Assembly: GCF_000190575.1 (NCBI RefSeq)
Contig: NC_015164.1
Span: 3,087,501-3,151,500 of the forward strand
Reading direction: 5' to 3'
Origin: Phocaeicola salanitronis DSM 18170
GTDB lineage: Bacteria > Bacteroidota > Bacteroidia > Bacteroidales > Bacteroidaceae
Length of the DNA stretch: 64,000 bases
This document shows positions 1 through 64,000 of the stretch, piece after piece; positions within the stretch are counted from its first letter, which is position 1, and every line of letters starts with the position of its first letter. A model generated the notes under the pieces. It was not told the origin of the DNA. It saw only the letters and a program-made list of their open reading frames with translations, and did not search any database. The position numbers were made by a program, and so were the translations under genes.

Positions 1-519
1 AAAGTTCACGCTTCCATAGTGCCGGTGTTCGGAGAAGTGCGGATGATTTTCAAAGTTCAGGTTTTTCCCGTGCTCCAATACGAATAAACCGTCTTGTTTA
101 AGCAGGTTGTATTCAAATATTCTGTCGGGGATATCCGCTAATTCGGGCAGCGCATAAGGTGGGTCTGCAAAGATGAAATCGAATTGTTCCTGGCATTTGC
201 TGATGTATTTGAACACGTCTCCTCGTATTGTCCAGCTTTTATCGGTTTTTATTTCTTTCATAACCTTGCAGATGAAAGCGTAATGTTGCGGGTCTTTTTC
301 TACAGATACCACCTTTTCGCATCCTCTCGATATTAATTCAAGGCTGATGCTTCCTGTGCCGGCAAACAAGTCGAGGGCTGTTATGCCGTCTTCGAAATCC
401 AAATAATTGTTCAGGACATTAAACAGGTTTTCTTTCGCAAAGTCGGTGGTGGGGCGGGCTTTGAATGTATGGGGTACATCGAATCGCCGGTGTTTGTAAA
501 TTCCGCTTATTATTCGCAT
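1..519 (-). CDS. rsmD: 16S rRNA (guanine966-N2)-methyltransferase RsmD, partial at the window edge
   Basis: The first 173 codons are present and the C-terminus lies beyond position 1. RsmD methylates G966 of 16S rRNA in the small subunit using S-adenosylmethionine. Visible motifs are the SAM-binding motif I, DLFAGTGS at residues 50-57, and the catalytic DPPY at residues 119-122. The N-terminus MRIISGIYKHRRF and the downstream RPTTDFAKENLFN match the family pattern that also appears in annotated RsmD proteins. The ATG at 519 lies inside the 3' end of the DUF3822 gene (10-bp overlap), so the two are probably co-transcribed and translationally coupled. Identity is firm from the motifs; the missing end is the only gap. 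Confidence 0.93.
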   Translation of the reverse strand, partial: MRIISGIYKHRRFDVPHTFKARPTTDFAKENLFNVLNNYLDFEDGITALDLFAGTGSISLELISRGCEKVVSVEKDPQHYAFICKVMKEIKTDKSWTIRGDVFKYISKCQEQFDFIFADPPYALPELADIPDRIFEYNLLKQDGLFVLEHGKNLNFENHPHFSEHRHYGSVNF

Positions 520-1334
520 ATCAATAAGGATAAGATGTCGAAAGGCATATCTTCAATCCCTTCGGGCGAAGGTGTGCTGATTTCAGACAATGGGTTCATG
601 ACAAAAATTTTTCTTATAAATTGCCTTAGAAAAGTGATTAGCCCGTTTCTTTCCGCTTTGTTTAAGCCGATTAGATGCAATTCACTGTGTTCAGGGTTTA
701 AGGCAAGTTGTTTCCAAAGATTTAGCAGGTAATACGAACGGTCATCGTTATTTGTTACGGAGTATGTATTTGCCAATTGTAATTTCCCGTTAACATAACA
801 ACATACTTCCATGTCGTTTTCATGAAAGTTCGCATATACTTTATGTGCATTCTCGTGCTTATTCTTGTTTGTAAAATATTCCACTTGCGGGCTGATACTT
901 GCAAAAAAACGAGCTTGAGGAAAGTGTTCAGATAAAAATATGTGGGTAAGTTTATCGATGGAAAACAATACCGCCACATTGCTTTTCCCTAATACATTGC
1001 ATAAGATGATTTCGTTGTTTTGTTTGGGCAAGTTCTGATAGAAAAGCATTTCCATTTGTTCGTCTTCAAAAAGCTCGAACGGGATTGTCGTATAGCGCTG
1101 GGTATGAATCAGGATATTGGTCTGCCGGTAAGCAATGTTCAGCTCAGGCGTATTTGTTAAGAGGCTTTTTACGTTTGCCGCCATGGAGCGTTGGATATTT
1201 ACCGGTATGTATTTATAGTAAAGGTTGTTTTTCTTGTCCGGATTATAGATGGAAAAAGAAAATCCATCCGTACTGAGACGGATGGATAATGTATTGTGTT
1301 CTAATTGGGTAAAATCAACGTTATTGTCACTCAT
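510..1334 (-). CDS. DUF3822 family protein
   Basis: About 274 residues, no signal peptide and no membrane segment, so probably cytoplasmic. It resembles DUF3822, a Bacteroidota family commonly found beside rsmD; its fold is thought to be actin/ASKHA-like but no function is established. An open frame extends to a TTG at 1349, but the ATG at 1334 (MSDNNVDF) avoids overlap with the preceding gene, whose stop is at 1340, and is preferred. The stop overlaps the rsmD start by 10 bp, which supports a shared transcript and perhaps a role linked to ribosome maturation; that last point is inference. Confidence 0.8.
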   Translation of the reverse strand: MSDNNVDFTQLEHNTLSIRLSTDGFSFSIYNPDKKNNLYYKYIPVNIQRSMAANVKSLLTNTPELNIAYRQTNILIHTQRYTTIPFELFEDEQMEMLFYQNLPKQNNEIILCNVLGKSNVAVLFSIDKLTHIFLSEHFPQARFFASISPQVEYFTNKNKHENAHKVYANFHENDMEVCCYVNGKLQLANTYSVTNNDDRSYYLLNLWKQLALNPEHSELHLIGLNKAERNGLITFLRQFIRKIFVMNPLSEISTPSPEGIEDMPFDILSLLICE

Positions 1335-1339
1335 GCTTA

Positions 1340-2026
1340 TTATTCCCAATTTCCTGCGTTATTGTTCGGTTGCTCGATGTCGCCCACTCTTAATCCGCAA
1401 TACTTGCCTAATTTCTCTTGTACGTCTTTCAGGTTAATTAATTCCTGGCGGTTCAGGTCACTCAGGTATACGTCATAAGCTACTTGTGCTTGGAACAAGT
1501 TCAACGGTGCGCCTGATTGTGTCGTGTCTTTGCGGATAGCCATTTCAAATTTAGCTCCGTTTCCGTAAGGAACGAATTGCAAAGAGTCTGGGTTAAAGCC
1601 TTTTTCGAAAATGGTATCCATTACGGCTACCCACATTGTATCACGGCGGAAATTTTGCAGCCCGGCTTTTTCCACTTCAGTCCAGTTATTGGTTTTCTTC
1701 GCTTTGTTTATAAGATCCATTGCTTTTTGTTCGGTCATGCCATTGTTCAATTGGTCATCGGTCAAGCTACCGATTTTCATGATGAATGGAAGCTTTGCCG
1801 TTTTGACAAAATGAATAAGGGTATCAAAGCTTGCCGTGTAGGCTCCTTCGTGCACAGAGCGGTATTCTTGTTGTGCTTTACGAATATCAATCAATCTGGC
1901 GATGATTGCTTTTTCACGGATGTCTTTTTGCTTGTCGAAGTTAATGGGGCCCATAATACTGCCATAGCAAATGTACACTAAAGCTAATGCACATATAACC
2001 AATACACAATTAATGACTGTTTTCAT
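1340..2026 (-). CDS. Hypothetical membrane-anchored protein with pilin-like N-terminus
   Basis: 228 residues. The N-terminus is a single hydrophobic helix (residues about 4-24, VINCVLVICALALVYICYGS) followed by a basic/charged amphipathic stretch containing REKAIIARLIDIRKAQQEY. This pattern resembles type IV pilin/pseudopilin-like Bacteroidota proteins whose N-terminal helix continues from membrane into periplasm. The rest is soluble and Lys/Asp rich. It sits immediately upstream of the DUF3822 gene in the same direction (about 5 bp from stop to the next ATG), so it forms an operon with DUF3822 and rsmD. No catalytic motif is visible. Function unknown; the pilin resemblance is a visual impression only. 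Confidence 0.7.
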   Translation of the reverse strand: MKTVINCVLVICALALVYICYGSIMGPINFDKQKDIREKAIIARLIDIRKAQQEYRSVHEGAYTASFDTLIHFVKTAKLPFIMKIGSLTDDQLNNGMTEQKAMDLINKAKKTNNWTEVEKAGLQNFRRDTMWVAVMDTIFEKGFNPDSLQFVPYGNGAKFEMAIRKDTTQSGAPLNLFQAQVAYDVYLSDLNRQELINLKDVQEKLGKYCGLRVGDIEQPNNNAGNWE

Positions 2027-2129
2027 GATATTATTTATTTTTTTAGTTTATATTCGTGTCTTAAATAGGTAAAGCGTTCAACTTTTTGAAAAGAAGTTGA
2101 TATTTTTTTATTGGTTAAATTGATGTATT

Positions 2130-3539
2130 ATGAATTTATCGGAACAAATTAAGCAAAAATTTTTGTATCAACCAACAAAAGAACAAGAAAATCTGCTTAA
2201 GATATTGGCAAATTTTCTATTATCTTCCAATAAGGACGAAATTTTCCTGTTAAAGGGATATGCCGGAACAGGAAAAACCACTCTGGTAAGTGCATTGGTG
2301 AGAGCTCTCGACGAGATGAAGCAGAAATGTATATTGCTGGCTCCTACGGGGCGGGCGGCCAAAGTATTCGCGCTTCACTCCGGACATCCGGCTTACACCA
2401 TCCACCGGCGTATTTACCGCCAGCGTACTTTTTCGAACGAGATGGATAATTTTACGATGAATGTCAATCTGCACCAGCACACGTTGTTCATTGTGGACGA
2501 AGCCTCGATGATATCTAATCTGGGCTTGTCGGGGAACGTGTTCGGGAGCGGACGCTTGCTGGACGACCTGATACAATATGTATATGGCGGGCAAGGGTGT
2601 AGGTTGGTGTTGGTGGGCGAGACCGCCCAGTTGCCTCCTGTAGGCGAAGAAGAGAGTCCGGCACTCTCGGCAGATGTGTTGAGAGGGTACGGGTTGGAGG
2701 TTGTAGAGCAGGAGCTGACGCAAGTAGTCCGGCAGGAGTCTGAGTCGGGCATCTTGTACAATGCCACTTGCCTGCGCCGGAAAATGGCGGAAGAGTTTTC
2801 CGGAGAGCTTCCCCGCATACGGGTAGAGGGATTTCCCGATGTGCGTGTGGTGCCGGGGAGCGAACTGATAGAGACCCTCAACACCTGTTATGGGCGCGAG
2901 GGAATGGACGAAACCATCGTGATTTGCCGTTCGAACAAGCGGGCTAACCTTTATAACCAGGGAATACGGAATACGATTCTTTATCGTGAGGATGAATTGA
3001 ATGCGGGCGATATCCTGATGGTGGCGAAGAACAATTATTTTTGGGGAGCCGATGTCAAGGAACTGGATTTTATCGCCAACGGGGATATAGCCGTGGTACG
3101 CCGGGTGCGCCGGGTGCACGAGATGTATGGATTCCGTTTTGCCGATGTGCTTCTTGCGTTTCCTGATTACAACGATATTGAGCTGGAGGTGAAAATCCTG
3201 CTTGATACGCTCCATACCGATGCGCCGGCATTGCCCAAAGAGCATGCCGACCGTTTGTTTCATGCCGTGCTCGAAGATTACCAGGATATTACCACGAAAG
3301 CGGGGCGGATGAAGAAGATAAAGGCAGACCCGTGGTATAACGCTTTGCAGGTGAAGTATGCATACGCCGTAACGTGCCACAAAGCGCAGGGCGGGCAATG
3401 GCAAAACGTGTTCATCGATCAGGGGTATCTGACCGAGGATATGGTTTCGCCCGATTATTACCGCTGGCTTTATACGGCAATTACGCGTGCTAAAGGAACT
3501 TTGTATTTGGTGAACTGGCCCGAGAGCCAAAAGGAATAA
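2130..3539 (+). CDS. RecD-like SF1B ATP-dependent DNA helicase
   Basis: 469 residues. Helicase core with Walker A GYAGTGKTT near residues 43-51, motif II VDEAS (FIVDEASMI near 128), motif III around LVGETAQLPPVGEE, and a UvrD-type C-terminal domain with TCHKAQGGQW and the motif VI region LYTAITRAKGTLYLVNW. This matches the single-chain AAA_30/UvrD_C_2 proteins of Bacteroidales that are shorter than RecD of RecBCD and lack the RecD2 N-terminal extension. It is expected to unwind DNA 5' to 3' in repair. It is divergent from the DUF3822/rsmD operon and is followed at once by the tRNA-Leu gene on the other strand. No obvious terminator is visible. Confidence 0.88.
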   Translation: MNLSEQIKQKFLYQPTKEQENLLKILANFLLSSNKDEIFLLKGYAGTGKTTLVSALVRALDEMKQKCILLAPTGRAAKVFALHSGHPAYTIHRRIYRQRTFSNEMDNFTMNVNLHQHTLFIVDEASMISNLGLSGNVFGSGRLLDDLIQYVYGGQGCRLVLVGETAQLPPVGEEESPALSADVLRGYGLEVVEQELTQVVRQESESGILYNATCLRRKMAEEFSGELPRIRVEGFPDVRVVPGSELIETLNTCYGREGMDETIVICRSNKRANLYNQGIRNTILYREDELNAGDILMVAKNNYFWGADVKELDFIANGDIAVVRRVRRVHEMYGFRFADVLLAFPDYNDIELEVKILLDTLHTDAPALPKEHADRLFHAVLEDYQDITTKAGRMKKIKADPWYNALQVKYAYAVTCHKAQGGQWQNVFIDQGYLTEDMVSPDYYRWLYTAITRAKGTLYLVNWPESQKE

Positions 3540-3547
3540 AAAAGAAG

Positions 3548-3629
3548 TGCGCCCGATAGGACTCGAACCTACACGTCTCACGACACCAGATCCTAAGTCT
3601 GGCGCGGCTACCAATTACGCCACGGGCGC
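3548..3629 (-). tRNA. tRNA-Leu (anticodon UAG)
   Basis: The minus-strand sequence folds as a class II tRNA of 82 nt. Acceptor stem GCGCCCG pairs with CGGGCGC, the anticodon stem CCAGA/TCTGG encloses the loop CTTAGGA with anticodon TAG, there is a long variable arm (TGTCGTGAGACG) and a T-loop GGTTCGAGTCC. The long variable arm and UAG anticodon indicate leucine (CUN codons). CCA is not encoded. A -7/-33 promoter lies just upstream. Confidence 0.96.
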
Positions 3630-3658
3630 ATGTCCATGTTAAAATGGAATTGCGGGTG

Positions 3659-3690
3659 CAAAGGTAAGGCTTATTTTCGAAATCGCCAAA
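3659..3690 (-). promoter_or_regulatory. Bacteroidales promoter of tRNA-Leu
   Basis: On the minus strand TTTG (3690-3687) is followed after 20 bp by TACCTTTG (3666-3659). This fits the Bacteroidales -33 TTTG / -7 TAnnTTTG consensus, and it is 30 bp upstream of the mature tRNA 5' end. Confidence 0.75.
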
Positions 3691-3735
3691 TCTTTGTGTG
3701 AAATTTCACTACAGAGGTGCATAGAAACCATTTCC

Positions 3736-4749
3736 TTACTGTCCTTTCAGCACCCGGCATGCCGTTTCTATCATGGTATCTTTCCCTTGGGCAATGTCTT
3801 CGCTGGTCATGTCTACTTTCACATCAGGGTCTATCCCAAATTCCAGATGGTTCATTTCGGGGTCGAGCATCGGGCTGGCAGAGAAACGGATGGACCAGCC
3901 GCAGGGGATTTCCGACGAGAAGGGAAGCCCTGAGCCTCCGCCTGTCTTGTCACCTACAAGGGTCACGTTGGGGAACTGGTTCATGCTGTTCACAAAATCG
4001 TTGGTGGCACTATAGGCACGGCGGTTGGTGAGCACTACCACCGGCTTTTGCCACCGGATGCCGTCCGAAGGCTCGATGTAGACAGGTTTGGGGTCGGAAA
4101 AATCATCGTGGGCAGGTCCCGTCTTGTGGTACATATAGCCTACAAGCACCCGCTCGTTGGTGAAACGTGCCGCCAGTTTTTGTGCCGTGGTCAGGTTTCC
4201 GCCTCCGTTATCCCGTACATCTACAATCAGTCCGTCGCATACGGCAAGCGAGTTCAGGGTCTGGTCCAGATTTCCGTCTCCAATGCCGTTCGAGAAACTT
4301 TCGCAATAGATGTAGCCGATGTTGTTTTCCAGTATCGACCAGGTAATGCCCGACGAGTTCACGTAGTCTTTTCCCAGGTAATTGCTCTGGATGCTGTCAC
4401 TGAAATTATGGGGGAAGGCGTCAAACCATGCGCGGTATTGCGATGTGCCGATGGAACTGGACAGGTTGACATGCCCGTCTCTCAGCTCGTTCACCATGTC
4501 CGAGAGCACTTCGTAGAGGTTTTCCCACGTCATGTCGGACGTGATGCGCTGGGCGTAGCGGGTGTGCACTTCGTCCCAGTCCAGCCCGTATTCTTCGTGC
4601 TTGTATTCCAGAAAGCAATATTGTTCGTCAATGATTTTCCATAGGGACTCGAAGTTCGACTCGGGCGTATTGCCTGATATGTCTTCGCGGATGCAGGAGG
4701 CGAACAATGCCTGCACGGTAATGCATAGGTAGAGGATATATTTTCTCAT
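3736..4749 (-). CDS. S41 family C-terminal processing peptidase-like lipoprotein
   Basis: 337 residues. A signal peptide ends in the lipobox LFASC (Cys near residue 19), so it is a predicted lipoprotein. An N-terminal helical domain precedes an S41 (tail-specific protease) domain. The expected serine lies in NRRAYSATNDF near residue 243 and the catalytic lysine in VGDKTGGGSG near 265. No clear PDZ domain is visible between them, as in the short S41 proteins of Bacteroidetes. It is the third gene of the parC / DUF3316 / S41 run, starting 3 bp after the DUF3316 stop. Substrate unknown; envelope protein turnover is likely from the family. Confidence 0.87.
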   Translation of the reverse strand: MRKYILYLCITVQALFASCIREDISGNTPESNFESLWKIIDEQYCFLEYKHEEYGLDWDEVHTRYAQRITSDMTWENLYEVLSDMVNELRDGHVNLSSSIGTSQYRAWFDAFPHNFSDSIQSNYLGKDYVNSSGITWSILENNIGYIYCESFSNGIGDGNLDQTLNSLAVCDGLIVDVRDNGGGNLTTAQKLAARFTNERVLVGYMYHKTGPAHDDFSDPKPVYIEPSDGIRWQKPVVVLTNRRAYSATNDFVNSMNQFPNVTLVGDKTGGGSGLPFSSEIPCGWSIRFSASPMLDPEMNHLEFGIDPDVKVDMTSEDIAQGKDTMIETACRVLKGQ

Positions 4750-4752
4750 GGT

Positions 4753-5670
4753 TTAAAACGGAGTTATTTTAGGTGGCGTGGTCATGTGTTTCTTTCCATG
4801 GAACAGGTACAGATTGCGTACGACGCCTATCATGAAGTCGTGCGAGTAGGTATGGCTTTTCAGGTTGTTTACCTTTGCTTGCTGGAGGTCGCATACGTAG
4901 CCCACACGCATCACCGTGTTCCCTACCGGGAAGTCGAGGGTAAGGAGCTGGCGCAGGGACGGGTTGTTGTGCAGGGAGGTGAACACTGCGTTCCGTCCTC
5001 CGTTGCCCAGCGAGAATATTTCGTAATACGATTCGCCGAACTCAGGCGAGAACATCACGCCCAGCAGGGGCAGGTTCGCTTGCCAGCGTACCGTGAGCGG
5101 ATAGTTCTTGATGCGGAACCGGTAGATGAGCATCCCTGATGCCCCTAAGCCCCCGTAGGCTTTTGCCTGGGCAGGGTTGTTCGAGTTGCGCCGGTTGTAT
5201 ACCACGCCTGCATTGAGGTCGAGCATGGGGCCGAAAAGTATCTTCAGTCCCTTGGCAGGGCGGAACTGGTAATGCAGGGCATAGCTCCAGTTCACCAGCC
5301 CGCCGTACGTATGATTGGTCTGCGAGATGTTTTCGGTGTACGAGGCATGTAGCTGGAACAGGTTTTGCGCCGAAACGTTCCCGTCCATCAGGCGGGTCAT
5401 CCGCATCGTTTCGTAGGCGAAGCGCACTTCTGGACCTTCGTATTCCAAGGGCGAGAGATAGGTTTCGAATGTGTTGTTGTGTCCGGCTCCTATCATCACC
5501 GAGCGCATCACGTGGCGTGTGGCTTGCAGGGAGTCTTGTGCTTGGATACGGGTCGGAAGGCAGGTTAAGACTATCAGAATAAGAACACAGAGGCGCAGAG
5601 GCACAGAGGCTTTATTTTTTATTCTCTGTGTCTTTGTGTCTCTGTGTTCGATATAAATCAATGTTTTCAT
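4753..5670 (-). CDS. DUF3316-like outer-membrane beta-barrel protein with a repeat-derived signal region
   Basis: 305 residues. After a signal sequence ending near IQAQDS the protein has the alternating aromatic/polar strands of a small outer-membrane barrel and ends in a terminal Phe; it resembles DUF3316 of Bacteroidales. It overlaps the parC stop by 4 bp (ATGA) and is followed 3 bp later by the S41 peptidase, so it is mid-operon. Oddly, residues about 8-29 (EHRDTKTQRIKN...RLCVLI) are encoded by an inverted repeat of the CACAGAG family at 5583-5649, so the hydrophobic core of the signal peptide is partly repeat-derived. The fold assignment is from pattern only; function unknown. Confidence 0.78.
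   Translation of the reverse strand: MKTLIYIEHRDTKTQRIKNKASVPLRLCVLILIVLTCLPTRIQAQDSLQATRHVMRSVMIGAGHNNTFETYLSPLEYEGPEVRFAYETMRMTRLMDGNVSAQNLFQLHASYTENISQTNHTYGGLVNWSYALHYQFRPAKGLKILFGPMLDLNAGVVYNRRNSNNPAQAKAYGGLGASGMLIYRFRIKNYPLTVRWQANLPLLGVMFSPEFGESYYEIFSLGNGGRNAVFTSLHNNPSLRQLLTLDFPVGNTVMRVGYVCDLQQAKVNNLKSHTYSHDFMIGVVRNLYLFHGKKHMTTPPKITPF
5583..5649. repeat. CACAGAG-family palindromic repeat inside the DUF3316 gene
   Basis: Arms at 5583-5608 (gaacacagaggcgcagaggc...) and 5624-5649 (...gtgtctctgtgttc) are near-perfect inverted copies around a 15-bp AT-rich loop. Related arms lie intergenically at 41972-42023, 63598-63623 and 63909-63934. Here the whole element is in frame and translated. 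Confidence 0.85.
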
Positions 5671-8306
5671 TCTTCTTCGTTATCGAATAGGTTCATTTGT
5701 CCGTTTTCGTCTTCGGGCGTTCCGTTATCCTCTGTGTCGGGAGCTTCTTCTGGTTCTGGCATGCGGGTAGGTTCCAGTTCGTTTACCTCGCCCACGGTGT
5801 AGGTGGTGAGGCGTTTGCCCTTAGCCTTGTAGCTCTTTATGCCTACAAAGTCGGACGCTTCGACTATCAGCGGTTCCCGGAACGCGTCGTGTCCGCCGAA
5901 TACCACCTGGATGCGCGGATAGGCTTCGGGGCTGAGCAGGAGCAAACGGTTTTGCTTGTTCTCGCCCAAGTAGTTCTGGCGCTTGCTTGTCGCCTCGAAG
6001 CAGAAGCGTTTCAGGTACGGGTAGTTCTGCTGGTCGGCATCGTAGAGCACGGCGGTCCATACCTTGTCGGCATCAAACTTCTCGATGAGCCGGATATCGG
6101 GGTCGTAATGGTTGTTCAGGTCGAAGTCGGTAGTATAGAAGTCGCCGTCTGTATGTACCACGAGGATGCGGTCATCGCTTTGGAACTCGCCTAAGTATTG
6201 TCCGCGCCCGTCGTAATTGAGGCGTAATACATCGTGGTCGAACCACACCTTGCGTCCGCCCAGGGTAGAGCCTCCGCGTTGTTTCAGCCCGATTTTGTGT
6301 ACCTCGTACTTGGTGAGCAGGTTGCCCATCGACTGGCGTCCCTTGATGTTGATGGTGCTGAAGTCGCGTTCGAACACCAGTTTCTTGATGCGCGGGTTGG
6401 GGCGCAGGGTCACTTTCACGGTTTCCGCCTCGCCGTTGGGGTTGGCGGTGAAGTAGACGATGCGCGAACCCGGTGTGCCTTGCGTCACGTCGTACTCGCG
6501 GTCGCGTATCATCGAAGTCACGTTGAAACGCTTGATGTAGTGGTATCCGTCTTTCCCGTCGCGGTAGATGACGTTGTAGATAGTACGCTTGTCGTTCTTC
6601 TTGAACACGTTGACGTAGAGGATGTTCTTGCCTACGAAGAGCTTGTCCTGTACGCGCACCACCTTGTATTTCCCGTCGCGGTAGAAGATGATTACATCGT
6701 CGATATCGGAACAGTTGCACACGAATTCGTCCTTTTTCAGCCCCGTGCCGATAAAGCCTTCCTCGCGGTTGATGTAGAGCTTTTCGTTGGCTTCCGCCAC
6801 TTTTGTGGCTACGATGGTGTCGAAGTTTCGTATCTCGGTGCGGCGGGGGAACTGTGCTCCGTATTTCTCTTTCAGGCGGCGGAACCAGGCGATGGTATAG
6901 TCGGTAAGATGAGCTAAGTGGTTTTCCGTTTCCTCGATGTCCGCTTTCAGGCGTGCAATGTTTTCGTCCGCTTTGTCTTTGTTGAACTTCAGGATGCGTG
7001 CCATCTTGATTTCCATCAGGCGCAGGATGTCGTCTTTGGTCACTTCGCGCACCATTTGGGGGTAGAACGGGGTGAGTCGCTCGTCGATATGCGCGCAGGC
7101 GGCGTCCATGTTTTCGGCTTGCTCGAAGCCGCGGTCTTTGTAGATGCGCTCTTCGATGAAGATTTTCTCCAGCGAGGCGAAGTGCAGGGTCTCCAGGGTC
7201 TCGTCGCGCTGTATTTCCAGTTCGCGGCGCAGGAGCCCGAGGGTGTGGTCGACCGACTTGCGGAGCACCGTGCCTACCGAGAGGAAATGCGGCTTCTTGT
7301 CCTCGATGACGCAGCAGTTGGGCGAGATGTTCACTTCGCAATCCGTAAAGGCATAAAGGGCGTCCAGCGTCTTGTCCGACGAGGCTCCGGGGGCGAGGTG
7401 TACCAGTATTTCCACCTTGTCGGCGGTATTGTCGTCTACCTTGCGCACCTTGATTTTCCCTTTTTCTACGGCTTTCAATATGGAGTCGATGAGCGACGAT
7501 GTGGTTTTTCCGTAGGGAATTTCGCTGATGCAGAGTGTCTTGTTGTCTATTTTCGATATCTTGGCACGTACGCGCACCACTCCGCCCCGCTCGCCGTCGT
7601 TGTAGCGCGACACGTCTACCGCCCCTCCGGTCTGGAAGTCGGGGTAGAGGTGGAACTCTTCGCCGTGCAGGTAAGCGATGGCTGCATCGCATAACTCATT
7701 GAAGTTGTGAGGCAGGATTTTCGATGAAAGTCCTACGGCGATGCCTTCTACGCCCTGTGCCAGCAACAGGGGGAACTTGACCGGCAGGGTTACGGGTTCG
7801 CGGTTGCGTCCGTCGTAAGAGGCCTGCCATTCGGTGGTCTTGGGATTGAACACCACGTCGAGGGCGAATTTCGACAAGCGTGCTTCGATGTATCGGGGTG
7901 CGGCTGCATCATCGCCCGTGAGGATGTTTCCCCAGTTTCCCTGGCAATCGATGAGCAGGTCTTTCTGCCCCAGCTGCACCAGCGCGTCGCCGATGGAAGC
8001 GTCGCCGTGCGGATGGAACTGCATGGTATGCCCCACGATGTTCGCCACCTTGTTGTAGCGTCCGTCGTCCAGCCTTTTCATGGCGTGCAGGATGCGCCGC
8101 TGCACCGGTTTCAGTCCGTCGTTGATGTGGGGTACGGCACGTTCCAGAATGACGTACGAGGCATAGTCGAGGAACCAGTTCTGATACATTCCGCTCAGCT
8201 GGTATTTCACTGCCTTGTCCGCCGGCGAGGCGGGCTTGTAATTCGTATCCGATTCTTTTTCAGGTATATCCGTTGTTTCGTTTTTGTCTAATGTGTCGTC
8301 GCTCAT
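5667..8306 (-). CDS. parC: DNA topoisomerase IV subunit A (ParC)
   Basis: 879 residues. A type IIA topoisomerase A subunit: the breakage-reunion domain begins at LDYASYVILERAVPHINDG, with the quinolone-region motif FHPHGDASIGDA near residues 97-108 and the catalytic tyrosine in APRYIEARLS at residue 139. A coiled coil follows (about 430-480) and then a degenerate beta-pinwheel C-terminal domain. The N-terminus differs from Bacteroides GyrA, and the sequence matches the second, longer A subunit annotated as gyrase/topoisomerase IV subunit A; ParC is the better call. It decatenates chromosomes with ParE, which is not in this window. The acidic C-terminus (EPEEAPDTEDN...) overlaps the next start. 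A consensus promoter precedes it. Confidence 0.9.
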   Translation of the reverse strand: MSDDTLDKNETTDIPEKESDTNYKPASPADKAVKYQLSGMYQNWFLDYASYVILERAVPHINDGLKPVQRRILHAMKRLDDGRYNKVANIVGHTMQFHPHGDASIGDALVQLGQKDLLIDCQGNWGNILTGDDAAAPRYIEARLSKFALDVVFNPKTTEWQASYDGRNREPVTLPVKFPLLLAQGVEGIAVGLSSKILPHNFNELCDAAIAYLHGEEFHLYPDFQTGGAVDVSRYNDGERGGVVRVRAKISKIDNKTLCISEIPYGKTTSSLIDSILKAVEKGKIKVRKVDDNTADKVEILVHLAPGASSDKTLDALYAFTDCEVNISPNCCVIEDKKPHFLSVGTVLRKSVDHTLGLLRRELEIQRDETLETLHFASLEKIFIEERIYKDRGFEQAENMDAACAHIDERLTPFYPQMVREVTKDDILRLMEIKMARILKFNKDKADENIARLKADIEETENHLAHLTDYTIAWFRRLKEKYGAQFPRRTEIRNFDTIVATKVAEANEKLYINREEGFIGTGLKKDEFVCNCSDIDDVIIFYRDGKYKVVRVQDKLFVGKNILYVNVFKKNDKRTIYNVIYRDGKDGYHYIKRFNVTSMIRDREYDVTQGTPGSRIVYFTANPNGEAETVKVTLRPNPRIKKLVFERDFSTINIKGRQSMGNLLTKYEVHKIGLKQRGGSTLGGRKVWFDHDVLRLNYDGRGQYLGEFQSDDRILVVHTDGDFYTTDFDLNNHYDPDIRLIEKFDADKVWTAVLYDADQQNYPYLKRFCFEATSKRQNYLGENKQNRLLLLSPEAYPRIQVVFGGHDAFREPLIVEASDFVGIKSYKAKGKRLTTYTVGEVNELEPTRMPEPEEAPDTEDNGTPEDENGQMNLFDNEEE

Positions 8307-8325
8307 AATCGTTTTCTGCTTGTTG

Positions 8326-8357
8326 CAAATATACGGATAATTATTGAGAAATCCAAA
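8326..8357 (-). promoter_or_regulatory. Promoter of the parC operon
   Basis: Minus-strand TTTG (8357-8354), a 20-bp spacer and TATATTTG (8333-8326) match the Bacteroidales -33/-7 consensus. They lie 20 bp upstream of the parC ATG at 8306. Confidence 0.75.
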
Positions 8358-8390
8358 TGTTTCCGAGGCGCTGCTTTCAAGCTTGTTCAG

Positions 8391-8671
8391 GCGTTACAGC
8401 GTTACAATTACAATTAAATGATAACGATATAACAATAACAATATAACAATTAATGAAATGAGAAACTGAATCGAAGGAAACCATTACATAAATTATATAC
8501 TATATATAAATATATATATTTATATATAGTATATAATTGTTTTATTCGCTCTCCTTTTGGGTAAAACTGATTTTAGCTAATTGTTATATTGTTATTTGTT
8601 ATATTGTTATCGGTTGTTTGTCTCTGGAGAAATTGATTTTTGCTTTATTGTAATTGTAACGCTGTAACGCG
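8391..8671. repeat. Large nested palindrome with AT-rich perfect core
   Basis: This fills most of the gene-free stretch 8307-8925. The core 8491-8538 is a perfect 48-bp palindrome of A/T dinucleotides. It is flanked by inverted arms made of AACAATATAACA-type repeats (8420-8454 against 8577-8612) and an outer pair, GCGTTACAGCGTTACAATTA at 8391-8410 against the inverted copy at 8649-8671. The same architecture with a different core recurs at 30634-30839. No coding potential is visible. Confidence 0.9.
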
Positions 8672-8860
8672 CTCAGGCTGGGGCATGAGATGAGCTTTGT
8701 TTCAAACAAATTCATCCTTATAGTTGCATCGCGTCGGGAATATACATGCGTAGCCCGGTGCAGATAGCTTCGCGCGCCGGCACAACGGCATGCAATGAAG
8801 ATTGTACATTTTTAGCCTTATTGCCCGAACAAAACCCTTGGTTGTTTGGTTTATTTTTTA

Positions 8861-8868
8861 TAAATTTG
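8861..8868 (+). promoter_or_regulatory. -7 box upstream of the efflux operon
   Basis: TAAATTTG fits TAnnTTTG and lies about 58 bp before the tolC-like ATG. The nearest TTTG (8845-8848) has a spacer of only 12 bp, so the -33 element is uncertain. From 8690 to 8860 I see nothing else recognisable. Confidence 0.5.
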
Positions 8869-8925
8869 CTATGTTTATTCAGGCGGTATAGCCTTTATAA
8901 GCATGGATACTAAAAGTGAATGAGT

Positions 8926-10410
8926 ATGAAAAAAATTCTGAATCTTGTTCTGCTATTGACGCTTGCCCTTGCTTCGCATGCCCAGCGTGTGCTTACGCTG
9001 GATAGCTGCCGCGCCTTGGCTTTGGCCAACAATAAGGAACTGCGCATGTCGCAGGAGAAAGTCAAGGCGGCGCATTATGAGCAAAAAGCGGCATTTACTA
9101 ATTTCTTGCCTAAGATTGATGTGGGGGGCACCTATATGCGCATCCAGAAAGAAATCTCCTTATTGAGCGATGCCCAGAAAAATGCCATAGGAAATGTCGG
9201 TACAGCTGTAGGGGCTCAATTGCAGCAGTTCGGGAACCAGTTGCAGCAGATAGCGGTGAGCCACCCCGAGCTGCTCCCTTTGCTTGAGCCGTTAAGCGGC
9301 GTCATGGGGCAATTGCCCGGTGCGCTGAACGGGGTAGGGCAAGGCATTGTGGACGCTTTCCGCACGGATACGAGAAACCTGTATGCCGGTGCGGCAACGT
9401 TGACCCAGCCGATTTTTATGGGCGGCAAAATCATTGCTTACAATAAAATTACGAAGTATGCGGAGCAATTGGCTGCATCACAACACGCTACGGGCATGCA
9501 GGACGTGGTGATGAGTACCGACCAGGCTTATTGGCAGGTCATCTCGCTGGTGAACAAGAAACGGCTTGCCGAGAGTTTTGTGGAACTGGTGCGGAAACTG
9601 GATTCGGATGTGAACAAAATGCTGGAAGAAGGTGTTGCTACCCAAGCCGATGCATTAAGCGTGCGGGTGAAGGTGAACGAGGCTGAAATGGCTTTGGTGC
9701 AGGTAGAAGACGGGTTAAGCCTGTCGAAGATGGTGCTTTGCCAGTTGTGCGGCTTGCCGCTTGACACCGAAATCCGGCTTGCGGATGAAGAGATGGAAGA
9801 CCTTGCCTTGCCCGACACATTTACCGAAAGTAATGTGAATACGGCTTTGGCGAACCGCGAAGAGTTGAAGAGCTTGGAGCTGGCTTCGAAAATCTACCGC
9901 CAGAAGGTGAATGTGGCACGTGCCGGTTATCTCCCCTCTATCGGTCTGACCGCCAGCTATTTGTTTTCCAATCCTTCGCTTTTCAACGGGTTCGAGAATA
10001 AGTTCCGCGGGACATGGGGTATCGGGGTGGTCGTGACAATCCCTGTATTCCATTGGGGAGAAAATATTTATAAGGTGCGTGCGGCGAAAGCCGAAGCCAA
10101 TATTGCCCGGTACCGGCTTGATGACGCGCGCGAGAAGATTGAGCTTCAGGTAACTCAAAACTCGTATAAGGTGAACGAAGCCGCCAAGAAACTTGCGATG
10201 GCGGAGAAAAACATGGAAAAGGCGGAAGAAAACCTCCGTTATGCGAATTTCGGGTTCAGGGAGGGGGTTATCCCGACCAGCAATGTGCTCGAAGCCCAGA
10301 CCGCTTGGCTCTCTGCCCAGTCGGGCAAGATTGATGCGCAAATCGACCTGAAGATGAGCGAGATTTATTTGAACAAATCAATGGGGACATTGGATATGTA
10401 TACAAAATGA
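8926..10410 (+). CDS. TolC family outer-membrane efflux channel
   Basis: About 494 residues. A signal peptide (MKKILNLVLLLTLALASHAQ) is followed by two OEP repeats with long amphipathic helices, e.g. LDSCRALALANNKELRMSQEKVKAAHYE and the C-terminal EANIARYRLDDAREKIELQVTQ. It is the outer-membrane exit duct for the adaptor and permeases encoded downstream. The ATG at 8926 (MKKIL) is preferred over an in-frame start at 8920 because it gives a normal signal peptide. The insert between residues about 85 and 125 (GAQLQQFGNQLQQIAVSHPELL...) is longer than in E. coli TolC. The gap to the adaptor gene is 128 bp with no terminator. Confident family call; substrate unknown. Confidence 0.92.
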   Translation: MKKILNLVLLLTLALASHAQRVLTLDSCRALALANNKELRMSQEKVKAAHYEQKAAFTNFLPKIDVGGTYMRIQKEISLLSDAQKNAIGNVGTAVGAQLQQFGNQLQQIAVSHPELLPLLEPLSGVMGQLPGALNGVGQGIVDAFRTDTRNLYAGAATLTQPIFMGGKIIAYNKITKYAEQLAASQHATGMQDVVMSTDQAYWQVISLVNKKRLAESFVELVRKLDSDVNKMLEEGVATQADALSVRVKVNEAEMALVQVEDGLSLSKMVLCQLCGLPLDTEIRLADEEMEDLALPDTFTESNVNTALANREELKSLELASKIYRQKVNVARAGYLPSIGLTASYLFSNPSLFNGFENKFRGTWGIGVVVTIPVFHWGENIYKVRAAKAEANIARYRLDDAREKIELQVTQNSYKVNEAAKKLAMAEKNMEKAEENLRYANFGFREGVIPTSNVLEAQTAWLSAQSGKIDAQIDLKMSEIYLNKSMGTLDMYTK

Positions 10411-10538
10411 ATATTTTCACCGCAGAGCCTTTCATTTGCGATTGGACAATTGGCTTTTTGAAATTGAATCGTACTTCGTAAATCATCGGTGTTTCTCTGT
10501 AGTGAGTTTGAAATGTGGTAATTAAAAAATAAGGCAAT

Positions 10539-11531
10539 ATGACAGAAAGAACGCAACGCAGCAACATTACGCTGGCATTCATTACCCTGGTAGGGGTGGT
10601 TGTAATAGTCAGTGTCATCGGCTTTTTCACTTTCCGGAAAGGAACGGAAATCATTCAGGGACAAGCCGAAGCGACCGAATACCGGGTGTCGAGCAAGGTG
10701 CCCGGACGTATCCTGAAATTCTTTGTAAGCGAGGGTGACCAGGTGAGGGAAGGCGATACGCTTGCCATCCTCGAAGCGCCCGATGTGGTGGCAAAGCTCT
10801 CGCAGGCACAGGCATTGGAACAGGCGGCTCAGGCTCTGAGCGAGAAAGCCGAAAAAGGCACGCGTGCCGAGAAGCTTCAGGAGGCATACGAGATGTGGCA
10901 GAAAGCGAAAGCCGGAAAAGAAATTGCGGAGAAATCTTACCAGCGTGTGAACCGCCTGTACGAAGCGGGCGTAGTGTCGGCGCAGAAGCGCGACGAGGCA
11001 AAAGCGCAATATGACGCCATGACAGCTACCGAACGGGCGGCGGAAGCCCAATACACCATGGCGCAAAACGGGACGCAACGGGAAGACAAACTCATGGCGC
11101 AAGCCAAGGTAAGGCAAGCCGAAGGTGCTGTGGCGGAAGTCAGTTCCTACATCAGCGAAACGTATCTCACGGCATCTGCCGATGGAGAAGTGACGGAGAT
11201 ATTCCCTAAGGTAGGCGAACTGGTGGGCACCGGAGCACCCATCATGAATGTAGCCCAACTGGATGACATGTGGGTGACGTTTAACGTGCGTGAAGACTAT
11301 CTGAAAGATTTCCACGTAGGGGGCGAGATTTCGGCGTTTATCCCGGCATTGGAAAAAGACGCCACATTTAAAGTGACCTATATGAAAGACTTAGGCACTT
11401 ATGCCGCATGGAAAGCGACCAAGACCACCGGCGGTTTCGACCTGAAGACATTCGAAATTAAAGCCAAGCCCGTACAGCCGGTGGAGAACCTGCGGCCGGG
11501 CATGTCGGCGATAGTCAAAGGGTTGGAATGA
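10539..11531 (+). CDS. HlyD/EmrA-type periplasmic adaptor (membrane fusion) protein
   Basis: 330 residues. One N-terminal transmembrane helix (residues about 10-30, LAFITLVGVVVIVSVIGFF) is followed by the biotinyl-lipoyl half-motif (SKVPGRILKFFVSEGDQVREGD), a long coiled-coil hairpin (about 75-200, rich in Ala/Glu/Lys), the second lipoyl half (TASADGEVTEIFPKVGELVGTG) and a beta-barrel domain. It bridges an inner-membrane permease to the TolC channel. It follows the tolC-like gene and precedes the two permeases in the same direction. An AAGG sequence lies 6 bp before the ATG. Its role in an export complex is well supported; the cargo is not. Confidence 0.92.
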   Translation: MTERTQRSNITLAFITLVGVVVIVSVIGFFTFRKGTEIIQGQAEATEYRVSSKVPGRILKFFVSEGDQVREGDTLAILEAPDVVAKLSQAQALEQAAQALSEKAEKGTRAEKLQEAYEMWQKAKAGKEIAEKSYQRVNRLYEAGVVSAQKRDEAKAQYDAMTATERAAEAQYTMAQNGTQREDKLMAQAKVRQAEGAVAEVSSYISETYLTASADGEVTEIFPKVGELVGTGAPIMNVAQLDDMWVTFNVREDYLKDFHVGGEISAFIPALEKDATFKVTYMKDLGTYAAWKATKTTGGFDLKTFEIKAKPVQPVENLRPGMSAIVKGLE

Positions 11532-11540
11532 GTGTTTTTT

Positions 11541-11602
11541 CACCACAGATTACACAGATTATTTTATTTAATCAATTATGAAAATCTGTGTAATCTGTGG
11601 TG
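11541..11602. repeat. CACCACAGATTACACAGATT inverted repeat between adaptor and permease genes
   Basis: Left arm 11541-11560 and right arm 11583-11602 are exact 20-bp inverted copies with a 22-bp loop. The hairpin lies within the operon. The same arms recur at 36553-36675 and 36980-37073, and in diverged form near 30254-30355. Confidence 0.9.
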
Positions 11603-11629
11603 AAAAAAAGAAACAAGAAAGGAAGGATT

Positions 11630-12808
11630 ATGCAATACACAACCATTCATAAACGCCTGTACCGTATAGCCGTACGCGAACTGCGGCACATCGCGACCCG
11701 GCCGATTTACCTCTTCTGCATGGTAATAGCACCGGTATTCTGCTACGTGTTCTTTACCACGCTGATGGCAAACGGCTTGCCTACAAACATGCCCGCAGGT
11801 GTTGTGGATATGGACAATACGGCAACTACGCGAAGCATCATCCGCAATTTGGATGCATTCCAGCAAACGCATGTCACGGCTCGTTATGCAAATTTCCACG
11901 AAGCACGCAAGGCGGTCCAGCGTGGCGAGATTTATGCTTTTTATTACATACCCGAAGGCACCACCGAGGAAGCCATCTCCGGAAGGCAGCCCCGCGTGTC
12001 GTTTTACATCAATTACGCGTACCTCATCGCAGGGTCGTTGCTGTACCGCGACCAGCGCACGATGTCGGAACTTGCTTCGGGTGCCATCGGGCAGAGCACG
12101 CTTTTAGCCAAGGGGGCTACCGAAAAGCAGGCAATGGCGTTTCTCCAGCCCGTCGTTATTGACACCCATGCGTTGAACAATCCGTGGCTGAATTATTCGG
12201 TGTATTTATGCAATACCTTATTGCCGGGCATCCTGATGTTGCTCATTTTCCTGACCACCTCGTATGCGTTAGGCATGGAACTGAAGGAAAATACGGCACA
12301 CGTTCTGATGCGTTTGGCAGACAATTCCATCGGCACGGCATTGGTAGGGAAACTCTTGCCGCATACGGTTATCTTCTTTATCGTGACCGTATTCTATAAT
12401 GTCTATCTGTACGGGTTCTTGCATTATCCTTGCAATAGCGGCATTTTCCCGATGCTTCTTGCGGGATTGTTGCTGGTGCTGGCTTCGCAGGCGGTCGGCA
12501 TCTTTTTCTTTGGCATGTTCGGCACCCTCCGCCTTGCCTTGAGTGTGGCTTCGTTATGGGGAGTCATTTCATTTTCCATCTCCGGCTTTACCTTTCCGGT
12601 CATGGCGATGCATCCCGTCTTGCAAGGGCTGGCGGTTTTATTCCCCTTACGGCATTATTTCCTGATATATGTAAACCTTGCCTTAAACGGTTATCCGCTC
12701 GTCTACGTATGGCAACCCATAGTGGCGCTTTTGCTTTTCCTGCTTCTTCCGTTCTTTGTGCTGAAGAAGTTGCGCACGGAAATGTTGCACTATGTATATA
12801 TCCCCTAA
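11630..12808 (+). CDS. ABC-2 type transporter permease (first)
   Basis: 392 residues. A TM helix near the N-terminus (PIYLFCMVIAPVFCYVFFTTL), a large periplasmic domain (about 40-175) and five to six C-terminal helices form the ABC2_membrane_3/YhhJ-like layout. The frame is open from 11597, but the ATG at 11630 has a clear GGAAGG site 6 bp upstream and excludes residues coming from the preceding repeat, so 11630 is chosen. It lies 98 bp after the adaptor and 12 bp before the second permease. Such permeases normally act with an ABC ATPase, and none is encoded in this operon. It probably forms a heterodimer with its neighbour. Confidence 0.88.
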   Translation: MQYTTIHKRLYRIAVRELRHIATRPIYLFCMVIAPVFCYVFFTTLMANGLPTNMPAGVVDMDNTATTRSIIRNLDAFQQTHVTARYANFHEARKAVQRGEIYAFYYIPEGTTEEAISGRQPRVSFYINYAYLIAGSLLYRDQRTMSELASGAIGQSTLLAKGATEKQAMAFLQPVVIDTHALNNPWLNYSVYLCNTLLPGILMLLIFLTTSYALGMELKENTAHVLMRLADNSIGTALVGKLLPHTVIFFIVTVFYNVYLYGFLHYPCNSGIFPMLLAGLLLVLASQAVGIFFFGMFGTLRLALSVASLWGVISFSISGFTFPVMAMHPVLQGLAVLFPLRHYFLIYVNLALNGYPLVYVWQPIVALLLFLLLPFFVLKKLRTEMLHYVYIP

Positions 12809-12820
12809 AACCGATGGATT

Positions 12821-14071
12821 ATGAAAAAATATTCGTTCAGACATACTATAAAGCAGGGCATCGCCGGATTGTTCCATATCTGTAAGGAAGAGCTGAAGAT
12901 GACCGTCAAAGACCAGGGCGTACTGATTTTTTTCCTCCTTGTGCCTTTGGCGTATCCGCTGGTCTATGCATTCATCTATACCAATGAAGTTGTGCGTGAA
13001 GTGCCCGTGGCTGTGGTCGATGCCGACCGTTCTTCCGTGAGCCGCGAATACCTCCGCCGGGTAGACGGAGGTCCGGATGTCCGTATCGTGTCTTATTGTT
13101 CCGATATGGAAGAAGCCCGGCTTTTGCTGAAAAAGCAAAAAATATACGGCGTGGTTTATGTTCCCGAAGGTTTTAGCCGCGACTTGGCTTCGGGAGAGCA
13201 GGCGCATGTTTCCATCTTTGCCGACATGAGCGGCATGCTTTATTATAAGGCGCTTTTGCTTGCCAATACCGAGGCTTCGCTGGAGATGAACAAGGATATC
13301 CAAATCCGGCGTGCGGGCAATACCACCAGGCGGCAGGATGAGATTACGGTCCGCCCGATAGATTACGAAGCGGTATCGCTCTATAATCCGCAGGACGGAT
13401 TCGCCAGCTTTCTTATCCCTGCCGTGCTTATCCTGATTATCCAGCAGACCTTATTGCTCGGGATAGGTCTGTCGGCGGGTACGGCGCGCGAGAACAACCG
13501 TTTCCGGGATTTGGTGCCCATGGTACGCCATTATCAGGGTGCCATCCGCATTATTTTCGGGAAGTCCTTGGCTTATCTTTTGGTCTATCTTGCCGTGGCG
13601 GCATATATCCTTTGTGCGGTGCCCAAGATGTTCCGGCTGGTCTTTCTTGCTTCGCCGGATACATTGGCGGCCTTTGTCCTGCCCTACCTGCTGGCATGCA
13701 TTTTCTTTGCCATGGCATGTTCGTGTCTCATCCGGAGGCGTGAAGACTGCATGATGATATTCGTGTTCACATCGTTGCCTTTGTTGTTCATCTCAGGCAT
13801 TTCATGGCCCGGAGCGGCAATCCCGGATTTCTGGAAAGCGGTGTCGTGGATATTCCCTTCTACTTTCGGCATCAACGGATATATCCGCATACAGACGATG
13901 GGAGCCACACTGAACGATGTCTTGCCCGAATACCGGGCATTATGGATGCAGGCAGGCATTTATTTCCTTCTCACATTCTTCCTCTACCGGAGGGAAATCC
14001 TGTTGAGCCGGAAACATGCCTTAAAACGCTTGCATGAGTTCCGGAAGAAGCGGCAGGCGGTGTTGCGGTAA
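12821..14071 (+). CDS. ABC-2 type transporter permease (second)
   Basis: 416 residues with the same topology as the preceding gene: one N-terminal helix (VLIFFLLVPLAYPLVYAFIY), a periplasmic domain with VPVAVVDADRSSVSREYLRR and VYVPEGFSRDLASGEQAHVSIF, then about five helices. Those two motifs are typical of the YhgE/YhhJ-type ABC-2 permeases. It starts 12 bp after the first permease stop, so the two are co-translated. It closes the TolC/adaptor/permease operon. No terminator is obvious in 14072-14190. Together the four genes look like a tripartite exporter for a drug or an envelope compound; the substrate is unknown. Confidence 0.88.
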   Translation: MKKYSFRHTIKQGIAGLFHICKEELKMTVKDQGVLIFFLLVPLAYPLVYAFIYTNEVVREVPVAVVDADRSSVSREYLRRVDGGPDVRIVSYCSDMEEARLLLKKQKIYGVVYVPEGFSRDLASGEQAHVSIFADMSGMLYYKALLLANTEASLEMNKDIQIRRAGNTTRRQDEITVRPIDYEAVSLYNPQDGFASFLIPAVLILIIQQTLLLGIGLSAGTARENNRFRDLVPMVRHYQGAIRIIFGKSLAYLLVYLAVAAYILCAVPKMFRLVFLASPDTLAAFVLPYLLACIFFAMACSCLIRRREDCMMIFVFTSLPLLFISGISWPGAAIPDFWKAVSWIFPSTFGINGYIRIQTMGATLNDVLPEYRALWMQAGIYFLLTFFLYRREILLSRKHALKRLHEFRKKRQAVLR

Positions 14072-14194
14072 GGTTTATCCTATTTTAATGGGGCACAGAT
14101 TTTTTATTTATTCCGTTTGTGTTTTATGATGTACTTATGATACGGTTTGCGTTATTGTCTATAAAGAACTTCAATAAATGACATAAACTTTATC

Positions 14195-14818
14195 ATGGAT
14201 AAAAACAACGGTTTAAGCGAAAGGGCAGAACGCATCCTTCAGCGTACAGTCAATCTATTTGAACAGGTACGGCAAAAAATCATCCTGATTAGAGATTGTC
14301 AGGTGATATTAGACGTGGATGTTGCAGAATTATATGGGGTGAGGACAAAAGAAGTCAATCAAGCTGTGCGTAACAATCCGGAGAAGTTTCCGAGTGGATA
14401 CGTACTTGAGCTTGACAAACAGGAATTTACAGATTTGCGGTCAAATATTTTGACCGCAAATCTATCACCCAAGACCCGTGTCCTCCCCAAAGCGTTCACG
14501 GAGAAAGGATTGTATATGCTTGCCACTATCCTGAAAAGTCCGCAAGCTACGCAAGCCACCCTTGCTATCATAGAGACATTTGCCTCTGTGCGCCAGCTCA
14601 AGCGTGAATTGCATGCCTTACACGGTGAAACGGATGGCAAGTCGCAGCAATCCAAGATGCAACACATTGGAGAAATGCTTTCAAGCATAGTCATGCCTGA
14701 CCTGGAAACATCCGAAACAGAATCAAGCCTTGAACTCAATTTCCTGATAGGCAAAATCAAGCATACGGTAAAACGGGTGAAAAGGCAAAATGATGCAGAC
14801 CATACCGAAGTGGAATGA
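14195..14818 (+). CDS. ORF6N domain-containing protein (phage-type DNA-binding)
   Basis: 207 residues. The N-terminal region (residues about 25-120) reads QKIILIRDCQVILDVDVAELYGV, then TKEVNQAVRNNPEKFP and LPKAFTEKGLYMLATILKSPQAT. This is the ORF6N domain found in phage antirepressor-like and KilA-N-related proteins. The C-terminus is a helical tail (QLKRELHALHGE...ETESSLELNFLIGKIKHTVKRVKRQN). The gene stands alone between the exporter operon and a convergent small membrane protein gene; no phage structural genes are near. These solitary copies are common in Bacteroidales genomes and their function is not established; a DNA-binding regulator is the likeliest role. Confidence 0.88.
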   Translation: MDKNNGLSERAERILQRTVNLFEQVRQKIILIRDCQVILDVDVAELYGVRTKEVNQAVRNNPEKFPSGYVLELDKQEFTDLRSNILTANLSPKTRVLPKAFTEKGLYMLATILKSPQATQATLAIIETFASVRQLKRELHALHGETDGKSQQSKMQHIGEMLSSIVMPDLETSETESSLELNFLIGKIKHTVKRVKRQNDADHTEVE

Positions 14819-14820
14819 CT

Positions 14821-15108
14821 TTAAAATATCAGATATACAATCAATCCCAATAGAACGATAAGGGCGATGCTTGCTAATATCCATAACTGCAACCGGAATA
14901 ATTGTTTGGCATCGGCTTTCTCCTTTTCGCTTATCTGATGCCGTGTTTTTTCCCAGTCTTCCAGGGATATGTTTTGTAAGTCGGTTTTATAGCCAGTACG
15001 GATGAGCTGCTTTCGGGTTTCTTTCATCCGTTCACGGTTATGTTTGCGGAGCCGGCGATTTTCCTTGTCGCGTCCTATCATGTCATTTATATGTCCTAAT
15101 GTTCCCAT
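14821..15108 (-). CDS. Small tail-anchored membrane protein, unknown
   Basis: 95 residues from the ATG at 15108 (MGTLGHINDM). The first two thirds are highly charged and helical (RDKENRRLRKHNRERMKETRKQL); the end is a single hydrophobic helix (LQLWILASIALIVLLGLIVYLIF) that finishes at the C-terminus, so it is a predicted tail-anchored inner-membrane protein. It lies 11 bp downstream of the split helicase, same strand, and is convergent with the ORF6N gene. No family recognised. Confidence 0.62.
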   Translation of the reverse strand: MGTLGHINDMIGRDKENRRLRKHNRERMKETRKQLIRTGYKTDLQNISLEDWEKTRHQISEKEKADAKQLFRLQLWILASIALIVLLGLIVYLIF

Positions 15109-15119
15109 AAACAAATATT

Positions 15120-15695
15120 TTATGCTTCATGCAGCCCCTCGATATACTCATACAGCTTCCGGTAGAAGGCGTGGCGCGTCAGGGTGGAGGCATCGCCTAA
15201 GATGATGAGCTTCATGCGGGCACGGGTGATGGCTACGTTCATCCGGCGCAAGTCGTTGAGAAACCCGATCTGGCCGTCCTCGTTGGCACGCACCAGGCTG
15301 ATGAGGATTACATCACGCTCCTGTCCCTGGAAACCGTCGACCGTATTGACCGTTATCGAGGAACGGAAGGGCTTGAAGAACGCGTCGCGCCGGAGCAGCT
15401 GGCGGAGGTATTGCACTTGTGCCTTGTAAGGGGAAATCAATCCGACATCGATGCGTTCTTCGAGGAAGCGTTCCCTGCCGATGCGGGTGATGTAGGATTT
15501 CAGCTGGCCGATGGAGAGTTCGGCTTCGGCTTTGTTGATGCGCCCGTAACTTTCGCCTACAAACTCTTCGCCGGCATCCATTCCTTCTGTGTTTATCCAT
15601 TCGATGGGTGTATCGAAATCGAGGATGCCGCGGTATTTCACTTCGGGAGCCGACTGGAGCATGCCTCCGTAGAACCATTCGGACGAGAAACGCAT
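15120..15695 (-). CDS. C-terminal part of an Upf1/IGHMBP2-like SF1 helicase, separated by an in-frame stop
   Basis: 191 residues that continue, in the same frame, the helicase begun at 17012. It holds the second RecA-like domain: LISPYKAQVQYLRQLL, motif V VNTVDGFQGQERDVILISLVRAN and motif VI MNVAITRARMKLIILGD. The piece could start at the ATG at 15695, two codons past the TAA, so re-initiation could make two polypeptides that reassociate. It could equally be the dead half of a pseudogene. Motifs III and Q/IV (GDHCQLPPT, QYRMND) are in the other fragment. The joined length of about 630 residues is normal for the family, so nothing else seems lost. Confidence 0.85.
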   Translation of the reverse strand: MRFSSEWFYGGMLQSAPEVKYRGILDFDTPIEWINTEGMDAGEEFVGESYGRINKAEAELSIGQLKSYITRIGRERFLEERIDVGLISPYKAQVQYLRQLLRRDAFFKPFRSSITVNTVDGFQGQERDVILISLVRANEDGQIGFLNDLRRMNVAITRARMKLIILGDASTLTRHAFYRKLYEYIEGLHEA

Positions 15696-15698
15696 GAT

Positions 15699-17012
15699 TT
15701 AATCGTTCATCCGGTATTGCAATTTCAACAGGGAAACCGTGTCGGGCTTTTGCTTGACGATGCATTGCATCAAGGTATGCCCCAGTCCGCCGCGCATGGC
15801 TTCGACGCTTTTTACCGTGGGCGGAAGCTGGCAATGGTCTCCGGCGAAGATGACCCGGTCGGCTTTCCGGATGGCTATCCAGCAGGCGGCTTCCAAGGCT
15901 TGGGCGGCTTCATCGATGAATAATGTCCCGAATTTTTGTCCGATTAATAACCGGCTGGCACTTCCCGTCAGGGTGCAGGCGATAACCCTTGCTTCGGAGA
16001 ACAATGCGGCGTTGATGCGGATTTCCAGCTCCGAGGCACGGTCTTTCAAAGCGTTGATTTTCGTGCGGATATGCTCGCGGTCGCTTGCCTTGTGCAGGCG
16101 TGCGTAGAGGTCACGGATGGCCCGGCGGATGCCCCATAACTGGGTATAGTCGGGATGCGCCTCGAAGCGGCGCTCGTAGGTGAATGAAAGCATCTTGTCG
16201 TTTACGCGGGTCGGGTTTCCGATGCGCAACACGTTCACGCCCCGGTCTACCAGCTTTTCGCTAATCCAGTCTACCGCCATGTTGCTTTGCGCGCACACCA
16301 ATACTTGGTTTTCGCGGTGCAAGGTTTCGTAGATGGCTTCCACCAGCGTGGTGGTCTTTCCCGTTCCGGGAGGGCCGTGCACGATTGCCACGTCTTTGGC
16401 ATGCAGGACCTTGTTGACCGCCGCTTCCTGCGTAGGGTTCAGCCAGGGGAAGCGCAGGGGTTGGAAAGAAAAGACAGATGCCGGTTGCGTTCCGTGAAAA
16501 ATGTCACGCAATTCCGCCAGACGGTTATTCTTGGCTGAAATGACTTGCTTCAGCGCCTCGAACATCAGCCGGTAGCTGGTCTCGTCGAAATAAAGCTGCA
16601 CGCCCGTCATTTCCCTTCCTTGCAGGGAAGCCAGTGCATCGGAATTGGGAAGAATCACCACCATACGCTCTTCGTCGGCATAGTTTACCGTGGCTACGAA
16701 AGGAAGGTAGGTCAGTTTCCCCGATACGTCTTGCGTAAAGAAGCATACCGGGCGCCCGTATTCGAACAGGTGCTCGATGTCTTTGTCCTCGCGGCGTTCC
16801 ACCTCTACCACTAATTGGTTCAAGGCATTGTAATAGCTCCGCCCGATGTTCAGCGGATACCAGCATACGCCCCGCTTTATTTTCCTGCCGATTCCCATCA
16901 GCTCAGTCTGTTGCTCGAACTGCTTTTTCTCGTATTCGTATTCCAGTTTGAGCAACTCGTATTGATGTTGCAGGTAGAGGACCGGTGAATGTATGGAAGT
17001 CGTTTCTTTCAT
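15699..17012 (-). CDS. N-terminal part of an Upf1/IGHMBP2-like SF1 helicase, ending at a premature TAA
   Basis: 437 residues from the ATG at 17012 (MKETTSIHSP); an upstream in-frame extension to 17072 is rejected because a promoter box lies in it. It has the N-terminal 1B/beta-barrel region, Walker A VHGPPGTGKTTTLVEAI near residue 207, motif II LFIDEAAQALEAA near 362 and motif III AGDHCQLPPTVKS. It stops with QYRMND then TAA at 15701-15699. Reading through gives QYRMND-stop-IMRFSSEWF, which is the expected uninterrupted family sequence; in relatives a residue such as Lys usually occupies the stop position, so a single base change (AAA to TAA) would explain it. Predicted 5'-3' helicase for DNA or RNA. 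Confidence 0.85.
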   Translation of the reverse strand: MKETTSIHSPVLYLQHQYELLKLEYEYEKKQFEQQTELMGIGRKIKRGVCWYPLNIGRSYYNALNQLVVEVERREDKDIEHLFEYGRPVCFFTQDVSGKLTYLPFVATVNYADEERMVVILPNSDALASLQGREMTGVQLYFDETSYRLMFEALKQVISAKNNRLAELRDIFHGTQPASVFSFQPLRFPWLNPTQEAAVNKVLHAKDVAIVHGPPGTGKTTTLVEAIYETLHRENQVLVCAQSNMAVDWISEKLVDRGVNVLRIGNPTRVNDKMLSFTYERRFEAHPDYTQLWGIRRAIRDLYARLHKASDREHIRTKINALKDRASELEIRINAALFSEARVIACTLTGSASRLLIGQKFGTLFIDEAAQALEAACWIAIRKADRVIFAGDHCQLPPTVKSVEAMRGGLGHTLMQCIVKQKPDTVSLLKLQYRMND

Positions 17013-17032
17013 ATCTTTGGGATTTCGCTTTG

Positions 17033-17040
17033 CAAAGGTA
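17033..17040 (-). promoter_or_regulatory. -7 box of the split helicase gene
   Basis: TACCTTTG on the minus strand, 21 bp upstream of the ATG at 17012, fits TAnnTTTG. No clear TTTG at -33. The region also has to serve the divergent ATPase gene starting at 17135. Confidence 0.6.
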
Positions 17041-17134
17041 CAAGTTCTGCGAAAAAAGAAAGGCGAAAACATTGATTAATTCCATTATTATCCTTATTTT
17101 TACGAAGATTAAAGGCATAAACCCAATAATAGCC

Positions 17135-17962
17135 ATGAAAAAGCAAGCAGATTATATCAAGCGCATTGAAATCAAAGGCATGTGGGGGCGTAAGAACATT
17201 TCGTGGGACCTGCGTGCCGATGTGAATATCCTGAGCGGCGTGAACGGCATCGGGAAAAGTACGATATTGAACAATTCCGTCCGGAGCCTGACTGCGTTGG
17301 AAGGAGGCGCGCTGACCAATGATTTTGAAAAAGAAGGCGTGTCGTTCGTCTTTTCGCCCGAGGATGCCACGTACATCAATTTCGATGTCATACGCAGCTT
17401 CGACCGCCCGCTCATCAGCTCGGGCCTGCTCGAGAAAATCGGGAACCAGGATGTCAAGACCGAGCTGGACTGGCAATTATACCAGTTGCAACGCCGGTAT
17501 TTGGATTATCAGGTGAACATCGGGAACCGGATTATCGAGATGCTGACCAGCGGCGTGCTGGAGCAACAGGCGCAGGCGGCGGAAGTGTCGAAACCCAAGA
17601 CCAAGTTCCAAGACCTGGTGGACGACCTCTTCAGCGATACCGGAAAGAAGATAAACCGGAAAAGCAATGAAATCCTCTTCGAGCAGGACGGGGACGAACT
17701 GACTCCTTACCAGCTTTCTTCGGGAGAGAAGCAGATGCTCGTCATCCTGCTTACGGTATTGGTGCAAGACAACCGGCATTGTTCCCTTTTCATGGACGAG
17801 CCTGAAATCTCCCTGCATGTGGAATGGCAGCAGAGGCTCATCTCGCTCATCCGTACCCTGAACCCGAACGTGCAAATCATACTTACCACTCACTCGCCGG
17901 CGGTGATTATGAACGGCTGGATTGATGCCGTGACCGAGGTGAGCGACATCACTACACGCTAA
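17135..17962 (+). CDS. ABC/SMC-type AAA ATPase (AriA/OLD-like), paired with a DUF4435 protein
   Basis: 275 residues from the ATG at 17135 (MKKQADYIKRIEIKGMWG). P-loop SGVNGIGKSTIL near residues 33-43, ABC-like signature LSSGEKQMLVILL near 194, Walker B SLFMDEPEISLHVEWQ near 216-229 and the switch histidine in ILTTHSPAVIMNGW near 251. This is the AAA_21/AAA_15 fold used by OLD-family and PARIS AriA ATPases. The insert between P-loop and signature is short (about 150 residues), so a coiled-coil arm is small or absent. It is 12 bp upstream of the DUF4435 gene, in the same direction. An upstream frame to 16985 is not supported. Role inferred: ATP-driven control of the partner nuclease-like protein. 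Confidence 0.88.
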   Translation: MKKQADYIKRIEIKGMWGRKNISWDLRADVNILSGVNGIGKSTILNNSVRSLTALEGGALTNDFEKEGVSFVFSPEDATYINFDVIRSFDRPLISSGLLEKIGNQDVKTELDWQLYQLQRRYLDYQVNIGNRIIEMLTSGVLEQQAQAAEVSKPKTKFQDLVDDLFSDTGKKINRKSNEILFEQDGDELTPYQLSSGEKQMLVILLTVLVQDNRHCSLFMDEPEISLHVEWQQRLISLIRTLNPNVQIILTTHSPAVIMNGWIDAVTEVSDITTR

Positions 17963-17974
17963 AATTTTGCGGCT

Positions 17975-18976
17975 ATGGGAAAAAGACTTACCGAGAACTT
18001 GTCTTCGATGTATTTGGGCGCAGCCAATAGCCTGAAGCCCAAACGCGCGCGGAGGAAAATCGTGGCATACGTAGAGAGCTACGACGACATCTCTTTCTGG
18101 CGTTCCTTATTGGCCGATTACGAGAACGAGAACCGTTATTTCGAGGTCATGCTTCCCTCGCGCACATCGTTGGCGAAGGGCAAGAAAAGTGTGCTGATGA
18201 ACCAGCTGGGCAGGCAGTTGGGCGAGAACATGATTGCGTGTGTGGACAGCGATTACGATTACCTCTTGCAGGGGTGTACCCAGACTTCGCGCTACATGAT
18301 AGAGTGCCCGTACGTGCTTCAGACTTACGCGTACGCCATCGAAAATTACCATTGTTATGCCGAAGGGCTGCACGAAGTGTGCGTCATGGCAACGCTGAAC
18401 GATCACGTCTTGATTGACTTCCCCGGTTACATGAAACTCTATTCGCAGATAGCCTACCCCTTGTTCGTATGGTCGGTGTGGTTCTACCGCAAGCACAACC
18501 TGAGCGAGTTTTCCTTGCTCGACTTTTGCTCGTACGTGCGGATAGACCAGGTGGGCATCCGGCATCCGGAGTACAGCCTGGGGGTTATGGCTAAGAAGGT
18601 AGGCCGTAAATTGCGTGATTTGGAGCACCGTCATCCCGAAGGCATTCCCGAGGTGGAAGCCATGAAAGACGAGTTCAAGAAGCTGGGGGTTTATCCCGAA
18701 AACACCTACATGTTCATCCAGGGGCATCACATCCTCGATAATGTGGTGATGCGCCTGCTGGTGCCGGTATGCACGTATTTGCGGCGCGAACGCGAGCAAC
18801 AGATAAACGACCTCGCCCTGCACGAAACCCAGCGGCGCAACGAACTGACCGCCTACCAGCGGAGTCAGGTGGACGTGTCGCTGGTCATTCACAAGAACAC
18901 CAATTACAAGAACTCGCCGGTATATGCCATGATTTGCCGGGATGTGGAGAAGTTCTTGAAGCTTATCAAGGCGTAA
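17975..18976 (+). CDS. DUF4435 (TOPRIM-like) protein, AriB-like partner of the ATPase
   Basis: 333 residues. The N-terminal half fits DUF4435, which has a TOPRIM-like fold: the conserved glutamate in KIVAYVESYDDISFW near residue 31, and the DxD pair in MIACVDSDYDYLL near 88-90. A helical C-terminal domain follows (about 150-333). DUF4435 is the family of AriB, the toxin/nuclease of the PARIS anti-phage system, whose ATPase partner AriA is encoded next to it, as here. Similar ATPase/DUF4435 pairs are also widespread on Bacteroidales chromosomes, so a housekeeping DNA-repair role is possible. The stop at 18976 is followed by palindromic repeats. Catalytic ability is not shown by sequence alone. 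Confidence 0.85.
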   Translation: MGKRLTENLSSMYLGAANSLKPKRARRKIVAYVESYDDISFWRSLLADYENENRYFEVMLPSRTSLAKGKKSVLMNQLGRQLGENMIACVDSDYDYLLQGCTQTSRYMIECPYVLQTYAYAIENYHCYAEGLHEVCVMATLNDHVLIDFPGYMKLYSQIAYPLFVWSVWFYRKHNLSEFSLLDFCSYVRIDQVGIRHPEYSLGVMAKKVGRKLRDLEHRHPEGIPEVEAMKDEFKKLGVYPENTYMFIQGHHILDNVVMRLLVPVCTYLRREREQQINDLALHETQRRNELTAYQRSQVDVSLVIHKNTNYKNSPVYAMICRDVEKFLKLIKA

Positions 18977-18986
18977 AATCCGTTTC

Positions 18987-19140
18987 CTTTATTTTTAATT
19001 GAATATCCGCAAACATCCCATGTAGGGGCGTATCGCATACGCCCTGAAGACATCCACGTGGATTAGTTGACGTATTCGGGCGTATGCGATACGCCCCTAC
19101 AAGGCAATTGGGCAAAATGCGGATATTCAAATTTTTATAT
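18987..19140. repeat. GTAGGGGCGTATCGCATACGCCC palindromic element
   Basis: Inverted arms GTAGGGGCGTATCGCATACG at 19022-19041 and its complement ending near 19101, inside outer arms GAATATCCGC (19001-19010) and GCGGATATTC (19119-19128). It follows the DUF4435 gene. Copies occur at 39040-39145 (in a coding region) and as a half element at 41290-41310. Confidence 0.88.
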
Positions 19141-19173
19141 TACGTGCATGTGCCTTTGTATATGCCGGCAAAT

Positions 19174-19201
19174 GTAGAGACGATGTGCACATCGTCTCTA
19201 C
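19174..19201. repeat. Perfect 28-bp GTAGAGACG palindrome
   Basis: GTAGAGACGATGTG is followed directly by its reverse complement. It lies in the convergent gap between the DUF4435 gene and the large nuclease-helicase gene. The same GTAGAGACG...CGTCTCTAC frame with another centre is inside the 203-bp elements at 26124 and 63661. Confidence 0.88.
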
Positions 19202-19237
19202 GGAAACGTTGGCGTCACGAAATCCCAAGTAAAAAAA

Positions 19238-22200
19238 TTACGGAGTGGCCCGCACCTCGTAGCAGAAGGTTTCGGATGCCGGAACGGACTCCGTGGGGCT
19301 GGGGGTGTAGTAGAATTTCCCTTCGGCGGGCATGCTTTCGGTAAGCGGCACAAGCAGGGGGGATAATTGCGCGCAAAATGCCTGATACGCATGCACGTTC
19401 CTGCGTTCGCCTGCATCGTCGCGGAGGAGCAGGGCGAACCGGTTGAGCGGATAGGCTTGCACCAGCCGGTTGATTTGCCATGCCAGATGGCGGGATTCCG
19501 CCGGCGGGATGCGTCCGGTCAGGTTGGAGACATTGAACACAATCAGTTCGGAAACCGTGGCGTGGGCGTGCCAGAACGAAGCGGGCACGTCTTCCAGCCT
19601 TGCATGGAAAAGGGCTTGTACGGCTTGGTACCCTTCGGCCTGGAACATGCGGCGTGCCGTGTCTTGCATTTCTTCGATGGGGCAAATGCCCAGATAAGCG
19701 ATGCCGGCATGCGGCAAGCGCCGGCAGGCATCGGCAAAGGCAAGTCCCGAAGCGCCTCCTTCGTAGCTTAAATCGCAGAAGACAACGCGTCCCGACACGT
19801 TGCGGACGGCAGGGAAAAGCCAGCTCCCGACGGTTTCATACAGGGCGCGGGCGGCACAATAGCTGCGCCGCATATAATAGTAGGTATAGAGTTGTGTGCG
19901 CCGGACGGTGTCACCGGTCGGGCGGAAATCATAGCGTCCGTAGGCGAGAAGTTCGCGGAGGCGGGCGCTTTCGTCCGGCGTGCCGGAGGCAAACGGTTTT
20001 CCGATGGTTTGCTCGAATGCCCGGATGAATGCCGGAGAGAGCGGATAATGTCCGGAGTGCAAGTCCCAGTCCGGCGCGAAGTCATGCACCTCGAAGTCTC
20101 CTTGGCAAAAGCGTTCCAGCGAGGTCTGGACGTATCCGTTGTGCATGCGGATGTATTCCATCAGCTTGTAGAACGTCAGGTTCGCGCCCAATATTTCCGG
20201 GTTTCCGGTAAGGAACAATTGCTTGCGGGCACGGGTAATGGCTACGTTCAGCTTGCGGTCGATGGTATAGTCTCCTTCGCGGAAGGTATTGGCGGCGAGG
20301 AAGTTCAGCTGGTTGAAGTCGCGCACCGTAAACGAGTAGACAATCACGTCCCGCTGGCTTCCCTGATAGCGTTCCACCGTATCGATGGAAACCGCCTCCA
20401 GCTCCGGTATGCCGAGCCGGGACACTTCCTGGCGTATCATGGCTATCTGGTTCCGGTAGGGCACGATAACCCCCACGGTCTTATGGGCATCGAATTCGGG
20501 CCCTGCGAACCGGTGGATGCGTTCCAGCAATACGGCTACGATGCGGGCTTCGTTCGGGTTGGTCTTGTCCGAACGGGTGGTGTCGTCGGGAGCCTCCGAG
20601 GCGATGAAAACCATACGCCTTTGCAGCATCAGCTTGTCGAGGTTGTCTTTCGGCTCGACGGGGCGGTAAGGAAGCGTTTCTTCCTGGTGCGGAAGGGGCA
20701 CGGGTTCCAGCCGCTCCTGCGCGTAAAAGGCATGGTTGGGGAACTCGGCGATGGCAGGGTGCATGCGCCCTTGCTTGCGGAGCACGCTCCGGAACTCCGG
20801 AGGGCATTGCCGGTACAGGCGTTCGAAAAGCGAGTTGCGGCAATCCGTCAGCCCGATTCCGAGCAGGAGCGGGTCGGTCACCCGGGCTTCTGCCTCGTTT
20901 TGTTGGGCTACGGCGGGCAATTGTTTGTAATCGCCTATCAGTACGAACTTGTCAATCGCGTTTCCCGTTGCGTCTTGTGCCGAGAGGATGCCGATAAGGT
21001 CGGGCTCCAGTATCTGGGAGGCTTCGTCGATAATCGCGGTCTGAAAGTGCTTCATGCCGAACAGGTACAGACGCCCGTTGAGGGCGCTGGTGGTTCCTGT
21101 GAAGATGCGGGTGCGGGCGATGCGGGCACGGATGTCGCTCAGCTTGGGACAATCCGCCAGGCTGTTCTTCATCAGGTAGGGGACGAAACGCTTGTCGCAT
21201 GCCATTTCGTTCCCGATGCGGATAAACGGGTGGCGTTCGGCGATGCCCGACTCTGTCAGCATGTGGCAGATTTCGTCTACCGCACGGTTGGTGTAGGACA
21301 GCAGCAGAAGGGAGGTTTGCGGGTCGGTCAGGGCTTCTTCTACCATGTAGCGCAGGGCGCACGAGGTCTTTCCCGTTCCCGGAGGGCCTACCAGCAGGAA
21401 ATAGTCTTTGCTTTGCTTTTCCTTCAGGATGAGCTCGTCGAACCTTCCGTACTCTCCGTTCAGCTTGCGCGAGGGGTCGCGTTCCGGCATGCGTTGGTTC
21501 AGCAAGAGCTGCTTCCGGTCGTTGCTTGCCGAGAGGAAGGCATACAGCCCCCGCATGGCGTTGGTGGCGGATACGTCCGACGCGTCATGCTCCAGGGCGA
21601 ATGTGTCCGCTTCGGTTCCGATGATGTCCTTGTTCTGTTGTCCGTTGCGCAATTGTACGGTAATCCGGTCGGGGCGTATCTCCGCCAGGCTTCCTTTCAT
21701 CAATATCTCCCGGCGGGCGTCGGGCTGGTCTTGGCAGGGATAAAGGATAACGATGTCTCCGGTGCGGAAATTGGGGAGGAAGTCATCGCCTTGACGGGGG
21801 ATGCGGAGCGTGATGAGGTCGAATCCTTTTCCCGGCGCGCTCTGCCGCTTGCCGGTGATTTTCAGCCCGGACAGGAGGTTTCCCGACTCAATCTTTTCGG
21901 CGGTCGGCGTGTGCCAAAGCCCGGCAAACCCTCTCGACGAATCGTTGTTCCCTCCCGTCTTGCTCAGTATCTGCTCTTTCGACACGAAGGTGAAGAAGCG
22001 CTGGAAATAGGCGCGCTCCAGCGGGGTGCCCCGTTTGAGTGGGGCTATCAGCCTGTCCAGCTCCGGCTTTTGGTACATCGTCCATAGCTTGCCCGATTCG
22101 CCTTTCTGGTTCAGCATGTCCGTATCGATTTCTTCCATCAGCGGGGAGATGCCGCCTTCGCCCAATGCCATTTCCTCGCATACGATGTAGTTGCGCAGGC

Positions 22201-23497
22201 GGATGCATTCGCGGAACAGGGTTTCCGAGAAATGCTCCGGCATCAGCCCGTCATCGTATTTCGAGTAGAGCAGGAGGGTTTGCGTGTCGTCGGCTTTCCG
22301 TCCGAAGTTGTACATCAGGACGCCCTGGTAAAGCATCATCTGCACATAGTGGTCTTCCTTGTGCCGGCGGTTGTACTCGTCCCGCTTGCCGGCCTTCTGC
22401 TCGATAAGGATTTTCAGGTCTTTCTGGAGCATGTCGGCACGTCCCTGCAAGCCGAGCTTTTCGCACACGAACGAGGCCTCGAGCAGGGTGTTCCGCCTGT
22501 CGAAGTCCGCCAGGTTGCGGGGCAGGATGTCGTGGACGAACGAACGGATGTTCAGCATCTGCTTTTGTGCCGAGGCATGGAAATCGGCGGCGAGGTCGCA
22601 GGTGCAGAACTCCAGTGCCGAAGAAGCGAAGAACTTCTTCAGGGTCTGTGCGTACGACACCGGGGCGTCCGCCTCTTCGTTGATGTAATCGTCCAGGAAC
22701 TGGCTGGCGAGGTTTCCCAGCAGGATGGGCGACGTATTGGCGCGCGGCTTGATTTTATTGAGGAAGAAGTTAAGCGGATGATGCCCGTACTCGCGGAAGC
22801 AAGCCGCCAGCGAGCTGATGTCAATCAGGTAATCGGGATGCGCCACGATGAGTTTCGGGACGTATTCATGGTGTTCGTTGATACGGGCGTCCAAGAGGTT
22901 GAGCTGCATGTTTTCCTTGAGCAGTTCGCGGAGGTAGCCCAAGTCGTGGTTGTATCCCCCTTGGAGGTAATCGATGACGATGAACGGGTCCGCTTCGTTG
23001 TCCGATGAGGCGTAGATTTTCGTGTCGGTCCAGCTGGACACCACTACGCGCACGTAGGGCACGTAGGTCTGTCCGCCCTCGTGGTACGGGCGGTTTTCGT
23101 CCGGGATTTCCGCTTGCAGGCCCGGGGGGATGGGCGCATCGTATGCCAAAGATACGAAGCGCGCCAGGGCACGCAAGTCGTACCGGTAGGCCTCCATGTC
23201 GGGCGTGAGCTTCCCGTTTAGGGCTTTCTTGCCGTTCCGGCGCATGGTTTGGATGGCATACCGGTCGGCGGGTGTCATGCGCTTTTCCTTGCATACGAAG
23301 TCCAGCCGCGAGAACAGGTTGGAGAAGGAAAGCGTCATTTCCGAGGTCTGCTCATAACACGCCTGTTCCAGCAATTTATAGAGCCGGATGTACTTGTCCG
23401 TCAGGTTTTCGGGGCTTGCCGCAGGGCGCCGGTGAATCCGTTCGATTTGCCTGTACAGGTCGAACGCTTGCAGTTCGATGCGCTCCGTCATGTTCAA
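19238..23497 (-). CDS. Dna2-like nuclease-helicase fusion with C-terminal methyltransferase-like domain
   Basis: 1419 residues, far longer than a plain SF1 helicase. Residues about 330-400 contain a Cas4/Dna2-type PD-(D/E)XK signature: LGLQGRADMLQKD, then ILIEQKAGK, then YVQMMLYQG. An OB-like stretch (about 580-680, LRIPRQGDDFLPNFRTGDIVIL) precedes an SF1B helicase core: Walker A VGPPGTGKTSCALRY near 703, motif II IIDEASQILEPD near 820, motif III GDYKQLPAV, motif V DTVERYQGSQRDVI and motif VI LNVAITRARKQLFLTGN near 1085. Residues about 1230-1330 read VVFCDLSYEGGASGLAFADAC, then a possible motif II YLGICPIEEM, and SELIVFNVSNL, which looks like a degenerate class I methyltransferase fold. The start overlaps the upstream lipoprotein stop by 4 bp. 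Expected role is processing DNA ends in repair or defence. Confidence 0.85.
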   Translation of the reverse strand: MNMTERIELQAFDLYRQIERIHRRPAASPENLTDKYIRLYKLLEQACYEQTSEMTLSFSNLFSRLDFVCKEKRMTPADRYAIQTMRRNGKKALNGKLTPDMEAYRYDLRALARFVSLAYDAPIPPGLQAEIPDENRPYHEGGQTYVPYVRVVVSSWTDTKIYASSDNEADPFIVIDYLQGGYNHDLGYLRELLKENMQLNLLDARINEHHEYVPKLIVAHPDYLIDISSLAACFREYGHHPLNFFLNKIKPRANTSPILLGNLASQFLDDYINEEADAPVSYAQTLKKFFASSALEFCTCDLAADFHASAQKQMLNIRSFVHDILPRNLADFDRRNTLLEASFVCEKLGLQGRADMLQKDLKILIEQKAGKRDEYNRRHKEDHYVQMMLYQGVLMYNFGRKADDTQTLLLYSKYDDGLMPEHFSETLFRECIRLRNYIVCEEMALGEGGISPLMEEIDTDMLNQKGESGKLWTMYQKPELDRLIAPLKRGTPLERAYFQRFFTFVSKEQILSKTGGNNDSSRGFAGLWHTPTAEKIESGNLLSGLKITGKRQSAPGKGFDLITLRIPRQGDDFLPNFRTGDIVILYPCQDQPDARREILMKGSLAEIRPDRITVQLRNGQQNKDIIGTEADTFALEHDASDVSATNAMRGLYAFLSASNDRKQLLLNQRMPERDPSRKLNGEYGRFDELILKEKQSKDYFLLVGPPGTGKTSCALRYMVEEALTDPQTSLLLLSYTNRAVDEICHMLTESGIAERHPFIRIGNEMACDKRFVPYLMKNSLADCPKLSDIRARIARTRIFTGTTSALNGRLYLFGMKHFQTAIIDEASQILEPDLIGILSAQDATGNAIDKFVLIGDYKQLPAVAQQNEAEARVTDPLLLGIGLTDCRNSLFERLYRQCPPEFRSVLRKQGRMHPAIAEFPNHAFYAQERLEPVPLPHQEETLPYRPVEPKDNLDKLMLQRRMVFIASEAPDDTTRSDKTNPNEARIVAVLLERIHRFAGPEFDAHKTVGVIVPYRNQIAMIRQEVSRLGIPELEAVSIDTVERYQGSQRDVIVYSFTVRDFNQLNFLAANTFREGDYTIDRKLNVAITRARKQLFLTGNPEILGANLTFYKLMEYIRMHNGYVQTSLERFCQGDFEVHDFAPDWDLHSGHYPLSPAFIRAFEQTIGKPFASGTPDESARLRELLAYGRYDFRPTGDTVRRTQLYTYYYMRRSYCAARALYETVGSWLFPAVRNVSGRVVFCDLSYEGGASGLAFADACRRLPHAGIAYLGICPIEEMQDTARRMFQAEGYQAVQALFHARLEDVPASFWHAHATVSELIVFNVSNLTGRIPPAESRHLAWQINRLVQAYPLNRFALLLRDDAGERRNVHAYQAFCAQLSPLLVPLTESMPAEGKFYYTPSPTESVPASETFCYEVRATP

Positions 23498-24291
23498 AGG
23501 GTTTCGCCGGGGATGTATTGCAGGCAGTAGGCTTCCTCCAGTTCCGGATAGCTTGCGCGGTACGTGCCGGTCACGTCTTGCCGCATGAAGCGTCCCGGTG
23601 CCGTCCCGCTTTCCGTGCCGGGGTCGGACGAATCCGAGAGGGTGAGGTCATATTCCGTCCCGCCGGTCAGTTCGATGTGTATCCGGAGGTCTCCGTTGTC
23701 CTGTGCGGTTTGCGTAAAGATGCCGTGCCGTTCGTTGGCGCCTGTCCCGTCCGCATAGAGCGTCACCATGCCTTCCGTATGGCTCTCGTTGGTGTAGGTG
23801 AAGACATATTTCCCTCCTGCCTGCACGAACGCGTTGGCTACGATGGCGTGCTGGATGTCGAGGGTTTCGTCTTGCGTAAGCCCTCCGCCCCGCGCGATGC
23901 CCGAAACTTCGCTTACCTCGTATGTCGTTTCGGGGTAAGACACGTTCACCTGCAAAGTCGTATGGTTGCCCGCCCGGTCAGAGATGGTCAGCGAGGCGGT
24001 TCCCAGTGCTTTCGGGAGGATGGTCAGCTGGTTCCCGTCATACCGGTAGTCTATCTTGTCCGTGTCGGGGGCTTCGATGATGTAGCTTCCGTTCCCGCCT
24101 GTGATGTAGAAGCTGACTCCCTCGCTGAAGAGCGGAATCTCCAGGATATTCTCCTCCAGTGAAGGCGTTTCACTCGATACAGAGGTGAGCGTGATGGGCG
24201 GATAACCGTCGTCTTTGCACGAAGAAAACGGAAGGGAGGCTATCCCTAACGTAAGGCAAAGCAAGCCTTTCAGTATGTTTTTTTTCATCAT
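23494..24291 (-). CDS. Lipoprotein with Ig-like domain, unknown function
   Basis: About 265 residues. The start MMKKNILKGLLCL at 24291 gives a normal signal peptide ending in the lipobox LPFSSC, then KDDGYPPITL. The next region (SSETPSLEENILEIPLFSEGVSFYITGGNGSYIIEAPDTDKI) resembles the Bacteroidales Ig-like/BIG-type repeat that begins with SL.. and contains a GGNG.Y turn. The rest is beta-rich without recognised catalytic residues. It is translationally coupled (ATGA) to the giant nuclease-helicase gene, an odd pairing of an exported lipoprotein with a cytoplasmic DNA enzyme. A -7 box lies 30 bp upstream. Function not recognised. Confidence 0.75.
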   Translation of the reverse strand: MMKKNILKGLLCLTLGIASLPFSSCKDDGYPPITLTSVSSETPSLEENILEIPLFSEGVSFYITGGNGSYIIEAPDTDKIDYRYDGNQLTILPKALGTASLTISDRAGNHTTLQVNVSYPETTYEVSEVSGIARGGGLTQDETLDIQHAIVANAFVQAGGKYVFTYTNESHTEGMVTLYADGTGANERHGIFTQTAQDNGDLRIHIELTGGTEYDLTLSDSSDPGTESGTAPGRFMRQDVTGTYRASYPELEEAYCLQYIPGETL

Positions 24292-24320
24292 GATGGTCAT
24301 TTTAAATGTTATCAATGAGC

Positions 24321-24328
24321 CAAAGGTA
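24321..24328 (-). promoter_or_regulatory. -7 box of the lipoprotein / nuclease-helicase operon
   Basis: Minus-strand TACCTTTG fits TAnnTTTG, about 30 bp upstream of the ATG at 24291. No clear TTTG at the -33 distance. Confidence 0.6.
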
Positions 24329-24440
24329 CGATTTTACTCGGATGCGTGCAATGTTCGAAAGTTTTTTTATACTTTGCGCGGGTTAAAATTGTGCATTTCT
24401 ACATCGCCCGTCCCCGTATTTGCTGACAACTTCGAAAAGA

Positions 24441-25297
24441 TTGAACCTCGCACACCCTGCTCTTTCTTGCCCCGTACATTCTGCAACCTCAAAGAGGTTA
24501 GACCCCGCACATTCGGAAACCTCAAAGAGGTTGGACCTCGTACATTCTGCAACCTCGAAGAGGTTGAACTATGCTTAACCGCTGGTGGCTCCCGAAGGGA
24601 ACACCTGCGGATTATCTCGTCTCCCCCATCTCCCATCGACCTCGAAGGGGTCGAACCTCGCACACCCTGCTCTTTCTTGCCCCGTACATTCTGCAACCTC
24701 AAAGAGGTTAGACCCCGCACATTCGGAAACCTCAAAGAGCTTAGACCTTGCACACTCTGCAACCTCGAAGAGGTTGAACTATGCTTAACCGCTGGTGGCT
24801 CCCGAAGGGAACACCTGCGGATACTCGTCTCCCCCATCTCCCATCGACCTCGAAGAGGTCGAACCACGCACACCCTGCTCTTTCTTGCCTCGTACACTCT
24901 GCAACCTCAAAGAGGTTGAACTATGCTTAACCGCTGGTGGCTCCCGAAGGGAACACCTGCGGATTATCTCGTCTCCCTCTCCTCCATCGACCTCGAAGGG
25001 GTCGAACCTCGCACACCCTGCTCTTTCTTGCCTCGTACACTCTGCAACCTCGGAGAGGTTGAACTATGCTTAACCGCTGGTGGCTCCCGAAGGGAACACC
25101 TGCGGATACTCGTCTCCCCCATCTCCCATCGACCTCGAAGAGGTCGAACCACGCACACCCTGCTCTTTCTTGCCTCGTACACTCTGCAACCTCGGAGAGG
25201 TTGAACTATGCTTAACCGCTGGTGGCTCCCGAAGGGAACACCTGCGGATTATCTCGTCTCCCTCTCCTTCATCGACCTCGAAGGGGTCGAACCACGT
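24441..25297 (+). repeat. Nested stem-loop repeat array (142-bp unit, 34-bp subunits)
   Basis: The block GCTGGTGGCTCCCGAAGGGA recurs at 24581, 24791, 24933, 25076 and 25218, i.e. periods of 210, 142, 143 and 142 bp. The extra 68 bp in the first period is two more copies of a 34-bp subunit containing AACCTC(A/G)AAGAGGTT. Each unit carries several short stem-loops with a GAAG/AAAG or TTCG turn: AACCTCGAAGAGGTT, GACCTCGAAGAGGTC and GGCTCCCGAAGGGAACACC. All frames are open by chance over long stretches, but the translations simply repeat and I do not regard them as genes. Confidence 0.9.
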
Positions 25298-25750
25298 TTA
25301 CTCTGCCAAAAAGAACCGCTCATCCATCTCAATTCCATTCTTACGGACGAGCCTGAGCAACTCTTCACGAAAATCGAACCGCTTATGATGCTCTCTTTGG
25401 TTCATGATGTACTGCGTCACTGCGTCCTTCCCGGACATTGAAACCGTAGCGGCGAAGTATGACTTTCCCCAACCGTCGAATCTCGGAAACTTGTCGGCAT
25501 TCGAGCGCATGAAGGCGCCGGCGGAAAGCTTCAGGTCATGCATGAAAGAAGAAAGGGAAAGCGAAGCAGGCAACTGCACCAACATATGCACGTGGTCTTC
25601 CATGCCACCGATACGGTACAGGACTGCCCCTTTCTCCTTGACGAATCCCCAGATGTAACGGTACAGGCCTTCTGCATGACCCGGGCTGATGACCGGCGCA
25701 CTGCTGCGAGGGCGGAAAACGATGTGGTATATCAGATTGGTATAGCTCAT
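25298..25750 (-). CDS. IS200/IS605-type Y1 transposase (REP-associated, TnpA-like)
   Basis: 150 residues, a full-length HUH Y1 transposase. N-terminus MSYTNLIYHIVFRPR; the HUH motif is in MEDHVHMLVQLP (HVH near residues 52-54); the catalytic tyrosine is in VTQYIMNQREHH near 114; SLSSFMHDLKLSAGAFM separates them. These enzymes cut and rejoin single-stranded DNA at hairpins next to their recognition site. It is embedded between a direct array and an inverted copy of stem-loop repeats, which is the arrangement expected for a RAYT. The stop lies at the edge of the array. All catalytic residues look intact. Confidence 0.92.
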   Translation of the reverse strand: MSYTNLIYHIVFRPRSSAPVISPGHAEGLYRYIWGFVKEKGAVLYRIGGMEDHVHMLVQLPASLSLSSFMHDLKLSAGAFMRSNADKFPRFDGWGKSYFAATVSMSGKDAVTQYIMNQREHHKRFDFREELLRLVRKNGIEMDERFFLAE

Positions 25751-25840
25751 GGGTAATGTGTATAGATAGAACAGAATACAAAGATAGTATAAAATGATGA
25801 ATCGGAGATGAGGTAATCAGAAGAATGTGGCTGGACATGT

Positions 25841-26075
25841 GTGGTTCGACCCCTTCGAGGTCGATGGAAGATGGGGAAGGCGAGATAATCCGCAGGTGTT
25901 CCCTTCGGGAGCCACCAGCGGTTAAGCATAGTTCAACCTCTCCGAGGTTGCAGAGTGTGCAAGGTCTAAGCTCTTTGAGGTTTCCGAATGTGCGGGGTCT
26001 AACCTCTTTGAGGTTGCAGAGTGTGCAAGGCAAGAAAGAACCGGACGTGCGAGGTTCAATCTCTTTTGAGGTTGT
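25841..26075 (-). repeat. Inverted block of the stem-loop repeat
   Basis: The same units as in 24441-25297 appear in reverse orientation: GACCCCTTCGAGGTC at the start, the GGTGTTCCCTTCGGGAGCC unit near 25895, then three AACCTCTTTGAGGTT-type stem-loops. With the direct array it brackets the transposase gene. Confidence 0.9.
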
Positions 26076-26123
26076 CCGTGCAGGCAATGTGGAAATGTAC
26101 AATTCTAACCCGCGCAAAGTTTA

Positions 26124-26326
26124 AGAAGCTGCTTTGAATTTATCGTGCGCTGATTTGGGATGAGTTTTTGTAGAGACGCAAAATCTTGCGTCTCTACTAT
26201 GAGGAAGATAGCGGGCTATCTGACGAAGAACAGGAGCGGAAAGGACCAAAAAATCGCCCAAAGCACACACGAAAACGGATACATCAAGCCAAGAAAAACT
26301 TTTTGGAGAAATTCAAAACAGTTTTT
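26124..26326. mobile_element. 203-bp MITE-like element, copy 1
   Basis: Ends AGAAGCTGCTTTGAATTT and, inverted, AAACTGTTTTGAATTT form terminal inverted repeats. The inside contains the palindrome GTAGAGACGCAAAATCTTGC.... A nearly identical 203-bp copy lies at 63661-63863 in the opposite orientation. No transposase is inside, so it would need one in trans. It abuts the 1.75-kb repeat element and truncates a RhuM gene. Confidence 0.85.
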
Positions 26327-26443
26327 AAACAATTCTGACAATTGTTGTCGGTTTAGCCATACCGTTTCATCGTCCAGCCGTACTTCCAGTTTGATTTCTT
26401 CGTTTGGCTGGTATAAAATGATTTCTCCGTATCCTTCCGTCAT
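26327..26443 (-). pseudogene. RhuM family N-terminal fragment, truncated by the 203-bp element
   Basis: The ATG at 26443 opens a frame that reads MTEGYGEIILYQPNEEIKLE, then VRLDDETVWLNRQQLSELF, the well-conserved start of RhuM/virulence-type proteins, which are usually about 300 residues. After about 39 codons the frame runs into the terminal repeat of the 203-bp element and becomes unrelated sequence until a stop at 26216. The rest of the gene is not present on the far side, where the 1.75-kb element begins. A promoter box (26475-26482) is still intact. RhuM proteins are DNA-binding-like and often associated with mobile DNA; here the gene must be dead. Confidence 0.85.
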
Positions 26444-26474
26444 GTTTCCCTGGTTTTATTAAAGTTTGTAATCC

Positions 26475-26482
26475 CAAAGATA
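26475..26482 (-). promoter_or_regulatory. -7 box of the broken rhuM gene
   Basis: Minus-strand TATCTTTG fits TAnnTTTG, 32 bp upstream of the remnant ATG and 5 bp past the copA stop. It would now transcribe into the 203-bp element. Confidence 0.5.
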
Positions 26483-26486
26483 CAGA

Positions 26487-29021
26487 TTATTCTTCACTTA
26501 TCGTATAATCTCCCGCTTTTTCCGTTATCACCTGCTGGAGGGTTTCTACCGGAAGCGCTTTTCCTTTGGCATAGACAAGCGTTGCCACGGGCGGCTCCAA
26601 GGTCACTTGCGCCTTTACGCCTTCTATCGAGTTCAGCGCTTTTTCCACGTATGTGCGGCAATGGTTGCACATCATGCCTTCTACCCGGTAGGTGCGGCTC
26701 GCGGGGGCGGGTTGAGGCCCGCTGGGGGCAAGAGCCTGAGGGGCATCCGATTCCGGTTCCGTAAGCGGAGCCGGGGCAGGCGCTTCCGGTTTCCCGATGC
26801 GTTTCTTCCGCAGGCGGAGGCTGTTGGTCACGACGCTCACGCTGCTCATCGCCATGGCGGCTCCGGCTATCATGGGGTTGAGCAGGAAGCCGTTTATCGG
26901 GTAAAGGATGCCCGCGGCGACAGGTACGCCTATCAGGTTGTAGATGAACGCCCAGAACAGGTTCTGGCGGATGGTGCGTGTGGTGAATACCGAGAGCCGG
27001 ATGGCATCGGCTATCTTGCTGAGGTCGGAAGAGATTAGCGTCATCTTCGCCACATCCATGGCGAGGTCGCTTCCTTGTCCCATGGCGATGCTCAGGTCGG
27101 CTTGTGCCAGGGCGGAGCTGTCGTTGATGCCGTCGCCTGCCATCGCCACGTGTCGCCCTTCCGCCTGCAATTGCCTGATGGCTTCCGCCTTATGCTGGGG
27201 CAGCATTTCGGCGCGGTATTCTTTGATGCCTGCCTGTGCGGCTATGGCTTTCGCCGTGGCTGCATTGTCTCCGGTCAGCATCAGGACGGTCAGCCCCCGT
27301 TTTTGCAAGGCTTCGATAGCGGGTCTCGAAGTCGGCTTGATGCGGTCGGCAATGGCGAATACGCCCAGGGCGGTTTCGGCGTCGGAAAACCAGATGACGG
27401 TCTTGGCTTCGGAAGCGAATGCCCTGGCTCGGTCTTGCAGCCGGGCAGGAACCGCGATGCGGTTTTCGGTGAGCAGGCGGAGGCTCCCGGCATAGAATGT
27501 CTTGCCGTCAGACTCGCCTTTGATTCCTTGCCCCGTCAGGCTTTCCGCGTTTTCGATAAGGATGTGTGCAGGGATGTCGGGAAGGTCTTCGGCATAGCGC
27601 ACGACCGCGCTTGCCAACGGGTGTTCGGAGCATCTTTCCAAGGCATAGAACACGGCTTGCAGGCGCTTGTCCTCCGTGTCCCATACGGCATCGGTCACCA
27701 CGGGCTTCCCTTCGGTGATGGTGCCGGTCTTGTCCAATACGATGGTGTCTATCTTACGGGCTGTCTCCAGGCTCTCGGCGTCTTTGATGAGGATGCCCTG
27801 CTCGGCTCCCTTGCCGATGCCCACCATGATGGCGGTCGGCGTGGCAAGCCCCAAGGCGCAAGGGCAGGCGATAATCAATACCGTCACGGCGGAGAGCAGC
27901 CCGTGGGTAAATCCGTTTTCGGGGGAAAGGGCCAGCCATAAGACGAAGGTAAGCAAGGCGGTGCCCATGATGGCGGGTACGAAGATGCCCGCAATCTTGT
28001 CCACCAGCTTCTGTACCGGGGCTTTGCTTCCTTGCGCGTCTTGCACCATGCGGATGATGTGTGCCAGCAGGGTGTCGGCCCCCACTTTCTCGGCACGGAA
28101 GCAGAAGCTGCCCTTTTGGTTGATGGTGCCCGCGTAAACCTCGTCGGGGGCTTGTTTCAATACCGGCACCGGCTCGCCGCTCAACATGCTTTCGTCTACG
28201 TACGAATGGCCTTCGCTCACCCGTCCGTCCACCGCGATGCGTTCTCCCGGCTTTACCGCCAGCATATCGCCCGGCACGACCTGCCCGATTTCCGTTTCTT
28301 CCCATTCGCCTTCCGCGTTCAGGCGGGTGACGGTGCGGGGCTGAAGCCCCATCAGCTTCTTGATAGAATCGGAAGTGCGTCCCTTGGCACGTTCTTCCAA
28401 GGTGCGTCCCAACAGGATAAAGGCGATAATGACGCTCGCCGCCTCGAAATAGACATGAGGGGTGACGCCGCGCTCCAGCCAGAATTCAGGGAAAAACAGG
28501 TTGAACAGGCTGAACAGGTAAGCGATGCCGGTGCTGTTTGCCACCAGCGTGTCCATATTGGCGGAGCGGTGCTTCAGCTGCTTCCAGGCGTTGATGTAAA
28601 ACCCTCTCCCCAGCCAGAATACCACGGGAGTGGAGAGAATCCACATCGTCCAGCCGGCGTAGGGCATATCCATAAAGAACATCCCGATGACGGCAACGGG
28701 CAAGGCCAGGGCAATGGCGCAAAGGGTGCGGAAGCGCAAGTCGCGGTAGCGCCGGGTATGGGCGTCTTCGGCGATTTGCGCACTGTCTTTTCCGGTGTCG
28801 GTCACAAGGTCGTATCCCGCATCCTGAACGGCTTTCCGCAAGGCTCCGGGCGAGCATTGCGAAGCGTCGTATTCCACCGTAGCGGTCGCCGCGGCATAAT
28901 TCACGCTTGCCGTGCATACGCCCGGCTGGCGGTTTAAGGTCTTGTCTACCCGTGCGGCACAAGCGGCGCAGCTCATGCCCAATACGGGGAATGTCTGTTT
29001 CTGGATAGCAGATGGGTTCAT
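26487..29021 (-). CDS. copA: Copper-exporting P1B-type ATPase with N- and C-terminal heavy-metal domains
   Basis: 844 residues from the ATG at 29021 (MNPSAIQKQTF); an upstream in-frame extension contains the -7 box and is rejected. An N-terminal HMA domain with MSCAAC (residues 16-21), about eight membrane helices, the CPC ion motif in IIACPCALGLATP near 388, the phosphorylation motif DKTGT near 428, TGDNAATAKAIA and GDGINDSSALAQADL. After a Pro/Ala-rich linker (about 735-770) a second HMA domain with MMCNHC sits at the C-terminus (about 775-844). CPC plus CxxC domains indicate Cu(I) export from the cytoplasm. A C-terminal metal-binding domain is less usual than two in tandem at the N-terminus. 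Confidence 0.93.
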   Translation of the reverse strand: MNPSAIQKQTFPVLGMSCAACAARVDKTLNRQPGVCTASVNYAAATATVEYDASQCSPGALRKAVQDAGYDLVTDTGKDSAQIAEDAHTRRYRDLRFRTLCAIALALPVAVIGMFFMDMPYAGWTMWILSTPVVFWLGRGFYINAWKQLKHRSANMDTLVANSTGIAYLFSLFNLFFPEFWLERGVTPHVYFEAASVIIAFILLGRTLEERAKGRTSDSIKKLMGLQPRTVTRLNAEGEWEETEIGQVVPGDMLAVKPGERIAVDGRVSEGHSYVDESMLSGEPVPVLKQAPDEVYAGTINQKGSFCFRAEKVGADTLLAHIIRMVQDAQGSKAPVQKLVDKIAGIFVPAIMGTALLTFVLWLALSPENGFTHGLLSAVTVLIIACPCALGLATPTAIMVGIGKGAEQGILIKDAESLETARKIDTIVLDKTGTITEGKPVVTDAVWDTEDKRLQAVFYALERCSEHPLASAVVRYAEDLPDIPAHILIENAESLTGQGIKGESDGKTFYAGSLRLLTENRIAVPARLQDRARAFASEAKTVIWFSDAETALGVFAIADRIKPTSRPAIEALQKRGLTVLMLTGDNAATAKAIAAQAGIKEYRAEMLPQHKAEAIRQLQAEGRHVAMAGDGINDSSALAQADLSIAMGQGSDLAMDVAKMTLISSDLSKIADAIRLSVFTTRTIRQNLFWAFIYNLIGVPVAAGILYPINGFLLNPMIAGAAMAMSSVSVVTNSLRLRKKRIGKPEAPAPAPLTEPESDAPQALAPSGPQPAPASRTYRVEGMMCNHCRTYVEKALNSIEGVKAQVTLEPPVATLVYAKGKALPVETLQQVITEKAGDYTISEE

Positions 29022-29048
29022 ATCGGTTCGTGTTTTAGTTTTCGGGTG

Positions 29049-29056
29049 CAAAGTTA
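29049..29056 (-). promoter_or_regulatory. -7 box of copA
   Basis: Minus-strand TAACTTTG fits TAnnTTTG, 28 bp upstream of the ATG at 29021. No copper-responsive operator is recognisable nearby. Confidence 0.55.
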
Positions 29057-29179
29057 GCAACCCTCTGCGATATCCTTTTATATAATTATGGATATAATTT
29101 ATAAATGAAGAACCTTTTTAATGAAGAGCTAAGAATGAAGAATCGCCCGCATGGAAATTCTTCATTCTTCATTCATCAT

Positions 29180-29275
29180 TTAAATACACGAGGTCACGCC
29201 CAAGGTCGTCCCGATAGCGGTCAGAATCGTAATCAATGTCTGGATAATAATCCCCCAAATGTTTTTCTTTTCCAT
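29180..29275 (-). CDS. Smalltalk family small protein
   Basis: 31 residues: MEKKNIWGIIIQTLITILTA, then IGTTLGVTSCI. A basic start, one hydrophobic helix and the conserved end TTLGVTSC match the short 'smalltalk' proteins annotated in Bacteroides, which typically lie beside HU-HIG DNA-binding genes, as here. Too short for most gene finders. The terminal Cys could be lipidated or simply lie at the membrane face. Function unknown. Confidence 0.82.
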   Translation of the reverse strand: MEKKNIWGIIIQTLITILTAIGTTLGVTSCI

Positions 29276-29291
29276 AGTTTTTAGTTTTTGA

Positions 29292-29716
29292 GTTTGTGAG
29301 TTTTTTTGAAACGCAGATTTTCGCAGATTAACGCAGATTATTTTACTCTTTTTTTGTCATGCTGAACGAAGTGAAGCATCTCGTAATCATCCACTTGGCG
29401 TATCCGAGATCCTTCACATTCGTTCAGGATGACATGGAAGGTCTGCACGTTTATATTCTAAAAAAATTAATCCGCGAAAATCTGCGTTAATCCGCGTTTC
29501 AACGTTTGTGAGTTTTTTTGAAACGCAGATTTTCGCAGATTAACACAGATTATTTTACTCTTTTTTGTCATGCTGAACGAAGTGAAGCATCTCGTAATCA
29601 TCCACTTGGTGTATCCGAGATCCTTCACATTCGTTCAGGATGACATGGAAGGTCTGCACGTTTATATTCTAAAAAAATTAATCCGCGAAAATCTGCGTTA
29701 ATCCGCGTTTCAAAAA
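29292..29716. repeat. Tandem duplication of a 212-bp nested palindromic repeat
   Basis: Two nearly identical copies (29292-29503 and 29504-29716). Each has outer arms GAAACGCAGATTTTCGCAGA and its inverted form around an inner hairpin GTCATGCTGAACGAAGTGAA...TTCACATTCGTTCAGGATGAC. Only a few bases differ (e.g. AACGCAG/AACACAG). Together with smalltalk they fill 29061-29720. An inverted relative lies at 38205-38406. Confidence 0.9.
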
Positions 29717-29720
29717 AAAG

Positions 29721-30209
29721 TTACACGCCCGGCTCCGATGCGGCAGGCTTGCGTTTCGCCGCTTCGAGGTCCACGGTAGTCTCGCCCGCCTTCTCCGCCT
29801 TCAGCGTAGCCGCCTGCGCCAAACGGCTTGCCACGGGGTTGAACTGCGCCCGGCTGATAAGCCCCTCGAAGTCCGTTCCGGGCGTGAAAATCACGTTGAT
29901 GCCCGTGATGTTCGCCGCCGTGAACTCTTCCATCGTTTCCGCGCCCGCCGACGAGAGCGAAATCCAGAAGTCGCCCAGCGCGCCCAGCTGCACCTTGTTG
30001 CCGTTCAGGAGCATTTCCACCAGGCACTCGCACATGTCGAGCACCACGCCCTGCACCGTGCCGCGCGAATACACCCCGTTGTGGTCGGCAATGTGTTTCA
30101 CAAACTTGTCAAAGGTCATCGACTCGCTCATCTGAGCACGTGCATACGCTTTTTCGCTCGCTTCCTCGTCCAACGGGTTGCGCATCATGTAGACAGAATA
30201 GTTAATCAT
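29721..30209 (-). CDS. HU-HIG family DNA-binding protein
   Basis: 162 residues. N-terminus MINYSVYMMRNPLDEEASEK, then the HU-like helical part (MTFDKFVKHIADHNGVYSRGTVQGVVLDMCECLVEMLLNGNKVQLGALGDFWISL), an arm, and a Lys/Ala-rich tail (EAAKRKPAASEPGV). This corresponds to the HU-HIG variant of Bacteroidales, fused to a short Ig-like or disordered tail, found next to smalltalk and DUF3987 genes. It is expected to bind DNA without sequence specificity. A -7 box lies at 30367-30374, leaving a leader of about 150 nt that contains a palindromic repeat. Confidence 0.85.
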   Translation of the reverse strand: MINYSVYMMRNPLDEEASEKAYARAQMSESMTFDKFVKHIADHNGVYSRGTVQGVVLDMCECLVEMLLNGNKVQLGALGDFWISLSSAGAETMEEFTAANITGINVIFTPGTDFEGLISRAQFNPVASRLAQAATLKAEKAGETTVDLEAAKRKPAASEPGV

Positions 30210-30253
30210 AGTAGTTTAGTTTTAAGTTGGTTAGTTTTTAAGGTTGTTAGTTT

Positions 30254-30355
30254 TTTACCACAGATTACACCGATTAATGAATAACGAAGGATGTTGCCGT
30301 TGCCAATTATTAATTATTAATTGTTAATTATTAATTGATAAAATCTGTGGTGAAA
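30254..30355. repeat. Diverged CACCACAGATTACAC inverted repeat in the HU-HIG leader
   Basis: Arms ACCACAGATTACACCGATTA (about 30257) and AAATCTGTGGTGAAAAC (about 30339) flank a run of TTAATTATTAATTG units. Same family as 11541-11602. Confidence 0.75.
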
Positions 30356-30366
30356 ACCTTACGATG

Positions 30367-30374
30367 CAAAGGTA
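30367..30374 (-). promoter_or_regulatory. -7 box of the HU-HIG gene
   Basis: Minus-strand TACCTTTG fits TAnnTTTG. The resulting leader would be about 150 nt long and would include the palindromic repeat. The stretch 30375-30630 upstream holds no gene I can support, only a short ATGCATATATATGCAT palindrome near 30594. Confidence 0.55.
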
Positions 30375-30633
30375 CGCAATCCCCTCCACATGGCAATGGA
30401 TTTGAAACGGGTGAGTGTAAAAATCTGTTAATGGTGTGCATTTTGCTTTATATATCGCTGTAAATGAGGAATATAACAGGGTGGAAAATCGCGTCTTCAT
30501 AGCTTCTTACACCGTTCGTTCATGGCGCTGGGCGGATGCGCGGGCGGATGCAACCATATCCGTTGCGGCACGCCCTTATGTGCATCAGGATATGCATATA
30601 TATGCATTTCTTATGTGTTTTTATGTATGTTCG

Positions 30634-30839
30634 AATCTAACATCTAACAATATAACAATATAACAATAACAAAATGAACAGGAGCAAAAAAGGAAGATAC
30701 AACCATATAACATATATATATTATATATATATATTTATATATATATAATATATATATGTTATATCTATCACTTTCTTTAAGTGGCGTTCGAAATCGAAAA
30801 AACTTATTGTTATATTGTTATATTGTTAGATGTTAGATT
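30634..30839. repeat. Large nested palindrome: 36-bp arms around a 60-bp AT palindrome
   Basis: The arms AATCTAACATCTAACAATAT... (30634-30669) and 30804-30839 are exact 36-bp inverted copies. The centre 30705-30764 is a 60-bp AT-only hairpin with a 2-bp loop. Design and AACAATATAACA-type arms match the element at 8391-8671. Confidence 0.92.
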
Positions 30840-30967
30840 TTTCCGGACGGTCATTTATGTTCTACAACAACAACCCCTTGAAAAAGTACCCGTATCATTC
30901 CCTGTATGAATTTTTTTTATTATTTTTCGGTTATAATTAATTATTAACCAATATATTAAAAATATCA

Positions 30968-31684
30968 ATGAAGAAACAAAACAAACAAGCAGGAGAGTTC
31001 CAAGAAGACGAAGCGTGCGGAGAGCAGCCGGTCCTGCTCCCCTCGAATGCAACAAACGAGTGTAGAACGATTCCGGTGCAGATGGTGCAGAAGCTTGCCG
31101 ACATGCTGATTGACACGAAAGCCGCCAAAGAAGAAGCCGTCCGCGAGAGCGAACGCTACCGGAAGGAGAATGCCGACCTTGCCCGCCGGCTGGAGCAAAG
31201 CGAATGGGAAAAAGAACAGATACGCGCCGAATGCCAGGCGATAAAGCGCGCCTCGGCGCTCTACCTTGCCGAACGGCTCGCACCGTCTCCGCCCCAGCAG
31301 GCGGCAGAGAGTCCCGGCATGCCCGACGGCACGGAGAGCGCCGAGGCGCCTCTTTCCGAAATGGAGGGGAAGATAAACCGCGCCATCGCCGTGATGCAGG
31401 AAGAGCGGGTCTTCAAGTTCGCCTACGACTACGTGTGGGTGATGCTGGTGATGAACCAGACGGCAGGCATGCCGCATTTCGAGTCCACCCCGTCGTTCCA
31501 TTGCTTCCTCGGCCGCATCGGCGTGAAGGAGATGCCCACACTGGCAAGCCTGAAGAAGAAAGCCGCTACGGCACGCCGCCTTCACCCCGGCTGGACGTTC
31601 GCCGACACCGCCGACGTCAACGAGACGCGCCGCCGCAACAACGTGGCAAGCCGCTTCCTGAGCCTCGTGCGGAAAGCTGCGTGA
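30968..31684 (+). CDS. Hypothetical coiled-coil protein
   Basis: 238 residues. A charged N-terminus, then a predicted coiled coil at about 55-105 (DTKAAKEEAVRESERYRKENADLARRLEQSEWEKEQIRAEC), a Pro/Ala-rich linker and a C-terminal helical domain (KINRAIAVMQEERVFKFAYDYVWVMLVMNQTAGMPHFESTPSFHCFLGRIG). No signal peptide. It is preceded by an AT-rich leader and the 30634-30839 palindrome and followed by AATGTG repeats. The GC content is higher than in its surroundings. I do not recognise the family; similar accessory proteins occur near HU-HIG genes. Confidence 0.62.
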   Translation: MKKQNKQAGEFQEDEACGEQPVLLPSNATNECRTIPVQMVQKLADMLIDTKAAKEEAVRESERYRKENADLARRLEQSEWEKEQIRAECQAIKRASALYLAERLAPSPPQQAAESPGMPDGTESAEAPLSEMEGKINRAIAVMQEERVFKFAYDYVWVMLVMNQTAGMPHFESTPSFHCFLGRIGVKEMPTLASLKKKAATARRLHPGWTFADTADVNETRRRNNVASRFLSLVRKAA

Positions 31685-31691
31685 TAATGTG

Positions 31692-31828
31692 TTAATGTGA
31701 GAATGTGGGAATGTGCTAATATGCGAATGTGTCAATGTGGCAATGTGATAATGTGCCAATGTGAAATGAAGTAACGAGCACATTAGCACATTGTTTATTA
31801 GCACATTATTTATTAGCACATTGTTTAT
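31692..31828. repeat. AATGTG short tandem repeats with inverted counterpart
   Basis: About ten units of (A)ATGTGNN spaced 9-10 bp (31692-31765) are followed by inverted units GCACATTAGCACATT, then TTTATTAGCACATT twice. The RNA would form a long imperfect hairpin just 3' of the convergent higA stop. Confidence 0.8.
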
Positions 31829-31830
31829 TG

Positions 31831-32142
31831 TCAATTGAAAGAGGGGGTAAGCTCGATATTCAGCGCATGGGCGATGCGGAAGAAACTGGAAAGCTGCATG
31901 TCTACTTCCCCTTTCTCCACACGGGCGATGTAGCTTTGTTCCTTGCCGATTTTCTGCGCAAGCTGCTTTTGCGTCATCTTCAGCTCCTTGCGGCGGTTAC
32001 GGAGTATTTCCCCGTAATACCATGCCATCGCTTTTTCGTGAAACTCCGCCCGCGAAAGAGTTCCTTCTTTCCCGTATTCCTCATCCAGCAGCTGGTCGGC
32101 CGTCTTGAGCTTCGCCAATTTCGATTCGTCTAACTTTATCAT
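31831..32142 (-). CDS. higA: HigA-type XRE-family antitoxin
   Basis: 103 residues. The C-terminal half is a Cro/CI helix-turn-helix: LRNRRKELKMTQKQLAQKIG, then KEQSYIARVEKGEVDMQLSSFFRIAHALNIEL. The N-terminal extension (MIKLDESKLAKLKTADQLLDEEYGKEG) probably neutralises the toxin. Its start overlaps the toxin stop by 4 bp, giving the toxin-first order of higBA systems. It should repress its own operon through the palindrome at 32494-32515. Confidence 0.88.
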   Translation of the reverse strand: MIKLDESKLAKLKTADQLLDEEYGKEGTLSRAEFHEKAMAWYYGEILRNRRKELKMTQKQLAQKIGKEQSYIARVEKGEVDMQLSSFFRIAHALNIELTPSFN

Positions 32143-32474
32143 AATTCCAAGTCTTTTAATATCCGTCTTGCTTTGGCTATCTGTTTCTGGTAGTCTTTCG
32201 ACGACTTTTTCAGAAATCCGTTAAGCAAAATTATCTTTGTCGATAAAATGATGTTTTCGTTATCCACCGCAAACAATACCGTCCGGTATTCGTTGTAGCC
32301 CACAGAAACACGCATTTCGTATAAGTCTGTGCCCTCAAGGCGTTTTACGTATTTCACCGGCAGGGCATATACACTTTTAATGACTTCAAATGTGTACTTG
32401 AATTTAGTCTTTACCCGTTCGTCCAATGTTTCGTAAAACTCATCGAATTCCAGCGTTCTGTACAGGGTACGCAT
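32139..32474 (-). CDS. higB: RelE/HigB-like toxin (phage Gp49-like family)
   Basis: 111 residues, all within the RelE-superfamily fold: FYETLDERVKTKFKYTFEVI, then VKYVKRLEGTDLYEMRVSVG, the signature LYE.R strand, YNEYRTVLFAVDNENIILSTKIILLNGFLKKS with the phage-derived Gp49-like GF.KK motif, and a C-terminal basic helix. Predicted ribosome-dependent mRNA endonuclease. It is the first gene of the operon and sits 20 bp downstream of a 22-bp palindrome. Length and motifs are intact, so the module looks functional. Confidence 0.87.
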   Translation of the reverse strand: MRTLYRTLEFDEFYETLDERVKTKFKYTFEVIKSVYALPVKYVKRLEGTDLYEMRVSVGYNEYRTVLFAVDNENIILSTKIILLNGFLKKSSKDYQKQIAKARRILKDLEL

Positions 32475-32493
32475 ACTTGTCCTTTTGTGCGCA

Positions 32494-32515
32494 AATATAA
32501 CTAATTAGTTATATT
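32494..32515. promoter_or_regulatory. Perfect 22-bp palindromic operator of higBA
   Basis: AATATAACTAA is followed by its exact complement TTAGTTATATT. It is centred about 30 bp upstream of the higB ATG, where the promoter should be, as expected for HigA autorepression. Confidence 0.75.
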
Positions 32516-32596
32516 CAGCCAAGGATTTTCCTCTAAAAAGCGGTTTAATCCCTTCATTTTCTCCGAATTTCTATGAACGTCCCGGCGGCAAATGAT

Positions 32597-32908
32597 TTAC
32601 AGCACCCGGAGCGACAAGGGCTTTCCGCTTTCTCTTTCCCTCTCCAGCCAAGCGGTATGCCTGTTCCCGTCTGCGCTTATCACGCAAGGCATGTAAACCT
32701 TATCTTTCTTTTCTCCCTCATCTTCGGGGTTTTCTCCCCACACAATCTGTCCGGGACTTATCTGCCTTAAATCTTCATCAATATAAGCGCAATACAATAG
32801 TTCTTCGATGCGGCTCACGGGCGGCTCTTCCAGTGTCGCTTTCAGCAACTCGATGGTTTCTTCCGGCAAGAGCCGGATGTTTGGTTTGTTTTCTGTTGTT
32901 TTCTTCAT
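32597..32908 (-). CDS. Small hypothetical protein
   Basis: 103 residues from the ATG at 32908 (MKKTTENKPNIRLLPEETIE). The sequence is acidic and mixed alpha/beta: LLKATLEEPPVSRIEELLYC, then AYIDEDLRQISPGQIVWGEN, EKKDKVYMPCVISADGNRHTAW. No signal peptide, no membrane helix, no family recognised. It is upstream of higBA on the same strand, 120 bp from the operator, so it is probably separate. Its short start and codon use look genuine but evidence is limited. Confidence 0.55.
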   Translation of the reverse strand: MKKTTENKPNIRLLPEETIELLKATLEEPPVSRIEELLYCAYIDEDLRQISPGQIVWGENPEDEGEKKDKVYMPCVISADGNRHTAWLERERESGKPLSLRVL

Positions 32909-33121
32909 GGTAAAATTGATTATAAACCTCATTTATATAAACGCATAAATTCCGAAAAGTACATAAATAAAGTGTTAAAAAATGTAGGTGTTGTGGCGGA
33001 AAGTCTAATGAGGCAAGATGCGGACATTCATAAAAATTTAAAGACTCTGTGTCCTCTGTGGTGAAAAAAAAGCGTATTTTAATTCTGCTTAAAGCATGAA
33101 AGAAAAAAACTGACAAATTTA

Positions 33122-33152
33122 TTTGTATTTGTTTAAATTTATGTTACATTTG
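33122..33152 (+). promoter_or_regulatory. Promoter of the BACON lipoprotein / M64 peptidase operon
   Basis: TTTG (33122-33125), a 19-bp spacer and TACATTTG (33145-33152) match the -33/-7 consensus, 40 bp upstream of the first ATG. Confidence 0.75.
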
Positions 33153-33192
33153 CGGAATATGAAAGCTTGTGATAACTTTAAATGAATGTAGC

Positions 33193-33648
33193 ATGATTTT
33201 TTATTTTGATTCGAGAAAAATCCGTATACGTGCGGTGCGCGTGTTTATGCCGGTGTTTTTGCTTGCCTTATGTGCTTGCGGAGGCGGAGACGAGCCGTCC
33301 GGAGAAGAGGCAGAGCAAGAGTTTTTACGTATTCCCTCATCGGAAATGACCCAGTCGTTCCCGTACGAAGGGGGCAGCGCCTCGATTGTTTTCTCCTCGT
33401 CTGATGCCTGGACGGCAGAGGTGTCGGCAGGGGTAGAATGGATGCATGTTTCGCCCGGGCAGGGAGAAATGGGAGACAATTGCACGATTGAGTTATCGGT
33501 AGACAAGAACGAAGCGAGCGACCCGCGTGCCGCGATGGTGACCATCCGGAGCGGAAGTTTCAGCGAGACGGTAACGGTCACTCAGGACGCATGGCTGCTC
33601 GTGCCCGGAAGCGACGGCCCGGACGATATGCCGGTTGAGCCTTGGTGA
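33193..33648 (+). CDS. BACON-domain lipoprotein
   Basis: 151 residues from the ATG at 33193 (MIFYFDSRKIRIRAVRVFMP). A signal peptide ends in the lipobox LALCAC, then GGGDEPSGEE. The remainder is one BACON/Ig-like domain: FPYEGGSASIVFSSSDAWTA, then WMHVSPGQGEMGDNCTIEL, RAAMVTIRSGSFSETVTVTQ. BACON domains in Bacteroidetes are thought to bind carbohydrate or mucin or act as spacers on surface proteins. It is the first gene of an operon and the M64 peptidase gene begins 34 bp later, so the two probably work at the cell surface together. Confidence 0.85.
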   Translation: MIFYFDSRKIRIRAVRVFMPVFLLALCACGGGDEPSGEEAEQEFLRIPSSEMTQSFPYEGGSASIVFSSSDAWTAEVSAGVEWMHVSPGQGEMGDNCTIELSVDKNEASDPRAAMVTIRSGSFSETVTVTQDAWLLVPGSDGPDDMPVEPW

Positions 33649-33682
33649 TTTTTTATTTGGTATCCATTAAAATGAATAGAGT

Positions 33683-36064
33683 ATGAAAAGACTGGTGAAT
33701 TACATAGGCATCCTGCTGCTGGTGTGGGCGGCATGCGGCTGTACGGACGAACAGATTGTCGGCAATGCCGGAGCGGAATTGCGTGTGACAGGAAAAATAG
33801 ATACACCTTCTTCCTCGCGGACATCCTATGCCGTGGGCGAAGAAGCCGTGACCGTATCGTGGGCGGCAGGAGACCGTATCGGGCTGTTTTCGGAAAGCCA
33901 GCCCGCGGCAATGGCTTATCAGGCGGCTTCGGCAGGGAAGCAAACCGATTTTATGCCGGAAAGCACCCGCCTGAAACGGGAAGAAGGGACGGAGGTTTAC
34001 GCCTATTATCCATACGATTATAATACGGACATAGCCTTTCCGAAAGCGCGCCTTCCTTATCTGTTCGGGCAAAATTACAACGGAGGCTTGCCCGATCCGA
34101 ATGCGGATTTCATGTATGCGAAGGGTGAAATCAGGAACGATATGTTGAGTTTGGATTTTGCTCACTTGTTTGCATTCCTGAAAGTGAATATCCGGACGGA
34201 ACTCTTGCAGGGTGCCGCAGGCTTGCGCGTCCTTTCGGATGAACCCATCGGATTCATGGGCGTAGGCGATGCAAACAATCCTGCTTATTATGATTTGGAA
34301 GCAGACAGCCTTATTGCGGAAAAATATAACTATCTGTGGTATAGCATTCCGCAGGAGGTCTTGAGTACGCAAGAAGTGGTCACTTGCTTTATCGCTGTAT
34401 TGCCTACTTCGGAACAAAATACCGTTTCGTTTTTTATTTGGGACGAAAACGGCTATAGCGATAAGGGTTTAATCGAAAAGAAAGCCCCCGAAGGGGGGTT
34501 CCAAGCCGGACATGTGTACGATTTATCGGTCAACGAAAACGAGTTCGACAAAATACTCCAGCAAGAGCGGGAAGCCTTGATTGCTTTTTACGAAGCTACA
34601 GGCGGGGACAATTGGACAGACAATACGAACTGGTGCAGCGACAAGCCGTTGAGCGAATGGTATGGGGTATACATGTGGGACGGACGTGTCAAAAATATAA
34701 TTTTAACGGATAATAACCTGACCGGACAAATTCCTGAACAATTTGGAGATCTTACCGGATTGGAATATTTGTATCTTTCATCTAACAAGCTTGAAGGGAA
34801 TATTCCGGAAAGTTTAGGCAATCTGGCTTATTTGCATGATGTGCAGTTGAACAACAATAATTTGAGCGGAAACCTGCCTGCTTCGATGGCAAATCTGAAT
34901 GAACTGGAATTTATCAACTTATGCGGAAACAAACTGAACGGCACCATTCCGGATGAAATCATAGCGAGCGATTGGTGGAACCGGATAGGGTATGATGCAA
35001 TCGTTTACCAGCAGGGAGGAAATAAGCTGACCTTCCCCATGTATGAATCGTCCGATTACTCGATGGATGGGACAACGTTCACTTTACAAGAGCATACAGC
35101 AGGCAAAGGACTGAAAGTGGTGATTTTGGGCGAGGCTTATTCCGACCGCCTGATAGCCGACGGGACATACCGGAGGGATGCGGAAATGGCAATGGAAGCT
35201 TTCTTCTCGAAAGAACCTTACACTTCTTTCCGCGATTATTTCGATGTATATGCCGTTAATGTGGTTTCGCGCAACGAAGTAATAGGCGAGAATACGGCAT
35301 TCCAGACTTCTTATGAGTTTGAGCGGAATACGTTCGAAACCGACCCCACAATAGCGATTGACTATATTAGCAAAATGCAGGAAACAAATTATTCGGCGGC
35401 ACATGTCACATCGATGATTCTGATGAAGACAAAAGCTCCTTTCCGTTCGAATAACTGGTCATATAGTGACGACTTTTCGGCTGCTTTCTGCCAAAACAAT
35501 AGCGATGATCCGGAAAGCCTGAAAAGTTTGATACACCACGAAGCCTGCGGACATGGATTCGGAAAACTGGATGATGAATATGTCGAGTTTGAAGGGACTT
35601 ATCCTTATCCGGAAGCAATACGTTCACTTCATACGATAAACGAGTCGATGAACGTGGATGTAACCAACGACCCGAATGAAATTGTCTGGAGCTATTTCCT
35701 GACCGACATGCGTTACGAGAAAGAGAAAATCGGCATTTACGAAGGTGCCATTTACTACCCGAAAGGAGCCTACCGGGCTACGGAAACCAGCATCATGCTT
35801 GGCAATACCGGCAGGTTCAACGCTCCGAGCCGGCAGAGCATTTACCGGCGCATCATGGAGAAATCCGGCGGAGTGTATAGCTTTGAGGCTTTCTTGGAAT
35901 ACGATGAAATCAACCGCCGGCAGATAGAGATTGAAGGTGCAAGCCGTGCCGGAGCCGTAGAGAAAGGCACTATCGGATTGCCGCCCGTAAGGTTCGACTA
36001 TCCTTCCAGCGAGGCGAAAACACGTTGGAAGCAAAAGAAAGGAGTAAATGTACCGCTTCGCTGA
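33683..36064 (+). CDS. Surface lipoprotein: fimbrillin-like domain, leucine-rich repeats and M64 metallopeptidase
   Basis: 793 residues. The lipobox is VWAACGC near residue 19. Residues about 30-295 resemble the fimbrillin family (SRTSYAVGEEAVTVSWAAGDRIGLF, VYAYYPYD). Residues about 300-430 begin with ALIAFYEATGGDNW and contain three to four plant-type leucine-rich repeats (e.g. LTGQIPEQFGDLTGLEYLYL). The C-terminal part from about 470 is an IgA-peptidase M64 domain with zinc motif HHEACGHGFGKLDDEY (HExxH near 618-622; downstream Asp/Glu as third ligand). M64 enzymes include IgA1-cleaving and other secreted metallopeptidases of gut bacteria. It is the second gene after the BACON lipoprotein and is followed by a terminator. 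Substrate not predictable. Confidence 0.88.
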   Translation: MKRLVNYIGILLLVWAACGCTDEQIVGNAGAELRVTGKIDTPSSSRTSYAVGEEAVTVSWAAGDRIGLFSESQPAAMAYQAASAGKQTDFMPESTRLKREEGTEVYAYYPYDYNTDIAFPKARLPYLFGQNYNGGLPDPNADFMYAKGEIRNDMLSLDFAHLFAFLKVNIRTELLQGAAGLRVLSDEPIGFMGVGDANNPAYYDLEADSLIAEKYNYLWYSIPQEVLSTQEVVTCFIAVLPTSEQNTVSFFIWDENGYSDKGLIEKKAPEGGFQAGHVYDLSVNENEFDKILQQEREALIAFYEATGGDNWTDNTNWCSDKPLSEWYGVYMWDGRVKNIILTDNNLTGQIPEQFGDLTGLEYLYLSSNKLEGNIPESLGNLAYLHDVQLNNNNLSGNLPASMANLNELEFINLCGNKLNGTIPDEIIASDWWNRIGYDAIVYQQGGNKLTFPMYESSDYSMDGTTFTLQEHTAGKGLKVVILGEAYSDRLIADGTYRRDAEMAMEAFFSKEPYTSFRDYFDVYAVNVVSRNEVIGENTAFQTSYEFERNTFETDPTIAIDYISKMQETNYSAAHVTSMILMKTKAPFRSNNWSYSDDFSAAFCQNNSDDPESLKSLIHHEACGHGFGKLDDEYVEFEGTYPYPEAIRSLHTINESMNVDVTNDPNEIVWSYFLTDMRYEKEKIGIYEGAIYYPKGAYRATETSIMLGNTGRFNAPSRQSIYRRIMEKSGGVYSFEAFLEYDEINRRQIEIEGASRAGAVEKGTIGLPPVRFDYPSSEAKTRWKQKKGVNVPLR

Positions 36065-36094
36065 TAGCATATTCTTGTAAAATGCTTTTGACAG

Positions 36095-36132
36095 GACGGG
36101 GAAGAAATTTTTCTTCTCCGTCTTTTTTTTTG
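36095..36132 (+). terminator. Rho-independent terminator after the M64 gene
   Basis: GACGGGGAAGAA, a short AT loop and TTCTTCTCCGTC form a strong stem (one G-U pair), followed by nine T residues. Confidence 0.85.
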
Positions 36133-36281
36133 CCTTTTCTTCTCCGGAAATTTCCCCGAAACCGTCCATTCTTCCCCGCCGGATTCCCCGAAGTCCGAAA
36201 ACTATTTCACAGGTCGTGGCATGCCCTTACCTTTGCTTCTGTAACAAGCAAGGGATTAGGTAATTAAAACTAAAGAAACGT

Positions 36282-36575
36282 ATGAGAGGATTTTTCAAAA
36301 TTGATGAATGCGGAGAAACCTGCACCGTGCGCGACGAAACGACACGGGGAACGATAGACAAGCGTGTGGTGAAGATGCACGACTGGCTCAAAGAAGGGGC
36401 AGAGCCGTTCGCGGCTACCCTGTTCGGGACGCTGGCGCAAACCGGCATCGGCAAGGGCGATATTATCTACGGCGAACTGCTGCTGAAGGTGCAGGGCGAG
36501 GCGACTTTCGCCACACTGCTCTACGTGGTGAAAATCGGACACGAGGAAAGTTCACCACAGATTACACAGATTTAA
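36282..36575 (+). CDS. Small hypothetical protein with a repeat-derived C-terminus
   Basis: 97 residues: MRGFFKIDECGETCTVRDET, then a conserved-looking core RVVKMHDWLKEGAEPFAATL and GIGKGDIIYGELLLKVQGEATFATLLYVVKI. No signal peptide or membrane helix. The last seven or so residues (SPQITQI) come from the CACCACAGATTACACAGAT repeat arm that starts at 36553, so the natural stop seems to have been replaced by one in the repeat. It is the first of four small same-strand genes separated by such hairpins. I do not recognise the family; phage-like accessory gene by context. Confidence 0.6.
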   Translation: MRGFFKIDECGETCTVRDETTRGTIDKRVVKMHDWLKEGAEPFAATLFGTLAQTGIGKGDIIYGELLLKVQGEATFATLLYVVKIGHEESSPQITQI

Positions 36576-36675
36576 TTAATAATTAATAATTAACAATTAA
36601 TAATTAACAATTAACGATTCGCCACAGGGAAACACAGAAGAAATAAAATTTAAAAATCTGTGTAATCTGTGGTGA
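36553..36675. repeat. CACCACAGATTACACAGATTT inverted repeat (copy in the small-gene cluster, 1)
   Basis: Left arm 36553-36573 and right arm 36651-36675 are inverted copies; the loop holds TTAATAATTAACAA units. The left arm is translated as the end of the preceding gene. Confidence 0.88.
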
Positions 36676-36692
36676 GAAAAACAAAACGGAAC

Positions 36693-36974
36693 ATGGAAAA
36701 ATTAGTGACAATCATCGGCCAGCTTCCGCTGGCGTCGCGCCCCTATACGGCGCAGGACGGAACGCAGAAGGTATTCAACTCGCGTGGGTTTATCCTCAGT
36801 GACGGGATAGACGAATTTTACGCCGAAATGACGGGCGACATGGCGGTGGCGGCTGGCGAATACGACCGCACGGTGTGGCACAAGATGCAGGGCTACATGC
36901 GCCAGCGTTCGTTCCAAGACAAGAACGGGGTGACACGGTATGAGAACCAAATCTTTATCACGAAGCTGATTTAG
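36693..36974 (+). CDS. Small hypothetical protein, possibly an OB-fold single-stranded DNA-binding-like protein
   Basis: 93 residues from the ATG at 36693 (MEKLVTIIGQLPLASRPYTA); the upstream frame is repeat sequence. The strand pattern VTIIGQLP..., GTQKVFNSRGFILSDGIDEFYAEMTGDMA and a final KNGVTRYENQIFITKLI resembles a short OB-fold such as phage SSB-like proteins, but this is only a visual match. It lies between hairpin repeats in the cluster of four small genes. Function not established. Confidence 0.58.
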   Translation: MEKLVTIIGQLPLASRPYTAQDGTQKVFNSRGFILSDGIDEFYAEMTGDMAVAAGEYDRTVWHKMQGYMRQRSFQDKNGVTRYENQIFITKLI

Positions 36975-36979
36975 GTTTT

Positions 36980-37073
36980 CACCACAGATTACACAGATTT
37001 TTTAATTAATTATTCATTCACCACAGAGGACACAGAGGAAATAAATTGATTAATCTGTGTAATCTGTGGTGAG
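36980..37073. repeat. CACCACAGATTACACAGATTT inverted repeat (cluster copy 2) with internal CACAGAGG unit
   Basis: Left arm 36980-37000, an inner CACCACAGAGGACACAGAGG at 37018-37037 and right arm 37050-37073. Ends 15 bp before the next ATG. Confidence 0.88.
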
Positions 37074-37087
37074 AAAAACACACAAAC

Positions 37088-37837
37088 ATGGAAAACATGA
37101 TATTCAAAAGCAAGGAGTTCGGCGAAATCCGGACGGTGACCGATGAGAAGGGCGAGCCTTGGTTCTGCCTGATGGATGTATGCAAGGCGTTGGAACTTCA
37201 AACCAAATTTGTAAAAATGAGATTAAGAGATGAGGTTGTTTCAAACAACCTCATCTCCGACACCATCGGAAGAAAGCAAAAAGCGTTGTTCGTCAACGAG
37301 GACGGGCTGTACGACGTGATACTCGAAAGCCGCAAGCCCGAGGCGAGGGCGTTCCGGCGGTGGGTGACGGGCGAGGTGCTTCCCGCCATCCGCAAGCACG
37401 GGGGCTACATGGCGGTGCGGGCGAACGAGCCGGACGAGGTAATCCTTTCGCGTGCGCTGCTCATCATGCAGAAGGCATTGGAGCGCAGGGACAAGCGGAT
37501 TGCGGAACTGGAGCCGAGGGCGGCGTATGCCGATGAGGTGATAGACTCGGTATCGTGCATGACCACCACGCAGGTAGCCAAGGGCTTGGGCATGACCGCC
37601 ATTGAGCTGAACCGCCGCCTGTGCCGGCTGGGCATCCAGTATTGCCAGAGCGGACAGTACCTGCTCTACGCCGGCTATGCCCGGCAGGGGTATGCGCAGA
37701 ACCGCACGTACATGTACCGCGACGCGGAGGGCGAAACGCATACACGGGCGTACCTGGTGTGGACGGAACGCGGACGGGAATTCATTCATTCGCTGCTGGA
37801 CAGGCTCACCACAGATTACACGGATTTAAATAATTGA
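37088..37837 (+). CDS. Phage antirepressor-like protein (BRO-N and KilAC domains)
   Basis: 249 residues. The BRO-N domain covers about 1-100: FGEIRTVTDEKGEPWFCLMD, VCKALEL, ALFVNEDGLYDVILESRKPE and ARAFRRWVTGEVLPAIRKHG, the family hallmark. A coiled-coil linker (ALERRDKRIAELEPRAAYAD) precedes a KilAC domain (about 150-240: TTTQVAKGLGMTAIELNRRL, then WTERGREFIHSLL). Such antirepressors come from prophages. The last ten residues (TTDYTDLNN) are encoded by a half copy of the dispersed repeat beginning at 37806, so the true C-terminus has been extended or replaced. No integrase or phage structural gene is nearby, so this is an isolated relic or a domesticated gene. Confidence 0.9.
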   Translation: MENMIFKSKEFGEIRTVTDEKGEPWFCLMDVCKALELQTKFVKMRLRDEVVSNNLISDTIGRKQKALFVNEDGLYDVILESRKPEARAFRRWVTGEVLPAIRKHGGYMAVRANEPDEVILSRALLIMQKALERRDKRIAELEPRAAYADEVIDSVSCMTTTQVAKGLGMTAIELNRRLCRLGIQYCQSGQYLLYAGYARQGYAQNRTYMYRDAEGETHTRAYLVWTERGREFIHSLLDRLTTDYTDLNN

Positions 37838-37869
37838 TTACCCCTACGGTAAACTTAACACAAAGACTT

Positions 37870-38187
37870 ATGAATATAACATTGCAGATTTCGGACGCCG
37901 CATACCAGCGGCTGGTTTCCACGGGAAGCCGAATCCAAGGGACTATCGGGCTGATTAACCCGACGGAAGGTAATTTTTCGGAACATCGCAAGGGACAGGC
38001 GAAGCCGGGCACACGAAGCATCAAATTACGCCACGGAAGGGCTTCGGTGGGCGACACGCAGGTACGCCTGACGCTCCGCATCGGGCTGGACGAAGTGGAC
38101 GTAATCCCCTCGCAGGTGATTGAGAACGAAAGCAAGGAGGCGAGCGCGTTCATCGAAGGGATGTATGACGATGTTTTCGGATACTGA
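37870..38187 (+). CDS. Small hypothetical protein in the phage-like cluster
   Basis: 105 residues from the ATG at 37870 (MNITLQISDAAYQRLVSTGS). Contains IQGTIGLINPTEGNFSEHRK, a basic patch RSIKLRHGRASVGDTQVRLT and an acidic C-terminus. No membrane segment. It follows the BRO-N gene by 32 bp with a half repeat between, and precedes the 38205-38406 palindromic element. Family not recognised; co-location suggests it belongs with the adjacent small genes and the DUF3987 gene. Confidence 0.58.
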   Translation: MNITLQISDAAYQRLVSTGSRIQGTIGLINPTEGNFSEHRKGQAKPGTRSIKLRHGRASVGDTQVRLTLRIGLDEVDVIPSQVIENESKEASAFIEGMYDDVFGY

Positions 38188-38204
38188 TTGATTGGTTGGT
38201 TGAA

Positions 38205-38406
38205 ACGCAGATTAACGCGGATTTTCGCGGATTAATTTTTTAGAATAAAAACATGCAGACTTTCCATTGTCATCCTGAACGAATGTGAAGGATCTCGGAT
38301 ACGCCAAGTGGATGATTACGAGATGCTTCACTTCGTTCAGCATGACAATGGAAGAGTAAAATAATCTGTGTTAATCTGCGAAAATCTGCGTTTCAAAAAA
38401 AACTCA
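38205..38406. repeat. Inverted copy of the 212-bp nested palindrome
   Basis: GAAACGCAGATTAACGCGGA at the left, CTGCGAAAATCTGCGTTTC at the right, and the inner GTCATCCTGAACGAATGTGA...TTCACTTCGTTCAGCATGAC hairpin. Opposite orientation to the tandem pair at 29292-29716, so a 8.5-kb segment is bracketed by inverted copies. Confidence 0.88.
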
Positions 38407-38429
38407 CAAACCTAAAAACTTAAAAACTT

Positions 38430-40865
38430 ATGTTCGGAATATCAAATAATGTACGTTGCCGGGAGGTGCGCGAATGCACGCCCGAGCTGTTTTGGAAAGC
38501 GGTACGCTCGCCGCAGGTCGCTGATATCTGTGCGCAGATAGCGGACGGATTAGAGAAAGTTCGTCGGGGAGAAATGGTAAAAGAAGATTACGAGACCTTG
38601 AAGGCGGGACTGAAGAAAAGGCTTCCGATTTTTACGCCACACGCCACGTTCCGGAACGGGCGGAGATTGAATGCGGATGCGGTGCCTTCGGGGCTTTCGA
38701 TGTACGACATCGACCATTTGCCCAATCCGCGCGAGTATTGGGTGGAGAAAAGTCAGGAATTGAGCGTGAAGGATGTGCTTCGGTTTGTAGTGCTGGCGCA
38801 CATTACGCCCAGTACCGAGGGATTGCGGTTGTTCTTTATTATCCCGCAAGGCATGGATTTGGCAGGGGCGCAAAAGTGGATGTCGGAGCAGCTGGGGGAC
38901 GCGAATTATGACCAGAGCGTGAAGGACTTGGCACGGTCTTCGTTCGTGGTGCCGGAGGATTATATTATCTATGTGGATGAGGAAAGACTTTTTAAGAATG
39001 AAGAATCTCCTTGTCACGCTGGATTGTCCGATGATAATCGTAGGGGCGTATCGCATACGCCCGAATGCGTCAACGAAAACGCCAGCGGTGATGCGCATGT
39101 GGATGATAAAGCGGATGTTTCCGGGCGTATGCAATACGCCCCTACGGAGATGGCTTTCAAGGGCATCCCGTATGCCGACATCATCGCCCGTTGGTTTGCG
39201 CTTACGGGAGGCGAGCCGGTGCAGGGAGAGCGCAACGACAAGCTGCACCGGCTGGCTTCGCATTTGCGCTACATTACGGATAATAACGAGGAAATTCTTT
39301 TACAGATTATGCCGAGGTATGGGCTGGGCGAAGAAGAAATGAAAGGGCTGATTCATTCGGCTTGTTCGGCTAAGTGGTTTACAATGCCGAAATTAATGGG
39401 GGAAGCTATATCCCTTTGTCATCCTGAATACCCTCCTTGTCATCCTGAACGAAGTGAAGGATCTCGTGTACGTCAAGTGGGTGATAACGAGATTCTTCGC
39501 TACGCTCAGAATGACAATAGTGGAGTGAATGAAAATAGGGAGATAACACCGCCTGAATTGCCGAAAAAGCTGCCCAAACTTATCGGGCTTCTTGTGAGCC
39601 GCACTCCCGACGTGTACAAGCCTGCCGTGGCTCATGCGGTGTTTCCACCGCTCGCAACACACCTGCATAAGGTAAGATTTAAGTACATCGACAACGTGGA
39701 GCATGAAGCCACGCTGATGAACGTACTCATGGCAGGTACGGGTGCCGGAAAGGACTGTATCTCGGAGCCGATAAACCGCATCATGGCGGACATCCGGCGC
39801 AGGGACGAAGAAAACTTGCGCAGGGAAAGGGAATGGAAGAACGAGGTGAACTCGAAAGGCTCGAACAAAGACAAGAGGCAGCGTCCCGAGGGGCTTGTGA
39901 TTCAGGAAATTGATGCGGATATGACCAATCCGGCATTTGTACTCCGCACCGCCGAAGCAGAAGGGCATTTCCTCTATACGAAGCTGAACGAGATTGACCA
40001 GTTTGATGCGCTAAAGGGAAGCGGCAGGACGAACCAGCAGTTCCAGATTATGTGCCTGGCTTTCGACCCGGGAAACCGCTACGGACAAACCCGTGTGGGG
40101 ACGCAGAGTATCACCGAGAAAGTGACCATCCGGTTTAACTGGAATGCCGCTACAACGATTCTCAAAGGAAAACGGTATTTCTCGCGTGTGCTGACGGACG
40201 GGCCTATCTCGCGCATCAATTTCTGTACGATTCCGGAGCGTGAGATTGGGGCGGACATGCCGGTGTATGGCACGTATGATGCGGCGTTCGATGAAGAGTT
40301 GAGACCTTACATCGAAAACCTGAACCGTGCCACGGGGCTGGTGGATTGCCCGCAGGCTTTCCGGCTGGCGGAAAAGATGCGGAAGGAAAACGCCGAGTTC
40401 GCCACGCTCTCGCAAAGCCGGGTGTATGAGAACCTTTCGTTCCGCGCCAATGTGATTGCGTACTTAAAGGCTTGCGTGCTCTACGTGGCGAACGGGGAGA
40501 AATGGGACAAAAGCATTGAAGACTTCGTGCGCTGGAGTTTCCAGTACGACATGTGGTGCAAGATGGAGTTTTTCGGGGCAGCGATAGAGGAGGCAATGAA
40601 CATGCCTGTGCCCGATAACACGCGCGGACGGCGCAATCTGTTGGAACTTTTGCCCGATGAATTTACTTATGAAGATGCGGTAAGAATAAGGCAAATGGAA
40701 GGAATGAATGTTGCAGGTACCCGACAGATGTTGTATCAATGGGTGTACAGACATTACGTCGTAAAACAACCCAATCTAACATCTAACAATCTAACATCTA
40801 ACAATTACAAAAAACTAAAATTCAGGAGCGATGGAATTAACCTTAAACCGGATTGTGAAAGATAA
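38430..40865 (+). CDS. VirE-N / DUF3987 primase-helicase-like protein carrying three translated repeats
   Basis: 811 residues. The N-terminal 1-185 is the BT4734/VirE-N-like domain (TPHATFRNGRRLNADAVPSGLSMYDIDHL, STEGLRLFFIIPQG). From about 390 onward is DUF3987 (LMAGTGAGKDCISEPINRIM with a P-loop-like GTGAGK near 433, then FVLRTAEAEGHFLYTKLNEIDQF). Such proteins accompany HU-HIG and smalltalk genes in Bacteroidales. Residues about 204-239 derive from the GTAGGGGCGTATC palindrome (39040-39145), residues about 336-362 (CHPERSEGSRVRQ...LRYAQND) from the GTCATCCTGAACG hairpin (39439-39515), and the C-terminal NLTSNNLTSNN from the ATCTAAC repeat. All are in frame, in linkers or the tail, so the protein may still fold. 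The end overlaps the next gene by 35 bp. Confidence 0.85.
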   Translation: MFGISNNVRCREVRECTPELFWKAVRSPQVADICAQIADGLEKVRRGEMVKEDYETLKAGLKKRLPIFTPHATFRNGRRLNADAVPSGLSMYDIDHLPNPREYWVEKSQELSVKDVLRFVVLAHITPSTEGLRLFFIIPQGMDLAGAQKWMSEQLGDANYDQSVKDLARSSFVVPEDYIIYVDEERLFKNEESPCHAGLSDDNRRGVSHTPECVNENASGDAHVDDKADVSGRMQYAPTEMAFKGIPYADIIARWFALTGGEPVQGERNDKLHRLASHLRYITDNNEEILLQIMPRYGLGEEEMKGLIHSACSAKWFTMPKLMGEAISLCHPEYPPCHPERSEGSRVRQVGDNEILRYAQNDNSGVNENREITPPELPKKLPKLIGLLVSRTPDVYKPAVAHAVFPPLATHLHKVRFKYIDNVEHEATLMNVLMAGTGAGKDCISEPINRIMADIRRRDEENLRREREWKNEVNSKGSNKDKRQRPEGLVIQEIDADMTNPAFVLRTAEAEGHFLYTKLNEIDQFDALKGSGRTNQQFQIMCLAFDPGNRYGQTRVGTQSITEKVTIRFNWNAATTILKGKRYFSRVLTDGPISRINFCTIPEREIGADMPVYGTYDAAFDEELRPYIENLNRATGLVDCPQAFRLAEKMRKENAEFATLSQSRVYENLSFRANVIAYLKACVLYVANGEKWDKSIEDFVRWSFQYDMWCKMEFFGAAIEEAMNMPVPDNTRGRRNLLELLPDEFTYEDAVRIRQMEGMNVAGTRQMLYQWVYRHYVVKQPNLTSNNLTSNNYKKLKFRSDGINLKPDCER
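39040..39145. repeat. GTAGGGGCGTATCGCATACGCCC palindrome inside the DUF3987 gene
   Basis: Arms 39040-39062 and 39123-39145, one mismatch in 23 bp; same family as 18987-19140. The frame stays open across the whole element. Confidence 0.9.
39439..39515. repeat. GTCATCCTGAACG palindrome inside the DUF3987 gene
   Basis: Arms 39439-39466 (gtcatcctgaacgaagtgaa...) and 39488-39515; same inner hairpin as in 29292-29716, 38205-38406 and 61471-61550. An extra partial start of the repeat precedes it near 39417. Confidence 0.9.
40771..40803 (+). repeat. ATCTAACATCTAACAA repeat in the DUF3987 3' end
   Basis: Two and a half units of (A)ATCTAACATCTAACA, matching the outer arms of the palindrome at 30634-30839, encode the Asn/Thr/Ser-rich tail of the DUF3987 protein. 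Confidence 0.75.
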
Positions 40866-41238
40866 AGCCTATACATTAGGCAAGTTATTGGTGGACGGAG
40901 AGGAGTTTTGCCATACCTTAGAGCCTCGTTGGCGAAGTCCCGAAGCCCGTAAGGTGCCGGGGCGCACGGCAATCCCCGCAGGGCGTTATCCGGTGGTGAT
41001 TACCCTGTCTCCTAAATTTAAGCAATGGTTGCCCCTGCTGCTCCATGTTCCTAATTTTGAGGGCATCCGCATCCATGCGGGCAATACCGTAAAAGATACG
41101 AAGGGGTGTATTTTGGTGGGCGAGAATACGGAAAAGGGTGTATTATCGGATTCCCGGCTTTGGGTGGACAGGCTGAAACAGAGGATAGTGGACGCGAAAG
41201 AACGGGGCGAAGGCGTGTGGATTACGGTTGACAATTGA
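40831..41238 (+). CDS. DUF5675 family protein
   Basis: 135 residues. MELTLNRIVKDKAYTLGKLL, then TLEPRWRSPEARKVPGRTAI, PAGRYPVVITLSPKFKQWLP, FEGIRIHAGNTVKDTKGCIL and VGENTEKGVLSDSRLWV fit DUF5675, a small domain of phage and Bacteroidetes proteins with L,D-transpeptidase-like IHxGN...GC motif (His near 92, Cys near 104). This suggests a peptidoglycan- or ligand-modifying fold, not proven. It overlaps the DUF3987 gene by 35 bp, and the two are co-expressed. It takes the place where an N-acetylmuramoyl-L-alanine amidase is usually found in related loci. Confidence 0.82.
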   Translation: MELTLNRIVKDKAYTLGKLLVDGEEFCHTLEPRWRSPEARKVPGRTAIPAGRYPVVITLSPKFKQWLPLLLHVPNFEGIRIHAGNTVKDTKGCILVGENTEKGVLSDSRLWVDRLKQRIVDAKERGEGVWITVDN

Positions 41239-41252
41239 CAATTGCCTTGCGG

Positions 41253-41292
41253 ACGTTTGTCATGCCAGTTTATAATCCGGCGTGACAAACGT
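41253..41292. repeat. Hairpin and half copy of the GTATCGCATACGCCC repeat
   Basis: ACGTTTGTCATGCC pairs with GGCGTGACAAACGT; the right arm runs into GTATCGCATACGCCCCTAC, the right half of the 18987-19140 family. It lies 14 bp after the DUF5675 stop and lacks a T-run. Confidence 0.7.
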
Positions 41293-41459
41293 ATCGCATA
41301 CGCCCCTACATGGGGATGTCTGCATTTTATGGATATGATTTATCCCAGGGGGGCATGAAAAACATGCTTTTTTTCGGATTCAGAGAAAAAGGACACTAAT
41401 TCTGACATATAAAAGGAAAATAGCAGGAAGAGTTTCTCGTGTTTTTTCTGTTTTTTATT

Positions 41460-41467
41460 TACCTTTG
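41460..41467 (+). promoter_or_regulatory. -7 box of the MaoC-like gene
   Basis: TACCTTTG fits TAnnTTTG, 33 bp upstream of the ATG at 41500, within a T-rich stretch. Confidence 0.6.
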
Positions 41468-41499
41468 TTCTTCATAACAAGTTTTTAAACATAAGGTGT

Positions 41500-41964
41500 A
41501 TGAGCAAAGTAGTAATTAATTCGTACGAAGAATTTGAGAGATTGTTAGGCCAGCAAATCGGCGTGTCCGATTGGCTGGAAGTGACGCAAGAGCGTATCAA
41601 CCAGTTTGCCGACGCTACGCTGGATCATCAATGGATTCATGTGGACGTGGAACGTGCGAAAACGGAAAGCCCTTTCAAGAGCACCATTGTACACGGTTAT
41701 CTGACCCTTTCCCTGCTTCCGTATTTCTGGAATCAGATTATCGAAGTGAACAACCTGAAGATGATGGTAAACTATGGGATGGACAAGATGCGTTTCGGTC
41801 AGGCTGTATTGTCGGGGCAACGCATCCGCATGACGGCTGAACTCCATTCGCTGGTCAACTTGCGCGGCACGGCAAAGGCTGAAATTAAGTTCTTCATCGA
41901 AATCGAGGGACAGAAGAAGAAAGCCTTGGAAGGCATCGCCACGTTCTTGTATTATTTCTGTTGA
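41500..41964 (+). CDS. MaoC-like (R)-specific enoyl-CoA hydratase
   Basis: 154 residues, a single hot-dog domain. The hydratase-2 motif is present: FADATLDHQWIHVDVERAKT (Asp and His of the catalytic pair near residues 41 and 46), then SPFKSTIVHGYLTLSLLP. It should hydrate trans-2-enoyl-CoA or a related acyl thioester to the (R)-3-hydroxy form. It has its own promoter and stands apart from the polysaccharide genes that follow. No partner genes of fatty-acid or polyhydroxyalkanoate metabolism are adjacent, so the physiological substrate is open. Confidence 0.9.
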   Translation: MSKVVINSYEEFERLLGQQIGVSDWLEVTQERINQFADATLDHQWIHVDVERAKTESPFKSTIVHGYLTLSLLPYFWNQIIEVNNLKMMVNYGMDKMRFGQAVLSGQRIRMTAELHSLVNLRGTAKAEIKFFIEIEGQKKKALEGIATFLYYFC

Positions 41965-41971
41965 AAAAAAT

Positions 41972-42023
41972 GAGGACACGAAGGCACATCCTTTTTCGTC
42001 TTTAAGGATGCCTTTGTGTTCCC
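41972..42023. repeat. Hairpin of the GACACGAAGGCAC family before the hybrid regulator gene
   Basis: GAGGACACGAAGGCACATCC pairs imperfectly with GGATGCCTTTGTGTTCCC around a short T-rich loop. It lies between the MaoC stop and the regulator ATG and may serve as a terminator. Confidence 0.7.
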
Positions 42024-42048
42024 GTTTCTTATTTTTTCTCTGAATACT

Positions 42049-45000
42049 ATGAAAAGGCTTTTGATCTTCTTGTTGTTTGTCTGTTTGACGTTTGTGTTTG
42101 TCGGGGCGCAAGGTTTATTGAGTATCAAGCATTATTCTTCGCGTGACGGCTTGTCGCAAAACATGGTGCAAAGCGTGTTGCAAGATGCGGACGGGTTTAT
42201 TTGGATGGCAACGTGGAACGGCTTGGAGAAATTCGATGGTTATTCGTTTACGAATTATAAGTCTTATCCGACTGATAAAGTGAGGCTCAAACATAATCGT
42301 TTGCTTTGCGCAGCAGTGGGAGGGAAGCATACCCTTTTGTGTCAAAGCTATGACCATAGTTTGTATGTGTTTGACACTCAAAAGGAATGTTTTGAAGATA
42401 TTTATGTGGGTAATCCTGAGGTGAAGCGTTGCCAGAATGCAGTTGAAATGTGTTCGGTCGGGAATGGGATTGTTTGGGTGTTAAGTGAGACGAACGAGCT
42501 TTGGCGGATTGATTGCGAGCATTATGCGGAAAAAGGAGGCATCACTTATTTTGACCATTTTGTCCGTACAGGGGATGTAGGCTATTTTGAGGCCTTGTCG
42601 GATGACGCTGGACATGAATGGGTGTTAACCGACAAAGGATATTTTGTTTATGGAAATCCGTCCATAAAAGGGAATGTGGGAATCATTCAGACTGTAAAAG
42701 CAGGAGGCAAGTTATTCTTTATTAATGAAGAAAAGCGGTTGATGACATATTCCGACACGGATCAGGCGATGTGTGATGTGGAATTGCCGGAGCGTTTAGG
42801 AGCGGTGAATTGGTTGCTTTTGTTGGACGGCGGACACTTGGGAATCATATCTCAGCGGGGATTTACGGTCTATGGTCCGGAAAAAGGAAATACCGTTTCT
42901 TGTTTTATAGACGAAGCGCAGGAGATTCTGCATCCTATAACCGCTTTTCAAGACTCGAAAGGGGATATCTGGCTTCAAAGCGGAAGAAAGCATGTTGTGC
43001 ATATCGATGTTGCGTCGGGGCGGTTTTCTTACATTGATTATCTTCATGTGAAAGGGAAAAATGTTCCTTGTTTTATGTTGGAAGATGAACATGGAGGCAT
43101 TTGGGCTTACCCGCCCGATGGCGTGTTTTCGTATTACCATCCGGACAAGCATGTCTTTGAGCAAGGTTGTGTGGTGAACAATGCCATTAAGGAAGTGTAT
43201 AATGGAGTGAATAAGAACTATTACATCGATAATCATAAAAATGTGTGGCTTTGTCAGGATTCGGGCATAGACTGCATTATGTTTTCAGATTGGAATTTTG
43301 ATTATATCCATACGCTTGACCGAAGCGTGGTGAGGGGATTGTATATTGACCGTTCGGAAAGGCTCTGGGTAGCTGATAAAGGCAATGTGGTGCAAGTCTA
43401 TGATAAAGAGAGGGCTTATTGCGGAAATTTGAGTCCTGACGGAAAATTGGTGAAAGACCATTCGGTCAAGTTCGGTGAAAATGTTTATGCTTTCTTCGAG
43501 GATAATAAAGGCAATCTGTGGATGGGTACACGTGAGAACGGTCTTTTTATCGGCATGCCGGATGGGAGAGGGAAATACCGTTTCAAGCATTATAAGCAAG
43601 GGCAGAATAGCGGACTGAATTGCAATGCTGTTTATCAGATAGCGCAGGACGCTTCTGGAAGAATGTGGATTGCCACTTACGGCGGAGGGTTGAACTTGGC
43701 GGAAGGTGATCCGGATGATTTGCGTTTTATCAATGTAGAGAACCTGTTGAGGCGGAATTATCCGGGCAAGGAATATCTGCGTGTGCGCACTGTGTGTCCG
43801 CTTTCGAACGGTGTCATTTTGGTGGGGACTACGGGTGGATTGATATCTTTTTCTTCTCGTTTCGACCAGCCCGGACAAATTCGTTTTTATGTGAACCGAT
43901 GTGAAACGATCCGCGAAAATAGTCTGAGCGACAATGATGTAATGGATATATTGGAAACTTCCGGTAAGGAGGTTTATATTGCTATGTTCAGCGGAGGAAT
44001 CAGCAAAGTCTTGTCTTCCGATCTTCTGTCAGAGAATGTGGCTTTTTCGCATTATAACCGGAAGAACGGTTTGCCGTCTGATTTCGTTTTGTCTATGACG
44101 GAAGATAGCAGCCATCGGTTATGGGTCGTTTTAGAGAATAAGATTTGCCGTTTCTTTCCTTTGGGAGTAGGCTTTGAGGTATATGATTATTTTAATCAGA
44201 ATTCGAACCTGGTGTTTACAGAGGCTGCGCCGTGCATTGATTCAGAAGGGAAAATGTATGTAGGATGTAACGAAGGGGCGCTTTGCCTTCAGTTGGATCA
44301 GCTTAAGAAAAGCCTTTATGTGCCTAATCTTGTGTTTGTCGAAGCGGATATCCGGTCGGATAAAGGAATTTCTCAAACGGTCATGATAGCGAACGATACG
44401 CTTTTGCTGGATAAAGACGAACGGAACGTGACGGTTTCTTTTGCAGCTATTGACTTTATGCGTCCGTCGCATATTCAGTATGCGTACCGGATTAAAGACA
44501 TGGGAGAAGGGTGGACCGGTTTAGGCGAAAACCGATCGGTCAGTTTTGCGAATCTTCCTGCCGGCAAGCTGGCATTGGAGGTGAAATCTACAAATGGAGA
44601 TGGTGTATGGACTGATAATGTGCGTGTGTTATACATAAATGTGGAGCCTAAGTTTTGGGAAACGGGCTGGGCTGTTTTGCTCTACGTTTTGCTGTTTTTT
44701 TTGTTGTTGGCGTTTGCTGCAGGGATTGTCACGTACATTTGGGGACTTCGGAAGAAGATAGGCTTTGAGCAGGAGATGACGAATATGAAGTTGCGTTTCT
44801 TTACGGATATTTCTCACGAATTGCGCACGCCGCTTACCTTGATAGAAGCTCCTATCGAAGAAGTGCTGAGGCATGAAACGCTTTCTCCGGAAGGGCAAGC
44901 CAATATGCGGATAGCCCGGCATAATACGGAACGGATGTTGGCGCTGATCAATCAGATATTGGATTTCAGGAAGATTCAAAACAACAAGATGAAGCTGTAC

Positions 45001-46362
45001 ATCGAGCAGGTAAATGCCGTAGAATTATTGCGGAAGATATACGATGACTTTCTCGCGATGGCATCTGCCATGGAAATAGATTTCCGGTATGTGGTGAAAG
45101 AAAAAGAACTGAACGTGTTTACCGATGTGGATAAGTTGGAAAAGATTGTGATTAACTTGCTTTCGAACGCCTTTAAATATACGCCCAAAGGCAAAGGTAT
45201 TACGCTTTCGGCAGAGGGTCAGGACAATCGTTTTGTCATAAAGGTGAAAGACGAAGGGCAGGGAATAGACATCGGGAAAATCAGCAAACTGTTTGAACGC
45301 TTTGAAACGGCGGGAAGCAAACGTGCGTCTTTTTCTACCGGCATCGGGCTTTCATTGGTGCATGAACTGGTGGATTTGCTGCATGGGACGGTAGACGTCT
45401 CCGCCGAATTGGGGAAAGGAAGCGAATTTACCGTTTCTCTTCCGGCGGAAGATAAGGTTTACCGCAACGATAAAGGGGCGGAGTTTATATTGAATGACTG
45501 TGCTCTTCAGGCGAAAGAGCTTGCCGGAGAGGAAGAATGCGCGGAGGATGATGCTCAGGATAAAAGCGTGACGATATTGCTCGTTGAGGACAATGAGGAA
45601 TTGCGCAAGTTTACGGGACGTGTCTTGCGGCACGAATATCGGGTATTGGAAGCGGAAAACGGACGGGCCGGCTTGGATATGGCTTTGAAAGAAATCCCCG
45701 ACATTATCATCAGTGATGTGATGATGCCCGAAATGGATGGCATTGAATTGTTGGACATCATTAAGCACAACCCTTCTGTTTGTCACATACCGGTTGTTGT
45801 TTTATCGGCAAAAGCATCGTTGGAAGACCGGATTAAGGGGCTGGAGTATGGGGCGGACGGATACATTACGAAACCTTTCAGTTCCGCTTACCTGCTGGCA
45901 CGCATAAAGTCATTGATGCGGCAAAAGGAGAATCTGAAGAATTTCTTGTTGGCCGGAAAGAAGCTGTCTGACGGTTTGTCTCCTTCGCTTCCGAAAATCA
46001 CCCGTTTTGATGAGGAGTTTATCCGGGGAGTGCTTCAAAAGGTGGAAGAGAATTTGGAAAATCCGGAGTTTAAGATAGATGATTTGGCGGATTCCATGAA
46101 AATGGGACGCACGATGTTCTATCGGAAACTGAAGTCCATATTGGGATGCACGCCGATTGATTTGGTGAAAGACATGCGTGTCAAGCGTGCGGTCCAGCTC
46201 TTGGAGATGAGTGAGTATACGGTGTCGGAAGTGGCGTATATGTGCGGATTTTCTTCTCCCCAGTATTTTAGCCGTGTGTTTAAGTCGGCCAAAGGATGCA
46301 CCCCTACAGAGTATAAGGAAAAGATGGTTCAGGAGGAAAAGGCGGGCGGACACGATCGTTAA
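42049..46362 (+). CDS. Hybrid two-component system sensor/regulator (HTCS) of the pectin-type locus
   Basis: 1437 residues from the ATG at 42049 (MKRLLIFLLFVCLTFVFVGA), which gives a proper signal peptide. In order: two seven-bladed Reg_prop propellers (about 25-760, repeats such as DADGFIWMATWNGLEKF and DNKGNLWMGTRENGLF), a Y_Y_Y domain (about 790-865), a membrane helix (about 873-897), HisKA with the phospho-His in ISHELRTPLTLIE near 923, HATPase (about 1020-1135, NLLSNAFKYTP, GQGIDIGK), a receiver domain with phospho-Asp in IIISDVMMPEMDG near 1222 and a C-terminal AraC helix-turn-helix (about 1330-1430). It senses an oligosaccharide in the periplasm and activates the adjacent locus. Confidence 0.95.
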   Translation: MKRLLIFLLFVCLTFVFVGAQGLLSIKHYSSRDGLSQNMVQSVLQDADGFIWMATWNGLEKFDGYSFTNYKSYPTDKVRLKHNRLLCAAVGGKHTLLCQSYDHSLYVFDTQKECFEDIYVGNPEVKRCQNAVEMCSVGNGIVWVLSETNELWRIDCEHYAEKGGITYFDHFVRTGDVGYFEALSDDAGHEWVLTDKGYFVYGNPSIKGNVGIIQTVKAGGKLFFINEEKRLMTYSDTDQAMCDVELPERLGAVNWLLLLDGGHLGIISQRGFTVYGPEKGNTVSCFIDEAQEILHPITAFQDSKGDIWLQSGRKHVVHIDVASGRFSYIDYLHVKGKNVPCFMLEDEHGGIWAYPPDGVFSYYHPDKHVFEQGCVVNNAIKEVYNGVNKNYYIDNHKNVWLCQDSGIDCIMFSDWNFDYIHTLDRSVVRGLYIDRSERLWVADKGNVVQVYDKERAYCGNLSPDGKLVKDHSVKFGENVYAFFEDNKGNLWMGTRENGLFIGMPDGRGKYRFKHYKQGQNSGLNCNAVYQIAQDASGRMWIATYGGGLNLAEGDPDDLRFINVENLLRRNYPGKEYLRVRTVCPLSNGVILVGTTGGLISFSSRFDQPGQIRFYVNRCETIRENSLSDNDVMDILETSGKEVYIAMFSGGISKVLSSDLLSENVAFSHYNRKNGLPSDFVLSMTEDSSHRLWVVLENKICRFFPLGVGFEVYDYFNQNSNLVFTEAAPCIDSEGKMYVGCNEGALCLQLDQLKKSLYVPNLVFVEADIRSDKGISQTVMIANDTLLLDKDERNVTVSFAAIDFMRPSHIQYAYRIKDMGEGWTGLGENRSVSFANLPAGKLALEVKSTNGDGVWTDNVRVLYINVEPKFWETGWAVLLYVLLFFLLLAFAAGIVTYIWGLRKKIGFEQEMTNMKLRFFTDISHELRTPLTLIEAPIEEVLRHETLSPEGQANMRIARHNTERMLALINQILDFRKIQNNKMKLYIEQVNAVELLRKIYDDFLAMASAMEIDFRYVVKEKELNVFTDVDKLEKIVINLLSNAFKYTPKGKGITLSAEGQDNRFVIKVKDEGQGIDIGKISKLFERFETAGSKRASFSTGIGLSLVHELVDLLHGTVDVSAELGKGSEFTVSLPAEDKVYRNDKGAEFILNDCALQAKELAGEEECAEDDAQDKSVTILLVEDNEELRKFTGRVLRHEYRVLEAENGRAGLDMALKEIPDIIISDVMMPEMDGIELLDIIKHNPSVCHIPVVVLSAKASLEDRIKGLEYGADGYITKPFSSAYLLARIKSLMRQKENLKNFLLAGKKLSDGLSPSLPKITRFDEEFIRGVLQKVEENLENPEFKIDDLADSMKMGRTMFYRKLKSILGCTPIDLVKDMRVKRAVQLLEMSEYTVSEVAYMCGFSSPQYFSRVFKSAKGCTPTEYKEKMVQEEKAGGHDR

Positions 46363-46363
46363 T

Positions 46364-46593
46364 AAGGGTGTATCAAAATAAAAAACGGCTATCAAAAAGT
46401 AATGTCATTCTGAGTGCCCATTTCCTGCGGAAAATCCATTCGGTTATGACAATTGCAAATTCGTCATTGGTAGCAAAGCGAAGAAACAACGTTCGACGAA
46501 GTCAATCTCGTATACAACAGCTTATGTTTTCGAGATCCTTCACTGCGTTTAGGATGACAAAATGAAAGCTGATTTCTATTTTGATACACCCTT
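46364..46593. repeat. 230-bp element with 17-bp perfect terminal inverted repeats
   Basis: AAGGGTGTATCAAAATA at 46364-46380 and its exact complement at 46577-46593. Inside is a diverged GTCATTCTGAG...CGAGATCCTTCACTGCG repeat. It starts 2 bp after the regulator stop and ends before the convergent GH28 gene. Could be a MITE or a transcriptional barrier. Confidence 0.8.
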
Positions 46594-46622
46594 GTTGGGT
46601 GATGAATATAGGCTGTTCGTTT

Positions 46623-48008
46623 TTAGCGGCTTTTTATCTCTTTTCCGTTGGCTGTGACATTTTCGAAATGAATGCCTTCCGCACCGGAAACGTAGTTAAT
46701 GGCGGGTCGGGCGATTCCGTTGAACGTGCAGTTCTTGATAAAGATATCCCGTGCCTGGATTTTGCCTTCGGTACCGTCAATATGCAAAAGATAATTGCTT
46801 TTTTGGCTGGTGATGTTTTCCAGATGTATGTTGTGGAAATAGGGAGGATAAGGTCCGTCTTCCACGTGCCAGTAGTTGAGTTCTATGCCTAATATGGATT
46901 CTTTGCATTCGCCGACGGTGATGTCGCGCACAAAAATGTTTTTCACCTCTCCGCCACGTTCGGAGTTCGACTTGATGCGGATAATCCGGTCGAGTTCGGG
47001 ACTGTCCATGCGGCAGTTCTCCACCCATACATTTTGGCATCCTCCGGTAATTTCGCTTCCTATGGCTACACCGGCGTGTCCGTCTTTCATCAGGCAATTC
47101 CGTACGATGATGTTTTCGCTGGGGATGTTCCAGTAGCGTCCGTCTTCATCCCGTCCGGATTTGATGGCGATGCAATCGTCGCCTGTATCGAAGGAGCAGC
47201 TGTCTATCAATACGTTTTTGCACGATTCCGGATCGCATCCGTCGTTGTTTCTTCCGTGGCTTTGCAGGATGACTTTTCTCACCGTAATGTTTTCCGATAG
47301 CAAGGGATGGATGAGCCAGAACGGAGAACGGTGCAGGGTGAAGCCTTCCAGCAGGATATTCTTGCATTTGTACAAGTTGATGAACTGGGGGCGGATTCCT
47401 TTTTCGCCGGCAAAGACGCGCCGGCTGGCAGGTATGGAGTCTTTCATCATTTGATAAAGCAAGGTTTTTTCGTTGATTTCCTTTCCGTTTTCATCGATGC
47501 TCTTCAGCCTTGCCGGAGAGAACCAGTTGCTTGTATCCGCTTGTCCGTCTAAAATCCCTTTTCCGGTCAGGGCAATGTTGGTTTCGCCGTATGCATAAAT
47601 CAACGGGGAGACATTATGGCAGTCGATGCCTTCGATGCGGGTGAGTACCGTCGGAAACAAGGCAGGGTCGGTGACGAATTGCAGGACCGTGCTGTCTGAT
47701 AAGTGTAGGTTCACATTCGACTTTAACCGGATAGGTGCCGTGCGGTATGTTCCGTTGGGGATGAGGACGGTGCCTCCTCCTTGCGCGGAGCATGTGTCAA
47801 TGGCGCGGGATATGGCTTCTGTATAAAGTGAGTCTGTACCGTTGTAATATTCGGTAATGATAAATGTTTTGTCGGGGAAGGTGGGAATCGTAAGCTGGCT
47901 GAGCGCTTCGTTCATCTCTTCCCAAGGATTGGCTTCTTTGGATTGGCACGATGCCAATAAAGAGGCGGCTAATAGTAAAGTGGCTGGGAAAATACTCCTT
48001 GTTTTCAT
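46623..48008 (-). CDS. Glycoside hydrolase family 28 polygalacturonase-like lipoprotein
   Basis: 461 residues with a lipobox (AASLLASCQSK, Cys near 21). GH28 right-handed beta-helix motifs are complete: NNDGCDPESC (NTD-type) near residue 255, FDTGDDCIAIKSGRD (the catalytic DD) near 277, GHAGVAIGSE (GHG-type) near 315 and RIIRIKSNSERGG (RIK) near 342. Expected to hydrolyse alpha-1,4 galacturonosyl bonds of homogalacturonan or rhamnogalacturonan oligosaccharides. It follows the CE8 gene by 10 bp, so the esterase and hydrolase are one minus-strand operon: demethylation, then cleavage. Exo or endo action cannot be told from sequence. Confidence 0.93.
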   Translation of the reverse strand: MKTRSIFPATLLLAASLLASCQSKEANPWEEMNEALSQLTIPTFPDKTFIITEYYNGTDSLYTEAISRAIDTCSAQGGGTVLIPNGTYRTAPIRLKSNVNLHLSDSTVLQFVTDPALFPTVLTRIEGIDCHNVSPLIYAYGETNIALTGKGILDGQADTSNWFSPARLKSIDENGKEINEKTLLYQMMKDSIPASRRVFAGEKGIRPQFINLYKCKNILLEGFTLHRSPFWLIHPLLSENITVRKVILQSHGRNNDGCDPESCKNVLIDSCSFDTGDDCIAIKSGRDEDGRYWNIPSENIIVRNCLMKDGHAGVAIGSEITGGCQNVWVENCRMDSPELDRIIRIKSNSERGGEVKNIFVRDITVGECKESILGIELNYWHVEDGPYPPYFHNIHLENITSQKSNYLLHIDGTEGKIQARDIFIKNCTFNGIARPAINYVSGAEGIHFENVTANGKEIKSR

Positions 48009-48018
48009 CGTTCTCGTT

Positions 48019-49122
48019 TTATTTAGAGGGTTCTGTCATGTATGCGCGCGGATTCCAGCCGTCATCAGCCATGATGATGTTTTCATACGTATAGCGTTTG
48101 GCATCTTCGGCACTGACGGTTGCCGGGCAAGAGCCTTTGGCGGGATTATCGCCACGTCCTTCGTATTCTGTCTTGCGATGGCTTAAGTCAAGTATGTTCC
48201 CTTCCGCGTCACGGCTATCATATTCGGCAAACAGTGCCGGAATGGCTCCCATGTTGGTCCAGCCTTCTTCGGCGATGGGGATGCGCATCGTGGTGTGAAG
48301 GTAGACGGCACGCGGAGAGTTATGCCAGGGGCGCCCTAACTTGACATTGCCTTTGGCGGCTTCGGCGTTTCCGTCTACAATGCAGTTTAAGAAGACATAT
48401 CCGAAACGGGGGGAAGTATGGCAGGGAGCTACAATGACCGAAGCGTCGCGGACGTTGTACAACGTGCAGTTTTCCAATAATGCGTCACCTCCGCCATAGA
48501 AGTAGTCTACGGCTCCTTCGATGTAACAATCTTTTACGTACAGACGGTGCTCGTCTTGGGTGGATGTCATCCACGTATCTTGGAAGGAGCGGAAGTTGCA
48601 ATTGTAAAAAGCGGCGCAATCGCCTTGTATTTTCATTGCCAGTGCTTGCGGTCCGTTGTGCGCTTCTGTGCCATAATCATTAATGTAGGAAATGTTTTCG
48701 GAATAGAAATGGTCGCCTTTGACCAAAACGACAGAGCCTTCATGCTGATAAGTCTTGGCATCCGGATTGTGCACCGAACATGCCCAATAACCAGCCGGGT
48801 CATCTTCCGGCTTTTCCGGTTTCCCTCCGACGTTAAGCCGCATGTGGATGACGGTGCTGTCTTTGTCTTGTCCGATGAGATGAATGTATGGCTTGGATTG
48901 AGGCACGATGACTTGTTCTTCATACGAGCCGTTTTTCACGAAGATGCGCCAGGGTTGTAGGCAGCTGTCCGGAGCTGCATCGATGGCGGCTTGTACATTT
49001 GTATAGTCTCCGCTTCCGTCTTGGGCGACTATGGCTTGGTATGCGTCAACTTCTTTTTGCTGCGCGCAGGCGGTGAGCAATGCACCACATAGTAAAACGC
49101 TGGTCAATAGATTGTGTTTCAT
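48019..49122 (-). CDS. Carbohydrate esterase family 8 pectin methylesterase
   Basis: 367 residues, lipoprotein-like signal (LCGALLTACAQQ). CE8 features: VAQDGSGDYTNVQAAIDAAP near 33, ALAMKIQGDCAAFYNCNFRS with FQDTW near 185 (catalytic Asp), VDYFYGGGDALLENC near 207 (second Asp) and LGRPWHN near 262 (substrate Arg). It removes methyl esters from homogalacturonan, preparing it for the GH28 enzyme encoded just downstream. A -7 box lies 37 bp upstream of the ATG. Motifs are intact. Confidence 0.93.
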   Translation of the reverse strand: MKHNLLTSVLLCGALLTACAQQKEVDAYQAIVAQDGSGDYTNVQAAIDAAPDSCLQPWRIFVKNGSYEEQVIVPQSKPYIHLIGQDKDSTVIHMRLNVGGKPEKPEDDPAGYWACSVHNPDAKTYQHEGSVVLVKGDHFYSENISYINDYGTEAHNGPQALAMKIQGDCAAFYNCNFRSFQDTWMTSTQDEHRLYVKDCYIEGAVDYFYGGGDALLENCTLYNVRDASVIVAPCHTSPRFGYVFLNCIVDGNAEAAKGNVKLGRPWHNSPRAVYLHTTMRIPIAEEGWTNMGAIPALFAEYDSRDAEGNILDLSHRKTEYEGRGDNPAKGSCPATVSAEDAKRYTYENIIMADDGWNPRAYMTEPSK

Positions 49123-49158
49123 AAGGCAATTAATTTAATTTGAATGATTTCTTTTGTG

Positions 49159-49166
49159 CAAACTTA
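49159..49166 (-). promoter_or_regulatory. -7 box of the CE8/GH28 operon
   Basis: Minus-strand TAAGTTTG fits TAnnTTTG, about 37 bp upstream of the CE8 ATG. It lies in the 258-bp divergent region shared with the GH95 gene, where the HTCS binding sites would be expected. Confidence 0.55.
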
Positions 49167-49380
49167 CGGCAGGGAATCGAAAGAGAGGTGTATTTTTTAG
49201 TGGTTCAAGTGTATTATTTGACGAATGGAGGGGAGAGTGGGCTTTTAGGGGAGGCGATAGCATGGAATATCCGGCTGTATATGGCGAATATGTATACGTT
49301 ATTGCCGAAATAATGCAAGCCTGATTGGCAGGATGGTGGTAATTTTGAGCACTTGAATTAATTAAACACATTTGATATAC

Positions 49381-51861
49381 ATGAAAACATTAAACGTATT
49401 ATTGGGATGCGCCTGTGCATGGGTTTGCAATGTGACAGGATTGTGTGCGCAAGAGTCATATAAAATATGGTATGACAAACCGGCAGCTTATTGGGAAGAA
49501 GCGCTTCCGGTCGGTAACGGCCGTATTGCCGCAATGGTTTTCGGCAATGCGCGAATGGAACGTCTTCAGTTGAACGAGGAAACTGTATCCGCAGGTTCTC
49601 CTTATCAGAACTACAATCCCGAGGCAAAAGCCGCTTTGCCCGAAATCCGGAGACTGATATTTGAAGGGAAAAACGAAGAAGCGCAGTTGTTGGCAGGCAA
49701 GGCTATCATTTCGCAGGTAGGGAATGAGATGCCGTATCAAACGGTAGGAAACTTGAATATCCGTTATAAGAATCATGAAAATGTAAGCGATTATTACCGT
49801 GATTTGGATATAAGCCGTGCGGTTGCCACTACCCGGTATCGGGTCGGAAGCACGGAATATACAGAAGAAACATTCGCTTCCTTTACCGACCAGCTAATCG
49901 TGAAACACATCAAGGCATCGAAAGCGGGAGCCATTGATTGTGACGTGTTTTTCGATACGCCGATGAAGCGTCCCCAACGTTCTGCAATCGGGAAGAAGGG
50001 GTTGCGTTTGGAAGGCATGGCCGACGGGACAAAGTTCTTTCCGGGAAAAGTGCATTATTGTGCGGATTTGCAAGTGAAGCTGAAAGGAGGGAAGGCGGAA
50101 ACTTCCAACGATACGTTATTGAGTGTGAAAGGGGCTACCGAGTTGACTTTGTATATCTCGATGGCTACCAATTTTGTGAATTATAAAGACGTTTCGGCTG
50201 ATCCATACGTCAGGAACCGTGTTTATCTGAAAAATGCAGGCAAGGAGTATGAGAAAGCCAAATCGGCTCATATTGCCGCTTATCGGGAACAGTTTGACCG
50301 GGTGACGTTGGATATGGGCACTACCCCGCAAGCCGATAAGCCGATGGATGTGCGCATCAAGGAGTTTGCTTCTTCATACGATCCGCATTTGATTGCGTTG
50401 TATTTCCAGTATGGGCGCTATCTGCTGATATCCAGTTCGCAACCCGGTTGCCAGCCTGCTAACTTGCAAGGGAAATGGAATGCGAAAACCAAACCGGCAT
50501 GGAATTGCAATTATACCACCAATATCAATACGGAGATGAATTATTGGCCCGCCGAGGTTACGAACTTGCCGGAATTGCATGAACCGTTGATTCGGATGAT
50601 ACGTGAACTGAGTGAAAACGGAAAAGAAGCGGCAAGCAAAATGTATGGTTGCCGTGGATGGGTGCTTCATCATAATACTGATTTGTGGCGTATGACCGGT
50701 GCCGTAGATTATGCGTATTGTGGCACGTGGCCTGTTTGTAATGCCTGGTTGTGCCAGCACCTGTGGGACCGTTATCTGTATTCGGGTGACAAACAATACT
50801 TGAAAGAAGTATATCCGATTATGAAAAGCGCGTCTCAGTTCTTTGTCGATTTCTTGGTGCGTGATCCCAATACAGGCTATTTGGTTGTAACTCCTTCCAA
50901 TTCTCCGGAAAACGCTCCCCGCTGGATTAAGAAAAAAGCGAACTTGTTTGCCGGAATCACGATGGACAATCAGCTGGTTTTCGACTTGTTCTCGAATACA
51001 TGCCGTGCGGCTTCTGTGTTGAATGAAGATACGTTGTTTTGTGACACTTTGCGTTCGATGCGCCGCCAGTTGCCCCCGATGCAGGTCGGACAATACGGCC
51101 AGTTGCAAGAATGGTTCGAGGATTGGGACCGGCCGGACGACCACCATCGACACATTTCGCATTTATGGGGACTGTTTCCGGGATATCAAATATCGCCTTA
51201 TCGTTCTCCGGTATTGTTTGAGGCGGCACGCAATACGTTAATTCAGCGCGGCGATCCGTCCACCGGTTGGTCAATGGGTTGGAAAGTCTGCTTTTGGGCA
51301 CGTATGCTTGACGGAGACCATGCTTATAAGTTGATAAAGAACCAGCTTACTTACGTTAGTCCTGAAAGTCAGAAAGGGCAAGGAGGAGGCACCTATCCTA
51401 ATTTGTTCGACGCACATCCGCCTTTCCAGATAGACGGTAATTTCGGATGTACGGCAGGCATAGCCGAAATGCTGGTGCAAAGCCATGACGGAGCGGTGCA
51501 ATTGCTTCCCGCTTTGCCTTCGGAATGGAAAAGCGGAACGATAAAAGGATTACGTGTGCGTGGCGGCTTTTTGTTGGAAGAGTTGTCATGGGAGAATGGA
51601 AAACTGAAGAAAGCGGTTATCCGTTCCGTTATCGGAGGTAACTTGCGTTTACGTTCCTATTCGAAACTGGTTGCGTCAGGCAGGTCATTAAGCCCGGTAA
51701 AAGAAGGGACTCCGAACCCGAATCCCTTGTTCTGCGTGCAGCAGGTTTCCCGTCCGATGATAAGCGAGAAAGCTCCGCTGAAAGGCATAGAGCTTCGGGA
51801 TACCTATTTGTATGATGTGGAGACAAAAGCGGGAGAGACGATAGTTGTTACTATATATTAA
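49381..51861 (+). CDS. Glycoside hydrolase family 95 (alpha-L-fucosidase or alpha-L-galactosidase)
   Basis: 826 residues from the ATG at 49381 ([20 protein letters not shown]). A signal peptide ends near LCAQ. N-terminal beta-sandwich from [20 protein letters not shown] (GH95 hallmark) and [20 protein letters not shown]; then the (alpha/alpha)6 barrel with [20 protein letters not shown] near 375-395 (the conserved Asn pair), [17 protein letters not shown] near 630 and [16 protein letters not shown] near 683 (general base Asp). The family inverts terminal alpha-L-fucose or L-galactose. In this pectin-type setting it would trim side chains of rhamnogalacturonan or xyloglucan. First gene of the plus-strand run, 28 bp before susC. 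Confidence 0.92.
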
Positions 51862-51888
51862 CTGAATGTTTAACTAAAATTCATTTAC

Positions 51889-54800
51889 ATGAAAAAGAAA
51901 AACATGAGTGGCAGATTGCTTCTTTTTTGGGTATTATGTTGCATGATACCGATAGGAGTATTTGCACAAGGCATTACGGTGAAGGGTATCGTAGTGGATT
52001 CGAGTGGAGAACCGATAATCGGTGCTACCGTTTCGGAAAAGAGCAGTAAAACGAATGCGATTATTACTGATTTAGATGGAAGTTTTTCTTTATCTCTTTC
52101 TAAAGCAGGAAAAATTGTTGTTTCTTTTGTTGGAATGCAAACAAAAGAAGTGGATGCAGTGGAGGGACGCACAATGAGAATCATGTTGGAAGATGATTCA
52201 CAAGTGCTGGATGAAGTGGAAGTGGTAGCTGTAGGTTATGGAAACGCGCGTCGACGGGACTTGACAGGCGCGATTTCATCGGTAGGAGAAGGTACCTTGA
52301 AGAATATTCCGGTCACTTCGGCTTCGAGTGCGATTACCGGTCGATTGGCGGGTGTAAGCGTTGTTACCACACAAGGCTCGCCGGATGCATCGGTAAGTAT
52401 CCGTGTACGTGGGGGAGGCTCTATTACGCAGAGCAATGACCCGCTATTTATCGTTGATGGGTTCGAGGTTAGCAATATTGATGATATACCTCCTACTGAT
52501 ATTGAGAGTATTGACGTGTTGAAGGATGCTTCTTCTACCGCAATTTATGGTGCAAAAGGTGCTAATGGTGTCATTTTAGTTACGACAAAGAGCGGACGTT
52601 CGGGAAAGACAGAAGTTTCATTTAATGCATCGGTCGGATTCAATCGCTTCTATAATGAAACGGAAGTGCTGTCTCCTTATGAATATGTATATTTGCAACG
52701 CGAGCTTGACTCTTCGGAAAATGCGGGCTTTTTCAACCGTTTCGGACGTTGGGAAGACATTGATATCTATAAAGCGAAGCAAGGCACTGACTGGCAAGAC
52801 ATGTTGTTTGGCGATACAGGCATTAAGCAGAACTACAACCTGAACATTAACGGAGGCAGTGAAAGTTTGATTTATAGCATCAGCTATACACATGATGATG
52901 AAAGTTATATCATGCAGACTTCCAATTTCAAGCGCGACAACTTGAATGTGAAATTGTCGAAGAAATTGTTTAATGATAAAGTGCGTTTGGATTTTAATGC
53001 CAAGATGACACACCGGGTAATAGATGGTCCGAGTGTGTCAAGCGGCAATAAGTTGCGTGATGCCGTAAAATATCCTCCTGTAAAGACGTTGACCGAATTG
53101 TCGGATGAAGACTTGGCGGGTGATGATGCGTTGGAATTGGAGAATATCAATACCTTGAATGACCCGTGGTTTAATATTACCAATGAGTATAAGAAACAGA
53201 CGAAGTTTAATAATAGTTATAATGTAGCTTTGACATGGGATATTATTAAAGGTTTGTCATGGCGGGCAGAAGGTACGTACGGATATACTTACGACCGTAC
53301 GGACAACATTTGGCTGGCTAATACAAGTACGGCAAACGGACGTGCCGGACAACCGGTGGCACAACGCCAGTATTGGAACGGTAATAATTGGACGTTGCGT
53401 ACGACGTTGAATTATGATGTTAAGTTGGCGGATATACATCGTCTGGACCTAATGGCAGGTATCGAAGCCAAACATTCAGAGCGTGACGAAATGGAAATCA
53501 ATTCTGACTATTTTCCGGGAGATTATACCGTAGAAAATATTCTTTCTATGTGGAATAACGGTACGGCGGAGCCTACTTACACTACGATAGAAGAACCCAG
53601 CCGGAGCCTTTCCTATTTCGGGCGTTTGAATTATGTGTTGAAGGATAGATACTACCTGACTTTTACATTGCGTGCTGATGGTACGAATGTATTTGCGCCC
53701 GGCAATAAGTGGGGTATTTTCCCTGCAGGTTCGGCCGCTTGGCGTATCAGTGACGAAAAGTTTATGGAACCGACAAAAAAGTGGTTGAGTAACCTGAAAT
53801 TGCGTGCCAGCTACGGTAAGTCGGGTAATGCGCGTGTAGGCTCTTATTGGCGACAGACTTATAGCCCGGTGACCAATATCAAAAATCTGTATTATCAGAA
53901 TGGCATAGGGCAGAGCGGCTTGCAGCCTGCTACCCGTTTGCGTAACGAAAACTTGACATGGGAATCTAAGTATTCTACTAATGTCGGTTTGGATATGGGT
54001 TTTTGGAATAACCGTGTCAACTTAACGTTTGATTTCTATAACGATGTGACGAAAGATTTGATTATGGAGGTGCAGCTCCCTTCAAATTCGGGGTATCGCA
54101 CACAATATCAGAATCTGGGACAGACTACCAATAGAGGGGTGGAGTTGACGTTGAATGCGAATTTGATTAACAAGAAGGATTTCTTCCTTGACTTTAATTT
54201 CAACATTTCGTTCAATAAGAATACGGTGGATGCCCTTTATGGTTCTGGAGGCGATACGGAAATGATTATTAATGGCGGTGCTGTGGAAGTCGGAAGTGAT
54301 AACTATCGTATTTTTGTCGGCGAAGAGGTCGGATTGATGTATGGCTATGTATGCGACGGCATGTATTCATTTGATGATTTCACTTTTGATGATGCTTCTA
54401 AGAAGTGGGTGTTGAAAGAAGGCGTTCCTAACGTGACGGAAGAAGTATTGACTAACAGTGGGGATAATTTCGGTCCCGGACATATTAAACTGAAAGATTT
54501 GAACGGTGACGGTAAGATAGATCCGGATAACGACCGGCAGATTATTGGTCATGCGTTGCCTAAGCATACGGGCGGTTTCGGCCTGACGGCAGGCTGGAAA
54601 GGATTCGACTTAACCGCTCTGTTTAACTGGTCATACGGTAATGATGTGTTCAATGCCAGCAAGATTGACTATACATCTTATCAGGGCTCGAAACGTTACC
54701 AAAACATGAGTACGGAAATGAGCCTTGCCAATCGTTTCACAACAATTGACCCGGAAACCGGCCAGAACATTTATTCCGGTGAATTTGCCGATCCGGAACG

Positions 54801-55125
54801 TTTGCAAGCGTTGAATGCGAATGCAACGATGTGGCACCCATTGATGAATAATTCGGTGATGACAGACTGGGCGGTAGAAGACGGTTCGTTTTTGCGGTTG
54901 GGTACGTTGACGTTAGGATACACGTTCCCCAAGCAATGGACTAAGAAGTTTGGGGCGAAAAACTTGCGCCTTTACGTGACCGGGAACAACTTGTTTTGCA
55001 TTACAGGATATAGCGGGCAAGACCCTGAAGTAAACACCAGTTCTAATAATATGGTCTTGGGATACGATTTGTCGGCTTATCCGAAATCACGTTCTTATAT
55101 TGTTGGTTTAAATGTTACATTTTGA
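51889..55125 (+). CDS. SusC/RagA-type TonB-linked outer-membrane glycan transporter
   Basis: 1078 residues. Signal peptide to FAQ near residue 27; CarboxypepD_reg-like domain (GITVKGIVVDSSGEPIIGAT, about 28-112); TonB-box-like segment near LDEVEVVAVGYGNARRRDLTG; plug domain (about 120-230, DPLFIVDGFEVSNID, GANGVILVTTKSG); then the 22-strand barrel ending in VGLNVTF. It imports oligosaccharides with the SusD lipoprotein encoded immediately downstream. It lies between GH95 and SusD and is part of the same transcript. Codon use is more AT-rich than in the flanking housekeeping genes. Confidence 0.95.
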   Translation: MKKKNMSGRLLLFWVLCCMIPIGVFAQGITVKGIVVDSSGEPIIGATVSEKSSKTNAIITDLDGSFSLSLSKAGKIVVSFVGMQTKEVDAVEGRTMRIMLEDDSQVLDEVEVVAVGYGNARRRDLTGAISSVGEGTLKNIPVTSASSAITGRLAGVSVVTTQGSPDASVSIRVRGGGSITQSNDPLFIVDGFEVSNIDDIPPTDIESIDVLKDASSTAIYGAKGANGVILVTTKSGRSGKTEVSFNASVGFNRFYNETEVLSPYEYVYLQRELDSSENAGFFNRFGRWEDIDIYKAKQGTDWQDMLFGDTGIKQNYNLNINGGSESLIYSISYTHDDESYIMQTSNFKRDNLNVKLSKKLFNDKVRLDFNAKMTHRVIDGPSVSSGNKLRDAVKYPPVKTLTELSDEDLAGDDALELENINTLNDPWFNITNEYKKQTKFNNSYNVALTWDIIKGLSWRAEGTYGYTYDRTDNIWLANTSTANGRAGQPVAQRQYWNGNNWTLRTTLNYDVKLADIHRLDLMAGIEAKHSERDEMEINSDYFPGDYTVENILSMWNNGTAEPTYTTIEEPSRSLSYFGRLNYVLKDRYYLTFTLRADGTNVFAPGNKWGIFPAGSAAWRISDEKFMEPTKKWLSNLKLRASYGKSGNARVGSYWRQTYSPVTNIKNLYYQNGIGQSGLQPATRLRNENLTWESKYSTNVGLDMGFWNNRVNLTFDFYNDVTKDLIMEVQLPSNSGYRTQYQNLGQTTNRGVELTLNANLINKKDFFLDFNFNISFNKNTVDALYGSGGDTEMIINGGAVEVGSDNYRIFVGEEVGLMYGYVCDGMYSFDDFTFDDASKKWVLKEGVPNVTEEVLTNSGDNFGPGHIKLKDLNGDGKIDPDNDRQIIGHALPKHTGGFGLTAGWKGFDLTALFNWSYGNDVFNASKIDYTSYQGSKRYQNMSTEMSLANRFTTIDPETGQNIYSGEFADPERLQALNANATMWHPLMNNSVMTDWAVEDGSFLRLGTLTLGYTFPKQWTKKFGAKNLRLYVTGNNLFCITGYSGQDPEVNTSSNNMVLGYDLSAYPKSRSYIVGLNVTF

Positions 55126-55139
55126 ATAATAGAACACGT

Positions 55140-57224
55140 ATGAAAGTATATAGATATTTAGCTGTTTTGCTTGCAGGATGTTTGATGTTGGGGTCTTGCA
55201 GCGATTTTTTAGATACGGAGTCCCCGTCCGAGCAGACATCACAAGTCATTTATGAGAATGAGGGATTGGCGCGTTCCGCCCTTATGGGAGTTTATTCTAT
55301 TATGACCGGTACCTACGTTTATGGACAGAAGATGTCGGTCAATTGGCAGGGGGTGTCGGATATTGAGTTGGCAAGCGGTTATCAGGATGATCCGTCTACT
55401 TCCGGTGCGGATAATGGCATCGCCAATTATTTTTGTAATTGGTACTTGGAGAATACGAAATGGGAAGATATTTTTAAAATGGCGGAACTGGCGAGTACGG
55501 CGGTGGAAGGCATTCGGAATTCTTCTATGCTGGAAGGTTCTTCTACCTTGCGAGGTTATTTAGGCGAAGCGTTGGTGTTGCGTTCGTTGGCCTACTTCGA
55601 ATTAGTTCGCCGTTACGGTGACATTCCTTATAAGGAAGGTACTTCAAATTCAGACCTTTCTAATGTATATATGGGCAAGATAGACCGCGACAGTATCTAT
55701 AGCGGTATCATTCGTGATATGGAGGAAGCGATTGATTATTTGCCTTGGATGGGAGCTTCCGATTATAATGCGGAACGTGTGACGAAAGGTTTTGCTAAAG
55801 GGCTCTTGGCACGTATCGCTTTGTTTGCCGGAGGATGGTCGGTGCGCGACGGCAATCAGTTCCCTGATAATGGGAAGGTAGAACACTATCCTAATACGGA
55901 AGGAAATCCGGGAATGGCGGAAGTGAATGGCTATTATATCGGCCGTCCGCTCAATTGGCGTGATTATTATAAAATTGCGGCGCAACAATGTGCCGAGTTG
56001 ATTGGTGATCCGGAGAATCCCCATCAGTTAGATCCTGACTATGGCGATATTTGGAAGACTGTTTGTGCAGACCAATATAATAAGTATAACGAAAATATGT
56101 TTGAAGTGGCTAATGGCGTTGGGTATAGTGGTGATATCGGTACATTGATGGGGCGCCAGATGGATGGAAATTTAGGGTACGGGCAGCGTGGCTTCGGCGG
56201 TACATACGTCAGCACGAACGCTTACTACTTCTATTCGTTCACTCCTACGGACCAACGCCGTGACTATGCTTGCTATTGGCCTACTTATAAAGCCGATTCC
56301 GACTGGGGAGACAAAGCCAACCGCGAAGTGATGAATAATGATATTATGAATGTACGTCTGGGCAAATGGAGTTTTTGGTGGACATCGGATACATACCGAT
56401 CGATTGCGGCTACGGCTACAGCCCGTACTCCGACCGGCATCAACTGGATTCTGATGCGTTATCCGGATGTCTTGCTGATGTTTGCCGAGGCGCGGTATGC
56501 GCTCGACGGCAATGCCAATCAGATTGATCCGGTGGCGGGCATCAGCCCTCGCCAGGCTTTGGAGCAAGTGCGCGAACGTGCTTTCGGGGCAGGATCTCCG
56601 GAAATCGCCAACTATGACTCCGATTTCTTTGAAGCTATCGTAAACGAACGTGCTTGGGAGTTCGGTGGGGAAAGTATCCGTAAGCTTGACTTGGTGCGTT
56701 GGGGATTGTTGGATAGCAAAATCGAAGAGATGAAGCAAGCGATGCTGTACATGATGGACGGGACGAAGGAAGTGAGGATTTTCGATAAGGTTTACCAGCC
56801 GAGCAGTTTCCCGACCAAGTTGTATTATGCATACGATGGCAATAAGGAATTTATCGATTGGTCTACGGTGAACTTTTATTCGCAACGTAATGCGAATCCC
56901 GACCCTAATGTGTATCGTGAAATCAATTGGTTCCCCAATAATTATTGGGATAATGATCCGGAGAATCCGCAGACAGCCGATGACGCTGAAACGCTGATTA
57001 AGAATTCGGGAAAGGTTTTGGCCTGTGCTTCCGGCTTGCGCGCTTCGTATGATTATAGCAATCTGATCAGCGCTTTGCGATGGGGAAATGAGATTCAAAC
57101 TTGGATAAACCAGAATATCCATCAGTTAGGTAATAATGAGTGTAATTATCGGCATCTTTACCCGATTTATTACGAAGATGTCTATAAGTCTGATGGTTAC
57201 TTGTCTAATTCTTATGGGTATTGA
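55140..57224 (+). CDS. SusD/RagB-type glycan-binding lipoprotein
   Basis: 694 residues from the ATG at 55140 (MKVYRYLAVLLAGCLMLGSC); an in-frame TTG upstream overlapping susC is less likely. Lipobox LMLGSC (Cys near 20), then SDFLDTESPSEQTSQVIYEN, TPR-like helices (GYLGEALVLRSLAYFELVRRYGDIPY, KGFAKGLLARIALFAGGW), and RYPDVLLMFAEARYALDGNA with FEAIVNERAWEFGGESIRKLDLVRWGLL near the C-terminal third, all hallmarks of RagB/SusD. It forms the lid over the SusC barrel and captures oligosaccharides. The length is above the family mean of about 550, because of loops at about 560-640. Confidence 0.94.
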   Translation: MKVYRYLAVLLAGCLMLGSCSDFLDTESPSEQTSQVIYENEGLARSALMGVYSIMTGTYVYGQKMSVNWQGVSDIELASGYQDDPSTSGADNGIANYFCNWYLENTKWEDIFKMAELASTAVEGIRNSSMLEGSSTLRGYLGEALVLRSLAYFELVRRYGDIPYKEGTSNSDLSNVYMGKIDRDSIYSGIIRDMEEAIDYLPWMGASDYNAERVTKGFAKGLLARIALFAGGWSVRDGNQFPDNGKVEHYPNTEGNPGMAEVNGYYIGRPLNWRDYYKIAAQQCAELIGDPENPHQLDPDYGDIWKTVCADQYNKYNENMFEVANGVGYSGDIGTLMGRQMDGNLGYGQRGFGGTYVSTNAYYFYSFTPTDQRRDYACYWPTYKADSDWGDKANREVMNNDIMNVRLGKWSFWWTSDTYRSIAATATARTPTGINWILMRYPDVLLMFAEARYALDGNANQIDPVAGISPRQALEQVRERAFGAGSPEIANYDSDFFEAIVNERAWEFGGESIRKLDLVRWGLLDSKIEEMKQAMLYMMDGTKEVRIFDKVYQPSSFPTKLYYAYDGNKEFIDWSTVNFYSQRNANPDPNVYREINWFPNNYWDNDPENPQTADDAETLIKNSGKVLACASGLRASYDYSNLISALRWGNEIQTWINQNIHQLGNNECNYRHLYPIYYEDVYKSDGYLSNSYGY

Positions 57225-57244
57225 TAATCGAAAAAACGAGTTGT

Positions 57245-58876
57245 ATGAAAAAAACTGGATTATATTTATTGGCAGGGCTATTCATTGGGGGAATGGCCGC
57301 TTGTGAAGATGCCAACGACTGGGGATACGATGCGGCCCACGACCGCCCGTTCCGTCCTACGCAGTTCGAAACGGTAGAAGAGCTTCCTACTTCGGTGCAA
57401 GTCAGTTTCAAAGGCGTGCAAGACGCGACGAAGTATGTGTTCGAGTTTAGCAAGGGCGATAGCCTGTTGTTCAATAACATTGTGCGCACAGATGAAGTGC
57501 TGGCGGATACGTTGACTCCTTTTAGCGAATCGCCGTTGGTGGTTTCTACAGAATACCGTGTTTGGTTTCAGGATTTGGACGGGACGTCCCGCTACTCGAT
57601 TCGGATGAAAGGAGTTGATGAAAGGACAGGCCGTGAATCGGGCTACATCGCCCTTTGTTTTGATACGCCGAACGAGCAAATCTTTACCAATGTGATTCCG
57701 GGCACTAATTCTGCGGTACTGAATTGGGATGCCACAAAAGAAGCTACTACCATTAAGTACGGCGAAGAAGTGGAAACGCAGCCTGAAACGGAAACCACTC
57801 CGGCGGTTCTGGATACCATTTGGGCGGAGCCGGTTGCATTGACATCCGATATGCAAGGGCAGCTTACATTGGAAGGGCTGAAGAGCGGAACGAATTATAT
57901 TGCCCAGATTTGGAACAATGCGGCAGATGAGGTGCTGCGGGGTACATACGATTTCCGTACGTTAGGTTCGGCTACGGCGGCGCCGATTGAAGTAAAGGCC
58001 GGGGATGACATCAATGCCTTGCTGGCCGGGCAGACGGGTGATGTGACGCTATCGTTCAGTGGCGATGCGGCCTATACAGCCGGAGAACTGATTGTGCCGG
58101 AAGGCATTGCCAACCTATATATTGCCGGCAATATGGTGAACGGGCAGATGCCGAAACTGACGATGGGTAAGTTTACGTTCCAAGCTCCGTTGAATAATGT
58201 CTATGTGCAATACGTGGATATTGTCAGCGATGGAAGTGCGCAGTTCTTGGTCGAAATCGGTGATGCGAACTTCTTCAAGAACATTACGTTCGAAGGATGC
58301 AACATCAGTGATGTGCCTCGCAGCATTGTCCGCCTGAATTCCGGCGATGCAGAAGTGGAAGGCATTACCATCAGCGGTTGCTTGATTCATAATGTGGCAT
58401 TGAGCGGTTACGGATTATTGAATATCGGTAAGGCTAAATCGCTCCAGTCGGTTGTCATCCGTAATAATACCCTTTGGAATATAACGGACCAAATTATCGA
58501 CTTGCGTGTGGAAGTAGAAGAATTCGAATACACCCAGAACACGTTCTATAACGATGCGAATACGGGAATTCCTAAGTTTTTCCGTCTTGACAAGCAGCCG
58601 AAGTCAATTACGGTAACCAGCTCCATTTTCTCGGGCCCGAATGGCGGAAGCAAGACGAACGCAGGAAATAGCGATTACAATTGGCTGAGTTATGCCGGTT
58701 GTTACCGCACCTCCGATTTGCAGATTGATAGTCGTGAATTTACCGATGCGCGCGTGTTGAGCTATACGGCAGCCGAATTGTTTGCAGATCCGGACAACGG
58801 TGATTTCCATTTCAATCCGGATTTGCATTTTGAGGGAGACGGCGAGGCCGGTGATTCGCGCTGGTGGACAAAATAA
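57245..58876 (+). CDS. DUF5123/DUF4957 surface lipoprotein with beta-helix
   Basis: 543 residues from the ATG at 57245 (MKKTGLYLLAGLFIGGMAAC). Lipobox GGMAAC (Cys near 20). Residues about 35-245 are two fibronectin-III-like domains (LPTSVQVSFKGVQDATKYVF; NSAVLNWDATKEATTIKYGE). The rest (about 255-480) is a right-handed beta-helix like that of pectin-active proteins (NVYVQYVDIVSDGSAQFLVE, NFFKNITFEGCNISDVPRSIV, ITISGCLIHNVALSGYGLLN), followed by a C-terminal DUF5123 part. These proteins follow susD in homogalacturonan loci and may bind or cleave pectin. It is the last gene before a strong bidirectional terminator. No lyase residues are proven. Confidence 0.87.
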   Translation: MKKTGLYLLAGLFIGGMAACEDANDWGYDAAHDRPFRPTQFETVEELPTSVQVSFKGVQDATKYVFEFSKGDSLLFNNIVRTDEVLADTLTPFSESPLVVSTEYRVWFQDLDGTSRYSIRMKGVDERTGRESGYIALCFDTPNEQIFTNVIPGTNSAVLNWDATKEATTIKYGEEVETQPETETTPAVLDTIWAEPVALTSDMQGQLTLEGLKSGTNYIAQIWNNAADEVLRGTYDFRTLGSATAAPIEVKAGDDINALLAGQTGDVTLSFSGDAAYTAGELIVPEGIANLYIAGNMVNGQMPKLTMGKFTFQAPLNNVYVQYVDIVSDGSAQFLVEIGDANFFKNITFEGCNISDVPRSIVRLNSGDAEVEGITISGCLIHNVALSGYGLLNIGKAKSLQSVVIRNNTLWNITDQIIDLRVEVEEFEYTQNTFYNDANTGIPKFFRLDKQPKSITVTSSIFSGPNGGSKTNAGNSDYNWLSYAGCYRTSDLQIDSREFTDARVLSYTAAELFADPDNGDFHFNPDLHFEGDGEAGDSRWWTK

Positions 58877-58914
58877 GATGCTAAATTGTTAAGTTAAATT
58901 AAGAGAGTCTTTCA

Positions 58915-58953
58915 AGCCCCCTCAGCTCCCCCTTGGGGGAAGTTGAGGGGGCT
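58915..58953. terminator. Bidirectional terminator between the pectin locus and the PAP2 operon
   Basis: AGCCCCCTCAGCTCCCCC pairs with GGGGGAAGTTGAGGGGGCT, followed by TTTCTT on the plus strand and preceded by GAAAG on the other. It ends both the plus-strand DUF5123 transcript and the minus-strand operon (stop at 58957). Confidence 0.85.
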
Positions 58954-58956
58954 TTC

Positions 58957-59517
58957 TTAAAACCTCATCGAAGTATAAATCCCGACACATCCGTCGCCTG
59001 CTACGGGATTGATTGTCAGCTGATGCTTTTGGGCAAACGGGCGGGTGAAGATGTACGAGCATCCGGCGCCGATGGCTGCTCCGGCAAGTACGTCCCATCC
59101 GTCATGCTTTTTGCCGTATATCCGGCTCCAGCCCACGTAGGTGGACAGCACGTATGCCGGAAGCCCCCATTTCCAGCCGTACCGCCTTTGGATGAATGCC
59201 GCCGCGGCAAACGATGTGGCGGTATGCATCGAGGGGAACGAATGGCGGTCGCTGTGGTCGGGGCGGTCTTTCCTGATGCTGTACTTCAGGGCATACGTGA
59301 CGCCTGCCGTGGCAAGGGCGGAGAATGCCCCTTGTTTCAACCCTTCCCAGTCTTTTTGAATCAATACGGCGGTCAGTCCTGCCACGGGAAGCAATACCGC
59401 TCCCACATCGCCCGACGTGCGCACCGCCTTGCGCGAACCGCTGACCTCGATTTGCTGGGCGGAAAGCGGAAGCGTAAGGAGGAGCAGGATGTACAGTGTA
59501 AATGCTTTCAGCTTCAT
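58957..59517 (-). CDS. PAP2 superfamily membrane phosphatase
   Basis: 186 residues, signal-like N-terminus and about four helices. All three PAP2 signatures are present: KYSIRKDRP (78-86), FPSMHT (94-99) and SRIYGKKHDGWD (131-142, with catalytic His138 and Asp142). It removes phosphate from lipid phosphates such as undecaprenyl pyrophosphate or lipid A precursors on the periplasmic side. It begins 4 bp after the dgkA stop, so kinase and phosphatase are expressed together, fitting lipid-carrier recycling. Residues of the active site are intact; the exact substrate is inferred. Confidence 0.9.
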   Translation of the reverse strand: MKLKAFTLYILLLLTLPLSAQQIEVSGSRKAVRTSGDVGAVLLPVAGLTAVLIQKDWEGLKQGAFSALATAGVTYALKYSIRKDRPDHSDRHSFPSMHTATSFAAAAFIQRRYGWKWGLPAYVLSTYVGWSRIYGKKHDGWDVLAGAAIGAGCSYIFTRPFAQKHQLTINPVAGDGCVGIYTSMRF

Positions 59518-59521
59518 CTGT

Positions 59522-59890
59522 TCAGTATAGTTTGGGGATAAATATCAAAAGCCCGATTGCCGCGGAAGCGATGGCGAGAATCAATACGGCTCCGGCGGCT
59601 AAGTCTTTGGTCCGCCTGATGGCTTCATCGTATGCTGGAGATACCCTGTCGGCAAGCGCCTCGATGGAGGAATTGAGGGCTTCGGCGGCAAATACCATGC
59701 CGATGCACAGGACGATGGCGACCCATTCGATGCGCGATAATCCGGCAAGAAAGCCTGCCGCCAGCACGCATGCGGTGATGGCGCAATGTATCCACGCATT
59801 ATGTTCGTAGCGGACGAGCAGGTATATCCCGCGGAATGCATAGCGGAAACTCTTCATCCGCTTGCGGAAGGTAAAGCCGTCGTTTTTCAT
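59522..59890 (-). CDS. dgkA: Diacylglycerol kinase family (DgkA / undecaprenol kinase)
   Basis: 122 residues from the ATG at 59890 (MKNDGFTFRKRMKSFRYAFR). Three membrane helices and the family signature EALNSSIEALADRVS, with Glu70, Asn73 and Glu77 as the Mg-ATP site. In Gram-negatives this trimeric enzyme phosphorylates diacylglycerol; the RIEWVAIVLCIGMVFAAE form is also seen in undecaprenol kinases. The ATG overlaps the xth stop by 4 bp (ATGA), so translation is coupled. A longer open frame upstream only shadows xth and is rejected. PAP2 phosphatase follows 4 bp later. Confidence 0.92.
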   Translation of the reverse strand: MKNDGFTFRKRMKSFRYAFRGIYLLVRYEHNAWIHCAITACVLAAGFLAGLSRIEWVAIVLCIGMVFAAEALNSSIEALADRVSPAYDEAIRRTKDLAAGAVLILAIASAAIGLLIFIPKLY

Positions 59891-60642
59891 ATCCTTACGC
59901 ACACCTCTACCGGGCAATGGTCGGAACCGAATATTTCGGTATGGATGGCTGCGCTCTCCAGCTTGCCGGCGAGCCGTGCCGAGGCGAGGAAGTAATCGAT
60001 GCGCCACCCCGCGTTCTTCTCGCGTGCCCGGAAGCGGTACGACCACCACGAGTAAATGCCTTCCTGTTCGGGATAGAAATAGCGGAACGTATCGATGAAT
60101 CCCGCGTCCAGCAGGGTCTGGAACTTCTCGCGTTCCTGGTCGGTGAAGCCTGCGTTCATGCGGTTGGTCTTCGGATTCTTCAGGTCTATCTCCTTGTGCG
60201 CCACGTTCAGGTCGCCGCATACCAGCACGGGCTTCTTTGCGTCAAGTTCCAAGAGGTACCGGCGGAAGGCATCCTCCCACGTCATCCGGTAGTCCAGGCG
60301 CTTCAGTCCGTCCTGCGAGTTGGGGGTATAGACCGTTACTAAATAGAAGTTCTCCATTTCCAAGGTGATGACACGTCCTTCACGGTCGTGCTCGTCGATG
60401 CCCATGCCGTAGCTTACGTTCAGGGGCTGGTGGCGGGTAAAGATGGCGGTGCCCGAATAGCCTTTCTTCTCGGCATAGTTCCAATACGAGGTATAGCCGT
60501 CGAAAGCCAGGTCGAGCTGCCCTGCCTGCATTTTGGTCTCCTGCAGGCAGAAGAAATCGGCATTTAGCCGGGTGAATGCGTCGCGGAAGCCTTTGTCGCA
60601 GCACGCCCGCAGTCCGTTTACGTTCCAAGAGATGAGTTTCAT
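59887..60642 (-). CDS. xth: Exodeoxyribonuclease III / AP endonuclease
   Basis: 251 residues, complete. Exonuclease-endonuclease-phosphatase fold: MKLISWNVNGLRACCDKGF at the start, FCLQETKMQAGQLDL (catalytic Glu near 36), YTPNSQDGLKRLDYRMTWE, CGDLNVAHKEIDLKNPKTN (Asp/Asn near 145-147) and GSDHCPVEVCV at the end (Asp/His near 244-245). It removes 3' blocks and cuts at abasic sites in base excision repair. It lies 7 bp after the outer-membrane barrel gene and overlaps dgkA by 4 bp. Confidence 0.95.
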   Translation of the reverse strand: MKLISWNVNGLRACCDKGFRDAFTRLNADFFCLQETKMQAGQLDLAFDGYTSYWNYAEKKGYSGTAIFTRHQPLNVSYGMGIDEHDREGRVITLEMENFYLVTVYTPNSQDGLKRLDYRMTWEDAFRRYLLELDAKKPVLVCGDLNVAHKEIDLKNPKTNRMNAGFTDQEREKFQTLLDAGFIDTFRYFYPEQEGIYSWWSYRFRAREKNAGWRIDYFLASARLAGKLESAAIHTEIFGSDHCPVEVCVRI

Positions 60643-60649
60643 ACGCTTT

Positions 60650-61342
60650 TTATTTCTTTAAGTCAAACAGATAAGTCAGCCGGGCACCGATGTACGAATG
60701 TCCCGAACGCCCGAACGGGTCTTTCTTCGAATTGTTGTAGAAGTCGCTCAAGCCGTAATAATACCGGGCTTCGAGTATGAAGTTTCCGATGCCGGTACGC
60801 ACTTCCATGCCTCCGCCTCCTATGATGCCGTAATCGAATTTCCGGTCTGCCATTTTGCCGTACTGTTCGTTGGGAGTGCGTCCCGAGGGGTCCCACGAGG
60901 CGCTCATCGTTTCTTTTTCCGATATCAGGTATCCGATTTGCGGGCCCAGGTTGAGCACGAAACGCACGCCGTTCCCCTTGTCTTTCCCGAAAGCCAGGTG
61001 GGCAAGCAGGGGGATTTCGATGTAGCTCATCGTGCGGTGGTAGGTGTCTCCCGTCCCGTCGTCGATGTTTTCTTTCCAGCCTCTTTGCGAGAAGTTTATC
61101 TCGCCTTGGATGCCGCATAGCATTTTGAAATATTTTTCGCCGATGTAGCGTATCGTGACACCGAATTCCGGACCGATGAGCTTGCTTTCCTTGATGCTCG
61201 GGCTAAAGCTGACCGAGCTGATGTTGACGCCGCCGTTTACGCCTATGGAGAGGTTGCTCCGCTGGTCTTGCAGTTGCGCCTGGGCGGGAGATGCCCCCAG
61301 CAGGCATAGTCCGGTAATGATAAGTATGTAAAGTCTTTTCAT
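60650..61342 (-). CDS. PorT-family outer-membrane beta-barrel protein
   Basis: About 230 residues; the start MKRLYILIITGLCLLGASPA gives a signal peptide ending at AQA. The mature part has alternating strand patterns: LSIGVNGGVNISSVSFSPSI, EFGVTIRYIGEKYFKMLCGI, IPLLAHLAFGKDKGNGVRFVLN, and ends RLTYLFDLKK. This fits the PorT/OmpW-like outer membrane barrel proteins of Bacteroidales (opacity-type, about eight strands). It is the first gene of the xth/dgkA/PAP2 operon. No enzymatic role is suggested. Confidence 0.85.
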   Translation of the reverse strand: MKRLYILIITGLCLLGASPAQAQLQDQRSNLSIGVNGGVNISSVSFSPSIKESKLIGPEFGVTIRYIGEKYFKMLCGIQGEINFSQRGWKENIDDGTGDTYHRTMSYIEIPLLAHLAFGKDKGNGVRFVLNLGPQIGYLISEKETMSASWDPSGRTPNEQYGKMADRKFDYGIIGGGGMEVRTGIGNFILEARYYYGLSDFYNNSKKDPFGRSGHSYIGARLTYLFDLKK

Positions 61343-61385
61343 CATAAGTAGATGTTGAGAATTAGTTTATATAATGTGTCAGCTC

Positions 61386-61619
61386 AGAAACGCAGATTAA
61401 CGCAGATTTTCGCGAATTATTATTCTATAGTAAAACAAAATTGGTTTGCGAAAAATTCTTGATGCATTGTCATCCTGAACGGACGTGAAGGATCTCGTGT
61501 ACATCCACGTGGGTGCATCCGAGATGCTTCACTTCGTTCAGCATGACAAATGATTTTTCGCAATTCATTTCTGATTGACTATAATTATCTTGTTCTTAAT
61601 CTGTGTTTCTGATAATATC
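61386..61619. repeat. Nested palindrome of the AAACGCAGATTAACGC / GTCATCCTGAACG family
   Basis: GAAACGCAGATTAACGCAGA at the left, a diverged TTAATCTGTGTTTCTGA at the right, and the inner hairpin GTCATCCTGAACGGACGTGA...CTTCACTTCGTTCAGCATGAC (about 61471-61550). It includes TAAAACAAAATTGGTTTGCG (about 61429), repeated at about 63567. It fills the gap between the barrel and LysM genes; no gene is visible there. Confidence 0.85.
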
Positions 61620-61639
61620 ATTTCATTTTGCATACTTAC

Positions 61640-63436
61640 TTATTCGAAATCAAGTTTAATCAGTTCATAGTCTTGCGAGAAATGGACGAAGAATATCTTG
61701 CGGTTGATGAAGCCGCCCCAGTTGTTCACCCGCTCAAACTTGAATCCGGTCTGTATCGGCACCACCTTCACACGGCCGAGGTTTTCTTCCAGCTTGTTGC
61801 CTTGTTGCGAAAGCCCTTTCAGGAAGAAATATCCGATGTCGAAGCCCAGCATGCCGTATTTGGGGTAGATGTTTGCCATGTCCTTGCTGTACCAGTGGCG
61901 GTAGGTGTGGGTGAAATTGACCGCAGCCGGAAACAGGTTGTTGGTGTAGAACGACGAGTAGAAATACGTGTCCAGCTCGTAGAAGTTGGCAAGGAAATCC
62001 TGCGTGTAGGTCTGCCATTCGGGATAGCCGAAGAGGTGCATGTCGAAATGCGGGTGTTCCTTGCGTACCAGCGTGAGGTGGGGCACCAGCTTGGTCAGTG
62101 CCGTGCTGCGTGCCGATATGGGGATGAATACGTTTTGCCGGAGCGTGTCCATGGCGCCGATGACCTTGGTGCCGTCTACCTCGCCTTCCAGCCGGATTTG
62201 GCTGAACCGGATGCCGTTGTCTTTCAGCTCGCTTTTCATGCCTTTGATGAAGTCGGCTTTATCGGGGTCGGGAGTCCCGTCGTCGAGGAAGACCACGTTG
62301 CTTTTCCCGAACTTGCGGATGAAGTGCTCGTACACTTCCGAGTAGAGGTACGACTGGGGTGTATTGACCTGATAGAGCAGGGGGCTGTTGAACACCTCGT
62401 CCACTTTCGGCGCGAACGGCACCACCAGGCGGATGTTGTGCTTTTGCGCGAACTGGGCGGCGGGGGCGATGGAGCTTTGGTTCACGGGACCGATAATCAG
62501 GTCCATATTCTTCAGATTGCCGTTCGACAGGAGGGATTCCGTGCCCGCTTTCGTGCCTTTGGTGTCATACGCGTAAATGTCCATCGACACGCCTTGGCGT
62601 TTCAGGCTGTCGGCGGCTATCAGGAAGCCTTCGTAAAACTCTACGATGCGCGTCTGCGGCTCGCGCTGCGTGCCGTTCATGCGCGAGAAGGGGAGCATGA
62701 GGGCGACCTTTATCGTGCGGATGGATTTCTTCTCTACGGTGTTCTGGCTGAACAGTTCTTCGTTGGTCGGTTCGCTTGCGGGGCGTTCGGGCTGTGTCTG
62801 GGCTTGTTCCTGTTTCGGATAAGGGATAAAGAGGAATGTCCCCCGCTTCAGTTTTCCTTTTTTCAGTTCCGGATTGGCGGCAATCAGTTCTTCTTCCGTG
62901 ATGCCATATTCCCGGCTGATGCTGTAAATGGTTTCCCTGCGCTGCACCTTGTGCATGGTCTGCCATTCGTCTTCTTTTTTCTCCGTTTCGGGAGAAGTTG
63001 TTGCTGCGGTTTTTGTTTCCTTGGCGGGAGCGGCGGTCTGTGCCGGAATTACAATCACCTGCCCGATGCGGAAATTGCCGGCGCTCAGTCCCGGATTGGC
63101 GGCGCAGATGGCTTGCGCCGTAATCCCGTATTTCACGGTGAGCTGGTAAAGCGTTTCTCCTGCCTGAATGGTATGGTATTGCGGAGCGTGCTTGTCCGTA
63201 TCCGTTGCTTGTGGAATCTTCAGTGTTTCTCCGGCACGTATTTTCTCGTTGCTTCCGGGGTTAAGGCGTACGATATCATCCACCGACACATGATACATGC
63301 GCGATATCGAGTACAGGCTCTGACCTTTGGCGACGGTATGCAGGAAGAATCCCGCATCGCCCGCGGTCTGTGCGTTCAGTACGGGATGCCCCATTGCGAG
63401 TGCAGCCGCTACGCAAAGAATATGAATGAATTTCAT
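61640..63436 (-). CDS. Three-LysM protein fused to a periplasmic binding protein-like domain
   Basis: 598 residues from the ATG at 63436 (MKFIHILCVAAALAMGHPVL); an extension upstream to 63658 runs into repeats and is rejected. The signal peptide ends near LNAQ. Three LysM repeats (about 28-75, 85-130 and 165-210, e.g. VAKGQSLYSISRMYHVSVDD, IQAGETLYQLTVKYGITAQA, VQRRETIYSISREYGITEEE) bind peptidoglycan. From about 245 it is a type 1 periplasmic binding protein-like fold (IKVALMLPFSRMNGTQREPQ, DLIIGPVNQSSIAPAAQFAQ, VVFLDDGTPDPDKADFIKGM). In such proteins the latter is thought to bind small ligands or partner proteins. Not a classical transporter: no ABC genes are adjacent. Confidence 0.9.
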   Translation of the reverse strand: MKFIHILCVAAALAMGHPVLNAQTAGDAGFFLHTVAKGQSLYSISRMYHVSVDDIVRLNPGSNEKIRAGETLKIPQATDTDKHAPQYHTIQAGETLYQLTVKYGITAQAICAANPGLSAGNFRIGQVIVIPAQTAAPAKETKTAATTSPETEKKEDEWQTMHKVQRRETIYSISREYGITEEELIAANPELKKGKLKRGTFLFIPYPKQEQAQTQPERPASEPTNEELFSQNTVEKKSIRTIKVALMLPFSRMNGTQREPQTRIVEFYEGFLIAADSLKRQGVSMDIYAYDTKGTKAGTESLLSNGNLKNMDLIIGPVNQSSIAPAAQFAQKHNIRLVVPFAPKVDEVFNSPLLYQVNTPQSYLYSEVYEHFIRKFGKSNVVFLDDGTPDPDKADFIKGMKSELKDNGIRFSQIRLEGEVDGTKVIGAMDTLRQNVFIPISARSTALTKLVPHLTLVRKEHPHFDMHLFGYPEWQTYTQDFLANFYELDTYFYSSFYTNNLFPAAVNFTHTYRHWYSKDMANIYPKYGMLGFDIGYFFLKGLSQQGNKLEENLGRVKVVPIQTGFKFERVNNWGGFINRKIFFVHFSQDYELIKLDFE

Positions 63437-63465
63437 CTTTTTGTCTCTTGAATTGTTTAAGCAGA

Positions 63466-63473
63466 CAAAAGTA
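63466..63473 (-). promoter_or_regulatory. -7 box of the LysM gene
   Basis: Minus-strand TACTTTTG fits TAnnTTTG, 30 bp upstream of the ATG at 63436. Confidence 0.55.
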
Positions 63474-63597
63474 CGCATTTTTATCGGGAGGCTAATGGAT
63501 ATTCCCAAGAATTTGCTCTCCGTGTAAGATTTTTTGGGAAATAAAAGTTCGCCACAGAGAAAAAAGTAAAACAAAATTGGTTTGCGAAAAATGGAAT

Positions 63598-63934
63598 GGA
63601 ACACAGAGACACGAAGGCACAGAGTTTTATTTACGATTTTACAATTTACGAAGTACAATTAGAAACTGTTTTGAATTTCTCCAAAAAGTTTTTCTTGGCT
63701 TGATGCATCCGTTTTCGTGTGTGCTTTGGGCGATTTTTTGGTCCTTTCCGCTTCTGTTCTTCGTCAGATAGCCCGCTATCTTCCTCATAGTAAAGACGCA
63801 AGATTTTGCGTCTCTACAAAAACTCATCCCAAATCATCGCACGATAAATTCAAAACAGTTTCTTAAATCCTTAAAATAGTAAATCGTACATAGAAAAATA
63901 AATTTTTCTCCGTGTCTCTGTGCCTCTGTGTTCA
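63598..63934. repeat. CACAGAG palindrome interrupted by the 203-bp element
   Basis: Arms GAACACAGAGACACGAAGGC (63598-63617...) and CTCCGTGTCTCTGTGCCTCT... (63909-63934) are the two halves of the same family as 5583-5649, here separated by about 285 bp that includes the 203-bp element. The stretch 63474-63931 holds no gene I can support. Confidence 0.8.
63661..63863. mobile_element. 203-bp MITE-like element, copy 2 (inverted)
   Basis: Starts AGAAACTGTTTTGAATTTCT and ends AATTCAAAACAGTTTCT, so the terminal inverted repeats are clearer than in copy 1. The interior matches 26124-26326 almost base for base in the other orientation. It sits inside a CACAGAG palindrome. Confidence 0.87.
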
Positions 63935-64000
63935 ATCAAAGAAGCCCGTGTGAAGTTTTATCGCCTGCCATGTGAGCCGGTACGAGCGTCCGTATTGCCT
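63932..64000 (-). CDS. C-terminal tail of a further minus-strand gene (partial)
   Basis: From the window edge the minus strand reads RQYGRSYRLTWQAIKLHTGF then FD and TGA (63934-63932). Twenty-two codons, no internal stop, codon use like the surrounding genes. The stop codon touches the end of the CACAGAG repeat. Too short to assign a family. Confidence 0.45.
   Translation of the reverse strand, partial: RQYGRSYRLTWQAIKLHTGFFD

Follow-up and report, generated by a model that had tools for sequence, protein, structure and literature searches.

A subclass 1.2 Y1 transposase and its candidate two-hairpin partner, probably carried in a MITE-like element of Phocaeicola salanitronis

The TnpA_Y1 enzymes of subclass 1.2 are presented by Quentin et al. 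(2018; PMC6006769), in the part of that paper concerned with them, as close to IS200 but without the properties of insertion sequences: they are short class 1 proteins (median 148 aa) of low copy number with a C-terminal domain of their own, and neither REPs nor the terminal structures of IS200 are given for them there. For the TnpA_REP enzymes, part of a second paper (PMC8266576) describes cleavage of single-stranded REPs, with a dependence on the GTAG 5' of the hairpin that varies, and also poses the question of a common ancestry of REPtrons and the IS200/IS605 family.

A gene of the subclass 1.2 type lies among hairpin units in a bounded element of 1758 bp in Phocaeicola (Bacteroides) salanitronis, at positions 24367-26124 of the window, by which we mean the whole stretch of 64,000 nucleotides that was analysed. 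Its features are as follows, H1 and H2 being the two hairpins of a unit.

24367..26124, no strand: whole element (matches to other copies end at both edges in loci L062, L064 and L066)
24367..24408, plus strand: left inverted end (end-to-end comparison)
24429..25296, plus strand: direct array downstream of the gene, with five bipartite units, extra small hairpins and 33-nt subunits (repeat comparison)
24551..24610, plus strand: bipartite unit 1, with H1 at 24551-24565, linker at 24566-24574, TTAA at 24575-24578 and H2 at 24579-24610 (sequence, DNA fold)
24761..24820, plus strand: bipartite unit 2 (sequence, palindrome search, DNA fold)
24903..24962, plus strand: bipartite unit 3 (sequence, palindrome search)
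25046..25105, plus strand: bipartite unit 4 (sequence, palindrome search)
25188..25247, plus strand: bipartite unit 5 (sequence, palindrome search, DNA fold)
25298..25750, minus strand: Y1/HUH transposase of 150 aa, with Y114 in the motif YIMNQREHH, the subclass 1.2 signature (ORF, Pfam, alignment)
25838..26065, minus strand: inverted block upstream of the gene (repeat comparison)
25890..25949, minus strand: bipartite unit of the inverted block, with H1 at 25935-25949, TTAA at 25922-25925 and H2 at 25890-25921 (sequence)
26083..26124, minus strand: right inverted end (end-to-end comparison)

The anatomy and boundaries of this element are direct observations. The array (+), the transposase (-) and a block inverted relative to the array follow one another across it, and the whole is enclosed by inverted ends. 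An earlier note on this DNA had put these ends at 38 bp with about 34 identities; 24371-24408 and 26083-26120 are indeed identical, in inverted orientation, at 34 of 38 positions, and the match extends to 39 of 45 nt, the best value from 21 shuffles of the flanks in a coarse search being 22/38. Matches to the window break off at 24366/24367 and at 26124, on both sides for L062, L064 and L066 and at the single retained edge for L065.

The ORF at 25298-25750 is intact and matches Pfam Y1_Tnp (2.2e-22), bearing out the note's complete HUH/Y1 transposase. In an alignment of 62 proteins the HUH histidines, Y114, Q118, H121 and H122 are invariant; Y...Q..HH is shared by the window protein and most of the relatives scanned, including 39 of the 40 proteins of a held-out set described below, and the Y---NP motif of class 2 is absent from the window transposase. 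The protein has the Y1 transposase fold and, among the matches listed, no solved fold was nearer than the IS200-type transposases. The gene is present once in the genome, the copies of the P. salanitronis element at other sites being without it. By its Y---Q--HH motif, short length and low copy number, the enzyme can be assigned to TnpA_Y1 subclass 1.2.

The window units have the layout AACCTCGAAGAGGTT-GAACTATGC-TTAA-CCGC...GCGG. Five direct copies are present, as the note had stated, at spacings of 210, 208, 143 and 142 nt, so that the 142-bp period assigned to them holds for the later ones only; the small subunit, given as 34 bp, measures 33 nt. The later units form a doublet with a period of 285 nt (98% matched), and the near-identical doublets of the array are recent tandem duplications. 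The inverted block of the same units proved to be just that, 24435-24662 and 25838-26065 being 91% complementary over 228 nt. The palindrome AACCTCNNAGAGGTT has 27 matches in the window with at most 2 mismatches, against 0.99 expected. Folded as single-stranded DNA, three units of the array each form two hairpins at -17.7 kcal/mol (z -5.6, -5.1 and -5.4), with bulges in H2; the stretch with 33-nt subunits folds more weakly (z -2.7), and a 22-nt piece holding a third type of hairpin gave no fold as single-stranded DNA (z 0.4). A known RNA family was rejected, as an Rfam search of 23400-27000 with E up to 1 returned no match.

The left neighbour is a 273-aa ORF without a Pfam match (23494-24315), the right neighbour an ORF for a heavy-metal P-type ATPase (26487-29060). 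Also to the left, 19238-23497 holds a 1419-aa ORF with AAA_11/AAA_12 helicase-type domains. Two intergenic direct copies of 211 bp, 98% matched, occupy 29292-29713. At 26121-26329 the right end of the element is adjoined by a short repeat whose own ends are inverted (TTAAGAAGCTGCTTTGAATTTATC / GAGAAATTCAAAACAGTTTTTAAA); its left 26 nt are found also in L063 and L064, with similar stretches in L128 and L136. The hairpin GTAGAGACGCAAAATCTTGCGTCTCTAC at 26170-26197, with the feet GTAG and CTAC, resembles the REPs that the literature calls 'double foot'.

Other copies were observed directly in the genome, of which 4,308,663 bases in 4 contigs were searched; one search gave 12 matches, and further loci hold the array or the ends. 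The 0.78-kb L062 (C1:2066289-2067068) has both ends, an array and an inverted block, and keeps window 25803-25837 from upstream of the gene but lacks the ORF; it is an internal deletion derivative. In L066 (143 bp) and L064 the two arms are joined; L065 keeps one end, and L063 is missing the outermost left bases. The small copy in L064 is interrupted by an IS66-family element (L064 1504-4279; Pfam DDE_Tnp_IS66, 7.8e-86), with GGCGATGT seen by eye on both of its flanks. Flank duplication does not exceed the null in 10 of 11 elements, the remaining one, L066, having a 7-nt match with shifted edges; HUH enzymes are not expected to leave such duplications.

The insert is also observed to be absent from related species. 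Two conserved blocks that lie 2153 bases apart in the window are separated by 62 bases in genome G067, and G023, G032 and G004 have the same region shortened by roughly 2.0 to 2.15 kb, from which it follows that the insert and the neighbouring repeat at 26121-26329 are missing from these four species. In two further genomes, G001 (L175) and G084 (L176), the match to the left flank runs as far as 24369/24370, but their gene order beyond differs, and in L176 the final bases before the left edge differ by eye; both are weak evidence for that edge.

Ends of the window type are not confined to this element. Within the genus, a pattern for the end core was matched in 5 of 61 genomes, with 16 sites in G000, 12 in G067 and one each in G065, G032 and G084, and its reversed control in none. 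In P. salanitronis and in other genomes such ends enclose interiors without the window hairpins: seven two-ended elements with different interiors were found (L067, L112, L113, L116, L118, L124 and L136), most containing CACAGAG-type or GTAGAGACG-type hairpins, and these, like L066 and L064, are short copies that carry the same ends and are non-coding. A search for transposase relatives gave no match in G032, G065, G067 or G084, and of the 60 other genomes searched in the genus only G002 (26%) and G062 (25%) gave matches, both distant. Since such ends surround unrelated interiors, in genomes without the transposase, they do not look like the enzyme's own signature, and a specific tie between the ends and the Y1 gene was rejected. 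Between the same ends, no gene partner other than the Y1 gene was seen by eye in the stretches read. The ends look like part of a wider MITE-like family, and those of about 42 bp are probably served by a different enzyme. A composite repeat of ~250-300 bp, GCGAATCAGGAGTTA...TAACTCCTGATTGGCA, which includes the same type of end (ATACTTCACGCGG), occurs in L125, L127, L130, L131 and L135, and its outer parts also border L062, L064 and L065.

What the window shares with relatives of the transposase is the layout of the unit: a small hairpin H1, a linker of 7-10 nt, a foot [AGT]TA[AG] and a CC...GG hairpin H2. The loci of 75 relatives were scanned first, with L082-L086 and L093-L097 (partial or distant) excluded, and 57 of the 75, having flanks of at least 300 nt on both sides and a protein of at least 135 aa, made up with the window a first set of 58 loci. 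In 40 of these loci inverted repeats between the two flanks rose above the 99th percentile of a control of 464 cross-pairs, and in 27 direct repeats exceeded the control, so that the repeats near these genes are not solely inverted. An initial count of the layout gave 53 matches with a TA centre, spread over 28 of 58 loci; the class ranking second had 27 in 14, partly register shifts. Under the rule H1-linker-N??R-CC, TA had 70 matches in 29 of 58 loci and the other 15 dinucleotides together 14; a stricter version gave 44 in 22 loci against 10. When CC was not required, the 80,137 bases near the genes held 77 NTAR units, compared with 1 in 104,589 bases more than 1.5 kb from the gene in 15 of the same loci and 0 in 99,167 bases from 27 other Phocaeicola loci. 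Other hairpin pairs are also enriched near the genes (22 per 10 kb, against 7.8 far from them and 1.4 at other loci), far less than the NTAR units.

Because the rule had been derived from the first 58 loci, it was rerun on 40 held-out loci, chosen by eye along the order of E-values down to 8.9e-23. Loci already used, genes at contig starts, partial genes, some genes containing stops and four second copies were skipped; the stop-containing L209 and the repeated genomes G295, G244 and G220 were retained. The right flank begins a few codons earlier in this count than in the first set, the rule being otherwise identical. It gave 34 matches in 17 of the 40 loci, and all the other classes gave 6; once L230, whose protein is identical to that of L048 in the first set, is left aside, the figure is 31 in 16 of 39. 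The association of unit and gene across the family is a direct observation, with 104 units at 46 of the 98 loci of the two sets, the other 52 having none by this rule.

The units lie on both sides of the gene at a median distance of 138 nt, with 81 of the 104 directed towards it and 23 away. Their layout is constant and their letters vary, with 49 different H1 5-mers and 34 H2 6-mers; the feet are ATAA (33), GTAA (23), ATAG (16), TTAG (12), GTAG (11) and TTAA (9). Pairing within the units is no evidence here, because the selection demanded it. The last base of the foot, A or G, is uniform within loci, only 1 of 33 multi-unit loci being mixed, and it is clustered on the transposase tree, with 10 changes compared with a shuffled mean of 14.9 (3 of 500 shuffles as low); presence or absence of units is weakly clustered (27 changes against 32.7, 17 of 500 as low). 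The tree is poorly resolved, and on it the clustering of the foot suggests a joint evolution of foot and enzyme. Taken without H1, H2 favours NTAR only mildly (74 against 50 for the class in second place; 35 against 18 in the held-out set), and a MAFFT alignment of 20 units misaligned H1. Genes like those of subclass 1.2, accompanied by bipartite units whose foot is GTAG or ATAG, are also found in L045, L047, L051 and L052, on contigs labelled as MAGs of Planctomycetota type.

Dispersal was measured with an exact pattern of one H2 type in 10 genomes, a measure blind to other types of unit. The pattern matched 5 of the 10, its reversed control none. In G404, 4 of 15 sites are around the gene and 11 on other contigs; of the 4 sites in G327, 1 is elsewhere and 3 are next to the gene, where a single hairpin, matched on each strand, accounts for two; and every site in G326 (3), G246 (2) and G377 (1) is by the gene. 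The unit in P. salanitronis is restricted to a handful of loci, and a highly dispersed unit was rejected for this species given the few loci found in the genome searches. By eye, units of the window type with other hairpin letters occur in L098 (G025:C2), from a Phocaeicola genome without a transposase match.

Several explanations of these arrangements have to be weighed. The earlier note had taken the whole as a single element of an unnamed class, a reading to be given up if the ends did not bound other copies. They do bound copies without the transposase (0.78 kb and about 140 bp), so that this reading passes the note's own test, and the empty sites that it had wished to see compared were found in the four related species. 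In its fuller form the whole TIR-bounded unit would be one autonomous element of a new class, whose Y1 enzyme recognises the ends or the adjacent hairpins, with the small copies as non-autonomous derivatives. The sharp edges on both sides of three copies, the absence of the insert from related species and the lack of flank duplication fit such an element, and the retention of 25803-25837 in L062 suggests that a gene-bearing unit was once there. Against it are the similar ends on other interiors, found in four genomes without a transposase relative, and the loci of relatives, in which hairpin units were seen and no ends like those of the window, by eye in the loci read. Long terminal inverted repeats are also not known as a feature of IS200/IS605. 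We regard the autonomous element as unlikely, though deserving of attention; the note's observation is confirmed and its element reading half right.

It is still less probable that replication slippage and recombination alone spread the hairpin arrays, the transposase gene being a bystander in a hairpin-rich place. The recent tandem duplications in the window array and the milder enrichment of other hairpin pairs near the genes speak for it, but a layout with an NTA[AG] foot and different letters, directed at the gene at nearly half of the loci and hardly present in control DNA, argues against a bystander, as does the clustering of the foot on the enzyme tree. Instead of being substrates of the transposase, the units might be hairpins that regulate its gene, as terminators or as mRNA structures, and their closeness to the gene on both sides and their good folding as DNA would suit this role. 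Such a role is, however, difficult to reconcile with the copies away from the gene in G404, with the gene-less arrays in L062 and L098 and with the absence of an Rfam match, and we consider it very improbable.

The locus is better read as a REPtron-like system of enzyme and hairpin, of a new type, carried here in a MITE-like element, and to this reading we give a probability of about 0.6. A TnpA_Y1 subclass 1.2 enzyme would be paired with its own putative DNA substrate, the unit H1 - linker - [AGT]TA[AG] - H2. From the analogy of IS608 and TnpA_REP we infer that the enzyme binds H2, perhaps with H1, on single-stranded DNA; the tetranucleotide 5' of H2 would, by its position and the same analogy, serve as the guide, with H1 as an addition, and the tyrosine of the enzyme may cleave near it. 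Units copied or moved in trans would give rise to the inverted clusters around the gene and to some dispersed copies; the clustering at the gene is consistent with copying or duplication at short range. In P. salanitronis the pair would ride in a MITE-like element with inverted ends of ~42 bp, present at several sites and with the gene lost in some. We see the TIR-bounded unit as the probable carrier, and that the element could amplify its own hairpins is plausible. A tentative extension, possible rather than likely, is that subclass 1.2 constitutes a third system of single-stranded DNA recombination between IS200 and REPtrons, in which an IS200-type enzyme acts on a double hairpin around an [AGT]TA[AG] guide; it would occur in Bacteroidota and, on the evidence of single MAG loci, in Planctomycetota. 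The array of P. salanitronis would then be self-amplifying, moving between long inverted ends and shedding small derivatives.

The locus is of interest mainly for the REP-like, bipartite unit of subclass 1.2; no report of such a unit was found in the literature searched, supplementary files and most subscription journals being outside that search. The hairpins are a likely DNA partner for a group of transposases reported to have none, and a specific two-hairpin partner makes the activity of subclass 1.2 testable with the published TnpA_REP cleavage assay. A class 1 enzyme accompanied by DNA of REP-like appearance, with GTAG among its feet, bears on the common ancestry of REPtrons and IS200/IS605, and the element itself joins a hairpin array and its putative enzyme between long inverted ends, leaving small derivatives.

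Comparison with known systems supports the earlier judgement that the layout is unlike IS200/IS605. The element differs from IS608 and ISDra2 in having no IS200-type subterminal layout, in its long inverted ends and in its single copy, where several near-identical full copies are a trait of IS200/IS605; a plain IS200/IS605 insertion was rejected, as the ends and arrays do not fit. The BrickBuilt MITE of Porphyromonas gingivalis, also from Bacteroidales, similarly has small inverted ends around a tandem array and several intergenic copies, but it is built of 23-nt units and its abstract mentions no Y1 gene (PMC4596501). The TIRYT/TIRtron elements, in the part of Di Nocera et al. (2013; PMC3733652) that bears on them, likewise place a Y1 gene between long inverted repeats that are found elsewhere in the genome; their enzymes are mostly of class 2 and TIRs replace the REPs, whereas here the hairpin units lie inside the TIRs. 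With TnpA_Y1 subclass 1.2, as far as the same part of PMC6006769 characterises it, the window gene shares Y---Q--HH, DHVH, a length of about 150 aa, single copy and occurrence in Bacteroidetes, but unlike the published members it is flanked by bipartite hairpin units, as are genes at 46 of 98 loci. Like a REPtron (TnpA_REP/RAYT with REPs or BIMEs, as outlined in parts of PMC8266576 and PMC6006769), the locus has one Y1 gene, inverted flanking palindromes and a tetranucleotide 5' of the hairpin. The REPtron foot GTAG (criterion GT[AG]G) is one of the feet of the family, in 11 of 104 units, the window having TTAA instead; a canonical GTAG RAYT was rejected on its Y motif and foot. Where REPtrons have many dispersed copies, P. 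salanitronis has few, and in G404 11 of 15 sites are away from the gene. The system thus departs from the REPtron in its class 1 enzyme (Q..HH, not NP), its [AGT]TA[AG] foot and the extra small hairpin that precedes the foot.
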